Positions 1-64,000 of a stretch of DNA of 64,000 nt are shown in pieces. The translations under genes were made by a program, and so were the position numbers. The stretch covers positions 186,001-250,000 of the forward strand of contig JAMLHW010000005.1 of assembly GCA_023954475.1 (NCBI GenBank). The letters run 5' to 3'. How positions within the stretch are numbered: position 1 is the first letter of the stretch; each line of letters starts with the position of its first letter. Origin of the DNA: Anaerolineae bacterium (GTDB lineage: Bacteria; Chloroflexota; Anaerolineae; Promineifilales; Promineifilaceae). The notes below the pieces were generated by a model. That model ran no database searches. It was not told the DNA's origin and worked only from the letters and a program-made list of their open reading frames with translations.

Positions 1-822
1 TCAGCTCAATGTGAGTGACAGGTCATACACATGGCGTTTGCGCCAACCGGCAACGGCAGCAACCTGTGCTGCGGCATCTTTGCGCGACAAGCCGTCGGTC
101 AGGGCAGCCGCCAATGCCGCTCTCACCTGATTTTCATCCCATTCGGCCGAATCGGGTTCTGCTCCCGCGATCACCACCGTCACTTCACCACGCACCTGTT
201 CGCTGCCAAAATGAGCCAGCGCCGCTGCAGGCGTACCGCGCACAAGCTCTTCGTACAGCTTGGTCAATTCCCTCGCCACACACAGTTGCCGCTGGCCGAG
301 TACCGCAGCTATGTCTTCCAGGAGCGCTGTCAGCCGGTTAGGCGACTCATAGACGATCAAAGTATGCGGCAATGGCGCCGCATCTTGCAGCGCAGCGCGG
401 CGTGCTTTTTGTTGGCGCGGCAAAAATCCGAGGAAGAGAAAGCTGTCAGTCGGCAAACCGGAGGCAATCAGCGCCGTCGACACAGCCGATGGCCCGGGAA
501 TGGGGATCACGTTTATTCCGGCATCGATGGCTGCGCGAACGAGTCGATAACCGGGATCGGATATCGACGGCATGCCGGCATCAGAGACGAGCGCCACATC
601 GGCCGAAGCCAATCGCGCCACCAATTCGGCGACCTTTTCCGGCCCGCTGAACTCATGGTAACTGACCAACGGTGTTTCAATGGCATAGCGTTTGAGCAAT
701 TTGCCGGTCGTGCGCGTATCTTCTGCCGCGATCACGCTGACCTCATGCAACACGCGCACGGCGCGAAAGGTCATATCTTCCAGATTGCCGATGGGTGTGC
801 CAACGAGATACAGGTTACCCAT
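1..822 (-). CDS. rsmI: 16S rRNA 2'-O-ribose C1402 methyltransferase RsmI
   Basis: A complete 273-residue protein of the SAM-dependent tetrapyrrole-methylase fold. The family methylates the 2'-OH of C1402 in 16S rRNA. The N-terminus carries YLVGTPIGNLEDM, followed by AEDTRTTGKLL near residue 34, SDAGMPSISDPG near 80 and PGPSA near 110, all hallmarks of RsmI. Length is typical. It is the last gene of a minus-strand run (aroE, a 68-residue protein, a PpiC lipoprotein, rsmI) and starts 6 bp after the PpiC stop, so co-transcription is likely. Two iterated palindromes lie inside it, at 142 and 598. Identification is firm. Confidence 0.95.
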   Translation of the reverse strand: MGNLYLVGTPIGNLEDMTFRAVRVLHEVSVIAAEDTRTTGKLLKRYAIETPLVSYHEFSGPEKVAELVARLASADVALVSDAGMPSISDPGYRLVRAAIDAGINVIPIPGPSAVSTALIASGLPTDSFLFLGFLPRQQKARRAALQDAAPLPHTLIVYESPNRLTALLEDIAAVLGQRQLCVARELTKLYEELVRGTPAAALAHFGSEQVRGEVTVVIAGAEPDSAEWDENQVRAALAAALTDGLSRKDAAAQVAAVAGWRKRHVYDLSLTLS

Positions 823-828
823 GTGTGG

Positions 829-1791
829 TTAATCAAGACCGACCAGCACATCGACGACTGCTTGCGCCCGCGTTTCTTCGAGCCACGCTGTCGCCACTTC
901 GTTGATGAGGCGCTGCTGCTGTACGGCAGTGTATGGGCGGGCCGGATCGCGGTCTGTTACGAGAACGACGTAATAGGTCGTGATACCGGTGGTGACGGAT
1001 ATGACATCGCTGAATACACCGGGCTGCAAGGCAAAGGCAGCGTCTTCCAGTTCGGGCACAGTAAGCATGCCGCGTGTAAACCAGCCGATGTCGCCACGTG
1101 TAGTCGCTTTGTTGGGATCGGTTGAGTAGAGATCGAGCAAGGTCACAAAGTCACCACCGCCCTGTAACTGAAAGACGACTTCAGCGGCATCTTCGGCGCT
1201 GTCCGTTTGAATGACGCGGGCACGGACAAATTCGGCCGAATCGCCCACGTCAGCCGTCACATCTTCCAGCACACGCGTGCGCAGCAACTCCGCAGCAACG
1301 GCATCGTGAAAGGTCGCTTCTGTGTAGCCATTTTCCGCCAGCCACAATTGATACGCTTCCGGGCCGATTTTGGCGACAGTCTCGGCAATGGCAGCATCTA
1401 CCTCTTCCGGCGTGATGCCGATGCCGCGCCGCGCCGCTTCCTGGGCAATCAACACATCTTCGATCAGCTTCTCCAGCGCCGCTTTGCGCGGATCGAGACC
1501 GCTAAACTGCACTTCCTGAATCGCCAATTCGCTCTCGTAAGCCTCGAGATAAATCGGCTCGCCATTAACCGTAGCGGCCAATGGGCGCGGTGTGGCGGTT
1601 GGCGTCGGGGTTGGTAACGGCGTGTTTGTCGGGGGAATGGGTGTGTTGGTGGCAGGAATGATTTCGGCCGAAAGCGGCGTCTCAACCTGACCATTACCCG
1701 CATCGTCGGCACATGCGCCCAAAATCAACGCTAATACAGCCAGCAATGCCACCCAAATGAAGCGTTTTCGAACAGATTCGAACAGTGTCAT
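829..1791 (-). CDS. PpiC/parvulin-type peptidyl-prolyl isomerase lipoprotein
   Basis: A 320-residue exported foldase. The N-terminus has a signal peptide ending in the lipobox LILGAC, then a short Thr/Pro-rich spacer, typical of membrane-anchored lipoproteins. A SurA-like helical part follows (about 70-190). The parvulin domain (about 195-300) contains GDIGWFTRG and PGVFSDV, the usual rotamase strand and loop motifs. It probably assists folding of secreted proteins at the cell surface, as PrsA does. The start at 1791 is chosen because ATG overlaps the stop of the upstream gene as ATGA, implying translational coupling. An in-frame start further upstream would put an unusual His/Arg-rich stretch before the signal peptide. 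Confidence 0.88.
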   Translation of the reverse strand: MTLFESVRKRFIWVALLAVLALILGACADDAGNGQVETPLSAEIIPATNTPIPPTNTPLPTPTPTATPRPLAATVNGEPIYLEAYESELAIQEVQFSGLDPRKAALEKLIEDVLIAQEAARRGIGITPEEVDAAIAETVAKIGPEAYQLWLAENGYTEATFHDAVAAELLRTRVLEDVTADVGDSAEFVRARVIQTDSAEDAAEVVFQLQGGGDFVTLLDLYSTDPNKATTRGDIGWFTRGMLTVPELEDAAFALQPGVFSDVISVTTGITTYYVVLVTDRDPARPYTAVQQQRLINEVATAWLEETRAQAVVDVLVGLD

Positions 1792-1994
1792 GTGAACAAT
1801 TGTAGCAGCACGTAGACAATGATGACGATTGTGACGACGGCACATCCAACGCGAATGAGGGTATTGGCAATTGATGCAGCCAGCCGCAGCGCCACAATGA
1901 CGACCAGGATGATAAGCGCTGCCAGGACCAAATCGGGAATGAAATCGATGTTTATTCCCAGCCCGAGGGTAAAATCACGCAATCCGTCAAACAT
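1788..1994 (-). CDS. Small two-helix membrane protein
   Basis: A 68-residue protein of unknown function. After about 20 residues (MFDGLRDFTLGLGINIDF) come two strongly hydrophobic segments, about 21-46 and 49-67, so it should be an integral membrane hairpin. A GAAGGA ribosome-binding site lies 8 nt before the ATG. Its stop overlaps the ATG of the PpiC lipoprotein gene, so the two are probably translated together. Position between aroE and a foldase gene gives no firm functional clue. No homologue is recognised from sequence alone. Confidence 0.7.
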   Translation of the reverse strand: MFDGLRDFTLGLGINIDFIPDLVLAALIILVVIVALRLAASIANTLIRVGCAVVTIVIIVYVLLQLFT

Positions 1995-2061
1995 GCTACG
2001 TTCCTTCGATTTTGCCGCAATCTGGTCAGGTGGCGCAACGCCACGGTCAAACCGGATTGTG

Positions 2062-2910
2062 CTATGGCAGCGCGTCCGCCATAACGGCGAGATCTGGTTC
2101 GCACCCCGTCCACAGGGCAAAAGCTTGTGCGCCTTGTCGCAACAGCATACCCAGTCCGTTGACAGCGCGGCAACCGACATAATTTGCCTGCTGCATCAGG
2201 CGCGTTTCGCGCGGATTGTACACCAAATCGTAGACGATGCAGCCCGATGGCAGCGGCACAAGCTCCGGCCACGGAGAGTACTCACCATAGGGCGTCATGC
2301 CCAACGGCGTTGTATTGACGATCAGCGGTGAAGAAAACGGGATGTCGCCCAACTCGTCGAGTGCGTGTGCGACCAACTCTGCTGCGCCGCACCAGGGCCG
2401 CAAGTCGGCGATCAGGTCACGGGCTTGTTGGGGACGTCGGGCAAACAGATGGACGTTGGTTTGCGCTTGCGCCAATGCGTAGACGACGGCTCGTGCCGAG
2501 CCACCTGCACCGAGCACAATGCAATCGCGACCGGCAAAGGGGATGTTGTTGGCCGTTAAATCGGCCGAAAATCCCGACCAATCAGTGTTGTAACCAGACG
2601 TTACCGGCTGTTCACCGGCGTGATCGATGACAATCGTGTTCACCGCACCGATTGCCAACGCGGCATCGTCAATGTGGTCGAGCAGCGCCATCACCGTCTG
2701 CTTGTGCGGAATCGTGACATTGACACCGCGAAAGCCCAGCGCCGCCACACCACAAACCGCATCGCCCAGTTGCTCCGGCGCCACCGGCAGCGGCACATAG
2801 ACGATATTCAATCCCAATGCTGCGGCTGCCGCATTGTGCAGTGCCGGACTGTGGCTGTGCGCCACAGGCCATCCCAGCAGACCAAGCAGTTGTGTGTCCC
2901 CGTCAACCAT
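2062..2910 (-). CDS. aroE: Shikimate dehydrogenase (NADP+)
   Basis: A 282-residue enzyme reducing 3-dehydroshikimate to shikimate in aromatic amino acid synthesis. The substrate-binding motif HSHSPALHN is near residue 18. The catalytic Lys is in TIPHKQTV near 68. The NADP-binding Rossmann loop GAGGSARAV is near 135, and the C-terminal GLGMLLRQGAQAF matches the family. Length is normal. The ATG at 2910 is directly preceded by an in-frame GTG at 2913, and neither has a strong ribosome-binding site. It heads the minus-strand run that ends in rsmI, with a 67-bp gap to the next gene. Confidence 0.95.
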   Translation of the reverse strand: MVDGDTQLLGLLGWPVAHSHSPALHNAAAAALGLNIVYVPLPVAPEQLGDAVCGVAALGFRGVNVTIPHKQTVMALLDHIDDAALAIGAVNTIVIDHAGEQPVTSGYNTDWSGFSADLTANNIPFAGRDCIVLGAGGSARAVVYALAQAQTNVHLFARRPQQARDLIADLRPWCGAAELVAHALDELGDIPFSSPLIVNTTPLGMTPYGEYSPWPELVPLPSGCIVYDLVYNPRETRLMQQANYVGCRAVNGLGMLLRQGAQAFALWTGCEPDLAVMADALP

Positions 2911-3272
2911 CACCGAACGCCTGCTTCACCTGTCGTAGGTCAGGTGCAAGCTCGTTAGGCGGCGAGCAAGCACACGAAATAATAACATTGAAATCGTTTG
3001 CAGCTTTTTACGCGCCTTTTCACATGCGCTTTCATCATTGTTCTCGACTTTCCCCTTAATGATGTAAAGTCGGCAAAATTTGTGAATCTAACCAATACTT
3101 TGCCGAAAAGCAAAGAGTAATTTTTGACCGCCGCTTCTTGCAGAATCTTGACTTTGCCAATCAGGCGTGGCGTTTGCGGAGTCGTGTCAGACAATGCTTT
3201 TTCAGCCCCACACAACGAAGCAAAGACAGCATTCGATAAGAAACGGTACGGTAAAGACGCTGACCGCAGCCA
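2911..3272. other. Spacer upstream of aroE, no gene seen
   Basis: This 362-bp AT-richer spacer between two minus-strand genes has no credible coding region. It holds a small hairpin, CTTTGC-CGAAAA-GCAAAG, at about 3102-3119. It has no iterated palindrome, part of a 2-kb desert that includes the neighbouring reductase. A promoter for the aroE run must lie here, but I could not place one with confidence. Confidence 0.5.
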
Positions 3273-4337
3273 TCAAGAAGACTTTACCGGAGCTAGGGCT
3301 TCGGGGTCGGCTGGGTCGGTTGTTGCAGGCTGTCGTTTCGGTCCGTCACCGGCACGGTGATAAAAGGCTGCAGGCTCGTTGGCTAGCGCAGTAAGCGCAT
3401 CTAGTTGCACCGTTTCAAGCTGGACGGTAGTCGCTGTCGCGTTAGCGCGTAGTTCGTCTAGGGTCTCGGCTCCAACAATGACTGATGCGACTGCCGGGCG
3501 CGACAGTAACCAAGCGAGCGAGACCTGATATAGTTGTAGTCCCCATGCACGGCTGAGTCGCTCGACCTCGCGGGCAATGGCGATTTCGGACTCGGGGAAC
3601 CCGGAACCCTGGAATCGCTGATCTCCAGCGACGTCCCGGGCGAGAACATCAAGACTGGCAAGCAAGCCACCGTGCACCGGCGCGTAGGGGATGATAGACA
3701 GCCCGAATTGCTCACAAGCGGGCGCAAGTTCGCGTTCAGCAGATCGGTCAATGAGATTGTACTTAACCTGCACGGCGACAGGCGCGTTTAGACGACGATC
3801 GTCCGCGATCCACAGGGCACGGGTGACCAGCCAAGCGGGGTGATTGGACAGCCCGACATAGCGGATCTTGCCCTGCCGAATAAGGTCGTCGTAAGCTGCG
3901 AGGGTCTGCTCCAGCGGTGTGTGCGGGTCGGGGTCGTGGGCATAGTAGAGGTCGATATAGTCGGTCTCTAAGCGACGTAGGCTCGTTTCGACTTGGCGGA
4001 TGATATGCCTGCGCGACAGGCCACGGTCATTGACGCCATGCCCAACGATCCCGTTGGACTTGGTGGCGATCACTACCTCGTCGCGGCGACCACGGAGTGC
4101 TCGACCAATGAGTTGCTCGGCAGGTTCCCGATCGGCCGCAGCAGGAGCACCTGGCCGGTCGAAGACTGGCATATTTCCGTACACGTCGGCGGTGTCAACG
4201 AAGTTGATGCCAAGGTCGAGCGCTTCGCCGACGAGTCGATCGGTGTGCTCCGCAGTCGGTGCGACTCCAAAGGTGGCTGTGCCGAGCGCGATCTGGGACA
4301 CTCTGATACCGGTCGAACCAAGGATGGAGTATTTCAT
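3273..4337 (-). CDS. Aldo/keto reductase
   Basis: A 354-residue NADPH-dependent aldo/keto reductase with a TIM-barrel fold. The N-terminus MKYSILGSTGIRVSQIALGT is characteristic. The catalytic tetrad is visible: Asp and Tyr in DTADVYGN, Lys in VIATKSNG, His in DLYYAHDPDP. The C-terminal cofactor segment is SVIVGAETLDELRANA. The start at 4337 has a GAAGGAA site 8 nt upstream and matches the family N-terminus. It resembles the general stress/sugar reductase subfamily; the substrate cannot be told. The C-terminal 25 residues are Pro-rich and look disordered. The gene has no copy of the iterated palindrome, which may mean recent acquisition. Confidence 0.92.
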   Translation of the reverse strand: MKYSILGSTGIRVSQIALGTATFGVAPTAEHTDRLVGEALDLGINFVDTADVYGNMPVFDRPGAPAAADREPAEQLIGRALRGRRDEVVIATKSNGIVGHGVNDRGLSRRHIIRQVETSLRRLETDYIDLYYAHDPDPHTPLEQTLAAYDDLIRQGKIRYVGLSNHPAWLVTRALWIADDRRLNAPVAVQVKYNLIDRSAERELAPACEQFGLSIIPYAPVHGGLLASLDVLARDVAGDQRFQGSGFPESEIAIAREVERLSRAWGLQLYQVSLAWLLSRPAVASVIVGAETLDELRANATATTVQLETVQLDALTALANEPAAFYHRAGDGPKRQPATTDPADPEALAPVKSS

Positions 4338-4424
4338 AAATGGCTTCCTTCTCTTGTGCAAAGAGTTAAACGATTATACGGTAGCTGTCAATGAAAGCAG
4401 TGATGTGAAACCCGCCTAACGGCA

Positions 4425-5747
4425 TTAACGATGACTCCAGAATGCAACAAGGCCATCGGAAATTATCGTCGGTTCGGAGCCATCGCTGGGAAAGACGGCG
4501 ATGACAGGTTCTTCACCGAGTTGGATGGGGAGGGCAATGGCGTCACTGGCAGGTGACCAGAGTGCATGACTGCGGCTGTACTGATCGTAAAACGGCAGAA
4601 ACTGGGTCAAAAACAGAAGGCTGGGTTCAAAGACGGCGATCCATTCGGCCGAATCTTCCTCAGCGCCGTCTCCCACAGTTGTTACCCACAAATCAAGCGT
4701 AACACGCGGGTGGCGCTGTGCAATACGCTGCAAGGTCGCATCGGCCGATTCACTACCTTGAAATTCCGGGCGCAGCGTCAGATAGGCGATCTGTCGACCA
4801 TCCGGCGACCAGAAAAAGGCCAGCACAAAGTCTTCGACCAGCACCCGTTCTGCGCCTGTCGTCGCATCGATCAGATGCAGTGGCCCGAACGACCCGGTTT
4901 CGGCCGAATCCGGCGGCGCGACAAACGCCAGTTGATCGCCCTGCGGATTCCAGGCCAACGCAGTCGTCTGATTGTGATCGAGAAGGGTTTCATCACCTGT
5001 TACCATATTGCGCACGACCACCTGACGCTGCGACTCATCCACTTGCGCATATGCCACATACGCTCCGCTTGGCGCTATGTCTGGCGATTGGAAAAAGCCC
5101 GGTTCAGCAATTGAATCACCGCTACCGTCGCCGTCAGGCGCAATGAACGCCAGCCTTGCGGTGCGCCCACCAGGCACACCGGTATGGATCAACATCTCAC
5201 TGCCGTCATCGTGCCAATCCCAATAAAACGGCTGCCCAGTCGTCAACAAAACCGGATCCGTTACGCCGTCTCGTGCTGCCATATACAAACCTAAACTGCG
5301 CGAATGGTTGGCGATGAAACTGATTTGCGTGCCGTCCGGCGACCAATAATGATAAATGGGCGCATCGGCATCCTGATAAATGGTGCGTGGACGCGAATCG
5401 GCCGAATCTTCCAGCACGAAAATTCCACCACGGCTACCATCACTGCCAATAACAGCGATAGCGTCATCTTCCGGCGACCACGATGGGAATTGATAGAACA
5501 TATCTGACGCAGTTAGCGTGCGTCTTTGCTCACCCGTTGGCGCGACCGTTTCAATTTGACCGGCTGTATTCACCAGCACCAGGCGATTGGGAAGACCGTC
5601 TGCCACACTACTGTTGCCTGAGAAAAACACCGGTAGCAACACCAATGCTAATACGCCAAAGACAACACAAGGCGCAATGACGACGGGCATGATGATAGCA
5701 AGGGCAACTGCACCACTACTGCCGGAAAGTTGATCTTCGTCAGACAT
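4425..5747 (-). CDS. Membrane-anchored TolB-like beta-propeller protein
   Basis: A 440-residue protein with one N-terminal membrane helix (about 15-43, VALAIIMPVVIAP onward) and a large exported region. That region carries WD40-like PD40 repeats, seen as WSPEDDAIAV, WSPDGTQISFI, WNPQGDQLAFVA and WSPDGRQIAYL. Such propellers are common in Chloroflexota surface proteins and are usually binding scaffolds; no catalytic motif is visible. The ATG at 5747 has GAGGT about 10 nt upstream. It carries four iterated palindromes, several read as DSAE in the protein. The ligand is unknown. Confidence 0.8.
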   Translation of the reverse strand: MSDEDQLSGSSGAVALAIIMPVVIAPCVVFGVLALVLLPVFFSGNSSVADGLPNRLVLVNTAGQIETVAPTGEQRRTLTASDMFYQFPSWSPEDDAIAVIGSDGSRGGIFVLEDSADSRPRTIYQDADAPIYHYWSPDGTQISFIANHSRSLGLYMAARDGVTDPVLLTTGQPFYWDWHDDGSEMLIHTGVPGGRTARLAFIAPDGDGSGDSIAEPGFFQSPDIAPSGAYVAYAQVDESQRQVVVRNMVTGDETLLDHNQTTALAWNPQGDQLAFVAPPDSAETGSFGPLHLIDATTGAERVLVEDFVLAFFWSPDGRQIAYLTLRPEFQGSESADATLQRIAQRHPRVTLDLWVTTVGDGAEEDSAEWIAVFEPSLLFLTQFLPFYDQYSRSHALWSPASDAIALPIQLGEEPVIAVFPSDGSEPTIISDGLVAFWSHR

Positions 5748-5923
5748 AAAATACGTACCTCGCAGTCTTTTTTACACATCAACCCCTGCAACGGTCTGGA
5801 TTGATAGCGGGCAACTATTGATAATTGTAGTTCCCCGCAAATCATAACAAACAATCTGCTGCTGTGCCGTTGGTTCACTGCCTAAATGTGATTTGACTGT
5901 ATCTTCTCAAATTTTCCGGGAAA

Positions 5924-5988
5924 AGACCCCAGGGGTTTCGCAATAGAATGAGTTTACCTCCGGCAATACGCCCAAACCCCTGGGGTCT
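5924..5988. repeat. 15-bp perfect inverted repeat, each arm itself palindromic
   Basis: AGACCCCAGGGGTTT at 5924-5938 is matched by AAACCCCTGGGGTCT at 5974-5988, a perfect inverted pair separated by 35 bp. Each arm also contains the palindrome ACCCCAGGGGT, so it can form one long stem or two small hairpins. It lies between the divergent TolB-like gene and the ABC exporter genes. It could be a REP/MITE-like unit or an operator. No gene is seen in the 5748-6129 spacer. Confidence 0.8.
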
Positions 5989-6013
5989 GCCGCGCTTTTC
6001 TGGGAAGTTAGGT

Positions 6014-6043
6014 TTGACTCAACAAAAAAGAACGTGTTACGAT
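6014..6043 (+). promoter_or_regulatory. Candidate sigma-70 promoter for the ABC exporter genes
   Basis: TTGACT at 6014-6019 and TACGAT at 6038-6043 are separated by 18 bp, close to -35 and -10 consensus. Transcription would start near 6050, leaving a leader of about 80 nt before the ATG at 6130. The paired repeat at 5924-5988 lies just upstream and could bind a regulator. Confidence 0.45.
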
Positions 6044-6129
6044 GTGGCAGTATGAATATTGCTGCGCACAACCATTTGTTACAATAGCATCTGTATGCGT
6101 ACCAGCGTTCACCCTGATTTGGAGACACC

Positions 6130-7038
6130 ATGCACGATCCCGATTATGCCATCGAGACCAGACAGTTGAGTTATTCTTATGGTAAACATCGCGGCATTGA
6201 TGCCGTCGATTTGACCGTCGCTAAAGGTGAAGTGTTTGGCTTTTTGGGGCCAAACGGTGCCGGCAAGACAACAACGCTGCGCTTGTTACTCGATGTGATT
6301 CGGCCGAAAACCGGTACAGCATCGATCTTCGGCTACGATTGCCAAAAAGAAGGTATTGCGGCCCGTCAACACGTCGGCTATCTACCCGGAGAACTGGCAT
6401 TGCCCGGCAATATGCGCGGTCGCAGCTACCTCAACATGCTCGATGCCATACGCGGCAAGGCCGACGCCGACTATCGGCGACAACTGTACGGGCGTCTCGA
6501 TCTCGATATCAGTCGGCGCATTCGCGAATACTCACGCGGCAACAAACAAAAACTGGGCCTCATCGCCGCCATGATGCACAAACCCGATGTGTTGATTCTC
6601 GACGAGCCAACCAGTGGACTCGACCCGCTCGTCCAACAGACAGTGCTCGATCTGGTGCGCGAAACGCGTGAGGAAGGTCGCACGGTGTTCTTTTCGTCGC
6701 ACAACTTGCCCGAGGTGCAAGCGGTGTGTGACCGCGCCGGTATCATCCGTAACGGCAGACTGGTCGCCGTGGAGAGCGTCAACGAGTTGCTGCACCGCTC
6801 ATTTCACCGTATACGACTGTGGGTGCGTGAACCGATTCCTAACGAGACACTGTTGATAGAGGGTGTGAAAGTACTCGATTCGGCCGAAAATCGCTACACA
6901 GTCGAAATCAGTCAAAACCTCGACCAATTCATGTGGGCCGTCGCCGGAAAAGGCATCATCGACATCGAAACACTCGACCTCTCGCTCGAAGAAGTTTTCC
7001 TCGCCTATTACGGCAAAGGAGCCGACAATCATGTTTAG
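6130..7038 (+). CDS. ABC transporter ATP-binding protein (ABC-2 exporter)
   Basis: A 302-residue ATPase subunit. Walker A is GPNGAGKTT near residue 41, the signature is YSRGNKQKLGL near 138, and Walker B with the D-loop is LILDEPTSGLDP near 157. The switch His is in FFSSHNLPEVQ. The C-terminal 80 residues form the DUF4162-type extension usual in this exporter class. A GGAGA site lies 6-7 nt before the ATG. The downstream permease gene overlaps its end by 8 bp, so the pair forms one transporter. The substrate is unknown; relatives export antibiotics, lipids or peptides. Confidence 0.93.
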   Translation: MHDPDYAIETRQLSYSYGKHRGIDAVDLTVAKGEVFGFLGPNGAGKTTTLRLLLDVIRPKTGTASIFGYDCQKEGIAARQHVGYLPGELALPGNMRGRSYLNMLDAIRGKADADYRRQLYGRLDLDISRRIREYSRGNKQKLGLIAAMMHKPDVLILDEPTSGLDPLVQQTVLDLVRETREEGRTVFFSSHNLPEVQAVCDRAGIIRNGRLVAVESVNELLHRSFHRIRLWVREPIPNETLLIEGVKVLDSAENRYTVEISQNLDQFMWAVAGKGIIDIETLDLSLEEVFLAYYGKGADNHV

Positions 7039-7861
7039 ATTATTTTGGGTTGAACTCGTGAAACGGCGTGTTGCCATCTTCGGCTGGGGTCTCGGTTTGG
7101 CCGCATACGGCGCAATGGTCACCGCGATTGCGCCGGAATTGGCTTCACAACTCGGTGCCATAGACCTGCAATCAATCGCCATCTACGCTGCGATGGGCAT
7201 CACCACCAATATCGACTCTGCCTTGAGCATGTTGAGCATGTACATCCCGTTCATGGGTTTGATGGCAGCCGCCTACGCGCTGATCGCCGGCGTCAATGCA
7301 TTGGCCGGTGAAGAAGAAAACGGCACACTCGAAAATGTACTCGCCATGCCGCTACGGCGACGGCGTATCGTCATCGCCAAAGCCTGGGCATTGGCTGTGG
7401 CCGTCGCCCTCGTCCTTTTCATCGCCTTTCTGGGCTACGCTGTCGCATTTCTCGCCATTCAGGATCAACTCGAATCGTCCATCACGCTAGAGAAACTACT
7501 GCTGGGATCACTGGAACCGTGGCCGCTCTGCTTTGCATTTGCCATGCTCGGTATGCTGCTCGGCGCCTTCCTGCCACGCCGTATACACGCCTTGATGATC
7601 GGCCTGATCATCCTCATCGCCGCCTATTTCATCAACAATCTGGCGGCAATTTCACCGTCGCTGGAAACGCTGCAACCATTCTCGCCGTTTTACTATTACG
7701 GTGCCGGTGCTGCGCTGACCGACAGTCCAGATGTCAACAACATCCTCATTCTGCTGGGTATTGGGTTGGGAGCACTGCTACTGGCCTTGATCAGCTTCCA
7801 ACGCCGCGATGTCACTGTAGGTCAGTGGCCATGGCAACGACGCCGCGCACCGCAACCCTGA
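7031..7861 (+). CDS. ABC-2 type transporter permease
   Basis: A 276-residue integral membrane partner of the preceding ATPase. It starts MFRLFWVELVKRRVAIFGWG, the amphipathic elbow helix plus first span typical of ABC-2 permeases. About six hydrophobic spans follow, with the conserved GEEENGTLENVLAMPL loop after span 2 that docks on the ATPase. The start overlaps the ATPase gene by 8 bp, showing translational coupling. The C-terminal tail is Arg-rich (QRRRAPQP). It contains no iterated palindrome. Confidence 0.88.
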   Translation: MFRLFWVELVKRRVAIFGWGLGLAAYGAMVTAIAPELASQLGAIDLQSIAIYAAMGITTNIDSALSMLSMYIPFMGLMAAAYALIAGVNALAGEEENGTLENVLAMPLRRRRIVIAKAWALAVAVALVLFIAFLGYAVAFLAIQDQLESSITLEKLLLGSLEPWPLCFAFAMLGMLLGAFLPRRIHALMIGLIILIAAYFINNLAAISPSLETLQPFSPFYYYGAGAALTDSPDVNNILILLGIGLGALLLALISFQRRDVTVGQWPWQRRRAPQP

Positions 7862-7921
7862 TAGAAGTTTAGCGAGATCAAACGTGAGGCGAACGCCAAA
7901 ATCATTTGTCCGATGCAGCGG

Positions 7922-9418
7922 TCACTGTCGGTCGGGATCGTAGTAAAGTGGATTGCGACAAGGATTAAAGGTGTGCCCTAGAATAACAGTGTAGTTGGTC
8001 GCTGCCGTGGCATCCGGTTCCAATGTTACTGGCTGATTGTGGAAAATCCAGCTCATCAGATCGTCGTACGCACCCTTGAAATTTTCGCCGTGATACGTGA
8101 TCGTTGTACTGATCGGCTTGGTCGTGTCAAGTTGTGTGTAGACAGGTATGAATCCCCACCACGTCAGATTTTCGGCCGCCAGTTGAAAATCTTCCTCGTA
8201 TTCGGCGATCACCTCGACAGTCAATGGCGCACGCGATGACCGTCCCAACGCCGCCGGCGACATCAATTGACCCAATACAGGTGCGGCGTCATCCCAACGC
8301 AACAGCGAAATCCATTTATTCGTCTCCGGCAGCAAATCGCCTGACTCAAGCGCCTGATTGAGCGAAAGATGGCGCAATCCATTCTCGCGAATGGCGCTCG
8401 CATGAGACGCCAGCCGCAACAACGTCGGCAGATCAAAATCGGTTTCTATTTCGTCACGATAAACAGCCCAAAGTGATGGCAGTTCAGCGATCAAGCCTGC
8501 GTCCACGCCATTGCTGAGCATGGCGGAGAGCAGTTGCTGCTGACGACGCGTTCGGTCGGCATCGTTTGTCGAACGGCGCGAGCGTGCATACCAAAGCGCG
8601 AGGTCGCTGTCCATTTCGTGGACGCCGACATCGAGCGTGAAGCGTTCGTAGTTTTCTTCGACCGTCGGATCCATGTCCGGCTCGATCAAGCGCCAATCTT
8701 CGAGCGGACAAGTATTGACAATTTCGACCCCGCCGAGTGTGTCGATGACTTTTTTGAATCCATCAAATCCGAGTCGGGCATAATAGTCGATTTCGATACC
8801 GAGGTTAAAGAGTATCGTGTCTTTGAGCAATTGTGGGCCGCCGCCGGGGTAATTTGCGCCGCCGCCGTGTGGCAACGCCAGATTGATGCGTTCAATTGTC
8901 CAGCCCGGAATGTAGACGTAAAGGTCTCGTGGTACTGAGAGCAACGTCGCTGTCTCGGTTTCGGTGTTTATCGACGCGATGATGATGGTGTCGGTGCGTC
9001 CGCCCTGTTTGTATGCGCCGTCGTTGCCTACCAGAACGATGTTGATGATATTGTCCGGCTTGGAAAATGGCGGGACCGCTGTCGGGATGGGCACGGGCGG
9101 CGTGGGCAAGCTGGGATCGAGTGCGGCAAACGTGCGCGGTGTTGGTGTCGCTGTCGCTGTCGAGTCCGGTGCCGTGGTAGAGACTGGTGTAGCGGTGGGT
9201 GCTAATGTAGGTGTTGCAGTTGGGGGGGCGTCGTCGGCTACGGCTTCGGCCGACTCGGTCTCTGTCACCTGTATTTCAGGCATATCGGTCGCTGTAACGG
9301 TTGGTAGCACGGTAGCCGTTACCGGGTCACTCGGCGGTGTCGCATCCGCAGCGGCAACACAACCGCTGATGATCGCAGCAACGCATACGAGAACAAACAT
9401 TACAAAAAACTGACGCAT
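7922..9418 (-). CDS. LytR-CpsA-Psr (LCP) family lipoprotein
   Basis: A 498-residue exported protein. A signal peptide ends in the lipobox-like IISGC. A Thr/Pro/Ala-rich spacer runs to about residue 115. The LCP catalytic domain follows (about 120-320), with NIVLVGNDG, GRTDTIIIASIN, SVPRDLYVYIPG and WYARSRRSTNDADRTRRQQQ, including the Arg and Asp residues that bind pyrophosphate and lipid. A LytR C-terminal-like region (about 385-480) closes it. LCP enzymes ligate lipid-linked glycopolymers to peptidoglycan or protein. ATG at 9418 gives the cleanest signal peptide; an in-frame ATG at 9442 would add 8 residues, and neither has a good ribosome site. Confidence 0.88.
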   Translation of the reverse strand: MRQFFVMFVLVCVAAIISGCVAAADATPPSDPVTATVLPTVTATDMPEIQVTETESAEAVADDAPPTATPTLAPTATPVSTTAPDSTATATPTPRTFAALDPSLPTPPVPIPTAVPPFSKPDNIINIVLVGNDGAYKQGGRTDTIIIASINTETETATLLSVPRDLYVYIPGWTIERINLALPHGGGANYPGGGPQLLKDTILFNLGIEIDYYARLGFDGFKKVIDTLGGVEIVNTCPLEDWRLIEPDMDPTVEENYERFTLDVGVHEMDSDLALWYARSRRSTNDADRTRRQQQLLSAMLSNGVDAGLIAELPSLWAVYRDEIETDFDLPTLLRLASHASAIRENGLRHLSLNQALESGDLLPETNKWISLLRWDDAAPVLGQLMSPAALGRSSRAPLTVEVIAEYEEDFQLAAENLTWWGFIPVYTQLDTTKPISTTITYHGENFKGAYDDLMSWIFHNQPVTLEPDATAATNYTVILGHTFNPCRNPLYYDPDRQ

Positions 9419-9552
9419 ATTTCGGCCGATACCCTGGACCATTACTCAACACCACAAACACATGATATACACTTGAATTCAGAATAGTACACAATCGTCA
9501 ACAATGCAGCACGCTGATTAGCCGCCGGATACCCCACAATCTGAAACGACAC

Positions 9553-10359
9553 TCATGAAAACCACAATCCCAGGACAACGACAACAAGTCCCCCGAAGAA
9601 CGACGACAGCAGATTAACTACATCATTGTTCATCCAACCCCATCCGCGCAGTGGCGCCATCACACGCCCGTATTTGTGTTGTTTCTCCGTTTCTTTCTGC
9701 TTGACATCATCCCAGTAAATGCGCTGCACCGTTGCGCCGAGCAAACTGTCGCACAAACTGCCCGCCAATCCACCCAAACCACCGGCCATAAACAAAAACC
9801 ACCACCCGTCCGGACCAGTCAACACACCGGCGACAAGCCCGATCAACGCGCCACCGGCAAATGATACCGCTGTACCCAACAGCGAAATGCCGCCGGACGT
9901 GCCGACATCGACAATGCGTCCTGATGTGATTAAACGCGGTGGTTTGCGGCTCAACGTGCCCAATTCAGTAGCCCAGGTATCAGCATTGACCGTCGCCATC
10001 ACACCGATAAACAACCAAAACCAGATAGGCGACGGCCAGACGGCGCTAAACACAGCGATGATCGAACCCAGACCACCGTTGGCAAAAACCTGCATGATGT
10101 CACGGCGTGATCCTTTCTCAAATTTCTCAGCCGCCTGCCGCTTCTGTTCTTCTCGAAAATGGGACAAGGCGCTCGAACTGATGAAAAAGACGCCGAGCAG
10201 GATACCCCACACCCAGCCACCAAAGCCCATCGTCAATGTACCGACAAGCAATGCACCGACAGCACCGGACGAAGAAAGCCAGCCACGCCAGAGTGCCAGC
10301 ATGACAATGACGAGACTGACAACAAAAGCAATGGCGATTTGGTCTACTGCAATTTGCAT
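9553..10359 (-). CDS. DUF92 family membrane protein
   Basis: A 268-residue polytopic protein of the DUF92/TMEM19 family, whose plant and cyanobacterial relatives include phytyl-phosphate kinase VTE6. Recognisable blocks are the N-terminal LTMGFGGWVWGILLGVFFISSS, NGGLGSIIA, TVNADTWATELGTLS (the conserved Asp-Thr-Trp-Ala-Thr-Glu site) and GTSGGISLLGT. About seven hydrophobic spans are visible. The ATG at 10359 is chosen because the segment upstream is charged, partly overlaps an iterated palindrome and looks non-coding. A prenyl-phosphate kinase role is family-level inference. Confidence 0.82.
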   Translation of the reverse strand: MQIAVDQIAIAFVVSLVIVMLALWRGWLSSSGAVGALLVGTLTMGFGGWVWGILLGVFFISSSALSHFREEQKRQAAEKFEKGSRRDIMQVFANGGLGSIIAVFSAVWPSPIWFWLFIGVMATVNADTWATELGTLSRKPPRLITSGRIVDVGTSGGISLLGTAVSFAGGALIGLVAGVLTGPDGWWFLFMAGGLGGLAGSLCDSLLGATVQRIYWDDVKQKETEKQHKYGRVMAPLRGWGWMNNDVVNLLSSFFGGLVVVVLGLWFS

Positions 10360-10676
10360 GTTATGCTCACATTTGATCTGTCGGAGAAGTGTATCAAAGC
10401 GGTAAAAGCATTTCAATTTTCGGCCGATATCTGGCTCCGACATAGTAGCGATCATCGGGCTGGCGTCGCCTGAAAACGTGAAGATCGTTTGGTGTTTTTG
10501 TGAATTCTGTAATATGATCCTCTCCTGTTGCTTGTGTAAACTATACTAAGTGAGAAAAGAAACAAGCGCGATTGTCATTTCGGCCGAAACAGGCACAAAT
10601 CCGTCTGCAATCCGGCCCGTCACAATGCGCAGTTTGCATCGTAACCAACAATTCAGCCAGATGGAGCATGGCGATC
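10360..10676. other. Divergent spacer between DUF92 and gdhA
   Basis: This 317-bp spacer separates divergent genes and must hold promoters for both. It contains two iterated palindromes, at about 10419 and 10579. TATACTA at 10541 is a possible -10 element for gdhA. Nothing else is recognisable. Confidence 0.4.
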
Positions 10677-11951
10677 ATGAAATCGATGACCAGAACCGAC
10701 ATTAGAGAAAACCTCAACCCGTTTGCCATTGCGCAAGCCCAGCTAGACGAAGCCGCTGCAGAATTGCGTCTTGATCCTGACATGCACGCTTTTCTGCGCG
10801 AACCCATGCGCGAGTTCCATTTCACCATTCCCGTGCGCATGGACGACGGCAGCACCCGCGTCTTTCGCGGCTTTCGCGTACAATACAATGATGCACGTGG
10901 CCCCGCCAAAGGCGGCATCCGCTTCCATCCCGATGAAACCATCGATACCGTGCGCGCACTGGCCGCATGGATGACATGGAAAACCGCCGTGGCCGATATT
11001 CCGCTGGGTGGCGCAAAAGGTGGCGTCATCTGCAATCCGCGCACATTGTCACGCAACGAGCTTGAACGCCTGAGTCGCGGCTATATGCGTGCGGTAGCCC
11101 GCATTGTCGGCGTCTCCCAGGATGTGCCGGCACCCGATGTCAACACCAATCCACAAATCATGGCGTGGATGATCGACGAATACGAAACGCTGATGGGATT
11201 TCGTGAACCCGGCGTCATTACCGGCAAGCCGGTTCCGTTAGGCGGATCTGCAGGCCGCACACCGGCGACAGCAATGGGCGGCATCTATGCCATCCGCGAA
11301 GCTGCCAATATGCTAGACATGAATCTGGAAGGCGCAACCTGCGCTGTCCAGGGCTTTGGTAACGTCGGATCATATGCGGTGAAACTGGCTGCCGAGATTC
11401 TGGGCATGACTGTGATCGCCGTCAGTGACGAATTTGGCGGCATTGAGAAACGCAGCGGCATCGATTATCATGAATTAAGCCAACATCAGCGCCGTACCGG
11501 CGGCATTGCCGGCTTCCCCGGTTCACATCCGATCAACAACGACGATTTACTGACGTTGGATGTCGATGTGTTGATTCCGGCAGCTATCGAAAATCAGATA
11601 ACTTCGGCCAACGCCGCCCAAATTCGCGCCAAAATCGTCGCTGAAATGGCTAACGGCCCGACGACGCCGGAAGCGGATACGATTATGGGCGAGAATGGCA
11701 TCTTCATCATACCCGATTTCCTGTGCAACGCTGGTGGTGTGATCGTTTCGTACTTCGAGATGGTGCAAAATAGCTACCAATTCTACTGGTCTGAATATCA
11801 CGTCAATGAAGAATTGGATCGCAAAATGACCGCGGCGTTTGATGCGGTGTACAAGATGTATTCACAGCGCGGTGTTTCCATGCGTGTTGCGGCGTATTTG
11901 GTCGCTGTACAGCGTGTAGCGGAGGCAGTTCGCTTGCGTGGTTGGGTATAA
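10677..11951 (+). CDS. gdhA: Glutamate dehydrogenase (Glu/Leu/Phe/Val family)
   Basis: A 424-residue enzyme interconverting glutamate and 2-oxoglutarate plus ammonia. The N-terminal domain has GPAKGGIRFHP and the catalytic-Lys motif PLGGAKGGVICNP. TGKPVPLGGSAGR precedes the dinucleotide fold with VQGFGNVG. The region near residue 340 (AEMANGPTTPEAD) and PDFLCNAGGV are also family signatures. The start at 10677 places GGAG 10 nt upstream; the ATG at 10668 would sit one base from it. Length matches the usual 415-430. NAD versus NADP preference is not decidable by eye. A terminator follows at 12014. Confidence 0.95.
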   Translation: MKSMTRTDIRENLNPFAIAQAQLDEAAAELRLDPDMHAFLREPMREFHFTIPVRMDDGSTRVFRGFRVQYNDARGPAKGGIRFHPDETIDTVRALAAWMTWKTAVADIPLGGAKGGVICNPRTLSRNELERLSRGYMRAVARIVGVSQDVPAPDVNTNPQIMAWMIDEYETLMGFREPGVITGKPVPLGGSAGRTPATAMGGIYAIREAANMLDMNLEGATCAVQGFGNVGSYAVKLAAEILGMTVIAVSDEFGGIEKRSGIDYHELSQHQRRTGGIAGFPGSHPINNDDLLTLDVDVLIPAAIENQITSANAAQIRAKIVAEMANGPTTPEADTIMGENGIFIIPDFLCNAGGVIVSYFEMVQNSYQFYWSEYHVNEELDRKMTAAFDAVYKMYSQRGVSMRVAAYLVAVQRVAEAVRLRGWV

Positions 11952-12013
11952 GTGACGGGATAACAGGTGTATTTCGGCCGAAAATCCCGAAGCACAATAA
12001 TCAATATTGAAAT

Positions 12014-12048
12014 CACAAGGCCCGTACCATCCAGGAGCGGGCCTTGTG
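12014..12048 (+). terminator. Hairpin terminator after gdhA
   Basis: An 11-bp perfect stem, CACAAGGCCCG at 12014-12024 and CGGGCCTTGTG at 12038-12048, with a 13-nt loop. It lies 62 bp after the gdhA stop. The following T-run is poor (TCTGATT), so it may work as a factor-assisted or weak terminator. Confidence 0.65.
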
Positions 12049-12182
12049 TCTGATTGACGACAACAGCATCAAAGTTGCAACGTTTGCGTGGGTAAAGGGT
12101 TGTATCAGATAGGCGCATCAACTGCGCCGGAACACCATTACAGACCCATCACCAATAACGAGACGAGGATGATCGATCACCT

Positions 12183-12872
12183 ATGTCCATTGTAATTGCC
12201 ATTGCCACTGCGGTCGCCGTCGGCTATTTCATCGGTGCGATTCCGTTTGGCTTCATCTATCTGAAATTGTTCAAAAACATCGATGTACGCAAAGTCGAAA
12301 GCGGACGCACTGGCGGCACGAATTCCTTCCGTGCCGGTGGCGCCTGGATCGGTCTGTTGACTGGGGCGAGCGATATTCTCAAAGGGGGCGTCGTTATCTG
12401 GGTGTTGCAGGCACTGTTGCGCGATCAGGTAGCGGCCGAAACATTACCATGGATGCTGGCATTGGGCGGCATTTGCGCCGTCATCGGCCACAACTGGCCC
12501 GTCTACACCGGCTTTCGCGGCGGTGCGGGCACATCACCCAACGTAGGTTGGTCGACGGCCCTGTGGTTTCCAATGCTGCTAATCAACCTGCTCATCGGCA
12601 CGATTATATTCATCACGATAGGCATCGCGTCGATCATCTCGCTCGTCGCTGCGGCTATTGTGCCGACCACGTTTTTGATTTTGAAGCTGACCGGCGTGAC
12701 CGGTTTCGATACCTGGGCGTATGTTATCGGCGGTGTGATAACCGCTGTGATCATCGCCTGGTCACTGCGCCCCAACATTCAGCGGTTGCTGCAGGGCACA
12801 GAACGCATCGTTGGGCCGCGCGCCAAGCGCATCGAAGCGCGCCAGGCAGCGAACGACCATTCCAGCGCATAA
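12183..12872 (+). CDS. plsY: Glycerol-3-phosphate acyltransferase PlsY
   Basis: A 229-residue membrane enzyme moving an acyl group from acyl-phosphate to sn-1 of glycerol 3-phosphate, the first step of phospholipid synthesis. Hallmarks are FIGAIPFGFI near residue 15, SGRTGGTNSFRAGG near 40, ILKGG near 63, and the loop AVIGHNWPVYTGFRGGAG near 99. It is somewhat longer than the usual ~200 residues because of an Arg-rich cytoplasmic tail. GACGAGGATG lies about 10-15 nt before the ATG. It converges with the next gene across a hairpin at 12876. Confidence 0.93.
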   Translation: MSIVIAIATAVAVGYFIGAIPFGFIYLKLFKNIDVRKVESGRTGGTNSFRAGGAWIGLLTGASDILKGGVVIWVLQALLRDQVAAETLPWMLALGGICAVIGHNWPVYTGFRGGAGTSPNVGWSTALWFPMLLINLLIGTIIFITIGIASIISLVAAAIVPTTFLILKLTGVTGFDTWAYVIGGVITAVIIAWSLRPNIQRLLQGTERIVGPRAKRIEARQAANDHSSA

Positions 12873-12875
12873 GAG

Positions 12876-12908
12876 GAGTTGCCAACTTTCCCAAAAAGTT
12901 GGCAACTC
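12876..12908. terminator. Bidirectional terminator between plsY and the binding-protein gene
   Basis: A perfect 14-bp stem, GAGTTGCCAACTTT at 12876-12889 and AAAGTTGGCAACTC at 12895-12908, with a 5-nt loop, sits between convergent genes (stops at 12872 and 12917). It could terminate both transcripts although no long T-run follows. Confidence 0.75.
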
Positions 12909-12916
12909 TATGAACC

Positions 12917-15310
12917 TCATTGCTTGGTCAGCAGTTCGTAGTGCAAAAAGCCCATTGCATCCGTTTTGACATTGTCAATGGTGGGTAATGACAAGGCACT
13001 GCGTGCTGCCTGTGTCAGGTCGAGTGTGGGATAATCGACAGCCCATTGGCGTTGCATGGCAGCATAGGCCTGATCCCGTTCGGCCGAATCAGTCGCCGTC
13101 ACCACCGCTTCATAGGCTGCATCCATCGCCTCGCTTTCATAGTTGATGCACAAAAACGAATCCGTCATAAAATAGTACATCCAACTCATCGGCTCCAGAT
13201 AACGCGGCGGCAAACCCGGTGTCGGCCACCCGACCAGAAACGTCGGATAATTGCAACTTTCACCACCAATATTTCCCTGGAATTGATCCCATCCTGCACT
13301 GAGCAAACTCACTTCAATCAATCCCGTTTCCTCGAGTTGACGCTTGATTTCCCGTGCATACTCCGCTTCTGCAAACGAATAACGCCCATCATCGACAAAC
13401 CACATTTCCATTGCCAGCTTGTTGCCGGCGTTGTAACCGACTTGCGTTAGCAGATTGACCGCCTGTGTCAAATCCCGCTGCGGTTCCACAGCAATTTGCC
13501 CTGGTACAGAATTAGGCACGGGACTGAACAAACCGGCTCGTTCGCCACCGAAAATCGTCGCCAGTACATCCCGATCCAGCGCGTACGCAACCGCTTGCCG
13601 CACCAATGCGTTGTCCCAGGGCGGTTGACTCTGATCAAAAACAAGATGACTCTTGAATGAATACGCTGCCGGCCAGGCGCGAATACCATTACGGCCTGTC
13701 AACTCGTCGACATCGGGTTGCCCTACACCCAACCACGCCACGTCAATTGCATCGTTGAGCAGCGAATTGCGCATGGTAGCCACATCCGGGTAAAAACGCA
13801 CCTGAATGCTATTGAAAGCTGGTGGTGTGCCCGGCCAGGTCGGATTGGCATTCAAATCAACTGAAATTCCGGCTTCGTAACCCACCACTTCATAGGGGCC
13901 AATACTCTTGCAATTGGTCAGCGGATCAAAAACAGGCAATTCGCAACTCGGCGCCGTCACAAAGTAGGGTGGCGTGGCGATTAGGCTTGGGAAAAACGCC
14001 GTCGGCTCTTGCAAGATAAACTTGACTGTATTTGGTCCGGTAACCTGTACGGCATCGAAATCGGCATACGAGTCTGCGTTACTGTCCTTAAGGAAATTGT
14101 TGACGTGCCACGTCCAGGGTGCAACGCCCTGTACATTCGCTTGCACAATGCGATCCATCGACGTTTTTACAGCTTGCGGGGTGAGCGGTGTGCCATCGGG
14201 AAATGTGACGCCTTCCCGCAGTGTAAACTCGTACTCCAGGCCATCTTCCGACACCGTGTAACCAGTTACCAACACGGGAACGAGGTTGTTGTCGGCATCA
14301 TACATCAACAAGCCGCCCATTGTGTTGACGAGCAATTCCCAACGCAAAATATCGGGGATTGCGGCTGTGTCAAAGGTGTCGACTGCACCCACAACGCCGA
14401 TGACAATTTGGTCATCCGGTGTTCCGACGCGCGACTCACCAGCGGCAATTGTCGCCTGCGTTACAAAATAGTCGCGGGCCAACGTCGTCACAGCACCAGT
14501 AGCCTTGATTTGATTGAGGGTCGTATCGAACAGTTCAAGTAAAACGGGATTATCCTCAGCGACGGCAATACCGTAGTTGTCAGTCGTCAGCCAGGCTTCA
14601 CGTCCTGTGCCACCAACGATTTGGATTTGCTGATAGTAACGCTGGGTAAATGCACCGGCGTCGTAATGGTTCAGCACAACGGCGCGGACTTGTTCATCGA
14701 CAAGGGCTTGCAGTGCGGTTGGTACGTCGGGGAACTGTACGATTTGTTCATCCGGATGGTTAAGTACGTTGCGAGCGGTTGCTTCACTGGTTGTGAAAGC
14801 AACGACGCCCAACGGCATGTCGGGACGCAGTGCTGACGCTGTTGTAATTTCGCGTTCGTCAGCCAGCACGACAAGTACCTGGCCGATTTGCAAGTAGGGT
14901 GTGGTGTAACTGATGCCCGGCTCCGGCTCTTCGGGGATGATGATGGCGGCAATGGAGGCGTCGAATTGACCATCGCGCACGCTGTCGAGCATACCATCGA
15001 AGCGGGTAACGACGAATTCGTACTCGATACCGGTTTCGGCCGAAATAGCATCCATCATCGCCGCATCAAAACCAACCACATTGCCAAAGTCATCAAAATC
15101 AGCAAAAACGCCGCTGCGATCAGGTGCATCGGTTGCGACGGTGATAAACGTGATCTGATCGGCCGATTGTGGACGCACACGTGTCGGAGTGGGCAGCGGC
15201 GTCGCTGTCGGTGGAATCGAAGTCGGCTCGGCAACGTCCGGTTCGCTACCACACGCCACTGCGCTTAACAATAGTCCAATAATCAATAAGTAAAATCCAA
15301 TCTTGCGCAT
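12917..15310 (-). CDS. Two-domain ABC solute-binding lipoprotein (SBP_bac_3 + SBP_bac_5 fusion)
   Basis: A 797-residue lipoprotein. The signal peptide ends LLSAVACG, followed by a Pro/Thr spacer (about 25-45). Residues about 50-290 resemble amino-acid-binding proteins: VGFDAAMMDAISAETGIEYEFV, then FDASIAAIIIPEEPE and the end of a cluster-3 domain. From about 310 a second, full-length peptide/nickel-binding (DppA/OppA, cluster 5) domain begins: LRWELLVNTMGGLLMYDADN, EFTLREGVTFPDGTPLT, VRQAVAYALDRDVL and the C-terminal LDLTQAARSALS. Fusion of the two unrelated binding folds is unusual. No permease or ATPase gene is adjacent. ATG at 15310 has an AGAGA site. Ligands are unknown. Confidence 0.85.
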   Translation of the reverse strand: MRKIGFYLLIIGLLLSAVACGSEPDVAEPTSIPPTATPLPTPTRVRPQSADQITFITVATDAPDRSGVFADFDDFGNVVGFDAAMMDAISAETGIEYEFVVTRFDGMLDSVRDGQFDASIAAIIIPEEPEPGISYTTPYLQIGQVLVVLADEREITTASALRPDMPLGVVAFTTSEATARNVLNHPDEQIVQFPDVPTALQALVDEQVRAVVLNHYDAGAFTQRYYQQIQIVGGTGREAWLTTDNYGIAVAEDNPVLLELFDTTLNQIKATGAVTTLARDYFVTQATIAAGESRVGTPDDQIVIGVVGAVDTFDTAAIPDILRWELLVNTMGGLLMYDADNNLVPVLVTGYTVSEDGLEYEFTLREGVTFPDGTPLTPQAVKTSMDRIVQANVQGVAPWTWHVNNFLKDSNADSYADFDAVQVTGPNTVKFILQEPTAFFPSLIATPPYFVTAPSCELPVFDPLTNCKSIGPYEVVGYEAGISVDLNANPTWPGTPPAFNSIQVRFYPDVATMRNSLLNDAIDVAWLGVGQPDVDELTGRNGIRAWPAAYSFKSHLVFDQSQPPWDNALVRQAVAYALDRDVLATIFGGERAGLFSPVPNSVPGQIAVEPQRDLTQAVNLLTQVGYNAGNKLAMEMWFVDDGRYSFAEAEYAREIKRQLEETGLIEVSLLSAGWDQFQGNIGGESCNYPTFLVGWPTPGLPPRYLEPMSWMYYFMTDSFLCINYESEAMDAAYEAVVTATDSAERDQAYAAMQRQWAVDYPTLDLTQAARSALSLPTIDNVKTDAMGFLHYELLTKQ

Positions 15311-15421
15311 AATTATTTCTCTGGCTGTGCTGTGATGGCGACAACCAACGCGGCAGTATAACAATGGCGTTGACAAGCTACAAGCTGCAATGGCGGTTTG
15401 TGAATTGTGGCTGTGTGGCGC

Positions 15422-17398
15422 TCAGCTCAACGGAACAACAGTGCCCATTGCGCTGACGTCGTAACCGGGCAGTTGCCCGACGGCGTGGCGGAAGTCAGCG
15501 TCAGCTAACACATCGAACAGTGGCGCGAGTAGATCAGAATGGGCGTATGCGGCGGCAATGACGAGATCGTAGCGTTCCTCAAAAAGCGGCACAAAATCGA
15601 GATCGAGTGCCTGCGCTGCGGCAGCGATTCCCAGCCCGCAATCGGCGCGACCCGATGCAACAGCGGCTGCTACGGCGAGATGGGTATATTCTTCCTGTTC
15701 GTAACCGCTAATCGTTTCGGCCGAAATGCCGTCCTTCTCCAACTCATAATCGAGTAAGACGCGTGTGCCTGCGCCACGCTGACGGTTGACAAAACGCACA
15801 TCAGGCCGCACCAGATCTGATAGCGACATGATGCGCTTGGGATTGTTGGAGCGGATGATAAGCCCTTGCTGTCGGCCGACCAGCGTCACGAGTTGTACCG
15901 GTGTATCGGGCAAATAACGCGGCAGATAGCTGGTGTTGTATGTGCCGGTTTCGGGATCGAGCAGGTGTGAACCCGCAAAATGGGCATGACCGCGCCGCAG
16001 CGCCACCAACCCGCCGAGGCTGCCGACGTTGGCAGAAGTCAGGCGGCGATTGCGCTGCGCCAGGAATTGCGCCAGCAGATCGAGGGTCATGTCGTGGGAC
16101 CCCACGGCGAAAATGGTGCGATCAATTTCGGCCGAATCCCGCAACAGATTCACCCGAACCGCCGCACCCGCCGGATGGCCTTGCGCACCACGCGGCACAA
16201 TGACGATGCCGTCCGCCCGTACTAACGACGATATGACGCCCGCGCCCCTCTGCAACGGCGCAGCCAATACGCGGTCGCCCACGCGCCCGACAGCGACACG
16301 CACATAATCATCGTCACCGCTCGGCGAAGCCAGCTTGCGCGTCAAAGTCGCCTCAATTGTCTGCGGTTGGTCAATAGCTTTGCCCAACCAACGGTGCAAC
16401 AGCGGCTTGACAAAAATCTCACCAGTCATCGCAGCCGACACCGGGTATCCGGGTACACCGATGATGGGGACGAACGGCGAAAGGCTGATGGCTGATAGCT
16501 GATGGCTGATGAGACCGAGGATAACGGGATGGCCGGGGCGGACAGCGACGCCGTGGACAAGGAGGTCGCCGAGTTCCCGGATGATCTCGGCCGAAAAATC
16601 TTCTGAACCGGCCGATGAACCCGCGTTCAACAAGATCAAATCGTGCTCTTGCGCCGCTTCGAGTACGCGAGCACGGATGGCCTCCCGGTTATCGGGCGTG
16701 ATGGGAAACCGCGTCGGCTCACCACCCCAGTCGCGCACCTGCGCCGCCAGCACGAGCGCATTGTATTCGATGATGTCACCCGCTGCGACCGGTGCGCCGA
16801 TTGGTTTGAGTTCACTGCCGGTAGGCAAAATGGCGACGCGGGGTCGTCGCGCAACGCTGACTGTGTCGTGGCCGCAGCCGGCAATGGCTCCCAGGTCAAC
16901 TGGACGTAGAGTGTGACCAGTGGGCAGCACGAGTTCACCGGCAACCATATCTTCACCGAGGGCGCGGACGTGTTTCCACGGCGGGACGGCGGCACGGATG
17001 CGAATGGCGTGGGGTGCGCGAACTTCGGCCGAAAGTCGTCCTTTTGCGTCCAGCGGCTCTGTCTGCTCGATCATGATCACGGCATTGGCCCACGCCGGAA
17101 GGGCATCGCCGGTATTGACATACTGCGCCTGCTCGCCGACTTGCAGAGAGATCGGTGCGGTCAGGCTTGCGCCGTCGGTATCACGAGCACGAACAGCAAA
17201 GCCATCCATGGCTGATGCGTGGTAATGGGGCGAAGACAGCCGCGCCCAAACTGGTTCAGCCAATACGCGTCCGAGTGCGTTCTCGTCGAGTGGGATCGTT
17301 TCGCTGCCGAGAATATGGTCCAATTCGGCCGATTGCAACGCTTGCTCAAAACGCGTCTGTGCTGCGGATAACGGAATATCATGCAAGTAAAAACTCAT
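15422..17398 (-). CDS. moeA: MoeA-type molybdopterin molybdenumtransferase with C-terminal PBP-like domain
   Basis: A 658-residue two-part protein. Residues 1 to about 400 are MoeA: PHYHASAMDGFAVRA near 45, PTGSELKP near 185, LNAGSSAGSEDFS near 255 and GVPGYPVSAAMTGE near 320. MoeA inserts molybdate (or tungstate) into adenylylated molybdopterin. Residues about 430-650 match the PBP-like molybdate-binding-type domain: VGSHDMTLDLLAQF, SLGGLVALRRGHAHFAGSHL, FVNRQRGAGTRVLLDYEL and RADCGLGIAAAA. Such fusions are known in archaea and some bacteria. Its ATG overlaps the stop of the second moeA as ATGA. A 7-bp repeat array at 16483-16510 is read as SHQLSAIS inside the MoeA part. Confidence 0.9.
   Translation of the reverse strand: MSFYLHDIPLSAAQTRFEQALQSAELDHILGSETIPLDENALGRVLAEPVWARLSSPHYHASAMDGFAVRARDTDGASLTAPISLQVGEQAQYVNTGDALPAWANAVIMIEQTEPLDAKGRLSAEVRAPHAIRIRAAVPPWKHVRALGEDMVAGELVLPTGHTLRPVDLGAIAGCGHDTVSVARRPRVAILPTGSELKPIGAPVAAGDIIEYNALVLAAQVRDWGGEPTRFPITPDNREAIRARVLEAAQEHDLILLNAGSSAGSEDFSAEIIRELGDLLVHGVAVRPGHPVILGLISHQLSAISLSPFVPIIGVPGYPVSAAMTGEIFVKPLLHRWLGKAIDQPQTIEATLTRKLASPSGDDDYVRVAVGRVGDRVLAAPLQRGAGVISSLVRADGIVIVPRGAQGHPAGAAVRVNLLRDSAEIDRTIFAVGSHDMTLDLLAQFLAQRNRRLTSANVGSLGGLVALRRGHAHFAGSHLLDPETGTYNTSYLPRYLPDTPVQLVTLVGRQQGLIIRSNNPKRIMSLSDLVRPDVRFVNRQRGAGTRVLLDYELEKDGISAETISGYEQEEYTHLAVAAAVASGRADCGLGIAAAAQALDLDFVPLFEERYDLVIAAAYAHSDLLAPLFDVLADADFRHAVGQLPGYDVSAMGTVVPLS
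16483..16510. repeat. Heptamer repeat inside moeA
   Basis: Four tandem 7-mers, GGCTGAT GGCTGAT AGCTGAT GGCTGAT, lie at 16483-16510 inside the coding region of the longer moeA gene. The same heptamer family (AGCTATC, AGCCATC, AGCTTTT) occurs at gene junctions near 50027, 52164 and 55407. The frame stays open because 28 bp here replaces or extends a loop just before GVPGYPVS. Confidence 0.85.
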
Positions 17399-18627
17399 AA
17401 CAATTGAACCTTGACCGAAGAACCGGCAGCAACGCCGTTCGCGTCGGGATGGATGCGCATCAGGCCGTCGGCACGGGCAAGTGTAAAAATGAGATTGCTC
17501 TTGCCAAAGAGCGGCTCGGCATCGTAGCCCGCTGCGGTTGGAATCAAACGCACGGCAATCCAATCTTCACGACCAGATACCGAAGAGAGATTGACGGTGA
17601 GTCGAGCAGTGACGAATGGTTTCGGCCGAATTGACTGCAATCCCAACCATCGGTCTAGCAACGGCGCAACAAAAATGCCGGCTATGATCAGGGCGCTGAC
17701 CGGATTGCCGGGCAAGCCGATCACCGCCTTGCCGTTGCAAACCGCCAAAATCGTCGGCTTGCCAGGGCGCACGTTGACACCGTGAACAAGGACGCCGGGT
17801 TGCCCAAGTTGATCAATGGTTTGCGCGGTCAAATCGCGCGCACTGACTGAAGATCCGGCAGTGAATACGACGATATCACATTCGTGAAGGGCGCGTTCGG
17901 CCGAATGGCGAAACGCCGCCGGATTGTCCGGAATAATGCCATAGATGACGGGTTTGCCACCCGCTCGCTCGACTGAGGTTGCCAGTGTATAGCTGTTTAC
18001 ATCGTATACTTGGCCGGCTGACAGTGGTTCGCCTGGGGGAATTACCTCGTCGCCGCTGGATAAAATGGCGACACGCGGTTTGCGTGCGACGACAATGTGG
18101 GTGATGCCCAGCGCCATCAGACCGCCAATTTCGGCCGAACGCAGGCGTGTTCCCGGCGCGATCACCTCATCACCTCGCCGCACATCTTCACCGATGTTGA
18201 GCACATTTTCACCGACGCCGACAGCACGCAAAATCTCAATTTCGTCGGTAAGCGCCTGCTGTGTGTGCTCAACCATCACAACGGCGTCGGCACCTTCTGG
18301 CAACATGCCGCCGGTGTGAATGATCATGCACTGGCCTGACTGCAGCGGCGCTACGGGCATCGTTCCCATGCGTACTTCGCCGACCAGTTTGAGATATGCA
18401 GGCAGGCTTTCGCCAGCGCCATGTGTATCGGCCGAATGGACAGCATAGCCATCGACCGTCGCACGGATAAATGACGGTAAATTGAGCGGTGCAATGACGG
18501 AATCAACGACGACACGATGCAGGGATTCGGCCGAAGGCACACGCTCCGGCTGCGGCTCAATTACCAGATTTTCCAGCAGCAGCCGCAAAGCATCCGGCGG
18601 TGGCAACAACGTCAGAAATTCACTCAT
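17395..18627 (-). CDS. moeA: Molybdopterin molybdenumtransferase MoeA
   Basis: A 410-residue single MoeA protein. Visible motifs are FIRATVDGYAVHSADT near 55, MIIHTGGMLPEGADAVVMVEH near 105, ILSSGDEVIPPGEPL near 190, VVFTAGSSVSARD near 250 and VIGLPGNPVSALII near 300. It is translationally coupled (ATGA overlap) to the second, PBP-domain-bearing moeA. Two paralogues in one operon suggest different metals or steps, as proposed for archaeal Mo/W pairs; that is inference. No good ribosome-binding site precedes its ATG at 18627. Other cofactor genes are absent from the window. Confidence 0.93.
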   Translation of the reverse strand: MSEFLTLLPPPDALRLLLENLVIEPQPERVPSAESLHRVVVDSVIAPLNLPSFIRATVDGYAVHSADTHGAGESLPAYLKLVGEVRMGTMPVAPLQSGQCMIIHTGGMLPEGADAVVMVEHTQQALTDEIEILRAVGVGENVLNIGEDVRRGDEVIAPGTRLRSAEIGGLMALGITHIVVARKPRVAILSSGDEVIPPGEPLSAGQVYDVNSYTLATSVERAGGKPVIYGIIPDNPAAFRHSAERALHECDIVVFTAGSSVSARDLTAQTIDQLGQPGVLVHGVNVRPGKPTILAVCNGKAVIGLPGNPVSALIIAGIFVAPLLDRWLGLQSIRPKPFVTARLTVNLSSVSGREDWIAVRLIPTAAGYDAEPLFGKSNLIFTLARADGLMRIHPDANGVAAGSSVKVQLL

Positions 18628-18705
18628 TGGGGCATGAAATGCGTTTACAAGCGTGCTTCATTAGGGGGAGACAGGGACAACAATGTCCGAAATTCTAACT
18701 TTTTG

Positions 18706-19701
18706 TCACAGCGCCGTCTCATTGCGCTCTATTTGGCGATACTCCAGCACATGCTCCGAATAAATCAACCGTCGCGTACGCGTATGGCCGCGCAACACCA
18801 TTGACTCTGTATTCGCCCGATCGCCATCAAATTGGATGCCACGCAGCAAACTGCCATCTGTTACGCCGGTTGCAGCGAAAAAGACCTCCTCGCTCTGCAC
18901 AATATCGTCCACCGACAAAATACGCTTGAGGTCAACACCTGCCGCTGCGAGTGCCACACGGTCAGCTTCATCACGAGCAGCTGGTCGCGCTAGCATCGCG
19001 CCGCCCAGCGCCCGCACGGCACACGCCGAGATCACCCCTTCCGCCGCGCCGCCAACACCCATCATGGCATCGACCATTGTTCCTACCGTCGCTGCCTTCA
19101 ACGCACCGGCTATGTCTCCTTCGGAGCGCAGCACCACACGGGCACCAGTCGCCCTGATTTCATCGATCAAGGCCTGATGGCGCGGCCGATCCAGTACAAA
19201 AACGACGATACGGTCAACGGGAACCTTTTTCATGCGTGCGATCAGTGCCAGTGTCCACGCGGCCGGTGCGTCGAGACATTCCGGGACAAGCGCTTGAGCC
19301 ACATCACGATCAACGACCAGTTTCTCCATGTATTTTGCCGGATGTGGTGACCACAATGTACCACGCGGAGCAACTGCCGCCACCGAGATTGCGCCATGCT
19401 GACCCGCTGCCAGCAATTTGCGTCCGTCAATTGGATCGACGACGACATCAACTGCGGGGCCTTTTCCATTACCGACCCGCGTTTTCGCCACCAACGGCAA
19501 AGCGTGTTCACCTGCCCAGGTTTCAGCTACGGCTATTTCTCCGTCCATATTTAGGTTGTCGAGTGCTTCAAGCATCGCATTTGTTGCATCTTCTTCAGGC
19601 GTGTCAGGATCGCCTTTGCCCATCCACCGGCCACCTGCCAACGCCGCCGCTTCCGTCACTCGGACCAGGTCAAGTCCCAGATTGCGTTGTAATTCATTCA
19701 T
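18706..19701 (-). CDS. glpX: Class II fructose-1,6-bisphosphatase (GlpX)
   Basis: A 331-residue gluconeogenic phosphatase. Family motifs are NLGLDLVRVTEAAALAGGRW at the N-terminus, GKGDPDTPEEDATNAM near 28, metal-binding VVVDPIDGRKLL near 85, HPAKYMEKLVVD near 115 and MMGVGGAAEGVISACA near 185. The start at 19701 has GGAG 7 nt upstream and lies 8 bp inside the upstream sulP gene, so the two are coupled. The standard loop reads DPIDG-R rather than DPIDG-T, a minor change. No palindrome copy lies inside it. Confidence 0.93.
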   Translation of the reverse strand: MNELQRNLGLDLVRVTEAAALAGGRWMGKGDPDTPEEDATNAMLEALDNLNMDGEIAVAETWAGEHALPLVAKTRVGNGKGPAVDVVVDPIDGRKLLAAGQHGAISVAAVAPRGTLWSPHPAKYMEKLVVDRDVAQALVPECLDAPAAWTLALIARMKKVPVDRIVVFVLDRPRHQALIDEIRATGARVVLRSEGDIAGALKAATVGTMVDAMMGVGGAAEGVISACAVRALGGAMLARPAARDEADRVALAAAGVDLKRILSVDDIVQSEEVFFAATGVTDGSLLRGIQFDGDRANTESMVLRGHTRTRRLIYSEHVLEYRQIERNETAL

Positions 19702-21841
19702 TTCTCTGCTCCGTAGCTTGCATTTCGTACAGGACACCCGTCAACAAATGCGCCTCTTCCCATGCCAACATGCCGCCATCCAAAATGATCACGTCGGTGC
19801 AACCCTGTTCATGCAGCATGGCTACGGCACGTTTGCTGCGCCGTCCACTGCGACACACGAGCACGACCGGTTTGTCATTGTCAAAAACCAAATCGCCCGT
19901 CATCAACGAAGACAGCGGCAAGGATTCCGATCCGGGCACGTGACTGCGCCGGAACTCAGACGGTTCACGCACATCGATGACGCGCGGGGGATCATCGGTG
20001 ATCAGTTGCTGCCACAATGTGCGCGGGGCGATAGATCCTGCTGACAGATCGACTTCACTTTCCTCCACAAACAATTCACCGACGAAGTCCGCCTTGGGCA
20101 GGTTCTGGCATTCCTTAAAAGCACGCACCGGACATTCGTAAATGCAGATCGCCGGATCGAGTTCACGGTAAAACAGATCGGAAATTGCGTCATCCTCATT
20201 GAGGAAAGCACCCGGACCGAGGTGATCGGAGAGCCCAGTCGAATCGATCAGAGACATGACCGGCTGAGCGACACGGACGAGATAGAGTTGACCGCCACGT
20301 TCGGCGCATTTCGCTGCGAGCATTTCCAACATGTGGATACCACTAAAATCGATTTGATTGACCTGATGTAAGCGAAGCATCAGGTAACGTTGATCAGGAT
20401 TAGCGTCCATTTGGGCCAAAATTTGTTCTTCGACATGCATGACGGCGCCGAAGTACAGATCACCGGAGATATTGATGATTGCCAATTGCGGACAGCCTTT
20501 GCGTTCGCCCAACGCCAAAAAATGCTTGAATTCTTTGTCGGGCAAGACCGGTTCGACTTGCGGGACGCTGCTGTTCATGATGTAAAACGCGAAAGAGAAG
20601 AGAATACCGAGCAAGACGGCAAATTCGATGTGCAGGAAAAGCGTGGCGATAAACGTAATCCACATGATGATCGCGTCGTAGCGTGCGCCGCGCGTGATCC
20701 GTGCGATTTCGGTGCGGTCGATCATGCCCCAGGCGGTTACGATGAGTACACCTGCCAGTGCCGAGGTGGGCAAATAGCGACCAAGTGGCCCGAGCGTGAA
20801 CAACGCAATCAAGACGAAAATGCCGGAGAAAACGGCCGCTAACCGCGTTTGCGCACCCGATTTGAAGTTGACGGCCGAACGCGAGAATGACCCGGCAACA
20901 GGATAGCCACTGAACATGCCTACGGCAATGTTTGCCAGCCCCTGGCCGACAAATTCCTGATTGCTGTCCAGGCGTTGGCCCGTTTGGGTTGCAATTGAGC
21001 GCGAAATGGCGGTCGTTTCGACGAGAGCTATGGCGGCGACTGCCAATGCACCGGTAGCGACATTGGAGAACAAATCGAGGTTGACGCTCTCGAACGAGGT
21101 CAACGGTGGCAGCGAACGGAGCAGTTCGCCAATCGTCGCGACGCCCTGCTCTGCTAACCCAAATACGGCGACCAGAATTGAGGCGATGATCATGCAGATC
21201 AGCGCTGCGGGAAGCCGATCGTTGATGCGCTTGAGAACAAACATGAAGATGATTGTGCCCACGCCAAGCGCCGTTGTCGCCGGATTCAGTTCGGGCAAAT
21301 TGACAACTACCTGATGGACGTTTTCAACCAGACCGTGCGATGAGAATTCGAGGCCGAAGAGGGGTTTCAACTGTTTGATGGCGATCAGGACGCCGGCTGC
21401 GCTGGCAAAGCCGACGATGACGGAGTGGGAGACAAAGTTGACGAGGACGCCGAGTCGGGCCATGCCGAGCAGAAATTGGATAATGCCGGCCAGTAAGGCC
21501 ATGACACTGGCAGCGAGGATAAATTCGGCCGAACCTGCATCTGCCACCGCCAACAAACCCGACAAAACCAACAATGAAATCGCGTTGGTCGGACCCGTGT
21601 GCACCTGATTCGACGATCCCCACATTGCGCCGACAAACGCCGCCACCACGGCGGCATAGATGCCCATCTCCGGCGGCAATTCGGCAATCAGCGCAAACGC
21701 AATTGCCTGTGGCAGCAAGATCACGGCAACAGTCAAGCCCGCAATCAGATCGGCTCGTACCTGGCTGCGATTGACTCTGAGCAACGTGCGTGGCTGCAAT
21801 AAATAACGGGTTGCTGTAGTCGTCCAACTTGAGGCCTTCAC
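19694..21841 (-). CDS. SulP-type anion transporter with STAS and rhodanese domains
   Basis: A 715-residue protein. Residues about 15-420 are a SulP (SLC26-like) transporter: LIAGLTVAVILLPQAIAFAL, GIYAAVVAAFVGAMWGSS, GPTNAISLL, GYPVAGSFSRSAVNF. A STAS domain spans about 440-560 (YLMLRLHQVNQIDFSGIHMLE). A Cys-bearing linker (YECPVRAFKECQNL) leads to a C-terminal rhodanese domain (about 610-700) with catalytic loop VLVCRSGRRSKRA. It starts with GTG at 21841, placed 10 nt after a strong AAGGAG. Transport of sulfate or another anion is likely, and the rhodanese hints at sulfur use. It overlaps glpX by 8 bp. Confidence 0.9.
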   Translation of the reverse strand: MKASSWTTTATRYLLQPRTLLRVNRSQVRADLIAGLTVAVILLPQAIAFALIAELPPEMGIYAAVVAAFVGAMWGSSNQVHTGPTNAISLLVLSGLLAVADAGSAEFILAASVMALLAGIIQFLLGMARLGVLVNFVSHSVIVGFASAAGVLIAIKQLKPLFGLEFSSHGLVENVHQVVVNLPELNPATTALGVGTIIFMFVLKRINDRLPAALICMIIASILVAVFGLAEQGVATIGELLRSLPPLTSFESVNLDLFSNVATGALAVAAIALVETTAISRSIATQTGQRLDSNQEFVGQGLANIAVGMFSGYPVAGSFSRSAVNFKSGAQTRLAAVFSGIFVLIALFTLGPLGRYLPTSALAGVLIVTAWGMIDRTEIARITRGARYDAIIMWITFIATLFLHIEFAVLLGILFSFAFYIMNSSVPQVEPVLPDKEFKHFLALGERKGCPQLAIINISGDLYFGAVMHVEEQILAQMDANPDQRYLMLRLHQVNQIDFSGIHMLEMLAAKCAERGGQLYLVRVAQPVMSLIDSTGLSDHLGPGAFLNEDDAISDLFYRELDPAICIYECPVRAFKECQNLPKADFVGELFVEESEVDLSAGSIAPRTLWQQLITDDPPRVIDVREPSEFRRSHVPGSESLPLSSLMTGDLVFDNDKPVVLVCRSGRRSKRAVAMLHEQGCTDVIILDGGMLAWEEAHLLTGVLYEMQATEQRNE

Positions 21842-21890
21842 GCTGGGGCGTCTCCTTCATGCGTATACGTCGTCAGCTTAACACGCGGAT

Positions 21891-21926
21891 AGGTGTAGCG
21901 CCTACACCTATTATAGATTATAGACA
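21891..21926 (-). promoter_or_regulatory. Palindromic operator beside a -10 box, upstream of sulP
   Basis: AGGTGTAG-CGC-CTACACCT at 21891-21909 is a perfect 8-bp-arm palindrome. On the minus strand it directly overlaps and follows tandem TATAAT-like boxes (TATAATCTATAAT, about 21908-21920), i.e. the likely promoter of the sulP gene that starts at 21841. A repressor binding here would block initiation. The remaining divergent spacer to 22200 holds the promoter of the iron-binding protein gene. Confidence 0.5.
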
Positions 21927-22176
21927 AAAAAATCCGGCTACGAAACCACTCCAAGCAGAATTGTTGCGCTTTTGCCAGATTGATCGCCGGTTAACTTGTA
22001 CTTTAACCGGGCAAAAGACAGACCTTGTCCGTCGTTAACTCCGATTCACACCATCAGTCAAGTTTTATTTGAACGAGAAGTCTTGTTTGGCGGAGTACAA
22101 AAGGTCACAATGGATAATGAATAACTAACTGGTACAAGCACACCTCAGAACTCAGCAATAGGTGGCAATTCTACTC

Positions 22177-22182
22177 TACAAT
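22177..22182 (+). promoter_or_regulatory. Candidate -10 box of the iron-binding protein gene
   Basis: TACAAT at 22177-22182 would place transcription start near 22189, just before the GAGGAG ribosome site. No convincing -35 box is seen, so activator dependence is possible. Confidence 0.35.
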
Positions 22183-22200
22183 TCGTGAGGAGTTTACACA

Positions 22201-23247
22201 ATGAGACATTATTGCAAACAGTTTTTGGTCGTGGCAATGTTGCTATTTGCCGTTGTGGCATGCCAATCGGCCGAAAACATCACCGCAGACAACACAACCG
22301 AATCCGACAGCCTGATCATCTATTCCGGTCGTTCCGAGAATCTGGTCGGGCCGTTAATCGAGCAATTTGAAGCAGAAACCGGCATTGACGTTGAAGTGCG
22401 CTACGGCAGCACAGCAGAAATGGCCGCGTTGTTGCTCGAAGAAGGCGACCGCTCACCGGCCGACATCTTCTACGCACAAGACCCCGGCGGACTGGGTGCC
22501 ATTCAAGCCGAAAATATGTTGAGCGAGTTACCTGACGATGTGTTGACACAAGTTCCGGACCGCTTCGCGTCCCCTGACGACGATTGGGTCGGTATTTCCG
22601 GTCGCGCCCGCGTCGTCACCTACAACACAAATGCGATTACCGATCCGGCGACTCAATTGCCGGATAATATGATGGGATTCACTGATCCTGTGTGGAATGG
22701 TCGCATTGGGTGGGCTCCGACAAACGGCTCGTTTCAAGCGATGGTGACGGCAATGCGCCAGGTTTGGGGCGACGAGCAGACACGCGACTGGTTGGCCGGT
22801 ATTCAGGCCAACAATCCGGTCGTCTATGACAGCAACACGCCGGCCGTTGCCGGTGTCGGCGCAGGCGAGGTCGACGTCGCCTTTGTCAATCACTATTATC
22901 TGTACCGCTTTTTGGCGGAAGAGGGTGAGGATTTTGCGGCACGTAATTATTTCCTGCCCGGTGGCGGTCCTGGTTCGCTGCTCATGGTGTCGGGCGCAGG
23001 CATTCTCAATTCGGCCGAAAATCGGGCCGCAGCTGAACAATTCATCAGTTACCTGCTCTCACCGGAAGGGCAACAATATTTCGCTGACGAAACGTACGAA
23101 TATCCGGTCATCGCCGGCGTGACGATTAACCCGTTGCTGCCGCCGTTGGACAGCATCGATACGGCAGCAGTGGCGATCGATCTAGCTGATTTGTCTGATC
23201 TGCAAGGCTCCGTGGAAATGTTGAGTGAGCTGGGTATCTTGCCGTAA
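22201..23247 (+). CDS. Iron(III) ABC transporter substrate-binding lipoprotein (FbpA-like)
   Basis: A 348-residue exported protein. The lipobox is FAVVACQ. The mature part matches cluster-1 iron-binding proteins: LIIYSGRSENLVGPLIEQFEAETGI, VEVRYGSTAEMAALL, RSPADIFYAQDPGGLGA, and the conserved Tyr-Tyr pair near the C-terminal lobe (VNHYYLYRF), which ligates Fe3+. GAGGAG lies 9 nt before the ATG. No permease or ATPase gene adjoins it, so it must pair with a distant transporter. It has two palindrome copies, at 22266 and 23008. Confidence 0.9.
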   Translation: MRHYCKQFLVVAMLLFAVVACQSAENITADNTTESDSLIIYSGRSENLVGPLIEQFEAETGIDVEVRYGSTAEMAALLLEEGDRSPADIFYAQDPGGLGAIQAENMLSELPDDVLTQVPDRFASPDDDWVGISGRARVVTYNTNAITDPATQLPDNMMGFTDPVWNGRIGWAPTNGSFQAMVTAMRQVWGDEQTRDWLAGIQANNPVVYDSNTPAVAGVGAGEVDVAFVNHYYLYRFLAEEGEDFAARNYFLPGGGPGSLLMVSGAGILNSAENRAAAEQFISYLLSPEGQQYFADETYEYPVIAGVTINPLLPPLDSIDTAAVAIDLADLSDLQGSVEMLSELGILP

Positions 23248-23288
23248 CACCACTGGCATATATACCCTTGTAGGATCATGCTGATTTG

Positions 23289-23297
23289 TGCTACAAC
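23289..23297 (+). promoter_or_regulatory. Extended -10 promoter of a leaderless transcript (pgeF)
   Basis: TGCTACAAC at 23289-23297 fits the extended -10 form TGnTAnnnT except for the last base. Exactly 6 nt separate it from the ATG at 23304. No ribosome-binding site precedes that ATG. Transcription would begin at or next to the start codon. Confidence 0.5.
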
Positions 23298-23303
23298 TCA
23301 CGC

Positions 23304-24134
23304 ATGATCCACCACTGCAAAAACGGCATCGATTACTTTGAATTTAGTTCGTTTGCGACGGACAACCGGCTGACACATGCTGTTTTCGGCCGAAACGGGG
23401 GCGTCAGTGCGGCGTCGCTCACATCGCTCAATCTCAGCCTGGCTGTCGGTGACGACCCGGAAAATGTCATCGAGAATCAGCGCCGGGCGTTTGGACTATT
23501 CGGGCGAAGCCGTGACACACTCGTCCATGCCCATCTCGATCACGGCGACGCCGTCGCTCGTGTCACCCGCGCCGACCACGGCAGTTTGCCGCAAGCCCGG
23601 GTTGATGCCCTGATCACGGCTGATCCCGGTTGTGGTTTGACCATGAACTTTGCCGACTGCACACCGATTTTTCTCTATGATCCGGTGCGTCAGGTGATTG
23701 GGCTAGGCCATGCGGGCTGGAAGGGAGCGCTTGCCGATTTGCCGGGCGCGATGGTACGTGCCATGCAGGCTGAGTTCGGATGTGATTCGGCCGATATGCG
23801 AGCCGGTATCGGACCCACCATTTCAGTCACTCGCTACGAAGTAGACGAGCCGGTGATCTCAGCCGTTCACAACGCATTCCCCGACGATGCTGACGAGCTG
23901 CTCGTTTATCCTGAACAAACGACAATCACCGGTAAACGCAATTCTCAGCGCAGACAACGCCCTCATTTTGACCTGGAACGCGCCAATCTACTCAACCTCA
24001 AACGTGCCGGTGTGCAGCATGTTGAACTTTCGGGATTATGCACGGCAACTCACACCGATACTTTTTATTCACATCGTGCAGAAAGGGGAGAGACAGGTCG
24101 GTTTGGCACGATTTTTGTCTTGCAAGCGCGGTAA
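23304..24134 (+). CDS. pgeF: Multicopper-oxidase-like/purine nucleoside phosphorylase family protein (YfiH/PgeF)
   Basis: A 276-residue protein of the DUF152 (YfiH, LACC1-like) family. Motifs are THAVFGRNGGVSAAS, HAHLDHGDAVARV, ALITADPGCGLTMNFADCTPIFLYDP and GLGHAGWKGALADLPGAMV. The His and Cys residues in HLDHGD, ADC and GHAGW form the Zn site. Members act on purine nucleosides or remove wrongly placed L-Ser from peptidoglycan precursors. ATG at 23304 is preferred because the upstream extension is not conserved-looking and a promoter ends 6 nt before it. A palindrome overlaps FGRNGG. Confidence 0.9.
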   Translation: MIHHCKNGIDYFEFSSFATDNRLTHAVFGRNGGVSAASLTSLNLSLAVGDDPENVIENQRRAFGLFGRSRDTLVHAHLDHGDAVARVTRADHGSLPQARVDALITADPGCGLTMNFADCTPIFLYDPVRQVIGLGHAGWKGALADLPGAMVRAMQAEFGCDSADMRAGIGPTISVTRYEVDEPVISAVHNAFPDDADELLVYPEQTTITGKRNSQRRQRPHFDLERANLLNLKRAGVQHVELSGLCTATHTDTFYSHRAERGETGRFGTIFVLQAR

Positions 24135-24273
24135 TTCGGCCGAAAATCTGGTTGACTTCCACCCAGCAAGGCCATCTCTGTATATGAATTTCTAATAGAA
24201 TAGCTTGAACAATCAACTGCTTTTATGCTACCCTGTTCTTGGAGGAAGTTAATTCAGTCGCCGGAGGTGGGTT

Positions 24274-24984
24274 ATGAAAAGCAGTGTTGACAAAAGCGAA
24301 GACAAAACGCCAAATCCTTTCTCACATTACCTACACACAATCATACGGCGCCGAACATACGTGCCCGAAAATCACGTGCGCGTCATCATGCAGGATAACA
24401 TGTTCTATGACATCCTGCCCGCCGGTTATTACCGCATACACCGGTGGAAATACACCCTCGGCCCGGAAATCAGCATCGGTTTACGCTCTGCCTCATTGGA
24501 TGATGTAAGCTGCTATTCACGTGACGGTGTACACGTCAAATTAAAGGGACGAGTGCTTTTCCGCTTCGATCCCAATCTCTGCGACAGGACAATTTTGCAT
24601 GAAATTGTCAAATTACCGGAAAGCGTACTAGGTGGTCTCGGTAAACGCAGCGCAGCTAGAGAGTTGCGTCATGTCGTAGGTGAATATTACGAAATTGAAT
24701 TGCGGTCAGGCGCGACAAGGGCAGAGATTCAGAAAACAGCAACCGAACGCATGAAAAAAGCAAGCGAGTTTCTGGGCGTGACAGTCGTCGGTCGTATTAA
24801 CGTAGAAGAAATCATATTTCCACCAACTGTTGAAAGAATGCACCATATCGCCTTTGCAGCCCAACTGACGGCACCCAACAGTCAGGATTACAGGCGAGAA
24901 ATCGTCCGTCTGCTGCTTGAAGTCGAGAGATTGCGCCAATTCCAGGGTAATCTGCGGATTGATGAGCGAGAGCGTCAAATATGA
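24274..24984 (+). CDS. SPFH/band-7-like soluble protein
   Basis: A 236-residue protein. Residues about 28-200 resemble an SPFH (stomatin/prohibitin/flotillin) domain: YVPENHVRVIMQDNMFYDILPAGYYRI, then DVSCYSRDGVHVKLKGRVLFRFDP and ERMKKASEFLGVTVVGRINVEEI. Unlike most members there is no N-terminal membrane segment. A short helical C-terminus follows. GGAGG lies 7 nt upstream of the ATG. SPFH proteins scaffold membranes or proteases; a role here is unknown. The gene has no palindrome copy and is AT-richer than neighbours. Confidence 0.6.
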   Translation: MKSSVDKSEDKTPNPFSHYLHTIIRRRTYVPENHVRVIMQDNMFYDILPAGYYRIHRWKYTLGPEISIGLRSASLDDVSCYSRDGVHVKLKGRVLFRFDPNLCDRTILHEIVKLPESVLGGLGKRSAARELRHVVGEYYEIELRSGATRAEIQKTATERMKKASEFLGVTVVGRINVEEIIFPPTVERMHHIAFAAQLTAPNSQDYRREIVRLLLEVERLRQFQGNLRIDERERQI

Positions 24985-25202
24985 TCAACGGCTTTAGCCA
25001 AGTTGCCTGTCTGTCGTTGATTCCCTTTCCAGACTATCGATATCTTTGCTGCTTCGCGCATGAATAAGCTTAATCGGGCCATAAGGTGTCAGATCACGCG
25101 TTTCGGCCGAAGCTATCAGTGTGGTCACAAATCAACAACCGAACAACCGTGTCACTCGTGTCAGGCCAGCCAAATCCACAAAGAGCCGCTATAATCGAGA
25201 GG

Positions 25203-25919
25203 ATGTCTAGCACACAGCTATTGGTTGCCTTGATCATTTTCGTTGCCATGTTTGTGCAAGCGGGCGCCGGTTTTGGCTCCGCATTAATTGCCATGCCGTT
25301 CCTTGTCGGCTTGCTCGGGGTGAACACAGCCACGCCGTTGATGGCTTTGGTAGGCATCATTGCGTCAATCATTCTGTTGTTTTACTATCGTACCGCTTTT
25401 AATTTGCGGGTGGTCTACCGATTGTGCGCGGCCGCAGTGCTTGGCGTACCTCTGGGAGTACTGATTTTACGACACGTCAACTCCGATATTGTGACCGCAT
25501 TTCTGGGCATTGTTTTGATCGTGTATGCACTATATGCCTTGATAGGTTTCACACTGCCGCAGCTTACACGACCCGGATGGGGTTATGTGTTTGGTTTCTT
25601 GGGAGGTGTGCTCGGTGGTGCGTATGCAACCAGCGGCCCACCTGTGATCGTTTACGGCAATTGCCGTCGCTGGGATCGCGATCAGTTCAAAAGTAATCTG
25701 CAAGGTTTCTTCATTGTCTCTTCGGCCGTTTCCATTATTAGTCACGTGGTAGTCGGCAACTACACACCAGTTGTCTGGAGCCTGCTTGTCGTGGCCTTAC
25801 CGGCCATGCTGATTGGGCTGGCTTTCGGAACAATGCTGGACACTTATATTAACCAACATCGTTTTCGCCAACTCGTGCAGGTAATGCTTGTATTCCTGGG
25901 CGTCAGTCTGATATTGTAA
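25203..25919 (+). CDS. TauE/SafE family sulfite/anion exporter
   Basis: A 238-residue membrane protein with about eight hydrophobic spans. The family signatures VQAGAGFGSALIAMPFLVGLLG near the N-terminus and GFLGGVLGGAYATSGPPVIVYG near residue 130 are clear. Members export sulfite, sulfoacetate or related anions. The ATG at 25203 follows TATAAT at 25190-25195 by 7 nt, so the mRNA is probably leaderless. An in-frame upstream start would add a hydrophilic stretch that ends in non-coding-looking sequence. Confidence 0.85.
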   Translation: MSSTQLLVALIIFVAMFVQAGAGFGSALIAMPFLVGLLGVNTATPLMALVGIIASIILLFYYRTAFNLRVVYRLCAAAVLGVPLGVLILRHVNSDIVTAFLGIVLIVYALYALIGFTLPQLTRPGWGYVFGFLGGVLGGAYATSGPPVIVYGNCRRWDRDQFKSNLQGFFIVSSAVSIISHVVVGNYTPVVWSLLVVALPAMLIGLAFGTMLDTYINQHRFRQLVQVMLVFLGVSLIL

Positions 25920-26119
25920 CTGGCACATGATTAACGCTACAATTGTGATTCCAGGCAGACAGCCTCTATGAATACAACATATTCTGGCTCAAACACACTT
26001 GAACGAGAAAAACACCTGACACAATTGGCAGGCTGCCATACAATAGAGTTGTATTGTAGGGTGAGCGCACCATAACGAATACCTGACATTGATCACAAGT
26101 CGTACAATAAGGAGGTCAT

Positions 26120-26887
26120 ATGACCATTCACCTTTATCTATCGCTAGTTCCTGAAGCACTGATTGCATCTATGCTCCCTCCCGACAGATTCGGCGACTAT
26201 TACGCCACTGGTGAACACAAGAAAAGCAAGGGCGAGGCCATGTTTGTTGAACTCGAACCGGATTTCCGTGATGAGTTCTTCCGCATTGATGAAGGGTTTG
26301 CGCGCTGCGTGCCGCATGCAGATGGAACGCCCAAAAAATCTGTTTATATCTCGACTTACCGTGTGTTGGAACATGTGCCAACAAGCGTCATGCGCAAATT
26401 CTATTTGGTAACAGCCTATGGTGAAGTGCTGGGAATGAATCGCGCCGACTTTGTAGATACCAGCGGTGATGACTTGCATCTGTATCAAGAGATTGCGCCA
26501 GTCAACCCACTGGTGGTCAGCACGTTGAATCCCGTAGATTTTTACGAGTTCCTGACCAAAGATCCGACAAGCATGATCCATTTACCGGCAATCGCCTTTG
26601 TTGAGCTCCGGCTGGGCAATCTCGTTGCAGACCCGGAATTTGGCGCGGTTGGTGATTTACCGTATCCGTACATCCATCACTTGCGCGAGAGTTTAATTGA
26701 CGTGCGCCACAAGAAACCGACACATACCAAGATGGTAAATCGCGTACAACCTCCTGATTTTCCTTATCGCACGATCAAGAACGGGATTTTCCTCGGCAAT
26801 AGAAAGGAATTGGTATATTTCCCGTTACCGCCCCGTGATGAATTGCGCAGCACCTACTATCGGTGGTGGCGTTCGGCCAATAAATAA
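26120..26887 (+). CDS. Conserved-looking protein of unknown function
   Basis: A 255-residue soluble protein I do not recognise. It begins MTIHLYLSLVPEALIASML, has no signal peptide or membrane segment, and is rich in aromatic and acidic residues (FVELEPDFRDEFFRIDEGF, RSTYYRWWRS at the end). A strong AAGGAGG lies 4 nt before the ATG and a TACAAT box at 26103-26108. A bidirectional terminator follows at 26925. Clean signals on both sides show it is a real single-gene unit. It carries no full palindrome copy. Confidence 0.75.
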   Translation: MTIHLYLSLVPEALIASMLPPDRFGDYYATGEHKKSKGEAMFVELEPDFRDEFFRIDEGFARCVPHADGTPKKSVYISTYRVLEHVPTSVMRKFYLVTAYGEVLGMNRADFVDTSGDDLHLYQEIAPVNPLVVSTLNPVDFYEFLTKDPTSMIHLPAIAFVELRLGNLVADPEFGAVGDLPYPYIHHLRESLIDVRHKKPTHTKMVNRVQPPDFPYRTIKNGIFLGNRKELVYFPLPPRDELRSTYYRWWRSANK

Positions 26888-26924
26888 CTGGTAGTTTGCG
26901 CGATGACCGCGCATGACAACGTAC

Positions 26925-26955
26925 AAAAAAGATCGGCAAGATGCCGATCTTTTTT
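26925..26955. terminator. Strong bidirectional intrinsic terminator
   Basis: AAAAAAGATCGGC-AAGAT-GCCGATCTTTTTT at 26925-26955 forms a 13-bp stem with A/T runs on both strands. It terminates the plus gene ending at 26887 and the minus lipoprotein gene ending at 26995. Confidence 0.9.
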
Positions 26956-26994
26956 CATGCGCAACCTATAGGCAACTGTAGGTGCAGCGAACAG

Positions 26995-28149
26995 TTACTG
27001 GTAAATAATAATCACCGGCTGTGGACTTAAAGCCATCACCTGCTCGGGCGTCAGCAGGTAGTCATCGTAGACATAAAACAGTTTGATGCCACCATATTCA
27101 AATGCGGGTTCGTTTGCGTATTGCAAATAATTGAACACCTTGATATCTGTATCAAATGTGCCATCGGAATCAATGACAAGTTCCACATTGGGAAAGTTCT
27201 GAATGAGCGTCTTATCAGGTAACATACTGTTCTTGAATTGATGCAGGATTAAGACACGATTGACGCCGATTTCCTGGGCGATGTCTTGCATGGCAGCCTG
27301 CACTTGATTGATCTGGTCGGCATAGAGTTGTCCTACATGCACGTTGGGAATTTGCTCTTCTGTCATGGCGAATTCAGGATCGATTGCCAGGTGAACGTGC
27401 GGATAGTAAAGCAGGTGCCGAATACGCTCAAACTCGGTCATGATGTCGATGCGACCCGGCTGAATATCGAGAATGCTGGCGACGCCATTGGCATTGGCTG
27501 AACTGACCCAGTTTTCGATGGTGGGCATATCGACAAGATGGCGCATCTCAGGTGGATTCTGGTTTGCGACAGTTGTGACCATGTGATACGCGGGCATAAC
27601 ATAACGATCTGAAAAACCGGCATATTCCCAGGCGAGATTGTGCAATAGACGCAATGTCATGTCACGTGGCTGATTCCCCAATATACCGAGGCCACGTCCC
27701 CACGGGCTGCCGTAGAAAGTAACCAGTCGGTAGCGGCTCAAATAGGGCACGGGTGCTCCCGGGACGGCGTTGACTGCCGGCACAGGCTGTGGTGTTGGTG
27801 CTCGTGTCGGTGTTTCGGTTGGCTCTGGCGTGTTCGTCGGTTCCGGCGTCGCTGTCTCGGTCGGAGTAGGTGTTATGGTCGGCGTTGGCGTGATAGTGGG
27901 GGTCGGGGTCGGGGTATCTGTGCCAACCGGCGTTGGGGTCAAGGTGGCAGCCGGGATTGGCGTGAACGTGGCCGGTTCCGCGACTGGTGCCGGTGTATTG
28001 GTCGGTGTGGTGACGAATGCAACCGCTTCTGTGATTTCTGATGTGGGCTGGCTTGTCTCTGTTGTGTTTGTCTGACAGCTAGCCAAGAAAATAGTAAGAA
28101 TTAAGAGAGCAAGTAAAACATGAAATGATGGATGATAGTATTTGCCCAA
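26995..28149 (-). CDS. Lipoprotein with long Thr/Pro spacer and unassigned C-terminal domain
   Basis: About 384 residues. A hydrophobic signal segment ends in LASC (lipobox). About 90 residues of Thr-Pro-rich spacer (TPTPTITPTPTITPTPTETA) follow, then a globular domain of about 240 residues beginning YLSRYRLVTFYGSPWGRGLG. That domain contains LDIQPGR, HVHLAIDPEF and VLILHQFKNSM, suggestive of a TIM-barrel-like fold, but I cannot name the family. The start is uncertain: there is no ATG. TTG at 28149 has AGGGA 10 nt upstream; an alternative TTG is at 28167. Confidence 0.75.
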   Translation of the reverse strand: MGKYYHPSFHVLLALLILTIFLASCQTNTTETSQPTSEITEAVAFVTTPTNTPAPVAEPATFTPIPAATLTPTPVGTDTPTPTPTITPTPTITPTPTETATPEPTNTPEPTETPTRAPTPQPVPAVNAVPGAPVPYLSRYRLVTFYGSPWGRGLGILGNQPRDMTLRLLHNLAWEYAGFSDRYVMPAYHMVTTVANQNPPEMRHLVDMPTIENWVSSANANGVASILDIQPGRIDIMTEFERIRHLLYYPHVHLAIDPEFAMTEEQIPNVHVGQLYADQINQVQAAMQDIAQEIGVNRVLILHQFKNSMLPDKTLIQNFPNVELVIDSDGTFDTDIKVFNYLQYANEPAFEYGGIKLFYVYDDYLLTPEQVMALSPQPVIIIYQ

Positions 28150-28379
28150 AATGATGATATCCCTCAATATTCAAATTTATTTGGACTGTCCTGCACGTTG
28201 TATCTATAAAACCCTGCGCATTTGTATGCCAAGTGGGGCAAAGATAACATATTTGCACGACTTTGACCTGATATGCAAATCGGCCGATTAAGCAGTTGCT
28301 TTCGGCCGATTGCGTTTATAATCTGATAATGAATGTGGCACAATAATGTCACACATATTGCACCAGGGAAAATTATAAC

Positions 28380-29417
28380 ATGTCGGCCTCACTAATCGAA
28401 TCCAAATGGCAGATATTAGGGTTTCTTTTATTCTGCCTTGTGCTCACAATCGGGTGCGTTGCCAACGCCACATCTGAAACAGTACCAACTGCTGTGCAAA
28501 CTGAGCCGACGCTGACGGCGACGATAGCAGCCACACCCACACAGCTATCGGCCGAACCGGCTACTTTTACGCCCGCTCCCACGCTGACACAGGCGGCAAC
28601 ACCTACATCAGCGCCTTCGCCGACGCCGGCACCGGTCGAAACACCGACAACTGAGGCAGCCCTTGAACCGGAGATTGAAGCGACGACAGAACCCGATTCG
28701 GCCGAATCAGCGTGTCGTTCACTAGACCAACTAACTGACATTGGCCGCAATCGCAACATCGTCTCCGGCCCCTGGCCGCGCCCACCCGCATGGAACGGCG
28801 AACTGCACAGCGGCACCGGCGCGGGCCTCAGCCTGATTCACCTCGGCTTTGACGTAGAAGGACCAACCACACAACTTACCACATTGCTGGACATACTCGA
28901 CAAATACAATATCAAGACCACCATGTTCATTTTGGGGTCCTGGGCTGAAGCATCACCCGAATGGGTGACCGAATTTGTCGCAAGGGGGCATGAAGTCGCC
29001 AACCACTCGTATACACACAGCAACCTGGGTGAAATGAGTGCCGAGGCCGTCATTGGCGAACTGGAACGCACCGAGCAAATAGTACAACAGATTGTCGGAC
29101 AATCGACCAAACCCTGGTTACGCCCGCCTTTCGGTTCGCGTTCGCCGGAGAGCATTCAGGCAGCTTTTGATGCCGGATATACGACCGTCATCTGGACGAG
29201 CAGCACCGATGACTGGCGACCGGAATACACCGCCGATGATATGTGCAATGCGTTGATGGAAGGTGCTTATCCGGGCGCAATTCTGTATACCCACAGTTAC
29301 CGACCGGAGATTCCCGAAGTAACCGAGCGCTTCATCGCCGAAATGATCGATCGCGGCTATACATTTGTGCCACTGTCGGTGATGATGGCCGGTGATCCGG
29401 CCCAATTCATCGAGTAA
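28380..29417 (+). CDS. Polysaccharide deacetylase (NodB domain) lipoprotein
   Basis: A 345-residue exported enzyme. The signal peptide ends LTIGC, then a Thr/Pro/Ala/Glu-rich spacer to about residue 110. The NodB domain (about 155-330) shows LIHLGFDVEGP with the catalytic/metal Asp, EVANHSYTHSNLGEMS with the two metal-binding His, and LRPPFGSRSPE. It likely removes N-acetyl groups from a cell-wall or capsular glycan. The spacer upstream carries two iterated palindromes, at 28268 and 28303, and a TATAAT-like box near 28318. The M20 peptidase gene follows 25 bp downstream. Confidence 0.9.
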   Translation: MSASLIESKWQILGFLLFCLVLTIGCVANATSETVPTAVQTEPTLTATIAATPTQLSAEPATFTPAPTLTQAATPTSAPSPTPAPVETPTTEAALEPEIEATTEPDSAESACRSLDQLTDIGRNRNIVSGPWPRPPAWNGELHSGTGAGLSLIHLGFDVEGPTTQLTTLLDILDKYNIKTTMFILGSWAEASPEWVTEFVARGHEVANHSYTHSNLGEMSAEAVIGELERTEQIVQQIVGQSTKPWLRPPFGSRSPESIQAAFDAGYTTVIWTSSTDDWRPEYTADDMCNALMEGAYPGAILYTHSYRPEIPEVTERFIAEMIDRGYTFVPLSVMMAGDPAQFIE

Positions 29418-29442
29418 ACTACATCGTCTGACTGAAAATCCC

Positions 29443-30600
29443 ATGCAATTATCTGTTGACGCAACCTATTTGACGCAAACATTGATCGATCTGGTTCAAA
29501 TCGATTCGCGCAACCCGTCGTTGACGCCGGATAGTCCCGGTGAAGTGACTGTGGCCGCTTACACGGCGCAGCGATTGCGTGATTTGGGGCTGGAAGTATT
29601 TGCGTATGACGTGGCCCCGAATCGGCCGAATGTGGTCGGCATTCTACGCGGTAGCGGTGGCGGCAAATCCCTGCTACTCAACGCCCACATGGATACAGTT
29701 GGCACAGAAGGGATGGCCGCGCCGTTTTCGGCCGAAATTCGTGACGGCAAATTGTACGGGCGCGGCAGTCAGGACATGAAGGGCAGTTTGGCAGCGATGC
29801 TTGCCGCTGCCAAAGCGATCGTGGATAGGGGCATCGCATTATCCGGTGACCTTTTGATCACGGCTGTGGCCGACGAGGAATATATCAGCATTGGCACCGA
29901 TGATTTGGTTAAACGGTTTTCGGCCGATGCAGCCATCGTCACAGAACCAACCGACATGCGTCTCTGCCGTGCTCATCGCGGGTTTATCTGGTATACCGTT
30001 ACGTCGGTTGGTCGCGCCGCACACGGCAGTCGCTACGACGAAGGCGTCGATGCTATCATGCGTATGGGGCGTTTTCTCCACGAACTCGACAAGCTGGAAC
30101 AGGAACTGCGGCGAAGGCCACCACACCCGCTCGTGGGTACACCGTCGCTGCACGCGGCGATGATTGCGGGCGGCACAGAAATCAGCGTCTATGCAGCCCA
30201 ATGCACACTGCAAGTCGAGCGACGTACCAATCCAGGCGAAACCGTCGCGCAGGCAACAGCCGAACTCGAAACATTGTGCCAGCGTGTCAATGCGACAGAT
30301 ACGACCAATCAACTGGCAGTCACCGTCGATTTCTCACGACCGGCTTTTGAAATTGCCGCCAATCGGCCGATTGTGCAGGTCGTCGAACAGGCTATGTCAA
30401 AGCGATTGGGTCAGGTTGAACCACACGTCGGCGCAACCTTTTGGACAGACGCGGCGATTCTGGCCGCTGCGGGTATCGATACAGTGCTGCTGGGACCCGT
30501 CGGCGCAGGATTGCATTCGGCCGAAGAGTGGGTCGATCTCCAATCTGTTAGCGATCTGGCCGCCGTTCTCGCCGAAACGGCTCGCACCTTCTGTGCCTGA
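29443..30600 (+). CDS. M20 family metallopeptidase (ArgE/DapE/CPG2-like)
   Basis: A 385-residue dizinc amidohydrolase. Metal ligands lie in LLNAHMDTVG (His), YGRGSQDMKGSLAAML (Asp) and AVADEEYISIGT (catalytic Glu-Glu). A dimerisation lid (about 180-290) begins HRGFIWYTVTSVGRAAHGSR, and the last ligand His is in AGLHSAEEWVD. Substrates of the family include N-acetylornithine, succinyl-DAP and peptides; which one is not decidable. The start at 29443 is family-like, without a clear ribosome site. Five palindrome copies lie in it, an unusually dense set. Confidence 0.9.
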   Translation: MQLSVDATYLTQTLIDLVQIDSRNPSLTPDSPGEVTVAAYTAQRLRDLGLEVFAYDVAPNRPNVVGILRGSGGGKSLLLNAHMDTVGTEGMAAPFSAEIRDGKLYGRGSQDMKGSLAAMLAAAKAIVDRGIALSGDLLITAVADEEYISIGTDDLVKRFSADAAIVTEPTDMRLCRAHRGFIWYTVTSVGRAAHGSRYDEGVDAIMRMGRFLHELDKLEQELRRRPPHPLVGTPSLHAAMIAGGTEISVYAAQCTLQVERRTNPGETVAQATAELETLCQRVNATDTTNQLAVTVDFSRPAFEIAANRPIVQVVEQAMSKRLGQVEPHVGATFWTDAAILAAAGIDTVLLGPVGAGLHSAEEWVDLQSVSDLAAVLAETARTFCA

Positions 30601-30639
30601 ATGGTTTTCGGCCAAATAGAAACAGCTTATCGTGGCTCA

Positions 30640-30648
30640 TGCTACAAT
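30640..30648 (+). promoter_or_regulatory. Extended -10 promoter of a leaderless transcript (GNAT)
   Basis: TGCTACAAT at 30640-30648 is a perfect extended -10 element, and 6 nt separate it from the ATG at 30655. No ribosome-binding site is present. It lies 40 bp after the M20 peptidase stop. Confidence 0.55.
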
Positions 30649-30654
30649 TTCACT

Positions 30655-31701
30655 ATGGTACCAGAGATCGCAATTCGGCCGATTCATCCCGACGACACAG
30701 CAGCGTTACACGCTATATTGTCTCATCCCCTCGTAACAGCACAGACACATCAACTGCCCACACTGGCGTTGGAAACTGTCCGAGAGCAGGTGGCAAACAG
30801 CGATACACAATCGCCGCGCTTCGTCGCCGTCGTTGACGGGATCACGGCAGGTTATAGTACGCTGCGGCGCTCGCGCAACCCACGTCGAGCGCACGGCGGT
30901 CGGTTAGACCTGGCTGTCCACCCCGATTATTGGAGGCAGGGTGTCGGCACAGCGCTGCTGGCAGCAGCACTGGATGCCGCTGAAAATTGGCTCAATTTAA
31001 TTCGCGTCGAGCTGGATGTGTTTGCTGATAACCGGCCTGCGCTTGCCCTTTGCGAGCGCTTTGGTTTTGAGCGCGAAGGGTTGCAGCGCTGCACCGTCTA
31101 TGGGCCTGGCGGCTGGCGGGACAGCATCATGCTGGCGCGGGTGCGTGTGCCAAGCTACGATCCGCCTTTGCGAGAGTCGCCGCTGCCGCCGATAGAGCGG
31201 GTGAACGCAGTCGGGACCGTGACCATTCGGCCGAAACGAGCCGAAGATGCCGCCCATATCTACCAAACGATGACCGATCATGCTGTAGCCCGCACTGTCT
31301 CGATGCCGCCTTTTGCCGAAACCGCCCAAATAGTGCCGCACTTCGCCTCCACCGCTGCGACTCAGCATGTTTTTGTCGCCGAGGTTGACGGCGTTATCGT
31401 CGGCAATATCGGCTTGCACCAGAAAACCGATCCCCGTCGCGCTCACGTCGGCGGACTGGGCATGTCCGTCGCACCCGCCTATTGGGGCCACGGCATCGGC
31501 ACACAACTGTTAGCAACCGTCGTCGAGTTGGCTGATACATGGCTCAATCTCAAGCGCATCGAACTGGAGGTCAACGTCGACAATCCGGCAGCCATCCGAC
31601 TCTATGAAAAGTTCGATTTTGAACGCGAAGGATTGAAGCGCCTGCACATTTTCGGCGCGGGCCGCATTGCCGACAGCTTTGTCATGGCGCGTCTGCGCTG
31701 A
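30655..31701 (+). CDS. Tandem GNAT acetyltransferase
   Basis: A 348-residue protein made of two GNAT domains. The first (about 1-165) has LAVHPDYWRQGVGTALLAAAL, the acetyl-CoA-binding motif A, and NRPALALCERFGFEREG. The second (about 180-348) has MSVAPAYWGHGIGTQLLATVV and NPAAIRLYEKFDFEREG. The halves are clearly related to each other, indicating internal duplication. They resemble RimJ/PhnO-like acetyltransferases acting on amines or proteins. ATG at 30655 is chosen because a promoter -10 box ends 6 nt before it; an in-frame ATG at 30601 overlaps the previous stop region. Both halves keep motif A, so both could be active. Confidence 0.88.
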   Translation: MVPEIAIRPIHPDDTAALHAILSHPLVTAQTHQLPTLALETVREQVANSDTQSPRFVAVVDGITAGYSTLRRSRNPRRAHGGRLDLAVHPDYWRQGVGTALLAAALDAAENWLNLIRVELDVFADNRPALALCERFGFEREGLQRCTVYGPGGWRDSIMLARVRVPSYDPPLRESPLPPIERVNAVGTVTIRPKRAEDAAHIYQTMTDHAVARTVSMPPFAETAQIVPHFASTAATQHVFVAEVDGVIVGNIGLHQKTDPRRAHVGGLGMSVAPAYWGHGIGTQLLATVVELADTWLNLKRIELEVNVDNPAAIRLYEKFDFEREGLKRLHIFGAGRIADSFVMARLR

Positions 31702-31743
31702 CGGGTGCGGCAGACCAAAGGCGACACATCTACTGGAGGTACT

Positions 31744-32166
31744 ATGAGCGACAATAACGCTTTCCTGGGCAGTTGGGTAATGGATGTTGCGGCATCTGAT
31801 TACGGTGGCCGACCGTCACCGTTACAAGCGACCTACGTCATTCGGCCGAATCAAGACGCACCCGGCTACACGTTCGACATGGCCTGGACAACCGACGACA
31901 ATCAGCCAATAACGGCAACTTTTGACGGCGTACCAAACGGCGAACGAATTCCCTACGGCGATCCGGCCAAGGGTGGCATGATCGCGCTGGTACGTGTCAA
32001 CGACCGGCAGCTCGACAGCTATTCCTATGCAGGAGATGCTGTCATCGCACAAGCCAGTCGTGTCCTGTCGGCCGATGGCAACACCATGACCGTCACCCAA
32101 TGGGGAATGGGTATCGGCGCAGGTGATCCGCCGCTGCGCAGCGTATCGATCTACCGGCGTCAATGA
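31744..32166 (+). CDS. Small soluble protein, possibly lipocalin-like
   Basis: A 140-residue protein of unknown function. It opens MSDNNAFLGSWVMDVAASDYGG and alternates short beta-type segments (GYTFDMAWTTDD, MIALVRVNDRQLDSYSYAGD, VSIYRRQ), the pattern of a small beta-barrel such as a lipocalin or avidin-like fold. No signal peptide is present. GGAGGT lies 4 nt before the ATG, and a terminator follows at 32299. One palindrome is read as IRPN. Confidence 0.65.
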   Translation: MSDNNAFLGSWVMDVAASDYGGRPSPLQATYVIRPNQDAPGYTFDMAWTTDDNQPITATFDGVPNGERIPYGDPAKGGMIALVRVNDRQLDSYSYAGDAVIAQASRVLSADGNTMTVTQWGMGIGAGDPPLRSVSIYRRQ

Positions 32167-32298
32167 CGCGGTGACCGCCACGTCAACAGCCTGAATGCAG
32201 ACATTGGAAATACCTTGAAAATTGACCCTTGCTGTTGACACGCTCCGGCAACTGCGCTATTCTCGCCTCATCTAAATTCTGATCTGGATAAACTACAT

Positions 32299-32331
32299 AC
32301 CGCCCCAGACTTTAGAGTCGGGCGGTTTTTT
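32299..32331 (+). terminator. Intrinsic terminator
   Basis: ACCGCCC at 32299-32305 pairs with GGGCGGT at 32320-32326, followed by a run of T to 32331. It ends the transcript of the small protein gene at 32166 and precedes the FKBP gene by about 30 bp. Confidence 0.85.
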
Positions 32332-32363
32332 GTTGGCAAATCCACAAGCCTTTGAGGTATACA

Positions 32364-32861
32364 ATGAGCGAAAAAGTAGTGGCGCAAGATATGGTGATTG
32401 GTATTAACTATGTGCTTCGTCTTGACGACGGCACCATTATCGATCAAGCAGCGGCCGACGATCCGTTGCTCTATCTGCACGGTCACGGCAATATCATTTC
32501 CGGTCTGGAAAGTGAATTGACCGGTTTACAGGTCGGAGACCGCAAGTCTGTTACCGTCGAACCGACAGATGCATACGGCGAATACAATCCGGACGATGTC
32601 GAGCAACACCCACGCGACATGTTTCCTGCGGATATGGACCTGGCCGAAGACATGGCGCTGGAACTGCGCGATCCCGAAACTGACAATACATACGAAGCTA
32701 TCATCACGGCTGTGAATGACAAAGTTGTCACCCTTGATTTCAATCATCCTCTGGCTGGTGAAACATTGTATTTCGATGTGATCATCGTCAGCGTGCGCCC
32801 GGCATCGGCCGAAGAAATTGAACACGGCCACGTTCATGCAGAACACAGCCACGCACATTAG
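32364..32861 (+). CDS. FKBP-type peptidyl-prolyl isomerase, SlyD-like
   Basis: A 165-residue SlyD-type foldase. The FKBP half starts VIGINYVLRLDDGTIID and has LLYLHGHGNIISGLESELTGLQVGD. The insert-in-flap chaperone domain spans about 75-120 (VEPTDAYGEYNPDDVEQHPRD). The flap ends DFNHPLAGETLYFDVIIV. The C-terminus HGHVHAEHSHAH is His-rich and should bind Ni or other metals as in SlyD. GAGG lies 6 nt before the ATG at 32364. Cytoplasmic folding or metal storage is likely. Confidence 0.93.
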   Translation: MSEKVVAQDMVIGINYVLRLDDGTIIDQAAADDPLLYLHGHGNIISGLESELTGLQVGDRKSVTVEPTDAYGEYNPDDVEQHPRDMFPADMDLAEDMALELRDPETDNTYEAIITAVNDKVVTLDFNHPLAGETLYFDVIIVSVRPASAEEIEHGHVHAEHSHAH

Positions 32862-33215
32862 CCGTTTACACAGCAACGAGCACTGTTTTCCCCGGCTTTA
32901 AATCCGGGTTGAAACCATCTTAATTCAGCAATAATGAGAATTGGGGTAGATGGTACCGCTAAAATAAGGGGTTGCATTTCAATTTTCATGTATACTAGTA
33001 GCGTCTTGCATGTATTATTGCAAGCACGATGCAATGGGAATGGCTCATTAATGGCCTTTTCCACATTACTTTGAAACTTCACTTCTCGGTTCACTTGATT
33101 GGTTCGCTGATTGTCGTACCAGGGTAGTGCTGGGGGACAATCACCTTCCAATGGAGTGGGTCGGGAAGTTTTGTTTTTTTCTGTTTTTGAACGATTTAGG
33201 TTATGGAGAACGAGA
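32862..33215 (+). other. Long leader/spacer upstream of the RRM protein gene
   Basis: No coding region is credible in these 354 bp. A weak hairpin, CCCGG-CTTTAAAT-CCGGG near 32893, follows the FKBP gene. TATACT at 32991-32996 is a candidate -10, giving an untranslated leader of roughly 215 nt before the GTG at 33216. Cold-inducible RNA-binding protein genes often have such long structured leaders. The segment has no iterated palindrome. Confidence 0.4.
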
Positions 33216-33509
33216 GTGAATATTTACGTTGGAAATATTAGCTGGGGTGCCAGCGAAGCAGACCTGGAAAGCGCATTTGGCGAATACGGGGCAGTAGATT
33301 CCGCAACAATCATCAAAGATCGCGAAACTGGCCGCTCACGCGGTTTCGGTTTTGTCGAAATGCCTGATGATAGCGAAGGTCAATCCGCAATTGACGCGCT
33401 GAATGGTTTTATGCTGGACGGTCGTCCGCTGAAAGTCAATCAAGCACGTCCGCGTGAGCAAAGCGGCGGCAATCGTTATAGCAGCGGCGGCAACCGTCGT
33501 CGTTATTAG
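33216..33509 (+). CDS. RRM-type RNA-binding protein
   Basis: A 97-residue single RRM protein. RNP2 is NIYVGNISWG at the very N-terminus and RNP1 is SRGFGFVEMP near residue 44. A short Gly/Arg/Asn tail (SGGNRYSSGGNRRRY) follows. It starts with GTG at 33216, 8 nt after GGAG. This is the architecture of the cyanobacterial cold-induced Rbp proteins, which bind mRNAs as chaperones. A strong terminator follows at 33616. Confidence 0.93.
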   Translation: MNIYVGNISWGASEADLESAFGEYGAVDSATIIKDRETGRSRGFGFVEMPDDSEGQSAIDALNGFMLDGRPLKVNQARPREQSGGNRYSSGGNRRRY

Positions 33510-33615
33510 GTCGTAATCAGATACGACTCCTTTATCGGCCTGCTTTCTGTGTTAAGAAGGGCGGCCCCGCTTTAGTTTAGAATATCGCCGAGAACGAACC
33601 GGTTCAAAAGCGAAG

Positions 33616-33652
33616 CGCTCCCAAAGTCACTACCACTTTGGGAGCGTTTTTA
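33616..33652 (+). terminator. Intrinsic terminator after the RRM gene
   Basis: CGCTCCCAAAGT at 33616-33627 pairs with ACTTTGGGAGCG at 33635-33646, a 12-bp stem with a 7-nt loop, followed by TTTTTA. It may also serve the convergent gene ending at 33691. Confidence 0.9.
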
Positions 33653-33690
33653 TTTCCGGCTACTTACAGAAATGGCATCACGCACTGTTT

Positions 33691-36009
33691 TCAGGGTCGT
33701 CGACTGTAAGCCGCAGCACCGAGCAATAGCAAAGGCGCGATCAGCGCCGCTGCGCAGTTGCCGGAAACAGGTACCGCATCGACTTCGGCCGAATCTGTCT
33801 CGTTGTCATCGGGTATCACCGGCGTCGTTTCGGCCGAAACAACATCCGGGATCGTCACTGCACCACCTTCCGCTTCATCCACTACCTCATACGCAACGCC
33901 ATCGTACACCACCAATACCCGTTCACCTGTAGCAAAGTAATCGGCCAACACCGGCGCGGCATCGATGAGCGCAAAATATGCGTCAGACAAAAAGCCCACC
34001 GACTGTGGCGTCATCGTATCGCTATCAAACGCCGTATCAATCCACACACCGTCGCGCGACAGAAACGTTTTCGACCCGACGAAGCGCATTTCCTGTTGCC
34101 GTGTAGATGCAGAACCAGGGCTGAGCGTGCCTTCAACGACAACCTCCACTTCTACGACCTCTGTGACGACAACCTCTGCTACGGCCATTTCCGCATTTTC
34201 CATCGCTGTTTCCACCGCTGCAGCACCCGTTACCGGTGCCGGCCGTTCCATTGCTTCACTCTGCATGACCGCTGCTTCGTCGCGCTGCGCCTGGCTGAAA
34301 ATATCGTCTTCGGTGATCAGGAAGCTCGTGTATGGCGTCATGATACCGTAGCGGGTGCTCAGGTTGATGACGCTGCGCACCAATTCGGCCGATTCCCCCT
34401 GCAAGCGGATTTGCGTCATCAAATTGCCGATGGCCCGCGTTGCCCACAGACGCGGAATGAAATCGTCGCCGCCCTGTGTGCGGAATGTGTTATCGGGATA
34501 TACAAAGCGCTGTTCCTCACCGTTGACCAGACCAGTCAGCGTGATCGTTGCCGGTCCACCTTCGCGATAGCGCCCTGTGAGGACCAGTTGCGAGCCGGCA
34601 AACAAATCGGGTAGATTATCCGGATACAACTGCTCAACCTGTACGCCGCCGAAATCAAGGGCAATGTCAGTGAGAACGGGTGTGTTAACTTTGGCAAAGA
34701 AGGCGCTGACGATCTCGTTGAGTTGCTGATTCGGCCTAACATAGGTCGTCGCGCCGCCGTGATTGGCTGTCAGACTGTCGAGCAAAAACGTATCGACATC
34801 GTCACCGACGCCAAAGGCAAAGATGCGCACATTGGGCGGCGTATTTTGTGCTACTGCTTGTAGCAGCGGCCCCGTTTCGACGATACCTCCCGTCGCCAAC
34901 CCGTCGGTGAGAAAGATGAGCGTAGTCGGCCGATTGGGATCAGCTTGCGTCACCGCTTCGAGCAACGCCTGGCTGATATTTGTGCCGCCCAGCGCTTGCA
35001 AACCGTCAATGAACTGCTCGACTTGTCCGGGATTGCCAGCCGACATCAACTCGTTTTGGTAATTGCGCACCCCGGTGCTGAAGCTAACGATGTTGAAACG
35101 ATCTTGCGGGTTGAGATGGCCGACAATGTAGCGGGCAGCATCTTGCGCCTGACGCAGTTTGGGGCCTTCCATGCTGCCGGACGTGTCGAAGACGAGCAAC
35201 ACGTCTTTGGCGACCACTTCGTCAACCTGAATACTGGGCGCAGCAAGCAACAAAAATGTACCGTCCTCGCCCGGTTGTTTGTAGCTGAGCAGGTTGAGAC
35301 CAATCGCTTCGGCCGAAACGGAATAGTACAGCTCAAAGTCGGTATCCGGCGTGACATCGTTGGCTTCGTAGCCGATGACGGCAGCAAATTCACCGTTGCG
35401 CGAGATGTCAACCGGATGCGTCGGCGAGTAAATGGCGCGTAGCGGGTCGTCGGATAGCAATTCAACGCGGATGCGCTGATTCTGAATCGGCCGATTAGTG
35501 TATAGGCTGCTCGATTGGGGGAACGCATAGCGCACCAGTCCGTTATCCGCTTCGAGCACATGCTTGTATTCGATCTCGACGCGACGCGATTCACCCGGCG
35601 GAATCGGAAACACATTGGCCTGAATCGCGTCTGTGCCCACATATTCCAGCAATGCCGGATCGCGCAATTGACGCACGATTTCGTCATAAATGCGCCGCGC
35701 TTCCCCCGCACCCAGCAAATTCGCCTCGATCGGTTGTCCATCAACCCACATCGTCAACTCAGTGACGGCTGCATCCGGCGGCAACGGAAACAGATAAGTG
35801 CCTTCGGCAACACGGTCGCCGTCATTGACAAATTCCATCTCGATATGGGTCGTCGCGATTTGATCGGCAATGGCGACATCGACCCATTGGTACTTGATGC
35901 GCACATCGTCAAATTGCCATTGCGGCACAAGAGGATCCTGGGCAGCGGCGGTTTGCACGCCGGCCAGACACAACAGTAAAAGCAGGGCAAGAACAAGTGA
36001 CTTCTTCAT
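33691..36009 (-). CDS. Exported VIT + VWA domain protein
   Basis: A 772-residue surface protein. A signal peptide (MKKSLVLALLLLLCLAGVQTAAA) is followed by a VIT domain (about 30-150, with GTYLFPLPPDAAVTELTMWVDG). A VWA domain (about 260-440) has the MIDAS motif LLVFDTSGSMEG, LGGTNISQ and FLTDGLATGG. A region of predicted beta structure and a Glu/Val-rich stretch come next. The C-terminus GNCAAALIAPLLLLGAAAYSRRP is a hydrophobic helix ending in Arg residues, like a sorting or anchoring tail. GGGAGG lies 8 nt before the ATG. The architecture resembles inter-alpha-trypsin heavy chains; adhesion is a reasonable guess. It carries six palindrome copies. Confidence 0.9.
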   Translation of the reverse strand: MKKSLVLALLLLLCLAGVQTAAAQDPLVPQWQFDDVRIKYQWVDVAIADQIATTHIEMEFVNDGDRVAEGTYLFPLPPDAAVTELTMWVDGQPIEANLLGAGEARRIYDEIVRQLRDPALLEYVGTDAIQANVFPIPPGESRRVEIEYKHVLEADNGLVRYAFPQSSSLYTNRPIQNQRIRVELLSDDPLRAIYSPTHPVDISRNGEFAAVIGYEANDVTPDTDFELYYSVSAEAIGLNLLSYKQPGEDGTFLLLAAPSIQVDEVVAKDVLLVFDTSGSMEGPKLRQAQDAARYIVGHLNPQDRFNIVSFSTGVRNYQNELMSAGNPGQVEQFIDGLQALGGTNISQALLEAVTQADPNRPTTLIFLTDGLATGGIVETGPLLQAVAQNTPPNVRIFAFGVGDDVDTFLLDSLTANHGGATTYVRPNQQLNEIVSAFFAKVNTPVLTDIALDFGGVQVEQLYPDNLPDLFAGSQLVLTGRYREGGPATITLTGLVNGEEQRFVYPDNTFRTQGGDDFIPRLWATRAIGNLMTQIRLQGESAELVRSVINLSTRYGIMTPYTSFLITEDDIFSQAQRDEAAVMQSEAMERPAPVTGAAAVETAMENAEMAVAEVVVTEVVEVEVVVEGTLSPGSASTRQQEMRFVGSKTFLSRDGVWIDTAFDSDTMTPQSVGFLSDAYFALIDAAPVLADYFATGERVLVVYDGVAYEVVDEAEGGAVTIPDVVSAETTPVIPDDNETDSAEVDAVPVSGNCAAALIAPLLLLGAAAYSRRP

Positions 36010-36409
36010 CGTTTAACCTCCCGGAAACTCAATAAGCTGCAGAGCGCAGTTATTTCTTTAACGCGGCTACGATGGCAAATGTTCCCGCTGCCGACAACAT
36101 CCACATGACCATTTTCTGAATCGAGAGAGTCTGCGGGACTATTTTCCTACAGACAAGGAGGCTCGCTTCATGGTTTAATGCAATTAAGCTCGGTGAGGTT
36201 TAAGAGGAATCCTCCCCACAAAAGACTGGCACGAGAAACGCGACTGGAACCACCTCCCAAGCCTAAAGATCGATCCTCCCCTCCTCGATTTATGGATCGA
36301 CTTGTTCAGGTCATTCGGTGCAAGTTGCAATGTACCAACCTGTTTGCCGTCTACGTTGAATCGTGGGCGGCTTTTTCTGTTTTATCGGTTGCGCGTTCCA
36401 GGGAAACAG
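36010..36409. other. Spacer upstream of the VIT/VWA gene
   Basis: A 400-bp spacer between minus-strand genes without a firm feature. On the minus strand a 20-codon frame at 36050-36112 would encode a hydrophobic peptide (MVMWMLSAAGTFAIVAALKK) just upstream of the VIT/VWA gene, but it lacks a ribosome-binding site, so I do not call it. Polypurine/polypyrimidine-rich tracts occur near 36195-36295. No iterated palindrome is present. Confidence 0.35.
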
Positions 36410-37045
36410 TCAGAGGAGCATGATGGTGTCGGGGTTGGTCTCGATGATCTCGGCCGATAATGATCCGTGCGACATCTCCTGCAGCGCTTCCTGAAAAGCC
36501 GGAAAATGCTCCACCGTAAACTGGGCGGTGATGAGAATATCGGCCGAAAATTCCGTATCGAGCAATTGCCCACCGTGTTCATCCAACAGCAGTTTGATGC
36601 GTTCAAAATATGTGTACGGAAAAACCAGCATCACCGTATGCGTCGGCACTTTTTCGGCACGCGGTGCAATCTCCAGAACAGCCCGTACTGCATCGCCATA
36701 CGCCCGCACCAATCCACCCGTACCCAGTTTGGTGCCGCCAAAATAGCGGGTCACCACCACAGCCGCATCACCCAAACCACTGCCCTGCAACACCGCCAAC
36801 ATCGGCCGACCTGCCGTGCCCGACGGTTCTCCGTCATCATTGCAGTGCGCTGTCACGGCATTGCCGTAGCCGACCACGAAGGCAGGCACATTGTGCGACG
36901 CGTCGGCAAATTCCTGTTTGATCCGTGCCACAAACGCTCTGGCTTCATCGACGCTGAATACGGGCGCGAGTGTGGCGATAAAGCGCGAGTTGGATACTTC
37001 GATCTCGGTACGCGTTTCTCCGGCGGGAATGGGATAACGGATCAT
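36410..37045 (-). CDS. YigZ/IMPACT family protein
   Basis: A 211-residue protein of the UPF0029 family. The N-terminal IMPACT domain shows SNSRFIATLAPVFSVDEARAFV, HCNDDGEPSGTAGRPMLAVLQ and VVVTRYFGGTKLGTGGLVRAYG, all strongly diagnostic. A ferredoxin-like C-terminal domain (DUF1949) covers about 145-205. The start at 37045 overlaps the stop of the upstream hydrolase gene as ATGA. Family members influence translation or nucleic acid binding; the exact role is unsettled. Confidence 0.93.
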   Translation of the reverse strand: MIRYPIPAGETRTEIEVSNSRFIATLAPVFSVDEARAFVARIKQEFADASHNVPAFVVGYGNAVTAHCNDDGEPSGTAGRPMLAVLQGSGLGDAAVVVTRYFGGTKLGTGGLVRAYGDAVRAVLEIAPRAEKVPTHTVMLVFPYTYFERIKLLLDEHGGQLLDTEFSADILITAQFTVEHFPAFQEALQEMSHGSLSAEIIETNPDTIMLL

Positions 37046-37659
37046 ATTTGTTTGAGGTAAGCGGTGACCGAATCGACGGATCGCACCGGCCCGTGTCCGG
37101 GATAGATGCGTCTGGCGCCGCGTTCCAGCAACAAACGCCAACTCGCAGCCACGGTCGCTGCATCTTCAAGGCCGATAAAGGCTGGATGCGTCAGATCGCC
37201 GGTGAAGACCGATCCGTCATCGAGCAAGAGCGATACGCTGTCATCTGAGTGTCCCGGCGTGTGCAGGATTTCGCCTGGGATGCCGATTTGTTCCAGTGTA
37301 GCGCGACTCGCAGCCACCGGCATCACAACATTACCCTCGGCTGTGATTTCGACGAAATTATCCTGCGGCTTAACCCACGTTTTCATGTGCGGAATGGCGT
37401 CAACCTGGACATCGAGGACGAGCAACGGCACGCCGGCCTGCTTTAGTTCCTGGCCGAGACCGGCGTGATCGATATGGTAGTGGGTGGCAACGGCGTAGCG
37501 GATTTCGTCAAGCGGCACATCCTTGCGCTTGAGAATCGATGCGAATTGGCCCATCGTTCCCGGCCAGCCGAGATCGACCAGCAGGCGCGACGTGCCTAAA
37601 CTGATCACCCAGTAGTTGGTTGAACGATAGCCGACGTTCACAATGGTGATTGCACTCAT
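37042..37659 (-). CDS. Metallo-beta-lactamase fold hydrolase
   Basis: A 205-residue MBL-fold hydrolase. Metal-binding motifs are ATHYHIDHAG near residue 60, LHTPGHSDDS near 132, FTGDLTH near 152 and YPGHGP near 188. Members are often glyoxalase-II-like thioesterases or lactonases; the substrate is not evident. It is translationally coupled to the YigZ gene (4-bp overlap). No ribosome site is clear at 37657-37659. A palindrome lies 35 bp upstream at 37694. Confidence 0.9.
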   Translation of the reverse strand: MSAITIVNVGYRSTNYWVISLGTSRLLVDLGWPGTMGQFASILKRKDVPLDEIRYAVATHYHIDHAGLGQELKQAGVPLLVLDVQVDAIPHMKTWVKPQDNFVEITAEGNVVMPVAASRATLEQIGIPGEILHTPGHSDDSVSLLLDDGSVFTGDLTHPAFIGLEDAATVAASWRLLLERGARRIYPGHGPVRSVDSVTAYLKQI

Positions 37660-38058
37660 ATGACTCGTTTTGTTGCACGATGTCTACAGCCGATTTTCGG
37701 CCGATGTCACACACAAGATATGACATTTGTCACTACGTAAACCATGCAACTGCTGTTATTATACTGCCACCTTACCAAAGTAACCGTTTGCGATACGCAG
37801 CGCGTCCAAATGTTTTATGGTCAGGGGGAAAGTCTGGAACCAAAGCCCGTGGGCTTTGCCGGCTGCCCAATCGTGTAGCGTGATTAACGCTGCTGCGTTT
37901 TGAAGGACCTTTGGAGGAGTTGATAACAGGGTGTGGCTAACAGCTGCACCCTGTTTTGATCTGCGGAGCAGTTTTGTTCCGGTGCAATCGGCCTGTTTTT
38001 CCACGATTGCGCTGTGCCTTGTGTTGCTGCGGTTTACTCTGCTGCGGGGTCAGGTTGA
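37660..38058 (+). other. Spacer with plus-strand hairpins, possible small RNA
   Basis: No gene is credible in this 399-bp gap. It contains a perfect hairpin, CAAAGCCC-GT-GGGCTTTG at 37841-37858, and AACAGGGTG (37925-37933) pairing with CACCCTGTT (37947-37955) followed by TT, which is a terminator-like end on the plus strand. Together they could bound a short RNA of about 130 nt. I found no match to 6S, SRP, tmRNA or RNase P RNA. A terminator role for the minus-strand gene upstream is an alternative. Confidence 0.35.
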
Positions 38059-39201
38059 TCAAAAAGCTGACGCGCCGCCAAACGGGGACGGAATAAAGAT
38101 CAGCAGAAACAAAATGATGATGCCGACGCCGACCAGTTTGCGCGGCAAACCGACATCGGTCACATCATCGAGCGGCTCGGCATGAAATCGGCCGAAAATA
38201 AACAGCAACAAAATCCACAACACCCAGAACGTCGTCCGAAAATAAATCGTAATGACCATCAGCGCCAACACAGCCGGCCAGAAAAACAGCCGCGCCCGCT
38301 TGCCAAACAACACATAAGCGATATGACCGCCGTCCAGTTGTCCCACCGGCAGCAAATTCATCATCGTCACCAGCAAGCCGCACCAGCCGGCGAACGCTAC
38401 CGCGTTGAGCGCCACATCGACACCTTGCGCCGGGTACGCTTCACCAAGCACCGCCCACGTCATCACTTGCGTCATAATCGACGATCCTACATAAGCCGAT
38501 GGGATGTAAAAAGCCAGTTCAGAGGTCGCCAACCCAATGGCGAAAATCGGGATGGCGAACACCAATCCGGCGAGCGGGCCAGACGCGCCAATGTCGAACA
38601 GGGCGCGTTTGTTCTTGATCGGTTCGCGGATGGCGATAAATGCGCCCATTGTGCCGATGATGGTCGGCACGGGAATGAAATACGGCAGGGTGACGTGGAC
38701 TTTGTGGAAGCGGGCGGCGAAGTAATGACCCAATTCATGCGCGCCCAGAATGAGCAGGATGCTGAGACTGAACGGCCAGCCGCTCAGCAAAAACGCGCTA
38801 ATCGATTGCATACTCCAGTAGGTTGGCGGCCGATCGTTGTACAATGCGCCGACGAGCAAGGTGCTGAAGATGGTGGCGATGAAGAGGATGAGATTGATGA
38901 AGGGATTGGTCGGTTTCGGCCGAAAAACCTGCGGCAGCCCAATCAAAACCGCTTCGCCGTCCTGGTCGCGAATCAGCGGCGTGTAGCCAAACTGTTCAAA
39001 GCGCTGGCGCAGCGTATCAAACTGCGTCTCCAGGTCACACAGCAAGGTGCCGCGAAAACGAACGTGGTCTTTCTGCGGCACATCAATTGTGATGTCGCGC
39101 ACCGCATACAGGTCAGCAATTGCAAACACCAACCGCTGCACCTTGTCATGTAAATCGGCCGATGCTTCATCAATGTGCGGCTCGTCAATGTATTGTTCCA
39201 C
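38059..39201 (-). CDS. Site-2 protease family (M50) membrane metalloprotease
   Basis: A 380-residue intramembrane protease. A soluble N-terminal domain (about 1-95) precedes the membrane core. The zinc motif HEXXH is GAHELGHYFAAR near 158, followed by LPYFIPVPTIIGTMGAFI. The third ligand is in LLPVGQLDGGHIAY near 290. The architecture matches the EGY/cyanobacterial S2P branch. It starts with GTG at 39201, 19 bp after the preceding gene's stop. It could cleave anti-sigma factors or other membrane proteins; no partner is adjacent. Confidence 0.92.
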   Translation of the reverse strand: MEQYIDEPHIDEASADLHDKVQRLVFAIADLYAVRDITIDVPQKDHVRFRGTLLCDLETQFDTLRQRFEQFGYTPLIRDQDGEAVLIGLPQVFRPKPTNPFINLILFIATIFSTLLVGALYNDRPPTYWSMQSISAFLLSGWPFSLSILLILGAHELGHYFAARFHKVHVTLPYFIPVPTIIGTMGAFIAIREPIKNKRALFDIGASGPLAGLVFAIPIFAIGLATSELAFYIPSAYVGSSIMTQVMTWAVLGEAYPAQGVDVALNAVAFAGWCGLLVTMMNLLPVGQLDGGHIAYVLFGKRARLFFWPAVLALMVITIYFRTTFWVLWILLLFIFGRFHAEPLDDVTDVGLPRKLVGVGIIILFLLIFIPSPFGGASAF

Positions 39202-39220
39202 ACCTACACCATATTCACGA

Positions 39221-39913
39221 TTACAAATCTTTCAGGAAATCATCCATATCACGTCGCTTCCGTTCCTGCGAATCATTGTGCTCTTTGTAGACTCGCTCTT
39301 GTTTGTCGCGGAAGAAGACGAAGTAAGTCACGGCCACTAAAATGAGCAACAAAGCCAACTGCAATACCGTCATCGCATGGATGATGCTTTCGTTACCGGA
39401 AGTGTAATCCGGTATGACAGCAAGCTCATATGAACTCGGCAGGTTCGTTCCCGGCGCAGGTTCAACGGTTATCTGAACTGTTCCCTGGTTAAACGTTTCA
39501 AAAAACGCCTGCGGCACGCCATTGACATGGATGGGATCGTAATAACGCACATGGCGATAAGGGCGGGTTTCGCCAACCACATCTTCACTCGAGACCATTA
39601 CCGTTGATTGACCACTCAAATTGAACCAACCCGATACAAAGACAATATATCTTCCTGGCTCCAGATTCTCGATAGCTGCCGGCTCATCGGGCAAAATAAA
39701 ACGATGCACTTCGTCTGGGGTGACGCGTTTTGCCCATCCTAGGGCATCCGGCAGAAAAGAGAATGGTTCACCAAACCCTTTGATGACGTTCCAGGGTGCG
39801 AAGAAAAAATAGATGACCAGCATAAACAGGCCCAGCACCAGCAGCGAACAACCAGGGGATAGGCGACGCGTCCCGCGCACTCGATAAGGTTTTGATTTTC
39901 GGCCGAATTTCAT
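39221..39913 (-). CDS. Membrane protein of unknown function (two spans, external domain)
   Basis: A 230-residue protein. After a basic N-terminus (MKFGRKSKPYRVRGTRR) comes one hydrophobic span (about 20-42), an exported domain of about 140 residues (LEPGRYIVFVSGWFNLSGQS, beta-rich), then a second span near the C-terminus (TVLQLALLLILVAVTYFVFF) and a charged cytoplasmic tail. GGAGAG lies about 7 nt before the ATG at 39913. The neighbouring 77-residue membrane protein and S2P gene suggest an envelope unit. Not recognised. Confidence 0.65.
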   Translation of the reverse strand: MKFGRKSKPYRVRGTRRLSPGCSLLVLGLFMLVIYFFFAPWNVIKGFGEPFSFLPDALGWAKRVTPDEVHRFILPDEPAAIENLEPGRYIVFVSGWFNLSGQSTVMVSSEDVVGETRPYRHVRYYDPIHVNGVPQAFFETFNQGTVQITVEPAPGTNLPSSYELAVIPDYTSGNESIIHAMTVLQLALLLILVAVTYFVFFRDKQERVYKEHNDSQERKRRDMDDFLKDL

Positions 39914-39951
39914 AGCATTGCTCTCCGCGTGCAATGGTTCGGCTATGAACA

Positions 39952-40185
39952 CTACTTCGGACCAGGCACATTCGGCTCAGACTCATCGTCGCCATCACCC
40001 CACGTGATGATCCAGATGCACAATCCGGCCACCAACGCCGTGATGACGACCAACCAGAACCATTGGCTGCCCTGCAAACCGACATCCCGTGCCTCAAAAA
40101 GCAGGATGGCGATCATGCCGATAGCCAGTACAGCCCACGCGATCAAACGCGGATGTTTGTTGATGATATTCTTTGCTGCGTCCAT
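39952..40185 (-). CDS. Small two-span membrane protein
   Basis: A 77-residue protein with two hydrophobic segments, about 15-30 (AWAVLAIGMIAILLF) and 42-61 (FWLVVITALVAGLCIWII), and an acidic tail GDGDDESEPNVPGPK. It sits 38 bp upstream of the two-span protein gene in the same orientation. The ribosome site is weak. Unknown function; confidence rests on composition and spacing. Confidence 0.55.
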   Translation of the reverse strand: MDAAKNIINKHPRLIAWAVLAIGMIAILLFEARDVGLQGSQWFWLVVITALVAGLCIWIITWGDGDDESEPNVPGPK

Positions 40186-40234
40186 AGGTCAAATCCATCG
40201 TAAGGAACCGGGTTTTTGGCAAAAAACCTGGTTT

Positions 40235-40822
40235 CTATGCCTCAATTTTCTCCCACGCGTATTCAAATTGCGCGACAGTCGCCGCCATGTCGCCGTCTGT
40301 GTCGATGACGACATCGGCACGGGCGATTTTGTCTGCCTGCGGTGCCTGGGCTTCAATCCGTTGTCGCGCCGCTTCTTCTGTCATGTTGCGATAAGTCATC
40401 AGGCGCTGCAATTGTGTTTCGGCCGAACACGTCGTCACCCAAATCTGATCACACAGCGCGTGTAGCGGTCCTTCCAGCAACAAAATCGCTTCCAGTACGG
40501 TTATTGTAGCGTCGCTCGCCTGCACCTGCCGGGTGATTTCCTGACGAACAGCCGGATGTACAAGCGCCTCTAATGTACGCAACGCCTCCGCATCGGCAAA
40601 AACGACCCGGCCCAATGCACCGCGCAGCAGCGTGCCGTCCTCAGCAAACACGACATCGCCGAATGCGGCGCGAATGCCGTCCTGAACCGCCTGATCGGTT
40701 GCCAGCACCTGATGGACGACTTTGTCTGCATCAATCATTCGCGCGCCGCGCTCGGCGGCAAGCTGCATGACGGCCGATTTCCCGGTCGCAATGTTTCCTG
40801 TCAAACCGATGACAACCTTCAT
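40235..40822 (-). CDS. coaE: Dephospho-CoA kinase
   Basis: A 195-residue kinase for the last step of coenzyme A synthesis. The P-loop is GLTGNIATGKSAV at the N-terminus; IDADKVVHQVL near 35 and ALGRVVFAD, LEALVHPAVRQE near 85 follow, with WVTTCSAETQLQRL near 132 as the CoA lid. ATG at 40822 matches the family start, with AAGGCGG just upstream. The ABC-F gene ends 17 bp before it. The junction consists of degenerate heptamers (CTTCATC GTTCCGC CTTCATC), which also supply the ribosome site. Confidence 0.94.
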   Translation of the reverse strand: MKVVIGLTGNIATGKSAVMQLAAERGARMIDADKVVHQVLATDQAVQDGIRAAFGDVVFAEDGTLLRGALGRVVFADAEALRTLEALVHPAVRQEITRQVQASDATITVLEAILLLEGPLHALCDQIWVTTCSAETQLQRLMTYRNMTEEAARQRIEAQAPQADKIARADVVIDTDGDMAATVAQFEYAWEKIEA

Positions 40823-40851
40823 CGTTCCGCCTTCATCCGTCATCCTTCGAC
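40817..40851. repeat. Heptamer repeat at the ABC-F/coaE junction
   Basis: Five 7-mers in register, CTTCATC GTTCCGC CTTCATC CGTCATC CTTCGAC, occupy 40817-40851. They span the coaE start codon and the ABC-F stop codon. Confidence 0.75.
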
Positions 40852-42867
40852 CGCCAGCTTTTCCCATTCAGCCAGCAACTCCTCCAACTCACGCTGTGCC
40901 GTTTCGTAGGCGTCTGACGCGGCCTGAATTCGGCCGAAATCCTGCGCTTCGCTCGCCGCCTGTAGTTCATCGGTACAACGCATCATCTCTTCCTCAACCG
41001 CCTCGATTTGCCCTTCCACCAGATCCAGCGCCCGACGGCGGCGGCGCATTTCATTCTTGCTCAACCCTTTGCGCTCCGGTTCAATCGGCTGCGATCCGTT
41101 GGCAGCCAGCTTTTCCGCCTCGCGTTCGGCCCGGTCGGCTTCGCGTTCCTGCATGCGCGCCGTCAGGTAAGCTTCGTAATCACCGTAATAGACGCGCAAT
41201 TGATCGTCACGCAGTTCCCAGATTTGGGTCGCCAGGTGCGCCACCAGATAGCGATCGTGTGACACCATCAAAATCGTACCGTTGAATTGTTCGAGCACTT
41301 CCTGCAAGATTTCCTGCGCCGGAATATCGAGATGGTTGGTCGGCTCGTCCAGCAGCAGGAAATTGGCGTCGCTCAGCGCCAAAATCGCCAGCGCCAGCCG
41401 TCCCCGCTCGCCGCCACTGAGCAAGCTGATCGGTTTGTACACGTCGTCACCGCGAAACAGATAACGTCCCAGATAATTGCGTGCTTCACCGACAAACATG
41501 TTGCTGTGGCTCAACAACTCATCCAACACCGTATTGTCACGGTTGAGTTCGTCGTGCGCCTGGGCAAAATAGCCCACTTTCAGGCTGGCACCGAGCGTGA
41601 TGACACCGGCCAACGGATCGATGCGCTTGAGAATCGTCTTGAGAAAGGTCGATTTGCCGGTTCCGTTAGGGCCAATCAGGGCGGCGACTTCCAGACGGTG
41701 CAGTTCAATATCGTCGGCGCGGAAGAGCGACACGCCCGGATAGCCGATTTCCAAATCGGTTGTGCGCATGACGATATTGCCGCTGCGATGGCCGGCGTGC
41801 AGATTGAGGTTGAGCTGCGGCGGTCGGTTGGTCGGGCGCGGCAGCGCTTTGATCGCCTGCTCGACATCCGGCACTTCCCATTTTGCTTTGGAAATGCCCC
41901 ACTGTGCGCTGGCTTTGGCCCAGTCCATCTGCAGCGAATCCGGCCCAGCGATCTGCACCATTTTGACCTGACGAATGAGGCGTTTGAGCTTGCCGACGGC
42001 CATATCTTTGGTCGAATCGCGGGCGATATTGCGCTTGATGAAGTCGAGTTCCTTGAGGAATGTGGCCTGCATGTCGTCGTACTGTTTTTGGCGCAGTGAC
42101 CAGCGTTCTTCGCGTTGGGTGACGTAATGGGAATAGGTGCCGCGATATGTTTCGACGCCGCTGCGACTCATTTCCCAGATGTTGTTGACCACTTTGTCGA
42201 GGAAATAGCGGTCATGGCTGACGACGATGATCGCGCCGTCCCACGTTTTCAGTGCGCCTTCGAGCCATTCGACGGCGGCGATGTCGAGATGGTTGCTCGG
42301 TTCGTCGAGGATCAGCAAGTCGGGTTTTTCGAGCAGGAGTCGGCCGAGTAGTGCGCGTGTCTTTTGCCCACCGCTGAGGACGTCGAGTGACAACTGCTGG
42401 CTCTCTTCGTCAAAGCCGAGGCCGGTGAGCACCTGACGGATGCGCAGCGGATAGTCGTAACCGCCCGCTGCTTCAAAACGATGTTGCAGCGATGCGTATT
42501 GGTCGAGTAATTCGGCCGAATGGTCGCCCGCCGCCATCCTCGCCTCCAGTTCGCGCAGCTTCTTTTCGTCGTGGCGCAGTTCCGCAAAGACGGTCAGCAT
42601 TTCTGCGTAGACGGTGTGGGATCGGCCGATAAACGCCTGCATCGCCTCTTGCGGCAGGTAACCGACCCGCGTCCCTTTGGCGATGTGCAGCGTACCCGTC
42701 GTCGGCGACGCTTCCCCCGCCAGGATCAGCAGCAGCGTCGTCTTGCCGATGCCGTTCGGCCCGACCAGGCCGACGCGCCCGTCGTTGGGGATACTCGCCG
42801 TGATGCCGCCGAAGACATCAAAAGCGCCAAATGATTGCCCGATATTGCTCAGTGAAACCAATGCCAT
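40840..42867 (-). CDS. ABC-F family ribosome-associated ATPase
   Basis: A 675-residue tandem-ATPase protein without membrane domains. The first domain has Walker A GPNGIGKTTLL near 36, signature VLSGGQKTRALLG and Walker B LLILDEPSNHLD. The second has GPNGTGKSTFL near 342, LLSGGERGRLALA and FLLLDEPTNHLD. The P-site tRNA interaction linker lies between, and a coiled-coil C-terminal extension (about 560-670) is rich in Glu and Arg. ABC-F proteins act on ribosomes as translation factors or antibiotic-protection proteins; which type is unknown. The TATAAT promoter box is 6 nt before the ATG, so the mRNA is leaderless. Confidence 0.93.
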   Translation of the reverse strand: MALVSLSNIGQSFGAFDVFGGITASIPNDGRVGLVGPNGIGKTTLLLILAGEASPTTGTLHIAKGTRVGYLPQEAMQAFIGRSHTVYAEMLTVFAELRHDEKKLRELEARMAAGDHSAELLDQYASLQHRFEAAGGYDYPLRIRQVLTGLGFDEESQQLSLDVLSGGQKTRALLGRLLLEKPDLLILDEPSNHLDIAAVEWLEGALKTWDGAIIVVSHDRYFLDKVVNNIWEMSRSGVETYRGTYSHYVTQREERWSLRQKQYDDMQATFLKELDFIKRNIARDSTKDMAVGKLKRLIRQVKMVQIAGPDSLQMDWAKASAQWGISKAKWEVPDVEQAIKALPRPTNRPPQLNLNLHAGHRSGNIVMRTTDLEIGYPGVSLFRADDIELHRLEVAALIGPNGTGKSTFLKTILKRIDPLAGVITLGASLKVGYFAQAHDELNRDNTVLDELLSHSNMFVGEARNYLGRYLFRGDDVYKPISLLSGGERGRLALAILALSDANFLLLDEPTNHLDIPAQEILQEVLEQFNGTILMVSHDRYLVAHLATQIWELRDDQLRVYYGDYEAYLTARMQEREADRAEREAEKLAANGSQPIEPERKGLSKNEMRRRRRALDLVEGQIEAVEEEMMRCTDELQAASEAQDFGRIQAASDAYETAQRELEELLAEWEKLAVEG

Positions 42868-42873
42868 GCGCTA

Positions 42874-42882
42874 ATTATACCA
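42874..42882 (-). promoter_or_regulatory. Extended -10 promoter of a leaderless transcript (ABC-F)
   Basis: On the minus strand TGGTATAAT (42882-42874) is a perfect extended -10 box. It is followed by 6 nt (TAGCGC) and the ATG at 42867. No ribosome-binding site is present. Confidence 0.6.
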
Positions 42883-43004
42883 ACTCCCGCCATTACCATA
42901 ACATCGCGCTTGTGTAGACCCAGGCTATCGCTTACAATCAGACAGTGTGCTGAGCCAGAGGGCATGTTAGGCGACATTGTGGCAATTAAACGAGGATAGC
43001 AAGC

Positions 43005-45578
43005 ATGAGGTTAACGGGGCAACAACACCAACAACTCGTAGATGCACTGCTTGACGGGTTCGAACTCAGCTCATTCGCACAAATGGTGCGGGCATATCTC
43101 GATGTACGCCTCGACAAAATCATCGCATCAAACGACAACTTTGAAACCGTTGTCAGCAAAACGGTAGGATGGGCGGAGAAGAGCGACCGCGTCAATGACC
43201 TGATTGCTGGCGCAAAAACGGCCAATCCGACCAACCGGGCGATAGAGAACCTGCCCGACAGCTATGACCAACCAACTTCCCAACCATCCAACCAACAAAC
43301 CACTCTGATCGCCAATGCGCCGTACGGCTTAGACAGCGCGATTGTCGGGCGCGAGGACGAGTTAGCGCTGCTCGACGACTGGTATTTGCACGACATCCAG
43401 CACCCGCTGCTGGCGGTGATTGGGCTGGGCGGCATGGGCAAGAGCGCGTTGACATGGCATTGGATACAGCGCTTGCAGGCGGACGGCCACGCACCGCCGC
43501 TGATCGTGTGGTGGGCGTTTTACGAGACGGACGGCACGCCGGACAAGCTGATGGCCGATGTGTTGACGCACTTTGGCGACGATCCCAAGCAATTTGCGAG
43601 CTTGCGGCAGGCGGTGAACCGCTTTATCGGGCATTTGCGGCGAGCGGAGGCGCTGATCGTGCTGGACGGGGCGGAGCGGCTGCTGCGCGCCTATCACGGG
43701 ATGGGGGCGGCGTATCAGGGAGACGACGAGCAGACGGCCGACCCGCATGTACGCGCCAAAGCACGTGAATGCGTCGATCCGGTGGCGGGGGCGCTGCTGC
43801 AATGGCTGGCGGACCCGACCCTGACGCAGGCGAAGACGGTGGTGACGAGCCGCCTGTTCCCGCTGGAGTTGGCAGGGCGCGGCGGCACGGGCTTGCGCGG
43901 GGTGCGGCGGCACGACCTGACCGGCCTGTCGAATGAGGCGACGTACCATCTGTTTCGCGGGTTGGGCGTGCAGGCGACAAGGGCGGATGTGCGGGCGGTG
44001 TGTGAACCGCTGGGCTACCATCCGCTGAGTTTGCACCTGCTGGCGCGCTATGTGGCGTATGACCCGCAAGCGCCGAACGATTTGCGGGCGGCGGTCGATT
44101 ACGACCCGGTGCCGGATATGCTGGGCAAGCGGACGCAGGTATTGCAGCGCGCCTACGACAATCTGCCGCAGCGCATCCGACTGCTATTGAGCCGCTTGGC
44201 CGCATTGCGCAGCAGCGCCACCTGGGACGTGATCAGCGCCATCACAGACAACGACAAACACCTGCGCGACGACCTCGCCTTCCTCGAAAAACGCGGCCTG
44301 ATCCAGCGCACCGTCCATGCAAAAGAGTCGGCCCTTTCCTCTCGTCCCTCATCCCTTTCCACTTCTTACGACCTGCACCCGATTGTGCGCAAGTACGCTT
44401 ATGCGCGGCTGGCCAATCCGGCAGCGACGCACGCGCAATTGGCGAGCTACTTTAACGACGTGCCACGGCCGGAGCAGGTGCGCAGCATCGCCGACCTGCA
44501 GCCAACGATTGAGCTGTACCACCATCTGGTGCGTGCTAAGAAGTTTGACGAGGCATGGGTACTTTTTCGAGATCGGCTTTGGCACAAAGTCTATTATCAA
44601 CTTGGTCAATATCAACTTCAAATCGAATGCTTATTGGCTCTTTTTTCAAAAGGATCAAAGCATTTGCCTGATTTGAGTGATGAATCGCATCAAGCTCATG
44701 CCTGTAATGAACTGGCGAACAGCTACAGCCTGTCCGGGCAGCCGGCAGCGGCGATTCCGCTGTTTGAGCAGCACAATGCTATTCGCGAGAAGCAGGATGA
44801 CAACCGCAATTTGGCGGTTGGGCTGGGCAATCTGGCCAGTCGTTATAGAGAGGTCGGGGCGTTGGCCGGGGCGGCGGAGAATTTGCGGCGCAGCATTGCG
44901 CTGTGCCGCGAGAGTGAAGATCGGTTTAGCGAAGCGGTCGGGCATCGGGATTTGGGGCGGTTGCTGGCGTCGACGGGGGAGTGGGCGGCTGTGGCCGAAG
45001 CGCTGGACACAGCACTGGAACTATTTTCGGCCGAAAATCATCTTCAAATGCAAGGAGTAACATGGGCCGGACGGGCTGAGGCCGCCCTGCTGCAAGGGCA
45101 AGCCGACACAGCGGCCGAGGCAGCGCGTGAAGCGTATCAAATTGCCACTAGTAGGAGAAATGAACGCGACCGGATTCGATCTGAATGGCTAATGGGCTGG
45201 GCGGCGCTGGCGCAGCAGCAGTTCGACGACGCCCAACACCACCTCGACACCGCCCTGCGCCGCTGCCGCGCCATCAACATGGTTGATCATGAACCCAAAA
45301 TCCTGCTGGCGCACGCCCGTCTGGCCGCCGTCCGTTCCGAACCGCAACAGGCTCTCGACTTCCTCCAGGAAGCCCAAACCATCGCCGAACGCGCCGGCTA
45401 CGTCCTCGACCTGGCCGACATCCACAACCTGCGCGCCCAACTCGCCCGCGACAGCGGCGACCGCACGCTCGCCCGCCGGCACGCCCAACTCGCCCGCGAC
45501 TACGCCTGGTGTGACGGTCCACCGTATGCGTATCAGGTGGCGCTGGATGAGGCAGAACGGTTGTTAGGGATATTGTAG
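43005..45578 (+). CDS. STAND (NB-ARC-like) NTPase with EAD1-type N-terminus and TPR repeats
   Basis: An 857-residue signalling NTPase. Residues about 1-85 (RLTGQQHQQLVDALLDGF, VSKTVGWAEKSDRVNDLIAG) match the effector-associated domain EAD1. The NTPase core (about 110-400) has Walker A GLGGMGKSALTWH, Walker B ALIVLDGAERLL, TVVTSRLFP and the helical-domain motif CEPLGYHPLSLHLLA. A winged-helix region follows, then TPR-like repeats to the C-terminus. Such proteins detect an invasion signal through the repeats and oligomerise to recruit EAD-bearing effectors in prokaryotic conflict systems. GAGG lies about 9 nt before the ATG. A low-GC patch at about 44545-44700 interrupts a GC-rich gene. A linker of heptamer repeats lies near 43268. 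Confidence 0.85.
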   Translation: MRLTGQQHQQLVDALLDGFELSSFAQMVRAYLDVRLDKIIASNDNFETVVSKTVGWAEKSDRVNDLIAGAKTANPTNRAIENLPDSYDQPTSQPSNQQTTLIANAPYGLDSAIVGREDELALLDDWYLHDIQHPLLAVIGLGGMGKSALTWHWIQRLQADGHAPPLIVWWAFYETDGTPDKLMADVLTHFGDDPKQFASLRQAVNRFIGHLRRAEALIVLDGAERLLRAYHGMGAAYQGDDEQTADPHVRAKARECVDPVAGALLQWLADPTLTQAKTVVTSRLFPLELAGRGGTGLRGVRRHDLTGLSNEATYHLFRGLGVQATRADVRAVCEPLGYHPLSLHLLARYVAYDPQAPNDLRAAVDYDPVPDMLGKRTQVLQRAYDNLPQRIRLLLSRLAALRSSATWDVISAITDNDKHLRDDLAFLEKRGLIQRTVHAKESALSSRPSSLSTSYDLHPIVRKYAYARLANPAATHAQLASYFNDVPRPEQVRSIADLQPTIELYHHLVRAKKFDEAWVLFRDRLWHKVYYQLGQYQLQIECLLALFSKGSKHLPDLSDESHQAHACNELANSYSLSGQPAAAIPLFEQHNAIREKQDDNRNLAVGLGNLASRYREVGALAGAAENLRRSIALCRESEDRFSEAVGHRDLGRLLASTGEWAAVAEALDTALELFSAENHLQMQGVTWAGRAEAALLQGQADTAAEAAREAYQIATSRRNERDRIRSEWLMGWAALAQQQFDDAQHHLDTALRRCRAINMVDHEPKILLAHARLAAVRSEPQQALDFLQEAQTIAERAGYVLDLADIHNLRAQLARDSGDRTLARRHAQLARDYAWCDGPPYAYQVALDEAERLLGIL
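43268..43302. repeat. Heptamer-type repeat in the STAND gene linker
   Basis: A degenerate 7-bp series (CCAACCA ACTTCCC AACCATC CAACCAA CAAACCA) lies between the EAD1-type domain and the NTPase core, encoding a Gln/Pro/Ser/Thr linker. A similar series, CCCTTTC CTCTCGT CCCTCAT CCCTTTC, lies at 44332-44359 in the same gene. Confidence 0.7.
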
Positions 45579-45595
45579 GCGACCGCCGTCCCGAT

Positions 45596-45750
45596 TCAAT
45601 ACAGCGGCTTGCTGGGGTCGATTTCCTCTGCCTAGCGGTTGATACCGCCGTCGAGATTCCATAGGTTGTCAAAGCCGAGCGGCGGCAACTGACGGATGAC
45701 GGCGGCACTGCGACCACCGCTGCGGCACTGCACGACGATCTCGGCCGATC
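45596..45750 (-). pseudogene. Partial copy of the moeZ 3' end (rhodanese C-terminus)
   Basis: These 155 bp align without gaps to 47579-47733, the 3' end of the moeZ-like gene, with about 14 mismatches (roughly 91% identity by eye). The offset is exactly 1983 bp. A G-to-A change makes a TAG where the intact gene reads Trp in RWAEEIDP, and the copy has no start. Many mismatches are silent, so the copy may be from a diverged relative rather than a fresh tandem duplication. Both copies keep the TCGGCCGA palindrome. With the intact end it brackets the brnTA/IS region. Confidence 0.85.
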
Positions 45751-45781
45751 TTACAAACTTCGCGCAGTTAGGTTTGAACCG

Positions 45782-46003
45782 TCATACCGGTTGCGGCATG
45801 GTTGTAATCAACGCCCTCAAGACACGATTTACTGATTCCGAATCCCGAAAATGTGCCGCAACATCCGGGTCAAGGATGACCACTTGTTGATTCTCTTTGA
45901 GGACAAAACGATTGGGTTTCGCCTTCCGGTAATCAAAGCTGTATTCAGGTAGCAACTCATCGTGTGTTGTTTCGTCTTGCGTGGAATCAGACATTTTCTT
46001 CAT
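45782..46003 (-). CDS. brnA: BrnA-type antitoxin
   Basis: A 73-residue antitoxin. The core LPEYSFDYRKAKPNRFV followed by VVILDPDVAAHFRDSESVNRVLRALI is the BrnA ribbon-helix-helix pattern, in which the antitoxin binds the brnTA promoter and the BrnT RNase. Its start lies inside the 3' end of the brnT gene (stop at 45987), the usual overlap in brnTA operons. Alternative ATG at 45994. The toxin gene upstream is broken, so the antitoxin is probably orphaned and may no longer be expressed from its own promoter. Confidence 0.82.
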   Translation of the reverse strand: MKKMSDSTQDETTHDELLPEYSFDYRKAKPNRFVLKENQQVVILDPDVAAHFRDSESVNRVLRALITTMPQPV

Positions 46004-46131
46004 AATCCTTGCGCTCTCGCCTCGTTGTTACTCTTGCACTAATCAATCTTACAACATCATTCCGTTCGGTAAAAGATACCAGAACTAGACGGCGTTGAGC
46101 GGAATATCCAATGATTATCTCGCGTTTTTCG
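45987..46131 (-). pseudogene. brnT: brnT toxin, C-terminal fragment
   Basis: Read from 46131 down, this encodes [20 protein letters not shown], then TERNDVVRLISARVTTRRER and KDYEENV before a stop at 45987. That is the second half of a BrnT RNase toxin, including the Arg-rich catalytic end. The first half is at 47402-47527. Between them lie an IS630 remnant and a short hairpin element. The fragment overlaps the brnA start normally, so the original operon order is preserved. Confidence 0.85.
46084..46131. repeat. 48-bp direct repeat, left copy
   Basis: This 48-bp sequence is identical to 47251-47298. Both derive from the middle of brnT (coding for [14 protein letters not shown]). They flank the IS630 remnant like a very long target duplication, although IS630 elements normally duplicate only TA. 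Confidence 0.95.
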
Positions 46132-47208
46132 CAAACACCTTGCGAGCGTCATCAACCGTAAATGACCAATGAATCTTACGACAAGCGCGATTAGCTTGAA
46201 GCTCCCACGCCATCAACTCAGTGCCCAATGTCCATTCGTCGGGGATGCGACGGCGCAGACATTGATGACGCATGATACCGATTTCAATTTCGGCCATGTT
46301 GAGCCAGGAGCCATGTGGCGGTGTGGTGATGAAATACGCTGCATGATTCCACAACAGCCTCCCGCTTGCCAAAGATTTCAGCAGAACCGAATAACGATGG
46401 GTATTGAGGTTGTCCAGAACAAGCTCAATGCACTCAACGTGGGGATAAAGCACATCAACCAGATAACGTATCGCGTAGGCAAATTGCTCCTTTTGCGCCG
46501 ACAAGTGACCAACACAGCCCGTTGACCAGCCAGTGGCTCAACGAAAACAAACGAATTGCGTCCCACGGCGTTGATACTCATAATCCTGCTTGCCGAGTTG
46601 ACCGACATTGGCGGCTTGTGGTTGACGCATGAGCCAACAACTGGTGCGATGCTTTATCAAAGCAAACGACAGGTCGTTGCGGATTGTAAGCACGTCGATA
46701 CAGCTTAAGGATCCCTTCCATCCGCTTGATGAACAAGGGTGTCAAAGGTGGCGATGCACCAGCATTTGAGGCGCATGGCTTCAGTTTGTTTTTTAAAGGT
46801 CATTTGCACTTTGGAAGGACTGATGGTGTCGATTTTACCATCAGCTACCATCCGTTCGGCCAACAGGCTCGATCGTCCAGCGGGCATATCAGCCTGGTGC
46901 GTCACTACAAGCCAGGGCAATTAGATACGCCTCTTGCTCGTCATTCAGTTTCGGTTTCACGTGGTGTATATGGGTTGCCGTTCAGCGCATGGTCCAATCC
47001 CTGTTTTCCAATATCGTTGGCGAACGCGTCTGACTGTTCAATCCACATATTGCAATGCTGCGATTTCCTCATCTGTTTTGTCCTCATCTGCTTTGAGGAG
47101 AATGTGGGCATTGGTAATCACCTGTGCCTTTGTGCGTCCGTATCGCACCAGCTTCTTCAAATCTTTTCGTTGTTTGGAGGTAAGGTCTACATGATAGATT
47201 TTTGGCAT
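46115..47208 (-). pseudogene. Decayed IS630-family transposase
   Basis: A transposase broken into frames. The N-terminal helix-turn-helix part starts at 47208 (MPKIYHVDLTSKQRKDLKKL, TNAHILLKADEDKTDEEIAA) and ends at an in-frame stop near 47040. A middle part lies at 46705-46880 (SLLAERMVADGKIDTISPS). A DDE segment at 46530-46608 (NAVGRNSFVFVEPLAGQRAV) is followed after a frameshift by 46115-46504, with LVLDNLNTHRYS (Asp) and PPHGSWLNMAEIEIG (Glu). At least three breaks make it non-functional. Its last residues (KNAR) are encoded by the 48-bp repeat. No clear terminal inverted repeats were found. Confidence 0.85.
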
Positions 47209-47250
47209 CCATCTAGCATACCCTACCCGTCAATTTTAGAAAATCACGAC
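46132..47250 (-). mobile_element. IS630-family element remnant inside brnT
   Basis: The segment between the two 48-bp direct repeats contains the broken transposase and nothing else. It starts CAAACACCTTGCGAGCG and ends ATTTTAGAAAATCACGAC. It has no iterated palindrome, in line with foreign origin. Confidence 0.75.
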
Positions 47251-47569
<319 letters not shown>

Positions 47570-47578
47570 TCAGCCAAC

Positions 47579-48811
47579 TCAATACAGCGGCTTGCTGGGG
47601 TCGATTTCCTCTGCCCAGCGGTTGATGCCGCCGTCAAGATTCCACAGGTTATCAAAGCCGAGCGGCTGTAGTTGGCGGATGACGGCCGCACTGCGACCGC
47701 CACTGCGGCACTGGACGACGATCTCGGCCGATCGGTCCAACTCCGCTACCCGATTCAACACATCCCCTTTCGGAATCAACAGCGCACCGTACTCGCTCAG
47801 GTTGGAGATGTCCCATTCATGCGGTTCGCGCACGTCGAGGATGACGAGATTATCGCCATTGTCAAGGCGGGCTTTCAGGTCGGCGGGCGACAGTTGGCGC
47901 ACTTCCGTGGCGAGGGCGAGCGTGCCGCCGGGGACCGGTTCCGGTTCGGCCGAATACGTACTGTGATCGTGCGCCGGCACGCCGCAGAACTGCTCGTAGT
48001 CGATCAACGCCGTCACCGTCGGATTCGGGCCACAGACGACGCAGTTGGGATTCTTGCGCAGCTTCAGTTCGGTGAACTCCATGTGCAGCGCGTCGAACAG
48101 CAGCAAGCGCCCCTTGAGCGGCGTGCCGATGCCGGTGATCAGCTTGATCGCTTCCAGCGCCTGCATCGTGCCGACAATACCGGGCAGCACGCCCAGGACG
48201 CCGCCTTCAGCGCAGCTCGGCACGAGGCCGGGTGGCGGCGGTTCGGGATAGAGGCAGCGGTAACACGGGCCGTCCTCGGTGTTGAACACCGTCACCTGCC
48301 CTTCAAAGCGGAAGATGCTGCCGTAGACGTTGGGCTTGCCGAGGAGGACGCAGGCATCGTTGACCAGATAGCGCGTCGGGAAGTTGTCGGTGCCGTCGAT
48401 AATCAGGTCATACGGCGCGAACAGGCGCAGCGCGTTGGCCGAGGTCAGCGGCTCGTTGTAGAGATCGACCTGCACGTTGGGATTGGCAGCCTGTATGCGC
48501 TGTCTGGCGATTTCGATCTTGCTCTTGCCCAGATCATCGGTAGTGTAGAGGATTTGGCGCTGTAAATTGGTGTGATCGACGGTGTCGTAATCGATGATCC
48601 CGATTCGGCCGATGCCCGCCGCCGCCAGATACAACGCCAACGGTGATCCCAAACCACCCGCGCCCACGATCAAAACGCTGGCCGCTTTGAGCTTTTTCTG
48701 TCCGGCCATGCCGACTTCCGGCATGATCAGATGCCGACTGTAGCGCTTGACTTCTTCCTGTGACAATGCGACGGCTTCTGCCCGTCCGTTGACGATGCTA
48801 TTGTGACTCAT
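47579..48811 (-). CDS. moeZ: MoeZ-like sulfur-carrier adenylyltransferase/sulfurtransferase (ThiF/MoeB + rhodanese)
   Basis: A 410-residue bifunctional E1-like enzyme. The ThiF/MoeB domain (about 15-260) has VLIVGAGGLGSPLALYLAAAG, DYDTVDHTNLQRQ, IIDGTDNFPTRYLVND and zinc-binding pairs CYRC and CVVC. The rhodanese domain (about 295-405) has LVILDVREPHEWDI and active-site VQCRSGGRSAA. It would adenylylate the Gly-Gly end of the CysO-like carrier encoded upstream and convert it to a thiocarboxylate, as MoeZ does in Mycobacterium. Its ATG lies 3 bp after the thioredoxin-like gene stop. A diverged fragment of its 3' end is at 45596. Confidence 0.93.
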   Translation of the reverse strand: MSHNSIVNGRAEAVALSQEEVKRYSRHLIMPEVGMAGQKKLKAASVLIVGAGGLGSPLALYLAAAGIGRIGIIDYDTVDHTNLQRQILYTTDDLGKSKIEIARQRIQAANPNVQVDLYNEPLTSANALRLFAPYDLIIDGTDNFPTRYLVNDACVLLGKPNVYGSIFRFEGQVTVFNTEDGPCYRCLYPEPPPPGLVPSCAEGGVLGVLPGIVGTMQALEAIKLITGIGTPLKGRLLLFDALHMEFTELKLRKNPNCVVCGPNPTVTALIDYEQFCGVPAHDHSTYSAEPEPVPGGTLALATEVRQLSPADLKARLDNGDNLVILDVREPHEWDISNLSEYGALLIPKGDVLNRVAELDRSAEIVVQCRSGGRSAAVIRQLQPLGFDNLWNLDGGINRWAEEIDPSKPLY

Positions 48812-48814
48812 AAT

Positions 48815-49201
48815 TTAATTCTCCAACTGACGCGCCAAGTGTGTGGCGCTGGTCAGCCCATAGTTGATTTGTTTAACATTGCCCTGTGCGCCGACAACGA
48901 TCGTCGTCGGCAGGGTCATCACGCCATAATCGGCCGCTCGCTGTGGGTCTGCGGCCACATCAATCGTCTCCACATGCACCGGCAAACCCGCTTGCAACTG
49001 CGTCAGGAATCGCGCCTGCACCGTACAGGGTGCACAGGTATCACTGCGAAAATACAGGATTGTAGGGGCGATCCATGGGTCGTCCCTACCGACGGTATTG
49101 ACCAATGGTGTCAAGCGTCGGCGCTGCCACTGCTGCCAGGCGACAAAACTGCCCGAACTGATGGCGACGATTAAGGTGGCGATTAGCAAGCGTCCAATCA
49201 T
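48815..49201 (-). CDS. Membrane-anchored thioredoxin-like protein
   Basis: A 128-residue protein with one N-terminal span (IGRLLIATLIVAISSGSFVAW) and a thioredoxin domain. The active site is YFRSDTCAPCTVQ, followed by VETIDVAADPQRAADYGV and cis-Pro MTLPTTIVV. It likely reduces or shuttles electrons for the sulfur-transfer enzymes around it. GGAG lies 8 nt before the ATG. The linker VGRDDPWIAPTI just before the active site is encoded by a hairpin repeat at 49062-49089, a probable insertion. It lies between the DUF4395 and moeZ-like genes. Confidence 0.88.
   Translation of the reverse strand: MIGRLLIATLIVAISSGSFVAWQQWQRRRLTPLVNTVGRDDPWIAPTILYFRSDTCAPCTVQARFLTQLQAGLPVHVETIDVAADPQRAADYGVMTLPTTIVVGAQGNVKQINYGLTSATHLARQLEN
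49062..49089. repeat. Palindromic hairpin element in the thioredoxin-like gene
   Basis: GTAGGGGCGA (49062-49071) and TCGTCCCTAC (49080-49089) form a 10-bp inverted repeat with one mismatch. The centre is TCCATGGG. It resembles dispersed REP-like hairpins and is read in frame as a short linker. Confidence 0.7.
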
Positions 49202-49270
49202 TTTTGTTCTCCGTAGAGGCGGCCCATGCCTATATGATGCATCGTTTCCGGGGTTTGGTGCACCAAACCC

Positions 49271-49726
49271 TTACGCAACCGGTTTCTGTGTGAAACCGCG
49301 CACACCAAGGCGGTTCAACTGGTAGTAGGCAAAGCAGCCCGCGCAAAAGCCGAGAAACAGATTCAAGGCGGCCAGACCGACGACCAGCCAGACCAGCAAC
49401 CAACCGACGAGCGGCAATCCGGCTGACAAGGCCAGTGTTGCGAATGCAACGACGACACCGCCAAACCCCTGCGCGAAGCGGTGCGGTTCCGGGTTGTCTT
49501 CGATTATGTCGGGCTTGACCCAGCCACGTGGTTTGAGCAGGTGCTGGTAAATCTGTTTGAAAAGGGCGAGATTCGGCCGAATCGTGCCCACAAGCATCAC
49601 CACGCCGACAAACGCCACCAGCCACCACAGATCGGCGACAAATGCCACGATCAACAAGCCGATGATGAACGCCTGATTGACCTTGAGTGCCGACTGATCG
49701 ACGCGCCGTGTTTTTGTCTCAGCCAT
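49271..49726 (-). CDS. DUF4395 family membrane protein
   Basis: A 151-residue protein with about four hydrophobic spans. VNQAFIIGLLIVAFVAD, FAQGFGGVVVAFATLALSAG and the C-terminal FLGFCAGCFAYYQLNRLG, with a CxxC pair in the membrane, fit DUF4395. These proteins recur next to thioredoxin and rhodanese genes; a redox or sulfur role is inferred. GGAGG lies 6 nt before the ATG and overlaps the end of the CysO-like gene, 2 bp away, so translation is coupled. Confidence 0.82.
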   Translation of the reverse strand: MAETKTRRVDQSALKVNQAFIIGLLIVAFVADLWWLVAFVGVVMLVGTIRPNLALFKQIYQHLLKPRGWVKPDIIEDNPEPHRFAQGFGGVVVAFATLALSAGLPLVGWLLVWLVVGLAALNLFLGFCAGCFAYYQLNRLGVRGFTQKPVA

Positions 49727-49728
49727 AT

Positions 49729-49998
49729 CTAGCCTCCGGCAATCGACGGCACGATCAACAGCGTTTCGTTGCCCTGCAACGCTGTATCCGCGCCGTCGAG
49801 ATAGCGAATGTCTTCCTGATTGAGGTAAATGTTGACGAAACTGCGCAGTTGATCGCCGTCGTACAGATGGTTGCGCAGGTCGGGATATTGCGTCGTCAGG
49901 TCGCCGAGCGCCTCGCCGACGGTGCCGCCGTTGACATCGATGCTGGCGTTGCCGCCTGCGTATTGGCGCAACGGGGTTGGAATGCGAATGATTGACAT
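49729..49998 (-). CDS. cysO: CysO/MoaD-like ubiquitin-fold sulfur carrier
   Basis: An 89-residue beta-grasp protein. It starts MSIIRIPTPLRQYAGGNASI and ends LLIVPSIAGG, with the terminal Gly-Gly needed for adenylation and thiocarboxylation. Internal VGEALGDLTTQYPDLRNHL and RSFVNIYLNQEDIRYLDG match the MoaD/CysO subgroup and closely recall mycobacterial CysO, whose end also reads AGG. AAGGAG lies 10 nt before the ATG. Flanking Mec+, CysM and MoeZ-like genes make a cysteine-synthesis role much more likely than a molybdopterin role. Confidence 0.88.
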   Translation of the reverse strand: MSIIRIPTPLRQYAGGNASIDVNGGTVGEALGDLTTQYPDLRNHLYDGDQLRSFVNIYLNQEDIRYLDGADTALQGNETLLIVPSIAGG

Positions 49999-50026
49999 GA
50001 ATATGATTCTCCTTGTTTAAGCGGAC

Positions 50027-50089
50027 AGCTATCAGCCTTCAGCCAACAGCCATCCGTATTTTACTGAAAGCTGATGGCTAACTGCTGAC
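50027..50089. repeat. Heptamer repeats at the mec/cysO junction
   Basis: AGCTATC AGCCTTC AGCCAAC AGCCATC (50027-50054) and AGCTGAT GGCTAAC TGCTGAC (50069-50089) are two facing heptamer series, partly inverted relative to each other. They span the spacer and overlap the last codons of the JAMM protease gene. Confidence 0.75.
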
Positions 50090-50524
50090 CACTATCGTGA
50101 CGATGGCGATTTCTTCCTCGACAAAACCGCTGCGGTCGTGACTAAGCTGCCAGGAGCGGTTGGCGAGTGCCTTGCCGCCGCGAATTTCGGTGATCAGATA
50201 TGAGTAGCCGGGCCACGATGCCCACGCCAGATCGCGTGGTGACGCCATGGCCGGGTGGTCCGGGTGGCTGTGAAAAATGCCGACGATGTCGAGTCCGTCG
50301 TGCATGGCTTCGAATTCGGCCGATAACCATTCCTTCTCATCGATGCGGAAGCGTTCCGGCTTTTCCGATTCGACAGGCCAGACATTCTGCATCGGCCGAA
50401 TGGCCACAACGACATTCCCCGTCTCGTTGTGCTGCCCCAAAAGCAAGCCGCACCCTTCATACGGATAGGCGTCGATGCCGTGTTGTTCAATCTGTTGTGT
50501 GAGGTCTGATGGTAAAGTCAACAT
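50078..50524 (-). CDS. mec: JAMM/MPN+ metalloprotease (Mec+-like)
   Basis: A 148-residue zinc peptidase. The MPN+ pattern is complete: the catalytic Glu in AYPYEGCGLLLG, then GIFHSHPDHPAMAS (His-X-His-Pro...Ser) and the Asp in PRDLAWASW. Mec+ of Mycobacterium removes cysteine from the CysO-cysteine adduct and regenerates the carrier. Here the gene precedes the CysO-like gene and follows the cystathionine-synthase-like gene in one orientation. The ribosome site is weak. Its 3' end runs into heptamer repeats. Confidence 0.9.
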   Translation of the reverse strand: MLTLPSDLTQQIEQHGIDAYPYEGCGLLLGQHNETGNVVVAIRPMQNVWPVESEKPERFRIDEKEWLSAEFEAMHDGLDIVGIFHSHPDHPAMASPRDLAWASWPGYSYLITEIRGGKALANRSWQLSHDRSGFVEEEIAIVTIVVSS

Positions 50525-50561
50525 GTTTGATAGTGTGATAGGTTGTTAGTTGGATAGTTGA

Positions 50562-51818
50562 TTACTGTTCACTGACCACCATCTTCTGGTGTAGAGCTTG
50601 TGCCAAATCTGCGATTAAGTCTTCAGCGTCTTCCAGGCCGAGCGCGAGGCGGACGAGATTGTCTTTGATGCCGATAGACAACCGTTCTTCGGTTGACAAT
50701 TCGTGATATGACATCAAAGCCGGCTGCTCGACCAGCGTTTCGGGGCCGCCCAGACTGGCCGCCAGAAGCGGAATCGTGAGCGCATCAATAAACCGCGAGG
50801 CGCTCTCCAACGGCGAGAAACCGGGTAAAGATGCGAGTTCAAAGCTGACAACACCGCCAAATCCGCTCATTTGTGTGGTGGCGACTGCGTGATCGGGATG
50901 TGCGGCCAATCCCGGATACCAGACCCGCTCAACCGCCGAATGCGCTTCGAGAAATTCAGCCACACGCTGCGCCGTCTCATTCTGGCGCGCGACGCGCAGT
51001 GCGAGTGTTTTGAGGCCGCGACCGAGCAGGAAAGCTGTGTGCGGATCCAAAACGCCGCCGAGAATGCCCTGGCTTTGGCGCAAACCGTGCAGCAAGCCCG
51101 CTGCGCCGACGACGACACCGGCCAGCAAATCGTTGTGACCGCTCAGATATTTCGACGCGCTGTGGACGACAAAATCGACGCCAAATTCGAGCGGGCGTAC
51201 GTTGATCGGCGTCGCAAACGTCGCGTCGATGATGGTTTTGATACGCGGATGGCCTTTGGCGATGGCGGCGAGGCGCGCGAGATCGACGACGCGCAGATAG
51301 GGATTAGTTGGACTTTCACTGAGGATGATGCGCGTGTTCGGCCGAATCGCCCCTGCCAACGCGTCATAATCACCCAACGGCACCACCGACGTCTCAATGC
51401 CCAGTCGTTTGAGAAACGTCTCGCAAAATGTGCGCGTACGACGATAACAATCGTCGGTCAGGATAATGTGTGCGCCGGTCGGCAAGACGGTCAGCAGCAA
51501 ATTGGTGATGGCCGCCATCCCGGTCGGATAGAGCAGCGCTGCCTCACCGTTTTCCAGCGCAGCGATGCGACGCTCCACTTCCTGCACGGTCGGATTGCCG
51601 AAGCGGGCGTATTCGCTGCGACCGTTGGTCGTCCCGCCCCACATTTTGGCATCCTGGAAGGCGCTGAGATCGGCCGAATCAGCAAACGTGTAGGTCGCTG
51701 TCTGGACAATGGGCGTTTGCAGCGCGTGGTAGGGATGCGTGCGGCGTTGGGCCACGTGGCCGTGAATGGCACGCGTGGCAAAACCGTGTTGCGCTTCGTT
51801 ATGCGGTTGTATTGTCAT
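50562..51818 (-). CDS. Cystathionine gamma-synthase-like PLP enzyme (SAM-riboswitch controlled)
   Basis: A 418-residue Cys/Met-metabolism PLP enzyme. Markers are RSEYARFGNPTVQEVERRIAAL, LYPTGMAAI, LSESPTNPYLRV, IIDATFATP and the PLP Lys in VHSASKYLSGHNDLLAG. The AGHND-like loop favours gamma-synthase activity, which joins O-acyl-homoserine to cysteine. Start 51818 is chosen for AGAGGA 6 nt upstream. A SAM-I riboswitch and terminator lie directly upstream, which fits a methionine-pathway enzyme. A second enzyme of this family is encoded at 55419. The exact reaction (synthase versus lyase) is inference. Confidence 0.88.
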   Translation of the reverse strand: MTIQPHNEAQHGFATRAIHGHVAQRRTHPYHALQTPIVQTATYTFADSADLSAFQDAKMWGGTTNGRSEYARFGNPTVQEVERRIAALENGEAALLYPTGMAAITNLLLTVLPTGAHIILTDDCYRRTRTFCETFLKRLGIETSVVPLGDYDALAGAIRPNTRIILSESPTNPYLRVVDLARLAAIAKGHPRIKTIIDATFATPINVRPLEFGVDFVVHSASKYLSGHNDLLAGVVVGAAGLLHGLRQSQGILGGVLDPHTAFLLGRGLKTLALRVARQNETAQRVAEFLEAHSAVERVWYPGLAAHPDHAVATTQMSGFGGVVSFELASLPGFSPLESASRFIDALTIPLLAASLGGPETLVEQPALMSYHELSTEERLSIGIKDNLVRLALGLEDAEDLIADLAQALHQKMVVSEQ

Positions 51819-51878
51819 AAACATTCCTCTTGAACAGGTTGCTACCCATCGGCCGAAGAGTTCGTCGGACGTTTGCAT

Positions 51879-51915
51879 AAAAAAACACCTCTACCACAAA
51901 GATTTGGTGAGGTGT
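51879..51915 (-). terminator. Riboswitch-controlled transcription terminator
   Basis: On the minus strand ACACCTC-ACCA (51915-51905) pairs with TGGT-A-GAGGTGT, ending at 51885, followed by seven T (51885-51879). It lies between the SAM-I aptamer and the ribosome site of the gene starting at 51818, so it is the expression platform. Confidence 0.9.
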
Positions 51916-51940
51916 CCGCGCATCATCGCAAATCACCTAC

Positions 51941-52073
51941 CTTATCTTTCAGTCCACGCGAATTATGTGCAATTTGCACGCAATTCGCCCTTCTGCCGGA
52001 TTTAGCACCATTTCCACTTTCGTGGCGGTTGCTGAGGCTTCACAGGGCCGTTCCCTCAACCTCTCTCGATAAG
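51941..52073 (-). ncRNA. SAM-I (S-box) riboswitch aptamer
   Basis: Read on the minus strand from 52073: CTTATCGAGAGAGG, then TTGAGGGAACGGCCCTGTGA, AGCCTCAGCAACC, ATGGTGCTAAATCC and the closing CTGAAAGATAAG. These are the conserved S-box blocks in order: P1 5' side, GAGGGA, GGCCC, GCAACC, GGTGCTAA-TCC and P1 3' side. SAM binding stabilises P1 and lets the downstream terminator (51879-51915) form, shutting off the cystathionine-synthase-like gene and probably the mec-cysO-DUF4395-trx-moeZ genes behind it. Confidence 0.95.
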
Positions 52074-52163
52074 ATGGGCAGTCATTATCTCGTTGTTAAT
52101 GGCTAATTTCTCGTTAGCCTGGAGCATAATAACAAACCAACTTGTCGATGTCAATAAGTAAAG

Positions 52164-52219
52164 AGCTTTTAGCTATCAGCCATCAGCTTTTAGCCTTCTG
52201 AATTCCGCCTTCATCCTTC
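52164..52219. repeat. Heptamer repeat array downstream of cysM
   Basis: Eight 7-mers in register, AGCTTTT AGCTATC AGCCATC AGCTTTT AGCCTTC TGAATTC CGCCTTC ATCCTTC, run from 52164 to 52219. They reach the cysM stop codon and belong to the same family as those at 16483, 50027 and 55407. Confidence 0.85.
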
Positions 52220-53177
52220 ATTGCTTCCAGAATCTGTCGCTGAGGTATTTGAAGCCGTTGTCGGGCAAAACGGTGACCACAACGCCGTCGTCGAGTCGTT
52301 GCGCAACTGCGAACGCGGCGACGACGTTGGCGGCAGACGACACACCGACAAACAAGCCGGCTTCCCGTGCCATTCTGAGCGCCATTTGATACGCATCTTC
52401 GGTACGGACTTCGATATTTTCATCGGCCGAAAATTCGTCGTAAATGCCCGGTTTGAGCGCCGTCGGCATGTGTTTCAGCCCTTCCAGGCCGTTAAACAGG
52501 CTGTCCGGCTGCATCGAAATTGCTTCAATACCGGGATTGAACGCGCGCAAACGACGGGTCGTGCCGGTAAATGTGCCTGACGTGCCCAGGCCGGCCACAA
52601 AATGGGTCACGCGCCCTTCGGTTTGCCGCCAGATTTCCGGTGCGGTCGTGTGGTAGTGAGCGAGCCAATTGGCCGGATTGTCGTATTGTCGCGCGTAGAA
52701 GTAGTCGGGATTCTCCCCGGCCAGTCGGCGCGCCTCAATGATCGCACCGTCCGAACCTTCAAGCGGATCGGTCAACACCAGTTCCGCACCGTATGAGCGC
52801 AGAATGGCGATGCGTTCGGCGCTGGCGTTGGCGGGCAGCGCCAGCGCGACCTTGTAGCCGCGTGCTGCGCCGAGCATGGCGTAGGCGATGCCCATGTTGC
52901 CCGATGTCGAATCGAGCAGGGTCATGCCCGGACGCAACAAGCCGAGCGTTTCGGCCGATCTGATGATATTGAGCGCCGGACGATCCTTGACCGAACCGCT
53001 CGGGTTGAACCATTCCGCTTTGGCATAGACGTCGACCGTCGGCGCAATACCGGCTGCATCAGCCAATTTGCGCAGATTGAGCAGCGGTGTATTGCCGACT
53101 TGCGCTTCGACGCTATCGGGTTGGAATTCGGGTAAATTGTCGAAAGAAACAGGTTGTATTTGTACTGCTTGCAACAT
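52218..53177 (-). CDS. cysM: CysM-like cysteine synthase
   Basis: A 319-residue PLP beta-substituting synthase. Motifs are QVGNTPLLNL, the PLP Lys in NPSGSVKDRPA, LLDSTSGNMGIAYAML, FVAGLGTSGTFTGTTRRL and EAGLFVGVSSAANVVAA. The insert QPDSLFNGLEGLKHMPTALK resembles the CysO-dependent CysM of Mycobacterium rather than CysK, so the acceptor may be O-phosphoserine and the sulfur donor the CysO-like thiocarboxylate. ATG at 53177 has AGGA 8 nt upstream. It lies immediately upstream of the SAM-riboswitch operon in the same direction. Confidence 0.88.
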   Translation of the reverse strand: MLQAVQIQPVSFDNLPEFQPDSVEAQVGNTPLLNLRKLADAAGIAPTVDVYAKAEWFNPSGSVKDRPALNIIRSAETLGLLRPGMTLLDSTSGNMGIAYAMLGAARGYKVALALPANASAERIAILRSYGAELVLTDPLEGSDGAIIEARRLAGENPDYFYARQYDNPANWLAHYHTTAPEIWRQTEGRVTHFVAGLGTSGTFTGTTRRLRAFNPGIEAISMQPDSLFNGLEGLKHMPTALKPGIYDEFSADENIEVRTEDAYQMALRMAREAGLFVGVSSAANVVAAFAVAQRLDDGVVVTVLPDNGFKYLSDRFWKQ

Positions 53178-53400
53178 ATGTGCATCCTGAGTTGTGAGCA
53201 AGTTATAGATGTCTGCTGTGTTGGCCAGACAACAAAAAACGGTAGCTGCTTGCTACGCCGGGCTGTCGCTTGGGCGAGGAGGCTGCTACCGTGTCTTACT
53301 TACTCTTGCTCAAAATGCATAAAGAAGACGGCGGATCAGCGTCCCCGCCTCATACACAAGCAATCGTACTGGTGATGGGTTATCAAACTCAAAGCGTTCA
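53178..53400 (-). promoter_or_regulatory. cysM leader with intrinsic terminator, unassigned attenuator
   Basis: The minus-strand leader contains GGCGG/CCGCC (hairpin at about 53330-53349) and then a terminator. In the terminator ACGGTAGC (53292-53285) pairs with GCTACCGT (53246-53239) around an inner CGCC/GGCG stem, followed by TTTTTTG. The terminator sits about 55 nt before the cysM start. A six-codon frame (MHFEQE, stop) precedes it at about 53298-53318. It lacks S-box and T-box signatures. It may be a new attenuator or simply the terminator of the exonuclease gene upstream. Confidence 0.55.
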
Positions 53401-53551
53401 TTGTGAATCAGTATAGCAACTCGAAAGTCAATGTCAATTAACAAAAGGTTACAATTTCGGCCGAAAATAATCGGCGGTTTGTCCTGTAGACGGTGTTGGG
53501 CAGCGCTTTCTTACCTTTTCGGCCGAAACAGCTCAGGCGAGATTCATTTGA
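53401..53551. other. Spacer with two iterated palindromes
   Basis: Between the DnaQ-WYL stop and the cysM leader are two palindromes, at about 53457 and 53518. No coding sequence is seen. A promoter for cysM probably lies here but is not clear. Confidence 0.4.
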
Positions 53552-54397
53552 CTACGCTACCAGCTTCGCACTGAGGATGCGGTCGAGACGGAATGAGCGT
53601 TGATCGTCCCGCAAATGACAGTGGGCGATCAAGTAATCGTGTCCGCGGTGATGAGCGGCGTATCGGGGTGAGATGACGCGTTCAGTGACGCCGTCGCGGC
53701 TCATGTACAGGATGATTGCTTGCCTGTTTTCAGCGATTGCTTCGTCCAGCGGGGCAGGCAATGGGATGGGGACGACAGGCGGCGTGTAAATCGCTTCGCC
53801 CTGCGCGTGGAGAATGTCGCCGACTGTTTTCATCCTTTTTTTACCCAGTTGGCGCGTCATGCGCTTGAGCACTTCGGCAGTCATGTAGACATCGTTGAGC
53901 GCCCGGTGCGCCGTACCACGGCGGACGCCAAGCTGAGCGGCGATGTGGCCGAGACTGTTTCGGCCGAAATAAAAATGGTTGCGCGCCAGCAACAACGTAC
54001 AAATCCAGGGGTTGGGCAGCACCGGTTCGCGTTCGGCCGGCGCATAACCCGCCAGCCAATATTCTAACCCCAGAAAACCGGCATCGAAAACAGCGTTGTG
54101 GGCGACGATGACGGCACCGTCGAGCAAAGCCAGCAGTTCGTCCGCAATATCGACAAAGCGCGGTTGCCCCTCGAGATCGCTGTCGTAAATGTGGTTGACG
54201 GCCGACGCGCCCGCGTCCATCGCGCGGTCGGGATAAATCAGGCGGTCAAATGTACCGACTTCTTGCCACGCTTCCAGCCGCAGCGCACCGACTTCGACAA
54301 TGCGATTACCCAGACCGGGGTAGAGACCGGTCGTTTCGGTGTCGAGGACGACAAGTGGAACCTGTTCAATGGGTTGATCGAGCCAGGATTGCTGCAT
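53552..54397 (-). CDS. DEDDh (DnaQ-like) exonuclease fused to a WYL domain
   Basis: A 281-residue protein. Residues about 15-180 form a 3'-5' exonuclease: VVLDTETTGLYPG (Exo I, Asp-Glu), VIVAHNAVFDAGFL (Exo II) and TAHRALNDVYMTAEV (Exo III, His-Asp). Residues about 210-281 match a WYL domain: AIAENRQAIILYMSRDGVTE, VISPRYAAHHRGHDYLIAHC, RSFRLDRILSAKL. WYL domains bind nucleic acid or nucleotides and often regulate DNA-damage or defence genes. The fusion suggests a ligand-gated nuclease. Start 54397 has GGAGGT 7 nt upstream. The YihY gene ends 25 bp before it. Confidence 0.85.
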   Translation of the reverse strand: MQQSWLDQPIEQVPLVVLDTETTGLYPGLGNRIVEVGALRLEAWQEVGTFDRLIYPDRAMDAGASAVNHIYDSDLEGQPRFVDIADELLALLDGAVIVAHNAVFDAGFLGLEYWLAGYAPAEREPVLPNPWICTLLLARNHFYFGRNSLGHIAAQLGVRRGTAHRALNDVYMTAEVLKRMTRQLGKKRMKTVGDILHAQGEAIYTPPVVPIPLPAPLDEAIAENRQAIILYMSRDGVTERVISPRYAAHHRGHDYLIAHCHLRDDQRSFRLDRILSAKLVA

Positions 54398-54421
54398 GAG
54401 ATACACCTCCGTTTGCGCGGA

Positions 54422-55387
54422 TCATGATTCGGCCGACTGTTCGGCCGAATCCGGTCGCTCAATCCCTGCTTCCGGAAAATAACTGTCCAATTGCGTTATG
54501 ATTTCCTCCAATCCCGGTACAACTACCGTACCCTGACCCTTGCGCGAGCCGCGCTCCAGTGCGTACACATAGGAAAAACACGCGCCAAAGAGGACGATTT
54601 GCGCCGAATAGTAGACCCAGATCAAAACCGCAACGAGCGATCCCGCCACGCCGTACAATGAACGGCTGCCAAATGTTCCCAGATAAAAACTGATCAGCGC
54701 CTGACCGATGAAAAATAGGACCGAAGTGATGATTGCGGCGATCCAGACATCGCGCCAGGCAATACTGGTGCGCGGAACCATTTTGAATGTCATGATAAAG
54801 ATGATGAAGGCAATGAGGAGGATCAATACCCAATCGGCCGAAACAAGTAAATCAGCCAGTGCGGGCAGGTACCCGGATATCCAGATAGTCGCAGCCTCCT
54901 CAATCGTGGAAATGAGCAACATCGCGACAAACAACAGCACCACGATTACCACCATCACCAACGATGCACCCCATTTGACAATCTGACTGATCAAACCAAA
55001 TTGCTTTTCCTCAGGCACACGCCACAAAGTGTTTAGCGAATCCTGCAACTGACGAAACAAACTGGTAGCGCCAAACAGCAACGTGAGCAAGCCGATGATG
55101 GTGGTAATCGTCGTCGACGTCGAATCGATCGTCTGTTCAAACATGGGTTCAAGCAACGCCACACCATCTGCTCCCACAAACTGCTCAGCCAGTGTCAGCA
55201 GTTCATTCTGTGCCGTTTCCTTGCTAAAAAACAGACCGGCAATCGACACGGCAAAAATCAGCAGAGGAGCCAGTGACAACGATGCATAGAACGACATCGC
55301 CGCCGCCATACGCGGGGCACGATCACGGACCCATTTGTGTCCGGCCCGCACCAGGATGGTCAATGACTGGATGATCCAGTTAATCAT
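54422..55387 (-). CDS. YihY/UPF0761 family membrane protein
   Basis: A 321-residue polytopic protein with about six spans. The YihY (formerly BrkB/RNase BN) pattern is clear: RAPRMAAAMSFYASLSLAPLLIF, TTIIGLLTLLFGATSLFRQLQDSLNTLW, FYLGTFGSRSLYGVAGSLVAVLIWVYYSAQIVLFGACF. Function is unsettled. The acidic tail contains two adjacent palindromes read as RPDSAEQSAES. GGAGGT lies 7 nt before the ATG. Confidence 0.92.
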   Translation of the reverse strand: MINWIIQSLTILVRAGHKWVRDRAPRMAAAMSFYASLSLAPLLIFAVSIAGLFFSKETAQNELLTLAEQFVGADGVALLEPMFEQTIDSTSTTITTIIGLLTLLFGATSLFRQLQDSLNTLWRVPEEKQFGLISQIVKWGASLVMVVIVVLLFVAMLLISTIEEAATIWISGYLPALADLLVSADWVLILLIAFIIFIMTFKMVPRTSIAWRDVWIAAIITSVLFFIGQALISFYLGTFGSRSLYGVAGSLVAVLIWVYYSAQIVLFGACFSYVYALERGSRKGQGTVVVPGLEEIITQLDSYFPEAGIERPDSAEQSAES

Positions 55388-55406
55388 GTTGCAACCTCCG
55401 GCTTGC

Positions 55407-55434
55407 AGCGATCAGCTTTTAGCCGGCAGCAGAT
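55407..55434. repeat. Heptamer repeat at the yihY/metB-like junction
   Basis: AGCGATC AGCTTTT AGCCGGC AGCAGAT at 55407-55434 overlaps the last codons of the minus-strand PLP enzyme gene. Confidence 0.65.
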
Positions 55435-56576
55435 AAGGCATGCGCCAGGTCCTTGACAAGATCGTCGCCGCTTTCAATGCCACATGAGATGCGGATCAGA
55501 TTGCCGGGCACCGCCAGCGGGGAATCGGCAACTGAAGCATGTGTCATCGGCGCAGGTAGCTCGATAAGCGATTCGACGCCACCGAGGGATTCGGCCAACG
55601 TGAATAATTCTGTCTTGTTGGCTATGATGCGTGCTTGCGTTTCGCCACCGTGGACGGTGAATGAGACCATGCCACCCGGCCCGGCCATTTGTCGACGCGC
55701 CAGGTCAAACTGCGGATGGCTTTCCAGTCCGGGATAAATGACGCGCTCGACGGCGGGATGGTCAGCCAGGAATTGGGCAACCTGCAAGCCGTTGCGGCAA
55801 TGCTGCGCCATACGCAGTGCCAATGTTTTGATACCGCGCAATGTCAGGAAACAATCCTGCGGCCCGGGTACAGCACCAATTGCATTTTGCAGGAATTTGA
55901 GCCGGTCGTGCGCGGTTTCATCATTGGTGATCAGCGCGCCGCCGACGACATCAGAGTGACCGCCAATGTATTTTGTCGTGCTATGGACAACGAAATCGGC
56001 GCCCAGTTGGAGTGGCTGCTGCAAAGCCGGCGATGCGAACGTATTGTCAACGGCAAATTGTGCGCCGTTGGCATGTGCCATGTCGGCAATGGCGGCAATG
56101 TCGAATAGTTTCAACAATGGGTTGGTCGGTGTTTCGAGCCAGACGAGGCGCGTTTTCGGCCGAAAAGCGTTCTCAACCACTGCCAAATCACTCATCTCAA
56201 TAAAATCAAAGTCGATGCCGTAGCCAGCCAACACCTTCGTAAACAGGCGATACGTGCCGCCATAGACATCATTGCCGACCAGCACGTGTTCGCCTGGCTG
56301 CACCAGCCGCAGCAACGTGTCGATAGCCGCCATGCCCGATGAAAATGACAAACCATACCGCCCGCCTTCCAGCGTTGCCAGCGCATTTTGCAGCGCGGTA
56401 CGCGTTGGGTTACCGCTGCGGGCATAATCGTATCCCTTGTGTACGCCGACATCACTTTGGGCAAAAGTCGAAGTCTGGTAGATCGGCGTCATCACGGCAC
56501 CGGTCAACGGATCGGGTTCAACGCCAGCGTGAACGGCCAATGTTTCAAAATCAAATGCTTGTTTGTTTGTGCTCAT
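55419..56576 (-). CDS. metB: Cystathionine gamma-synthase/lyase
   Basis: A 385-residue PLP enzyme of the transsulfuration family. Motifs are FETLAVHAGVEPDPLTGAVM, YDYARSGNPTRTALQNALATLEGG, FSSGMAAIDT, LETPTNPLLKLFDI, AVDNTFASP and the PLP Lys in VVHSTTKYIGGHSDVVGGA. It resembles bacterial MetB/MccB; synthase and lyase members cannot be separated by eye. It has no S-box leader, unlike the paralogue at 50562, so the two are probably used under different conditions. The ribosome site is weak. Confidence 0.88.
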   Translation of the reverse strand: MSTNKQAFDFETLAVHAGVEPDPLTGAVMTPIYQTSTFAQSDVGVHKGYDYARSGNPTRTALQNALATLEGGRYGLSFSSGMAAIDTLLRLVQPGEHVLVGNDVYGGTYRLFTKVLAGYGIDFDFIEMSDLAVVENAFRPKTRLVWLETPTNPLLKLFDIAAIADMAHANGAQFAVDNTFASPALQQPLQLGADFVVHSTTKYIGGHSDVVGGALITNDETAHDRLKFLQNAIGAVPGPQDCFLTLRGIKTLALRMAQHCRNGLQVAQFLADHPAVERVIYPGLESHPQFDLARRQMAGPGGMVSFTVHGGETQARIIANKTELFTLAESLGGVESLIELPAPMTHASVADSPLAVPGNLIRISCGIESGDDLVKDLAHALSAAG

Positions 56577-56966
56577 GGCAATCTCATTCAGTGCAACTGC
56601 TGCTCAGTGAACCTGACGTTTTGGTCATTTTCAGATGACGCCAGCAGGGTTGTGTTGCTTGATTGTAGTTTTTTCACGTCCATTTTGCCATAATTGACGG
56701 CGTATTGTAAGGTGCTACCTGATGCTATCATACCAATTGAAATCCCGTTTTGATCGCGACACATTTTCGGCCGATTTGGTTGCCGGCTTGAAGTTTGCCG
56801 TTGCTATCATCCATCAGAATGACCCCATTCCAGACGGTAAATACGGCAACGTTTCGCGCGACATCGTCGGGAAGGTTCTTCCGGCAGCTCAAAACTGGCT
56901 GACTGCATCCTCAACTGCGGATAGCACGTGGATGTACAGTAAAGCGACAGCGTGCCTGCAACGGCT
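56577..56966. other. Divergent spacer before the DUF2723 gene
   Basis: This 390-bp spacer has one palindrome (about 56767) and no convincing gene. A short plus frame at 56722-56973 looks non-coding. Promoters for both flanking genes are expected. Confidence 0.4.
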
Positions 56967-59951
56967 ATGTTGAGCTTACGCGTGACAGGCAGCAAGCAAC
57001 ACAGCGGCGTGTTGGTTGGCGTTTTCTTGCTGTGTTCGCTGTTGGGCCTGACCATCAACCGCGTCGCATATGAATGGTCGTTTCCACACGCTATCTGGCT
57101 GAACAGCGGCTGGTCTGCCGTTCTGTTTGCAGTAGTGACCGGGTTGGCCGGTTGCTGGCTGGCGTATCGCTTATTGCCCATTTTGTCACCGGGGTTAGTT
57201 CTGCTGGTATTTGTACCGTTGGCACTTAATCTGGTGACGGTTTTTGCGGCCGAATTCCAACCCGTCGACTCGCGCATCCTCCTTTTTGGCTCGCTTTGGC
57301 TGTCTGTCGTTCTCCTGATTGCCGTTCTGCATCCCCATGCCCGCCATTGGGTATGGCTGGCGTGGTTGTTCGTCGCGTTGGCAGCGTTGTACGGATCCAC
57401 GATGGGCAGAACGGTTGGTTCGGCCGATACATTTGAGTTCCAGGTCATCGCGCCTCAACTCGGCATTGCCCATCCGACCGGCTACCCACTCTACCTGATA
57501 TTGGGCAAATTGTGGACATTGCTGCCGTTTGGCTCGGTCGCATGGCGGCTCAATCTCGGCACAGCCACCTACGCGCTGATTGCAGCCGGATTGGTCTACT
57601 TCATCGTGCGCCGACTCTTCGACCAGCCTTTACCTGCGCTGTTGGCCGCGGTCGCTTTCGGCATATCGCCAACGCTGTGGAGCCAGGCGACGGTAGCGGA
57701 AGTATATTCGCTGAACGCGCTTTTGGTGGCGGCGGCGCTGCTGGTGATGGTGGTCATTTTGGGGAAAGGGGAAAGGGGAAAGGCGCAAGGGGATTCCTTT
57801 GCGGTTGCGCGGTCCTACCTGAGATTGTTTCTTTTACTCGCGTTCCTCATTGGATTGGGATTGACCAATCACATTACGACGCTTTTGCTATTGCCTGCGG
57901 CTGGGTTAACGTTTTTGTTTGCGTTGCCCAGCTTACGCGAAAACGGTGTGCTGCGGCAGCCGCGATTCTGGATTGGGATTGTGGCAGCGTTTTTGCTGCC
58001 GCTACTGCTGTACGCCTATTTGCCGTTGCGTTGGCAAGCGGTAAATGGAGAGGCGATGGGTTTCGGCCGATTCATCTCATGGGTCACCGGGAGTCGTTTT
58101 CAGGGAGCGCTGCAATGGCTGGCATGGCTGCGTGACGACACACGCTACAATATTATCGGCCGATTGTTCACGACAGAATGGGGATTGATTGGCTTGATCA
58201 TCGTTGCTGTGGGACTGGTCGTCCTCGTTATGCGGCAACGTCGCGTTGCCGTCATCCTCACCGTTGCATGGCTGACCTACACCTTTTACGCGCTCAACTA
58301 CTATGTTCCCGATCTGGCCGTTTTCCTCATCCCCGCCCACTTGATTGTGGCAGTCGGCATCGGCAGCGCCCTTGCTGTTCGTCAGTCACCAGCCGGCATC
58401 GATCCTATCCAACTGCTCTCTTTTACTGCGCTGGTGGCGCTTGCACTGCTGGCGCTGCCGCAAACATGGGCTAAAAATGACCGTTCGGCCGAAAATCAGT
58501 TGCTCATCTGGGGTGAAGGCATACTGAACGGTGACTTGAACACCGGTTCAGCCATTCTCGCAGACAGCGAAAAGATCGCGCCGCTTTACTATTTACAACA
58601 AGCTGAAGGCGTGCGGCCCGATCTCGACATCACGGTATTGCCCGACGAAGCGGCGTATCGCGCCGAAATGGATGCTCGGCTGGCAGCCGGTCAAACAGTT
58701 TATCTGGCACGCTACCTGCCGCGTCTGCCCTACGCCATGCGGTCAAACGGGCCTCTGGCAGAGATGATTGTGGAGAGAGAGACGGCGCTGCTGCAAAATG
58801 AGCCGCTTGTGTCGGCTGCGGGTATTGATTTGATCGATGTGACCGTTTCGGCCGAATCGCCGTATGATCCCACACAAACGGCCGTCACCTTCACCTGGCA
58901 AGCCACCGAACCCGCAACTGAACCGCTGCTCGTGCATTTGCGTTGGTCAGGTGACGCTGTTGCAGGCACTGCAACCAAAGGTCGGCACCCGGTCAATAAT
59001 CTCTATCCCACCGTCGCCTGGCAACCCGGCGAAATCGTCACCGACTTCCACCAGTTGCCGCGCCCGCTCGCGCCCCATCCACAAACGTTGGCGTTGCAAG
59101 TTGCTCTGGCACCGGCATTTACGCCGGCAGCTGATCTCAACTGGCAGACGGCAGCAACGGTTGCATTGCCCGCAGCAACCGCTGCGGCTACGGTAACGCC
59201 GCTGCGTGTCGATTTGGGTGACCTATTTCTGGACGGCGTATCTGTGCCCACACAGATTCGGCCGAATACACCCCTCCCCGTCACACTCAGCGGACATCAC
59301 CTTGATGCCGACACGCTGACGCTCACGTTGGCTGGAGCAGGCGGCTCAACACATCAAAGTGTCACATTTTCTGACGACTCCGACGCGCCGCAACCGTTTG
59401 CGTGGCAAACGGAACTCGATACAACAGGGCTGACAAACGGATTGTACGCACTGCGCGTCGATGATGGAAATTGTGGCTGGATGAGGGGAAATTCGGCCGA
59501 ATGCAAACTCGCTGACATCACCATCGATGGCGTGCCACTTCCCGCCGACGCCACCAACTTCGACGACAAAATCGCCCTGCTCGAAACTACAATTCCTGAA
59601 ACCGGATTGATACCCGGCGGTCTCTTCGATGTGACCTTCACCTGGCAAGCCCTTGCGCCACTCACCGAAGATTACACCGTCTTCGTTCAAATCCTCGACG
59701 AAAACGATAACATCGTCGGCCAGATCGATGCCTGGCCTGTGCAAGGCACGTTGCCGACAACAACCTGGCAACCCGGCCAAATCATCACCGATCCCTACAC
59801 CGTCCAACTCGCTCCCGATTTGGCTCCCGGCAATTACCGGCTTGTCGCCGGCTGGTACCTACTCGCCACCGCCCAACGTCTTCCCGTCATAGACAGCAAA
59901 GGCATATCCGTCGACGACAAAATCACTGTCCCCAACCTCACCCTGCCTTGA
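56967..59951 (+). CDS. DUF2723 membrane glycosyltransferase-like protein with large C-terminal exported region
   Basis: A 994-residue protein. The first ~510 residues hold about twelve spans. The DUF2723 signature SADTFEFQVIAPQLGIAHPT and GYPLYLILGKLW is near 155, with the acidic residue expected of a GT-C glycosyltransferase, followed by SPTLWSQATVAEVYSLNALL. From about 520 a soluble region contains repeated beta-type units ending in WQPGEIVTD and WQPGQIITDPY. It probably transfers sugars from lipid donors to exported protein or glycan. The start is uncertain (ATG 56967, GTG 56952). A heptamer array encodes the loop GKGERGKAQGD. Confidence 0.82.
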   Translation: MLSLRVTGSKQHSGVLVGVFLLCSLLGLTINRVAYEWSFPHAIWLNSGWSAVLFAVVTGLAGCWLAYRLLPILSPGLVLLVFVPLALNLVTVFAAEFQPVDSRILLFGSLWLSVVLLIAVLHPHARHWVWLAWLFVALAALYGSTMGRTVGSADTFEFQVIAPQLGIAHPTGYPLYLILGKLWTLLPFGSVAWRLNLGTATYALIAAGLVYFIVRRLFDQPLPALLAAVAFGISPTLWSQATVAEVYSLNALLVAAALLVMVVILGKGERGKAQGDSFAVARSYLRLFLLLAFLIGLGLTNHITTLLLLPAAGLTFLFALPSLRENGVLRQPRFWIGIVAAFLLPLLLYAYLPLRWQAVNGEAMGFGRFISWVTGSRFQGALQWLAWLRDDTRYNIIGRLFTTEWGLIGLIIVAVGLVVLVMRQRRVAVILTVAWLTYTFYALNYYVPDLAVFLIPAHLIVAVGIGSALAVRQSPAGIDPIQLLSFTALVALALLALPQTWAKNDRSAENQLLIWGEGILNGDLNTGSAILADSEKIAPLYYLQQAEGVRPDLDITVLPDEAAYRAEMDARLAAGQTVYLARYLPRLPYAMRSNGPLAEMIVERETALLQNEPLVSAAGIDLIDVTVSAESPYDPTQTAVTFTWQATEPATEPLLVHLRWSGDAVAGTATKGRHPVNNLYPTVAWQPGEIVTDFHQLPRPLAPHPQTLALQVALAPAFTPAADLNWQTAATVALPAATAAATVTPLRVDLGDLFLDGVSVPTQIRPNTPLPVTLSGHHLDADTLTLTLAGAGGSTHQSVTFSDDSDAPQPFAWQTELDTTGLTNGLYALRVDDGNCGWMRGNSAECKLADITIDGVPLPADATNFDDKIALLETTIPETGLIPGGLFDVTFTWQALAPLTEDYTVFVQILDENDNIVGQIDAWPVQGTLPTTTWQPGQIITDPYTVQLAPDLAPGNYRLVAGWYLLATAQRLPVIDSKGISVDDKITVPNLTLP
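57761..57795. repeat. Heptamer repeat inside the DUF2723 gene
   Basis: GGGGAAA three times, then GGCGCAA and GGGGATT, at 57761-57795: five 7-mers in register. It encodes a basic cytoplasmic or external loop between membrane spans. Confidence 0.85.
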
Positions 59952-60063
59952 CCACGCAGTCAAGCATAGACGTCAGTCCGATGCATTAATATCACCCGTA
60001 TTGCCATTCACGCTCACCTCAGATTGAGTTGCACAAGCCTGCGGCACTCGCTACCATAGCCGC

Positions 60064-61167
60064 ATGAACAAAACCGGTTCTGTTTGGCGTTATTTTGATA
60101 TCTGGCTGCTGCTCGCTGTCGTGTTGCTCAACATCTACGGCATTCTCATGATTCGCAGCGCCATCACCGGCGCGCCTGCGTTTGTCGGCTTCGAACAACA
60201 ACAAATGATCTGGATGGGCATCGGCCTCATCGCCATGTTCATCGTCGCGTCTATCGATTACCGCATCCTCACTTCAGCGCATTGGTTTATTTATGTCGGC
60301 TTAATTGCCCTCCTGATCGTCGTTACGTTGATCGGCACCGCCGGCAATGAAGCAAACCGCTGGATCAATCTCGGCTTTTTCAACTTTCAGCCGTCTGAAC
60401 TGGGCCGCGTCCTTATCCCGGTGACTTTGGGCGCATTCGTCGCTGCTCGTCAAAATCGCGTCAATAGTTTCAGCAATACATTCATCACCTTGTTTTATAT
60501 GGGTGTGCCTATTCTGTTCATCTTTACGCAGCCCGATTTAGGCATGTCAATTCTGTACATGGTCATCTGGTTTGGCATCATGGTCGTTGCCGGCTTGCCG
60601 CTGTCGCATTTTGTCGCCCTCGGTATCTTGGGATTTGCCGCTATCATCATTGTCTATCCCAACCTTGCCGATTATCAACAAGCGCGTATTACCTCGTTCC
60701 TCGATCCCGAAAGCGACCTTGAGCAGTCTCGAAACATTACGGCGGCACTGGTTGCCATCGGTTCCGGCGGCTGGTGGGGTAAAGGGTATTTCAACGGCAC
60801 ACAGAGTCAGCTCGGTTTCTTGCGCGTGCAGCACACCGACTTCATTTTCTCGGTCGTCACAGAAGAAATGGGGTTTTTCTTTGGCGCATTGATTGTTTTG
60901 GGGCTGATGGCGTTTATCTTGCTGCGCATCTTACGCGTCGCTTCGATTACGCCCGATCCGGCAGGCCGGTATATTTGCGTAGGCATTGCAACAATGCTTT
61001 TCTTTCAGACGCTCGTCAGTGTCGGCATGAACACACGCCTTTTGCCTGTGACGGGTCTGACATTACCTTTTGTCAGCTATGGTGGTAGTGCGCTTGTTAC
61101 CCTGTACATTGCCATCGGTCTCGTTCAATCCGTCCTCATGCGTCACCGCAAACAGGAATTCGGCTAG
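60064..61167 (+). CDS. rodA: SEDS-family peptidoglycan glycosyltransferase RodA
   Basis: A 367-residue protein with about ten spans of the FtsW/RodA/SpoVE family. Signatures are NRWINLGFFNFQPSELGRV near 98, FTQPDLGMSILYMVIWFG, GSGGWWGKGYFNGTQSQLGF near 238, LRVQHTDFIFSVVTEEMGF (catalytic Asp) and LPFVSYGGSALV near 337. It polymerises glycan strands for cell elongation. TACCAT at 60052-60057 lies 6 nt before the ATG with no ribosome site, so the mRNA may be leaderless. The region 59.5-61.7 kb lacks the iterated palindrome. Confidence 0.92.
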   Translation: MNKTGSVWRYFDIWLLLAVVLLNIYGILMIRSAITGAPAFVGFEQQQMIWMGIGLIAMFIVASIDYRILTSAHWFIYVGLIALLIVVTLIGTAGNEANRWINLGFFNFQPSELGRVLIPVTLGAFVAARQNRVNSFSNTFITLFYMGVPILFIFTQPDLGMSILYMVIWFGIMVVAGLPLSHFVALGILGFAAIIIVYPNLADYQQARITSFLDPESDLEQSRNITAALVAIGSGGWWGKGYFNGTQSQLGFLRVQHTDFIFSVVTEEMGFFFGALIVLGLMAFILLRILRVASITPDPAGRYICVGIATMLFFQTLVSVGMNTRLLPVTGLTLPFVSYGGSALVTLYIAIGLVQSVLMRHRKQEFG

Positions 61168-61390
61168 CAGTTCGTTGGAAAAAGAATAAGGGCCGTAGTT
61201 AATGCGATTACAAGGATCGCCAAGACATTACTCTGTGCGCACTGATTGACGAAACCGGTATTTCACCGTACGATCCCTCCTCAACTTACCAATACCGTTG
61301 CTGCTCAATCTACTCGTGGCTCTGGCCTTGAACTTCCCTGCGCCTTTACGTCAAGCGGATGATTGAGTGTGACATTTTACAGGAAATCAC
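61168..61390. other. Spacer between rodA and gltX
   Basis: No gene, tRNA or clear terminator is seen in these 223 bp. An AGGAA ribosome site precedes the gltX ATG. Confidence 0.4.
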
Positions 61391-62866
61391 ATGACTGTAC
61401 GCGTTCGTTTTGCGCCCAGCCCTACCGGCTTTCTACATATTGGCGGTGCACGCACTGCCCTATTCAACTGGCTCTTTGCCCGTGGTCACGGAGGGCAGTT
61501 TATTTTGCGCATCGAGGATACCGACCAGAAGCGTTATGTCGAGGGATCGCTGGATGATATTATGGCATCGCTGCGCTGGTTGGGCCTGGACTGGGATGAA
61601 GGCCCCGATGTCGGAGGCCCGTTTGGCCCCTACGTACAGTCAGAGCGTCGTGAGTTGTACCGGCAATGGGCTGATTGGCTAATTGAGAACGGACATGCGT
61701 ATACCTGTTATTGCAGTTCGGCCGAATTGAAGCAGATGCGCAAAGAACAAAAAGAGAACAAAGATCGGCTGGGCTACGACCGACGTTGCCGCTACCTCAC
61801 CGCAGCGCAACGTGCCGAGAGAGAAGCGGCCGGACTGACGCCCGTTGTACGCTTTGCTGCGCCGTTGGAAGGCACAACAACATTTCACGACGCCATACGC
61901 GGCGACATCACCTACGCTAACGAGCAAATCACCGATCAAGTGCTGCTCAAATCTGACGGCCTGCCGACCTATCATCTGGCTAACGTTGTGGATGACCATT
62001 TGATGCAGATCACTCACATTATGCGTGCCGACGAGTGGATCAATACCGCTCCGCTACACGTCAACTTGTACAAAGCGTTCGGCTGGGAGCAACCTGTTCT
62101 GGCGCATTTGCCCGTGGTGCTTAGTCCCAGCGGCAAGGGCAAACTGAGCAAACGCGACCAGGCCTTTCAAGAGGGCAACGACCTCGTTCTGGTACAGGTT
62201 CGCGAATACAAGACCAATGGCTACCTGCCGGAAGCGGTAGACAATTTCCTCACAAATGTCGGTTGGTCCTTTGGCGATGACGTGGAAAAGTTCACCATCC
62301 GTGAAGCTGCGCCTCGTTTTGAACTGGAATCGATCAATCCTGCTCCGACAAATTTACCGTACAGCAAACTGGATTGGCTAAACAGTCAATACATTCAAGA
62401 AATGGACGATCTGGCACTGGCACAAGCGCTCAAACCATATCTCGAAGAAACCGGCTACGAAGTGAATGTCGATTCACTGTTGGCCATTGTGCCGGCAATG
62501 AAAGTGCGCCTGAAACGGCTGACCGACGGCAACGAGTTCCTGCGCTTTCTATTTGATGACGATTCGTGGCAACCTGATCCGGCAAAGTTGCGGCACAATC
62601 GGTTGGTCGATCCGCTTGATGCGTTTGTGCGATCACGGGATTTTGTGCGTGATGTTGCGTCGTTTACCGTCGCTAGTGTGGCCGAGGGCTTGTACGCTAT
62701 CGGTGAACAAGCAACAGACACCGGCAAGGCTGGCCCTTTGTTAGGCGTGCTGCGCTATGCGGTGACGGGACAGCAGGCATCGCCGCCTCTGTTTGAATCC
62801 ATTGTAGCTTTAGGACGAACACGGACGGTCGAAAGGTTGGATGACTGCATCGCAATGCTGCAATAG
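61391..62866 (+). CDS. gltX: Glutamyl-tRNA synthetase
   Basis: A 491-residue class I synthetase. The HIGH motif is in APSPTGFLHIGGARTALFN near residue 8, and the KMSKS-equivalent is SGKGKLSKRDQA near 247. DGLPTYHLANVVDDHLMQITH near 193 is typical. A C-terminal anticodon-binding helical domain follows (about 330-491). AGGAA lies 6 nt before the ATG. Whether it is discriminating (Glu only) or also charges tRNA-Gln is not decidable here. A palindrome read as SSAELK lies near 61719. Confidence 0.96.
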   Translation: MTVRVRFAPSPTGFLHIGGARTALFNWLFARGHGGQFILRIEDTDQKRYVEGSLDDIMASLRWLGLDWDEGPDVGGPFGPYVQSERRELYRQWADWLIENGHAYTCYCSSAELKQMRKEQKENKDRLGYDRRCRYLTAAQRAEREAAGLTPVVRFAAPLEGTTTFHDAIRGDITYANEQITDQVLLKSDGLPTYHLANVVDDHLMQITHIMRADEWINTAPLHVNLYKAFGWEQPVLAHLPVVLSPSGKGKLSKRDQAFQEGNDLVLVQVREYKTNGYLPEAVDNFLTNVGWSFGDDVEKFTIREAAPRFELESINPAPTNLPYSKLDWLNSQYIQEMDDLALAQALKPYLEETGYEVNVDSLLAIVPAMKVRLKRLTDGNEFLRFLFDDDSWQPDPAKLRHNRLVDPLDAFVRSRDFVRDVASFTVASVAEGLYAIGEQATDTGKAGPLLGVLRYAVTGQQASPPLFESIVALGRTRTVERLDDCIAMLQ

Positions 62867-63127
62867 AGCTTACGCGCGGTCGTCAGTTGCAAATAGTGAT
62901 TGTATTCTGAAGCCCTGGCCGGAGGTTTTCGGCCGAATCCCTTTCCCATTCTGACCCCGGTCACCCCACAACATGACCTGATACATGACCTCTGGCACAT
63001 CAAACCGTGCCGTCACATCTGCTATCCTGTAAACATGACCGAAGAAAAGAGAATGGCGTAAGAGCCGGAGGAACACAGATAACCTCACGCTCTCCCAAAA
63101 CTCTCTAACCGTCCAAAGGAGATAGCG

Positions 63128-63664
63128 ATGAACAAGCAAGAACTCAAACAAAACAACGGCTGGATTGGCGGACTGATATTGATTGCAATTGGCGTAGTGG
63201 TCTTACTCACCCAATTGACTGACTTTAATGTAGACATCTTTCAGCGTTTTGACGGTGCTCTGATCATTCCGTTGATTGGCGGCATTTTTCTGCTCGCCGG
63301 CATCGTGACCCGCAACGCAAGCTTTATCATTCCCGGTGGGATCATCAGCGGTGCCGGTTGGGGCGCAACTGTCGTCACAGGTGCGATTACAGTGCCTTTC
63401 TTTGCGGGCTGGGATGAGGGCAGCATCTTCATGCTCACCTTCGCTGCCGGATGGGCGGCAATTACACTGCTAACCGCCATTTTCACTGACAAAACCCACT
63501 GGTGGGCGCTGATTCCGGGCAGCATCATAGCCCTCATCGGTCTCGCCGTCGAGTACGGTGGCGCATTCGCCACCATGGTCACGACGGTCGGCAAACTGTG
63601 GCCCATCTTCTTGATTTTAGGCGGTATCTCCGTCATCGCTGACCAGTACAAGAAATCAAAGTAA
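63128..63664 (+). CDS. Small polytopic membrane protein (LiaF/DUF5668-like)
   Basis: A 178-residue protein with about six hydrophobic segments: WIGGLILIAIGVVVLLTQL, IIPLIGGIFLLAGIV and WPIFLILGGISVIADQYKKS. The repeating pattern of LILIGVVLL-type spans ending in a basic tail resembles LiaI/LiaF-like and DUF5668 proteins. AAGGAGAT lies 6 nt before the ATG. An ABC exporter gene follows 60 bp downstream, so it may be part of that unit. Function unknown. Confidence 0.65.
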   Translation: MNKQELKQNNGWIGGLILIAIGVVVLLTQLTDFNVDIFQRFDGALIIPLIGGIFLLAGIVTRNASFIIPGGIISGAGWGATVVTGAITVPFFAGWDEGSIFMLTFAAGWAAITLLTAIFTDKTHWWALIPGSIIALIGLAVEYGGAFATMVTTVGKLWPIFLILGGISVIADQYKKSK

Positions 63665-63724
63665 CGAGGAGCAGAGAACCATTCTCTGCTCTTTTCCCTT
63701 ATCCCTTTGTTCACAGGAAATCCC

Positions 63725-64000
63725 ATGTCTGAACCAATTCTCACGACCCGCAACCTCACCCGCAAATTCGGCGATTTTGTCGCCGTCAACGACGTATCAT
63801 TCAGTGTTTTACGTGGCGAGATTTTCAGTCTGCTCGGCCCCAACGGTGCCGGCAAAACGACGACCATTTCCATGCTCAGTTGCCTGATAGCACCGACAAG
63901 TGGTGACGCCGCTATCGACGGCCATTCTATTAACGGCAATCCCAACGGTGTGAAGAATGCCATCGGGGTCGTGCCACAGGAAATCGCTCTATACGACACG
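63725..64000 (+). CDS. ABC transporter ATP-binding protein, 3' end outside the window
   Basis: The first 92 codons of an ATPase. It begins MSEPILTTRNLTRKFGDFVA, with Walker A LLGPNGAGKTTTI near residue 40 and the Q-loop start in GVVPQEIALYDT. The pattern is that of ABC-2 exporter ATPases (drug or Na+ export). AGGAAA lies 5-7 nt before the ATG. The rest, including signature and Walker B motifs, is cut off by the window edge. Confidence 0.9.
   Translation, partial: MSEPILTTRNLTRKFGDFVAVNDVSFSVLRGEIFSLLGPNGAGKTTTISMLSCLIAPTSGDAAIDGHSINGNPNGVKNAIGVVPQEIALYDT

Follow-up and report, generated by a model that had tools for sequence, protein, structure and literature searches.

Most of what is known about WYL domains concerns regulators of damage response and defence, in which they sense ssDNA. 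In the 5.12 Mb Anaerolineae assembly considered here, the WYL profile has a single match at E ≤ 0.001, in a protein whose N-terminal part is a DnaQ-like exonuclease. If exonuclease and WYL form a recurring family, it would allow a direct test of whether the WYL domain captures the substrate or switches the enzyme. The gene is encoded in a stretch of 64,000 nucleotides, hereafter the window.

The reading frame lies on the minus strand, with an ATG start codon at 54397 and a TAG stop at 53552-53554, and the same frame was recovered in a whole-genome search. A preliminary description of this DNA had claimed that a DnaQ-like exonuclease with all DEDDh residues is followed by a WYL domain in the same chain. 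The open reading frame and the Pfam matches, above cut-off for both RNase_T and WYL, bear out the fusion, and each of the expected catalytic residues (D19, E21, D105, H164 and D169) was found. Only four Pfam families match the protein at E up to 10. The features are as follows, all on the minus strand:

53552..54397, minus strand: DnaQ-WYL gene, 281 aa plus stop (ORF list, sequence)
54406..54410, minus strand: Shine-Dalgarno-like GGAGG, 8 nt upstream of the ATG at 54397 (read from the sequence)
53867..54352, minus strand: predicted DEDDh 3'-5' exonuclease domain (RNase_T), residues 16-177 (Pfam E 1.8e-27; same borders in the whole-genome family search)
54335..54343, minus strand: Exo I motif, D19 and E21 (invariant in 36/36 and 72/72 aligned rows)
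54083..54085, minus strand: Exo II motif, D105 (invariant in 36/36 and 72/72 rows)
53891..53908, minus strand: Exo III motif HRALND, H164 and D169 (invariant in 36/36 rows; one of the two lost in 10/14 relatives of genome family f29)
53753..53845, minus strand: helix (192-198) and proline-rich linker, residues 185-215 (alignment, model)
53564..53752, minus strand: WYL domain, residues 216-278, C-terminal, without WCX (Pfam E 1.7e-14; fold match to WYL structures)
53579..53680, minus strand: predicted nucleic-acid-binding residues R240, Y255, R263, R267, R270 and R273 (alignment with PafB)

By profile, fold and residues, the protein belongs to the DnaQ/DEDDh 3'-5' exonuclease superfamily, and its activity is predicted from this membership. 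RNase_T scored 97.3 bits against a cut-off of 24. While the five catalytic residues are invariant in the 36-row family alignment (A1), a wider set of 72 rows retained D19, E21 and D105 throughout, H164 in 63 and D169 in 71, with all five present together in 62. In the linker region, Q199 and G200 are invariant and T191 is found in 32 of the 36 rows. PDB sequence searches with the N-terminal part ranked the PolC and Pol III epsilon exonuclease domains first. An AlphaFold2 model of the full-length protein, built from alignment A1, reached a mean pLDDT of 95 and a pTM of 0.91, values that suggest that the two domains pack in a fixed arrangement. This model aligned with epsilon (2ido_C) at a VIA Z of 22.5 and an rmsd of 1.6 over 165 residues. 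Its further fold matches, which run mainly through the exonuclease part, were the exonuclease domains of PolC and DinG, other Pol III epsilon structures, ExoX, a Streptococcus thermophilus DnaQ domain, TREX1, ExoI and RNase T, together with ERI/3'hExo structures. The assembly contains two RNase_T matches, of which DnaQ-WYL is one. The other belongs to an open frame of 949 aa, apparently a DnaQ-DinG helicase, the DinG part being assigned by inspection rather than by profile.

The WYL profile matched residues 216-278 with 54 bits against a cut-off of 21.8. The eponymous tryptophan is replaced by aspartate (DYL at 254-256), and the chain stops after the domain, so that there is no WCX extension. 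The structural alignments of the whole model span mainly residues 3-210, and the lack of WYL rows there is uninformative; for this reason, a separate model and fold search were made for the WYL part. The C-terminal 80 residues folded alone with a pLDDT of 90.8 and a pTM of 0.74, and the best 29 PDB rows retrieved with Foldseek were all WYL chains, from PafBC, CapW, BrxR and DriD, several of them titled as ssDNA-bound. A different fold for the C-terminal region, the finding that would have spoken against the preliminary description, was not seen. PafBC also leads the PDB sequence search with the C-terminal part (E 0.0006). The same WYL profile matches 8bnv, an AAA ATPase of 510 aa, at 439-506 (E 1.1e-11). 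No HTH domain scored above the Pfam cut-off in the DnaQ-WYL protein; HTH_IclR matches weakly inside the exonuclease domain (12.6 bits, with the cut-off at 22). Absence of both an N-terminal HTH and a WCX, the latter usual in WYL transcription regulators, sets the protein apart from these.

Profile alignment with Mycobacterium smegmatis PafB (7p5x_AY) placed R240, Y255, R263, R267, R270 and R273 opposite PafB R181, Y196, R204, R208, R211 and R214. The PafB-type residue is found at these positions in 36, 30, 31, 35, 35 and 31 of the 36 rows of alignment A1, respectively, and the groove cysteine, C260, is present here and in 35 rows in all. In the relevant passages of PMC11804915, the PafB variants R181A, Y196A, R181A/R204A/R208A and R211A/R214A lost ssDNA binding, while binding was unaffected by the corresponding R201A/R204A change in PafC. 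By alignment, all six residues that PafB needs for ssDNA binding are thus present in the DnaQ-WYL protein. This conservation supports, by homology, a nucleic-acid role for the WYL part. Nevertheless, the six residues point to an intact groove rather than to ssDNA specificity, because they are largely general features of the WYL family, whose pattern is described in a passage of PMC4012209 as four basic residues and a cysteine.

DnaQ-WYL is a recurring gene family of Chloroflexota. At E ≤ 1e-30, 61 of 298 genomes of the class match, the source genome included, and 58 of these carry the full-length protein (from residue ≤16 to ≥275); the remaining three matches are partial (G251, with stops, G153 and G034). 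A phylum-wide set of 400 genomes yielded 110 matches at E ≤ 1e-40. In 47 of these, again with the source genome included, the match is full-length (from model position ≤10 to ≥268), while one begins at position 34 and the other 62 end at or before position 234. Because the stop-free open frame recurs in 58/298 class and 47/400 phylum genomes, the fusion is not a sequencing artefact. We collected 72 distinct DnaQ-WYL proteins. In a quick tree with long outgroup branches, their exonuclease domains all fell on one side of a branch (SH-aLRT 96) from 40 other DnaQ domains, 39 of them viral and one from the DnaQ-DinG protein of the same genome. This topology is consistent with a single origin of the fusion, relative to an outgroup that is nearly all viral. 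The scan of genome contigs used patterns of close relatives, and the nine loci kept were titled Chloroflexota, Chloroflexi, Anaerolineae or Anaerolinea. A phage or plasmid origin was considered and rejected: 80% of the protein was covered in none of the 673 plasmid records and none of the 76 phage records with a match, and no full-length match was present among the 80 viral loci kept from at least 191 relatives found.

Catalytic residues and WYL groove do not always travel together. In genome family f29, an Exo III residue is lost in 10 of 14 members (seven H164S, two H164R and one D169G), and all 14 retain the R-Y-R-R-R-R set of the WYL domain. The ten proteins with a broken Exo III motif (L058-L060, L062-L066, L069 and L070) are, judging from these substitutions, probable dead exonucleases. 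Outside f29, all five catalytic residues are retained in 58 of 58 rows. Families f71 and f81 lack the arginine at position 270 in 12 of 12 rows and keep their catalytic residues, and the same holds for one row each of f37, f110 and f1. In the f1 protein L018, only two of the six WYL residues are left. As read from the alignment, some lineages therefore retain the WYL groove without an intact active site, and others have partly lost the groove. A speculative extension, to which we give only slight credence, is that DnaQ-WYL serves Chloroflexota as a stand-alone exonuclease for handling ssDNA, with WYL replacing the ssDNA-gripping part of ExoI, and that f29 has turned into a catalytically dead nucleic-acid binder that keeps the six WYL residues. 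If this is true, the f29 branch represents an enzyme evolving into a sensor. Its broken active site also makes the branch a natural control for what the WYL domain does when catalysis is absent.

The reading we favour, with a probability of roughly 0.55, is that of a chromosomal DEDDh 3'-5' exonuclease with an accessory DNA-maintenance role, in which the WYL part captures the single-stranded substrate. The C-terminal WYL (Sm-like) barrel would use its arginine groove to bind single-stranded nucleic acid, with ssDNA as the likeliest ligand, and would help to feed or hold the bound strand at the exonuclease active site; the enzyme would then be an accessory factor and not a replicative proofreader. 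In PafBC, the ssDNA path runs between WYL and WCX, according to a passage of PMC11804915, and by analogy the exonuclease domain may occupy the WCX side of the WYL domain. We infer the exonuclease activity, ssDNA as the ligand, and a WYL domain that captures the substrate rather than switching the enzyme on. Against substrate capture by an active exonuclease stand the f29 losses of H164 or D169, which indicate that catalysis is not retained everywhere, the rows without an arginine at position 270 and the depleted groove of L018, the intact ssDNA binding of the PafC variant, and the published mention of the combination, where the nuclease is termed an exoRNase (a single passage of PMC4012209).

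The next best explanation is a ligand-gated nuclease, a possibility raised in the preliminary description, in which damage-derived ssDNA, an oligonucleotide or a modified nucleotide at the WYL domain would switch the exonuclease on, by analogy with WYL transcription factors and CARF effectors. PafBC is activated by ssDNA bound at its WYL domain (a passage of PMC11804915), and Makarova et al. proposed ligand sensing for WYL-enzyme fusions (in the passages concerned of PMC4012209). Nonetheless, the closest enzyme precedent, Pif1-WYL, is better fitted by substrate capture than by gating, and we regard gating as unlikely. On the side of gating, the DnaQ-WYL protein itself matches the PADLOC models DEDDh, WYL, PDC-S48 and RTasWYL-YodC, and a few immediate neighbours, each singly, match defence models (PADLOC methyltransferase, PycTM, MzaA and others). 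However, each of the four models matches the protein through one domain only. Moreover, among the matches listed, for 25 of 41 families, no PADLOC model was matched by more than three of the 78 immediate neighbours (proteins of at least 90 aa from 42 relatives' loci, based on rough gene calls). The most frequent Pfam families in these neighbours were SH3_3 (five), NusA (three) and NUDIX (three). The defence role suggested in the preliminary description consequently finds little support: single neighbours match defence models, with at most three for any one model, and no full-length phage or plasmid copy was seen.

The wider neighbourhood does not favour gating either, as no neighbour is conserved across families. 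In the window, a BrkB-family membrane protein (54422-55387) is encoded 24 nt ahead of the DnaQ-WYL gene on the same strand; a homologue was found at one other locus, where it is non-adjacent. Neighbours of relatives were surveyed over about 6 kb per side, where the contig allowed, in 49 sources with a crude gene-calling script. Six sources for which the gene picker missed the target gene (L001, L168, L169, L171, L173 and L178) were dropped, leaving 43 loci. The largest neighbour cluster occurred at nine of these, in scattered positions, and its one tested member was an ABC transporter ATPase. Synteny was found within single families only. In f71 (L185-L189), the same gene lies directly upstream on the same strand at all five loci, with SH3_3 domains in the four tested, and possibly forms a lineage-specific operon with DnaQ-WYL. 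In f25, a gene for a LysM protein (one tested) is on the opposite strand at all three loci, and an MFS-like gene (one tested) lies downstream at four loci of f1 and relatives. The neighbourhood survey that the preliminary description had proposed thus revealed local synteny but nothing common to the family groups: at the depth surveyed, there is no family-wide operon and no recurrent defence partner.

In the window, the DnaQ-WYL gene is surrounded by genes of sulfur metabolism. On the minus strand at 47579-53201, ThiF-rhodanese, thioredoxin-like, DUF4395, ThiS, JAB peptidase, Cys/Met PLP enzyme and PALP (CysK-like) genes are encoded in a row; together they resemble a route to cysteine via a sulfur-carrier protein. 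The mycobacterial CysO-CysM-Mec system is such a route.

Sm/Hfq-like folds bind RNA, and the protein might accordingly be read as an RNA-directed exoribonuclease whose WYL domain binds RNA in a similar way. The published term exoRNase and the presence of RNase T and ERI/3'hExo among the fold matches argue for this possibility. Yet the best sequence and fold matches (epsilon, PolC, DinG and ExoX) are DNA enzymes, and those WYL structures among the fold matches that contain a ligand name ssDNA in their titles, so we consider an RNA enzyme improbable, and substrate capture is favoured over it as it is over gating. Although epsilon is a top profile and fold match, it is very hard to see the protein as the replicative proofreading subunit of the lineage, since it reached only 109.5 bits against the cut-off of 222.7 for TIGR01406 and its presence at E ≤ 1e-30 in 61 of 298 class genomes seems too patchy for a core replication part.

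A separate feature of the window, probably more surprising than the DnaQ-WYL finding, is a highly iterated palindrome. The window contains 51 copies of TTCGGCCGAA (for example at 53456, 53518, 53959 and 54440), where shuffled sequence predicts 0.15, and 100 copies of its core, TCGGCCGA. The whole genome (G000) contains 3215 copies, against 17 of a reversed control. Among 119 other genomes sampled from the class, the maximum was 30. Counts in 51 other genomes of the same family were 2577 in one genome of genus g4, 134 in its g4 sister, 54-225 in five genomes of g8 and at most 33 in the other 44. In density, TTCGGCCGAA resembles HIP1, but the cyanobacterial HIP1 palindrome is a different sequence. 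A literature search on highly iterated palindromes in Chloroflexi found no paper, and a word search of PMC4390886, on HIP, found neither TTCGGCCGAA nor 'chloroflex'. A C5 DNA methyltransferase (PF00145; G000 C20:410607-411806, L198), the only match at E ≤ 0.001 in the genome, is a candidate partner of the palindrome. Five relatives searched encode one to four C5 methyltransferases each, with or without many palindromes; palindrome abundance thus does not follow this gene family by itself.

Among known systems, Pol III epsilon, the PolC exonuclease, ExoX and DnaQ-DinG share the DEDDh fold and motifs with DnaQ-WYL, and none of these families is known to have a WYL domain. Exonuclease I (SbcB) combines a DnaQ domain with an SH3-like domain that grips ssDNA. 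In contrast, the ExoI C-terminal domain family was absent from the Pfam matches of the DnaQ-WYL protein (E up to 10), and among the matches listed ExoI aligns over at most 184 residues, mainly of the exonuclease. The transcription factors PafBC, DriD, CapW and BrxR have the WYL fold and binding residues in common with DnaQ-WYL, which lacks their HTH and WCX and carries an exonuclease in their place. The Pif1-WYL helicases of Thermotoga elfii and others, as portrayed in passages of PMC9964779, are likewise DNA enzymes with a C-terminal WYL domain and an arginine groove, having a helicase where DnaQ-WYL has an exonuclease; there, the WYL domain is reported to bind ssDNA and to be crucial for helicase activity. 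In five relatives from the phylum with genomes of 1.0-1.8 Mb (G324, G377, G391, G412 and G433), WYL also matches within open frames 526-547 aa long, a size that would fit Pif1-WYL helicases.

Among the matches listed from the open-access literature, there was no study of a DnaQ-WYL protein, and PMC4012209 was the one paper naming the combination; DnaQ and the WYL domain are mentioned apart in the passages concerned of PMC8616872. Makarova et al. 2014 (PMC4012209) name fusions of WYL with a 3'->5' exoRNase in one sentence. These contain the same pair of domain kinds and may include members of this family; the passages on them give no function, distribution or residue analysis. The domain pair has been known since 2014, and its distribution, the mapping of its residues and the f29 branch are the additions made here.
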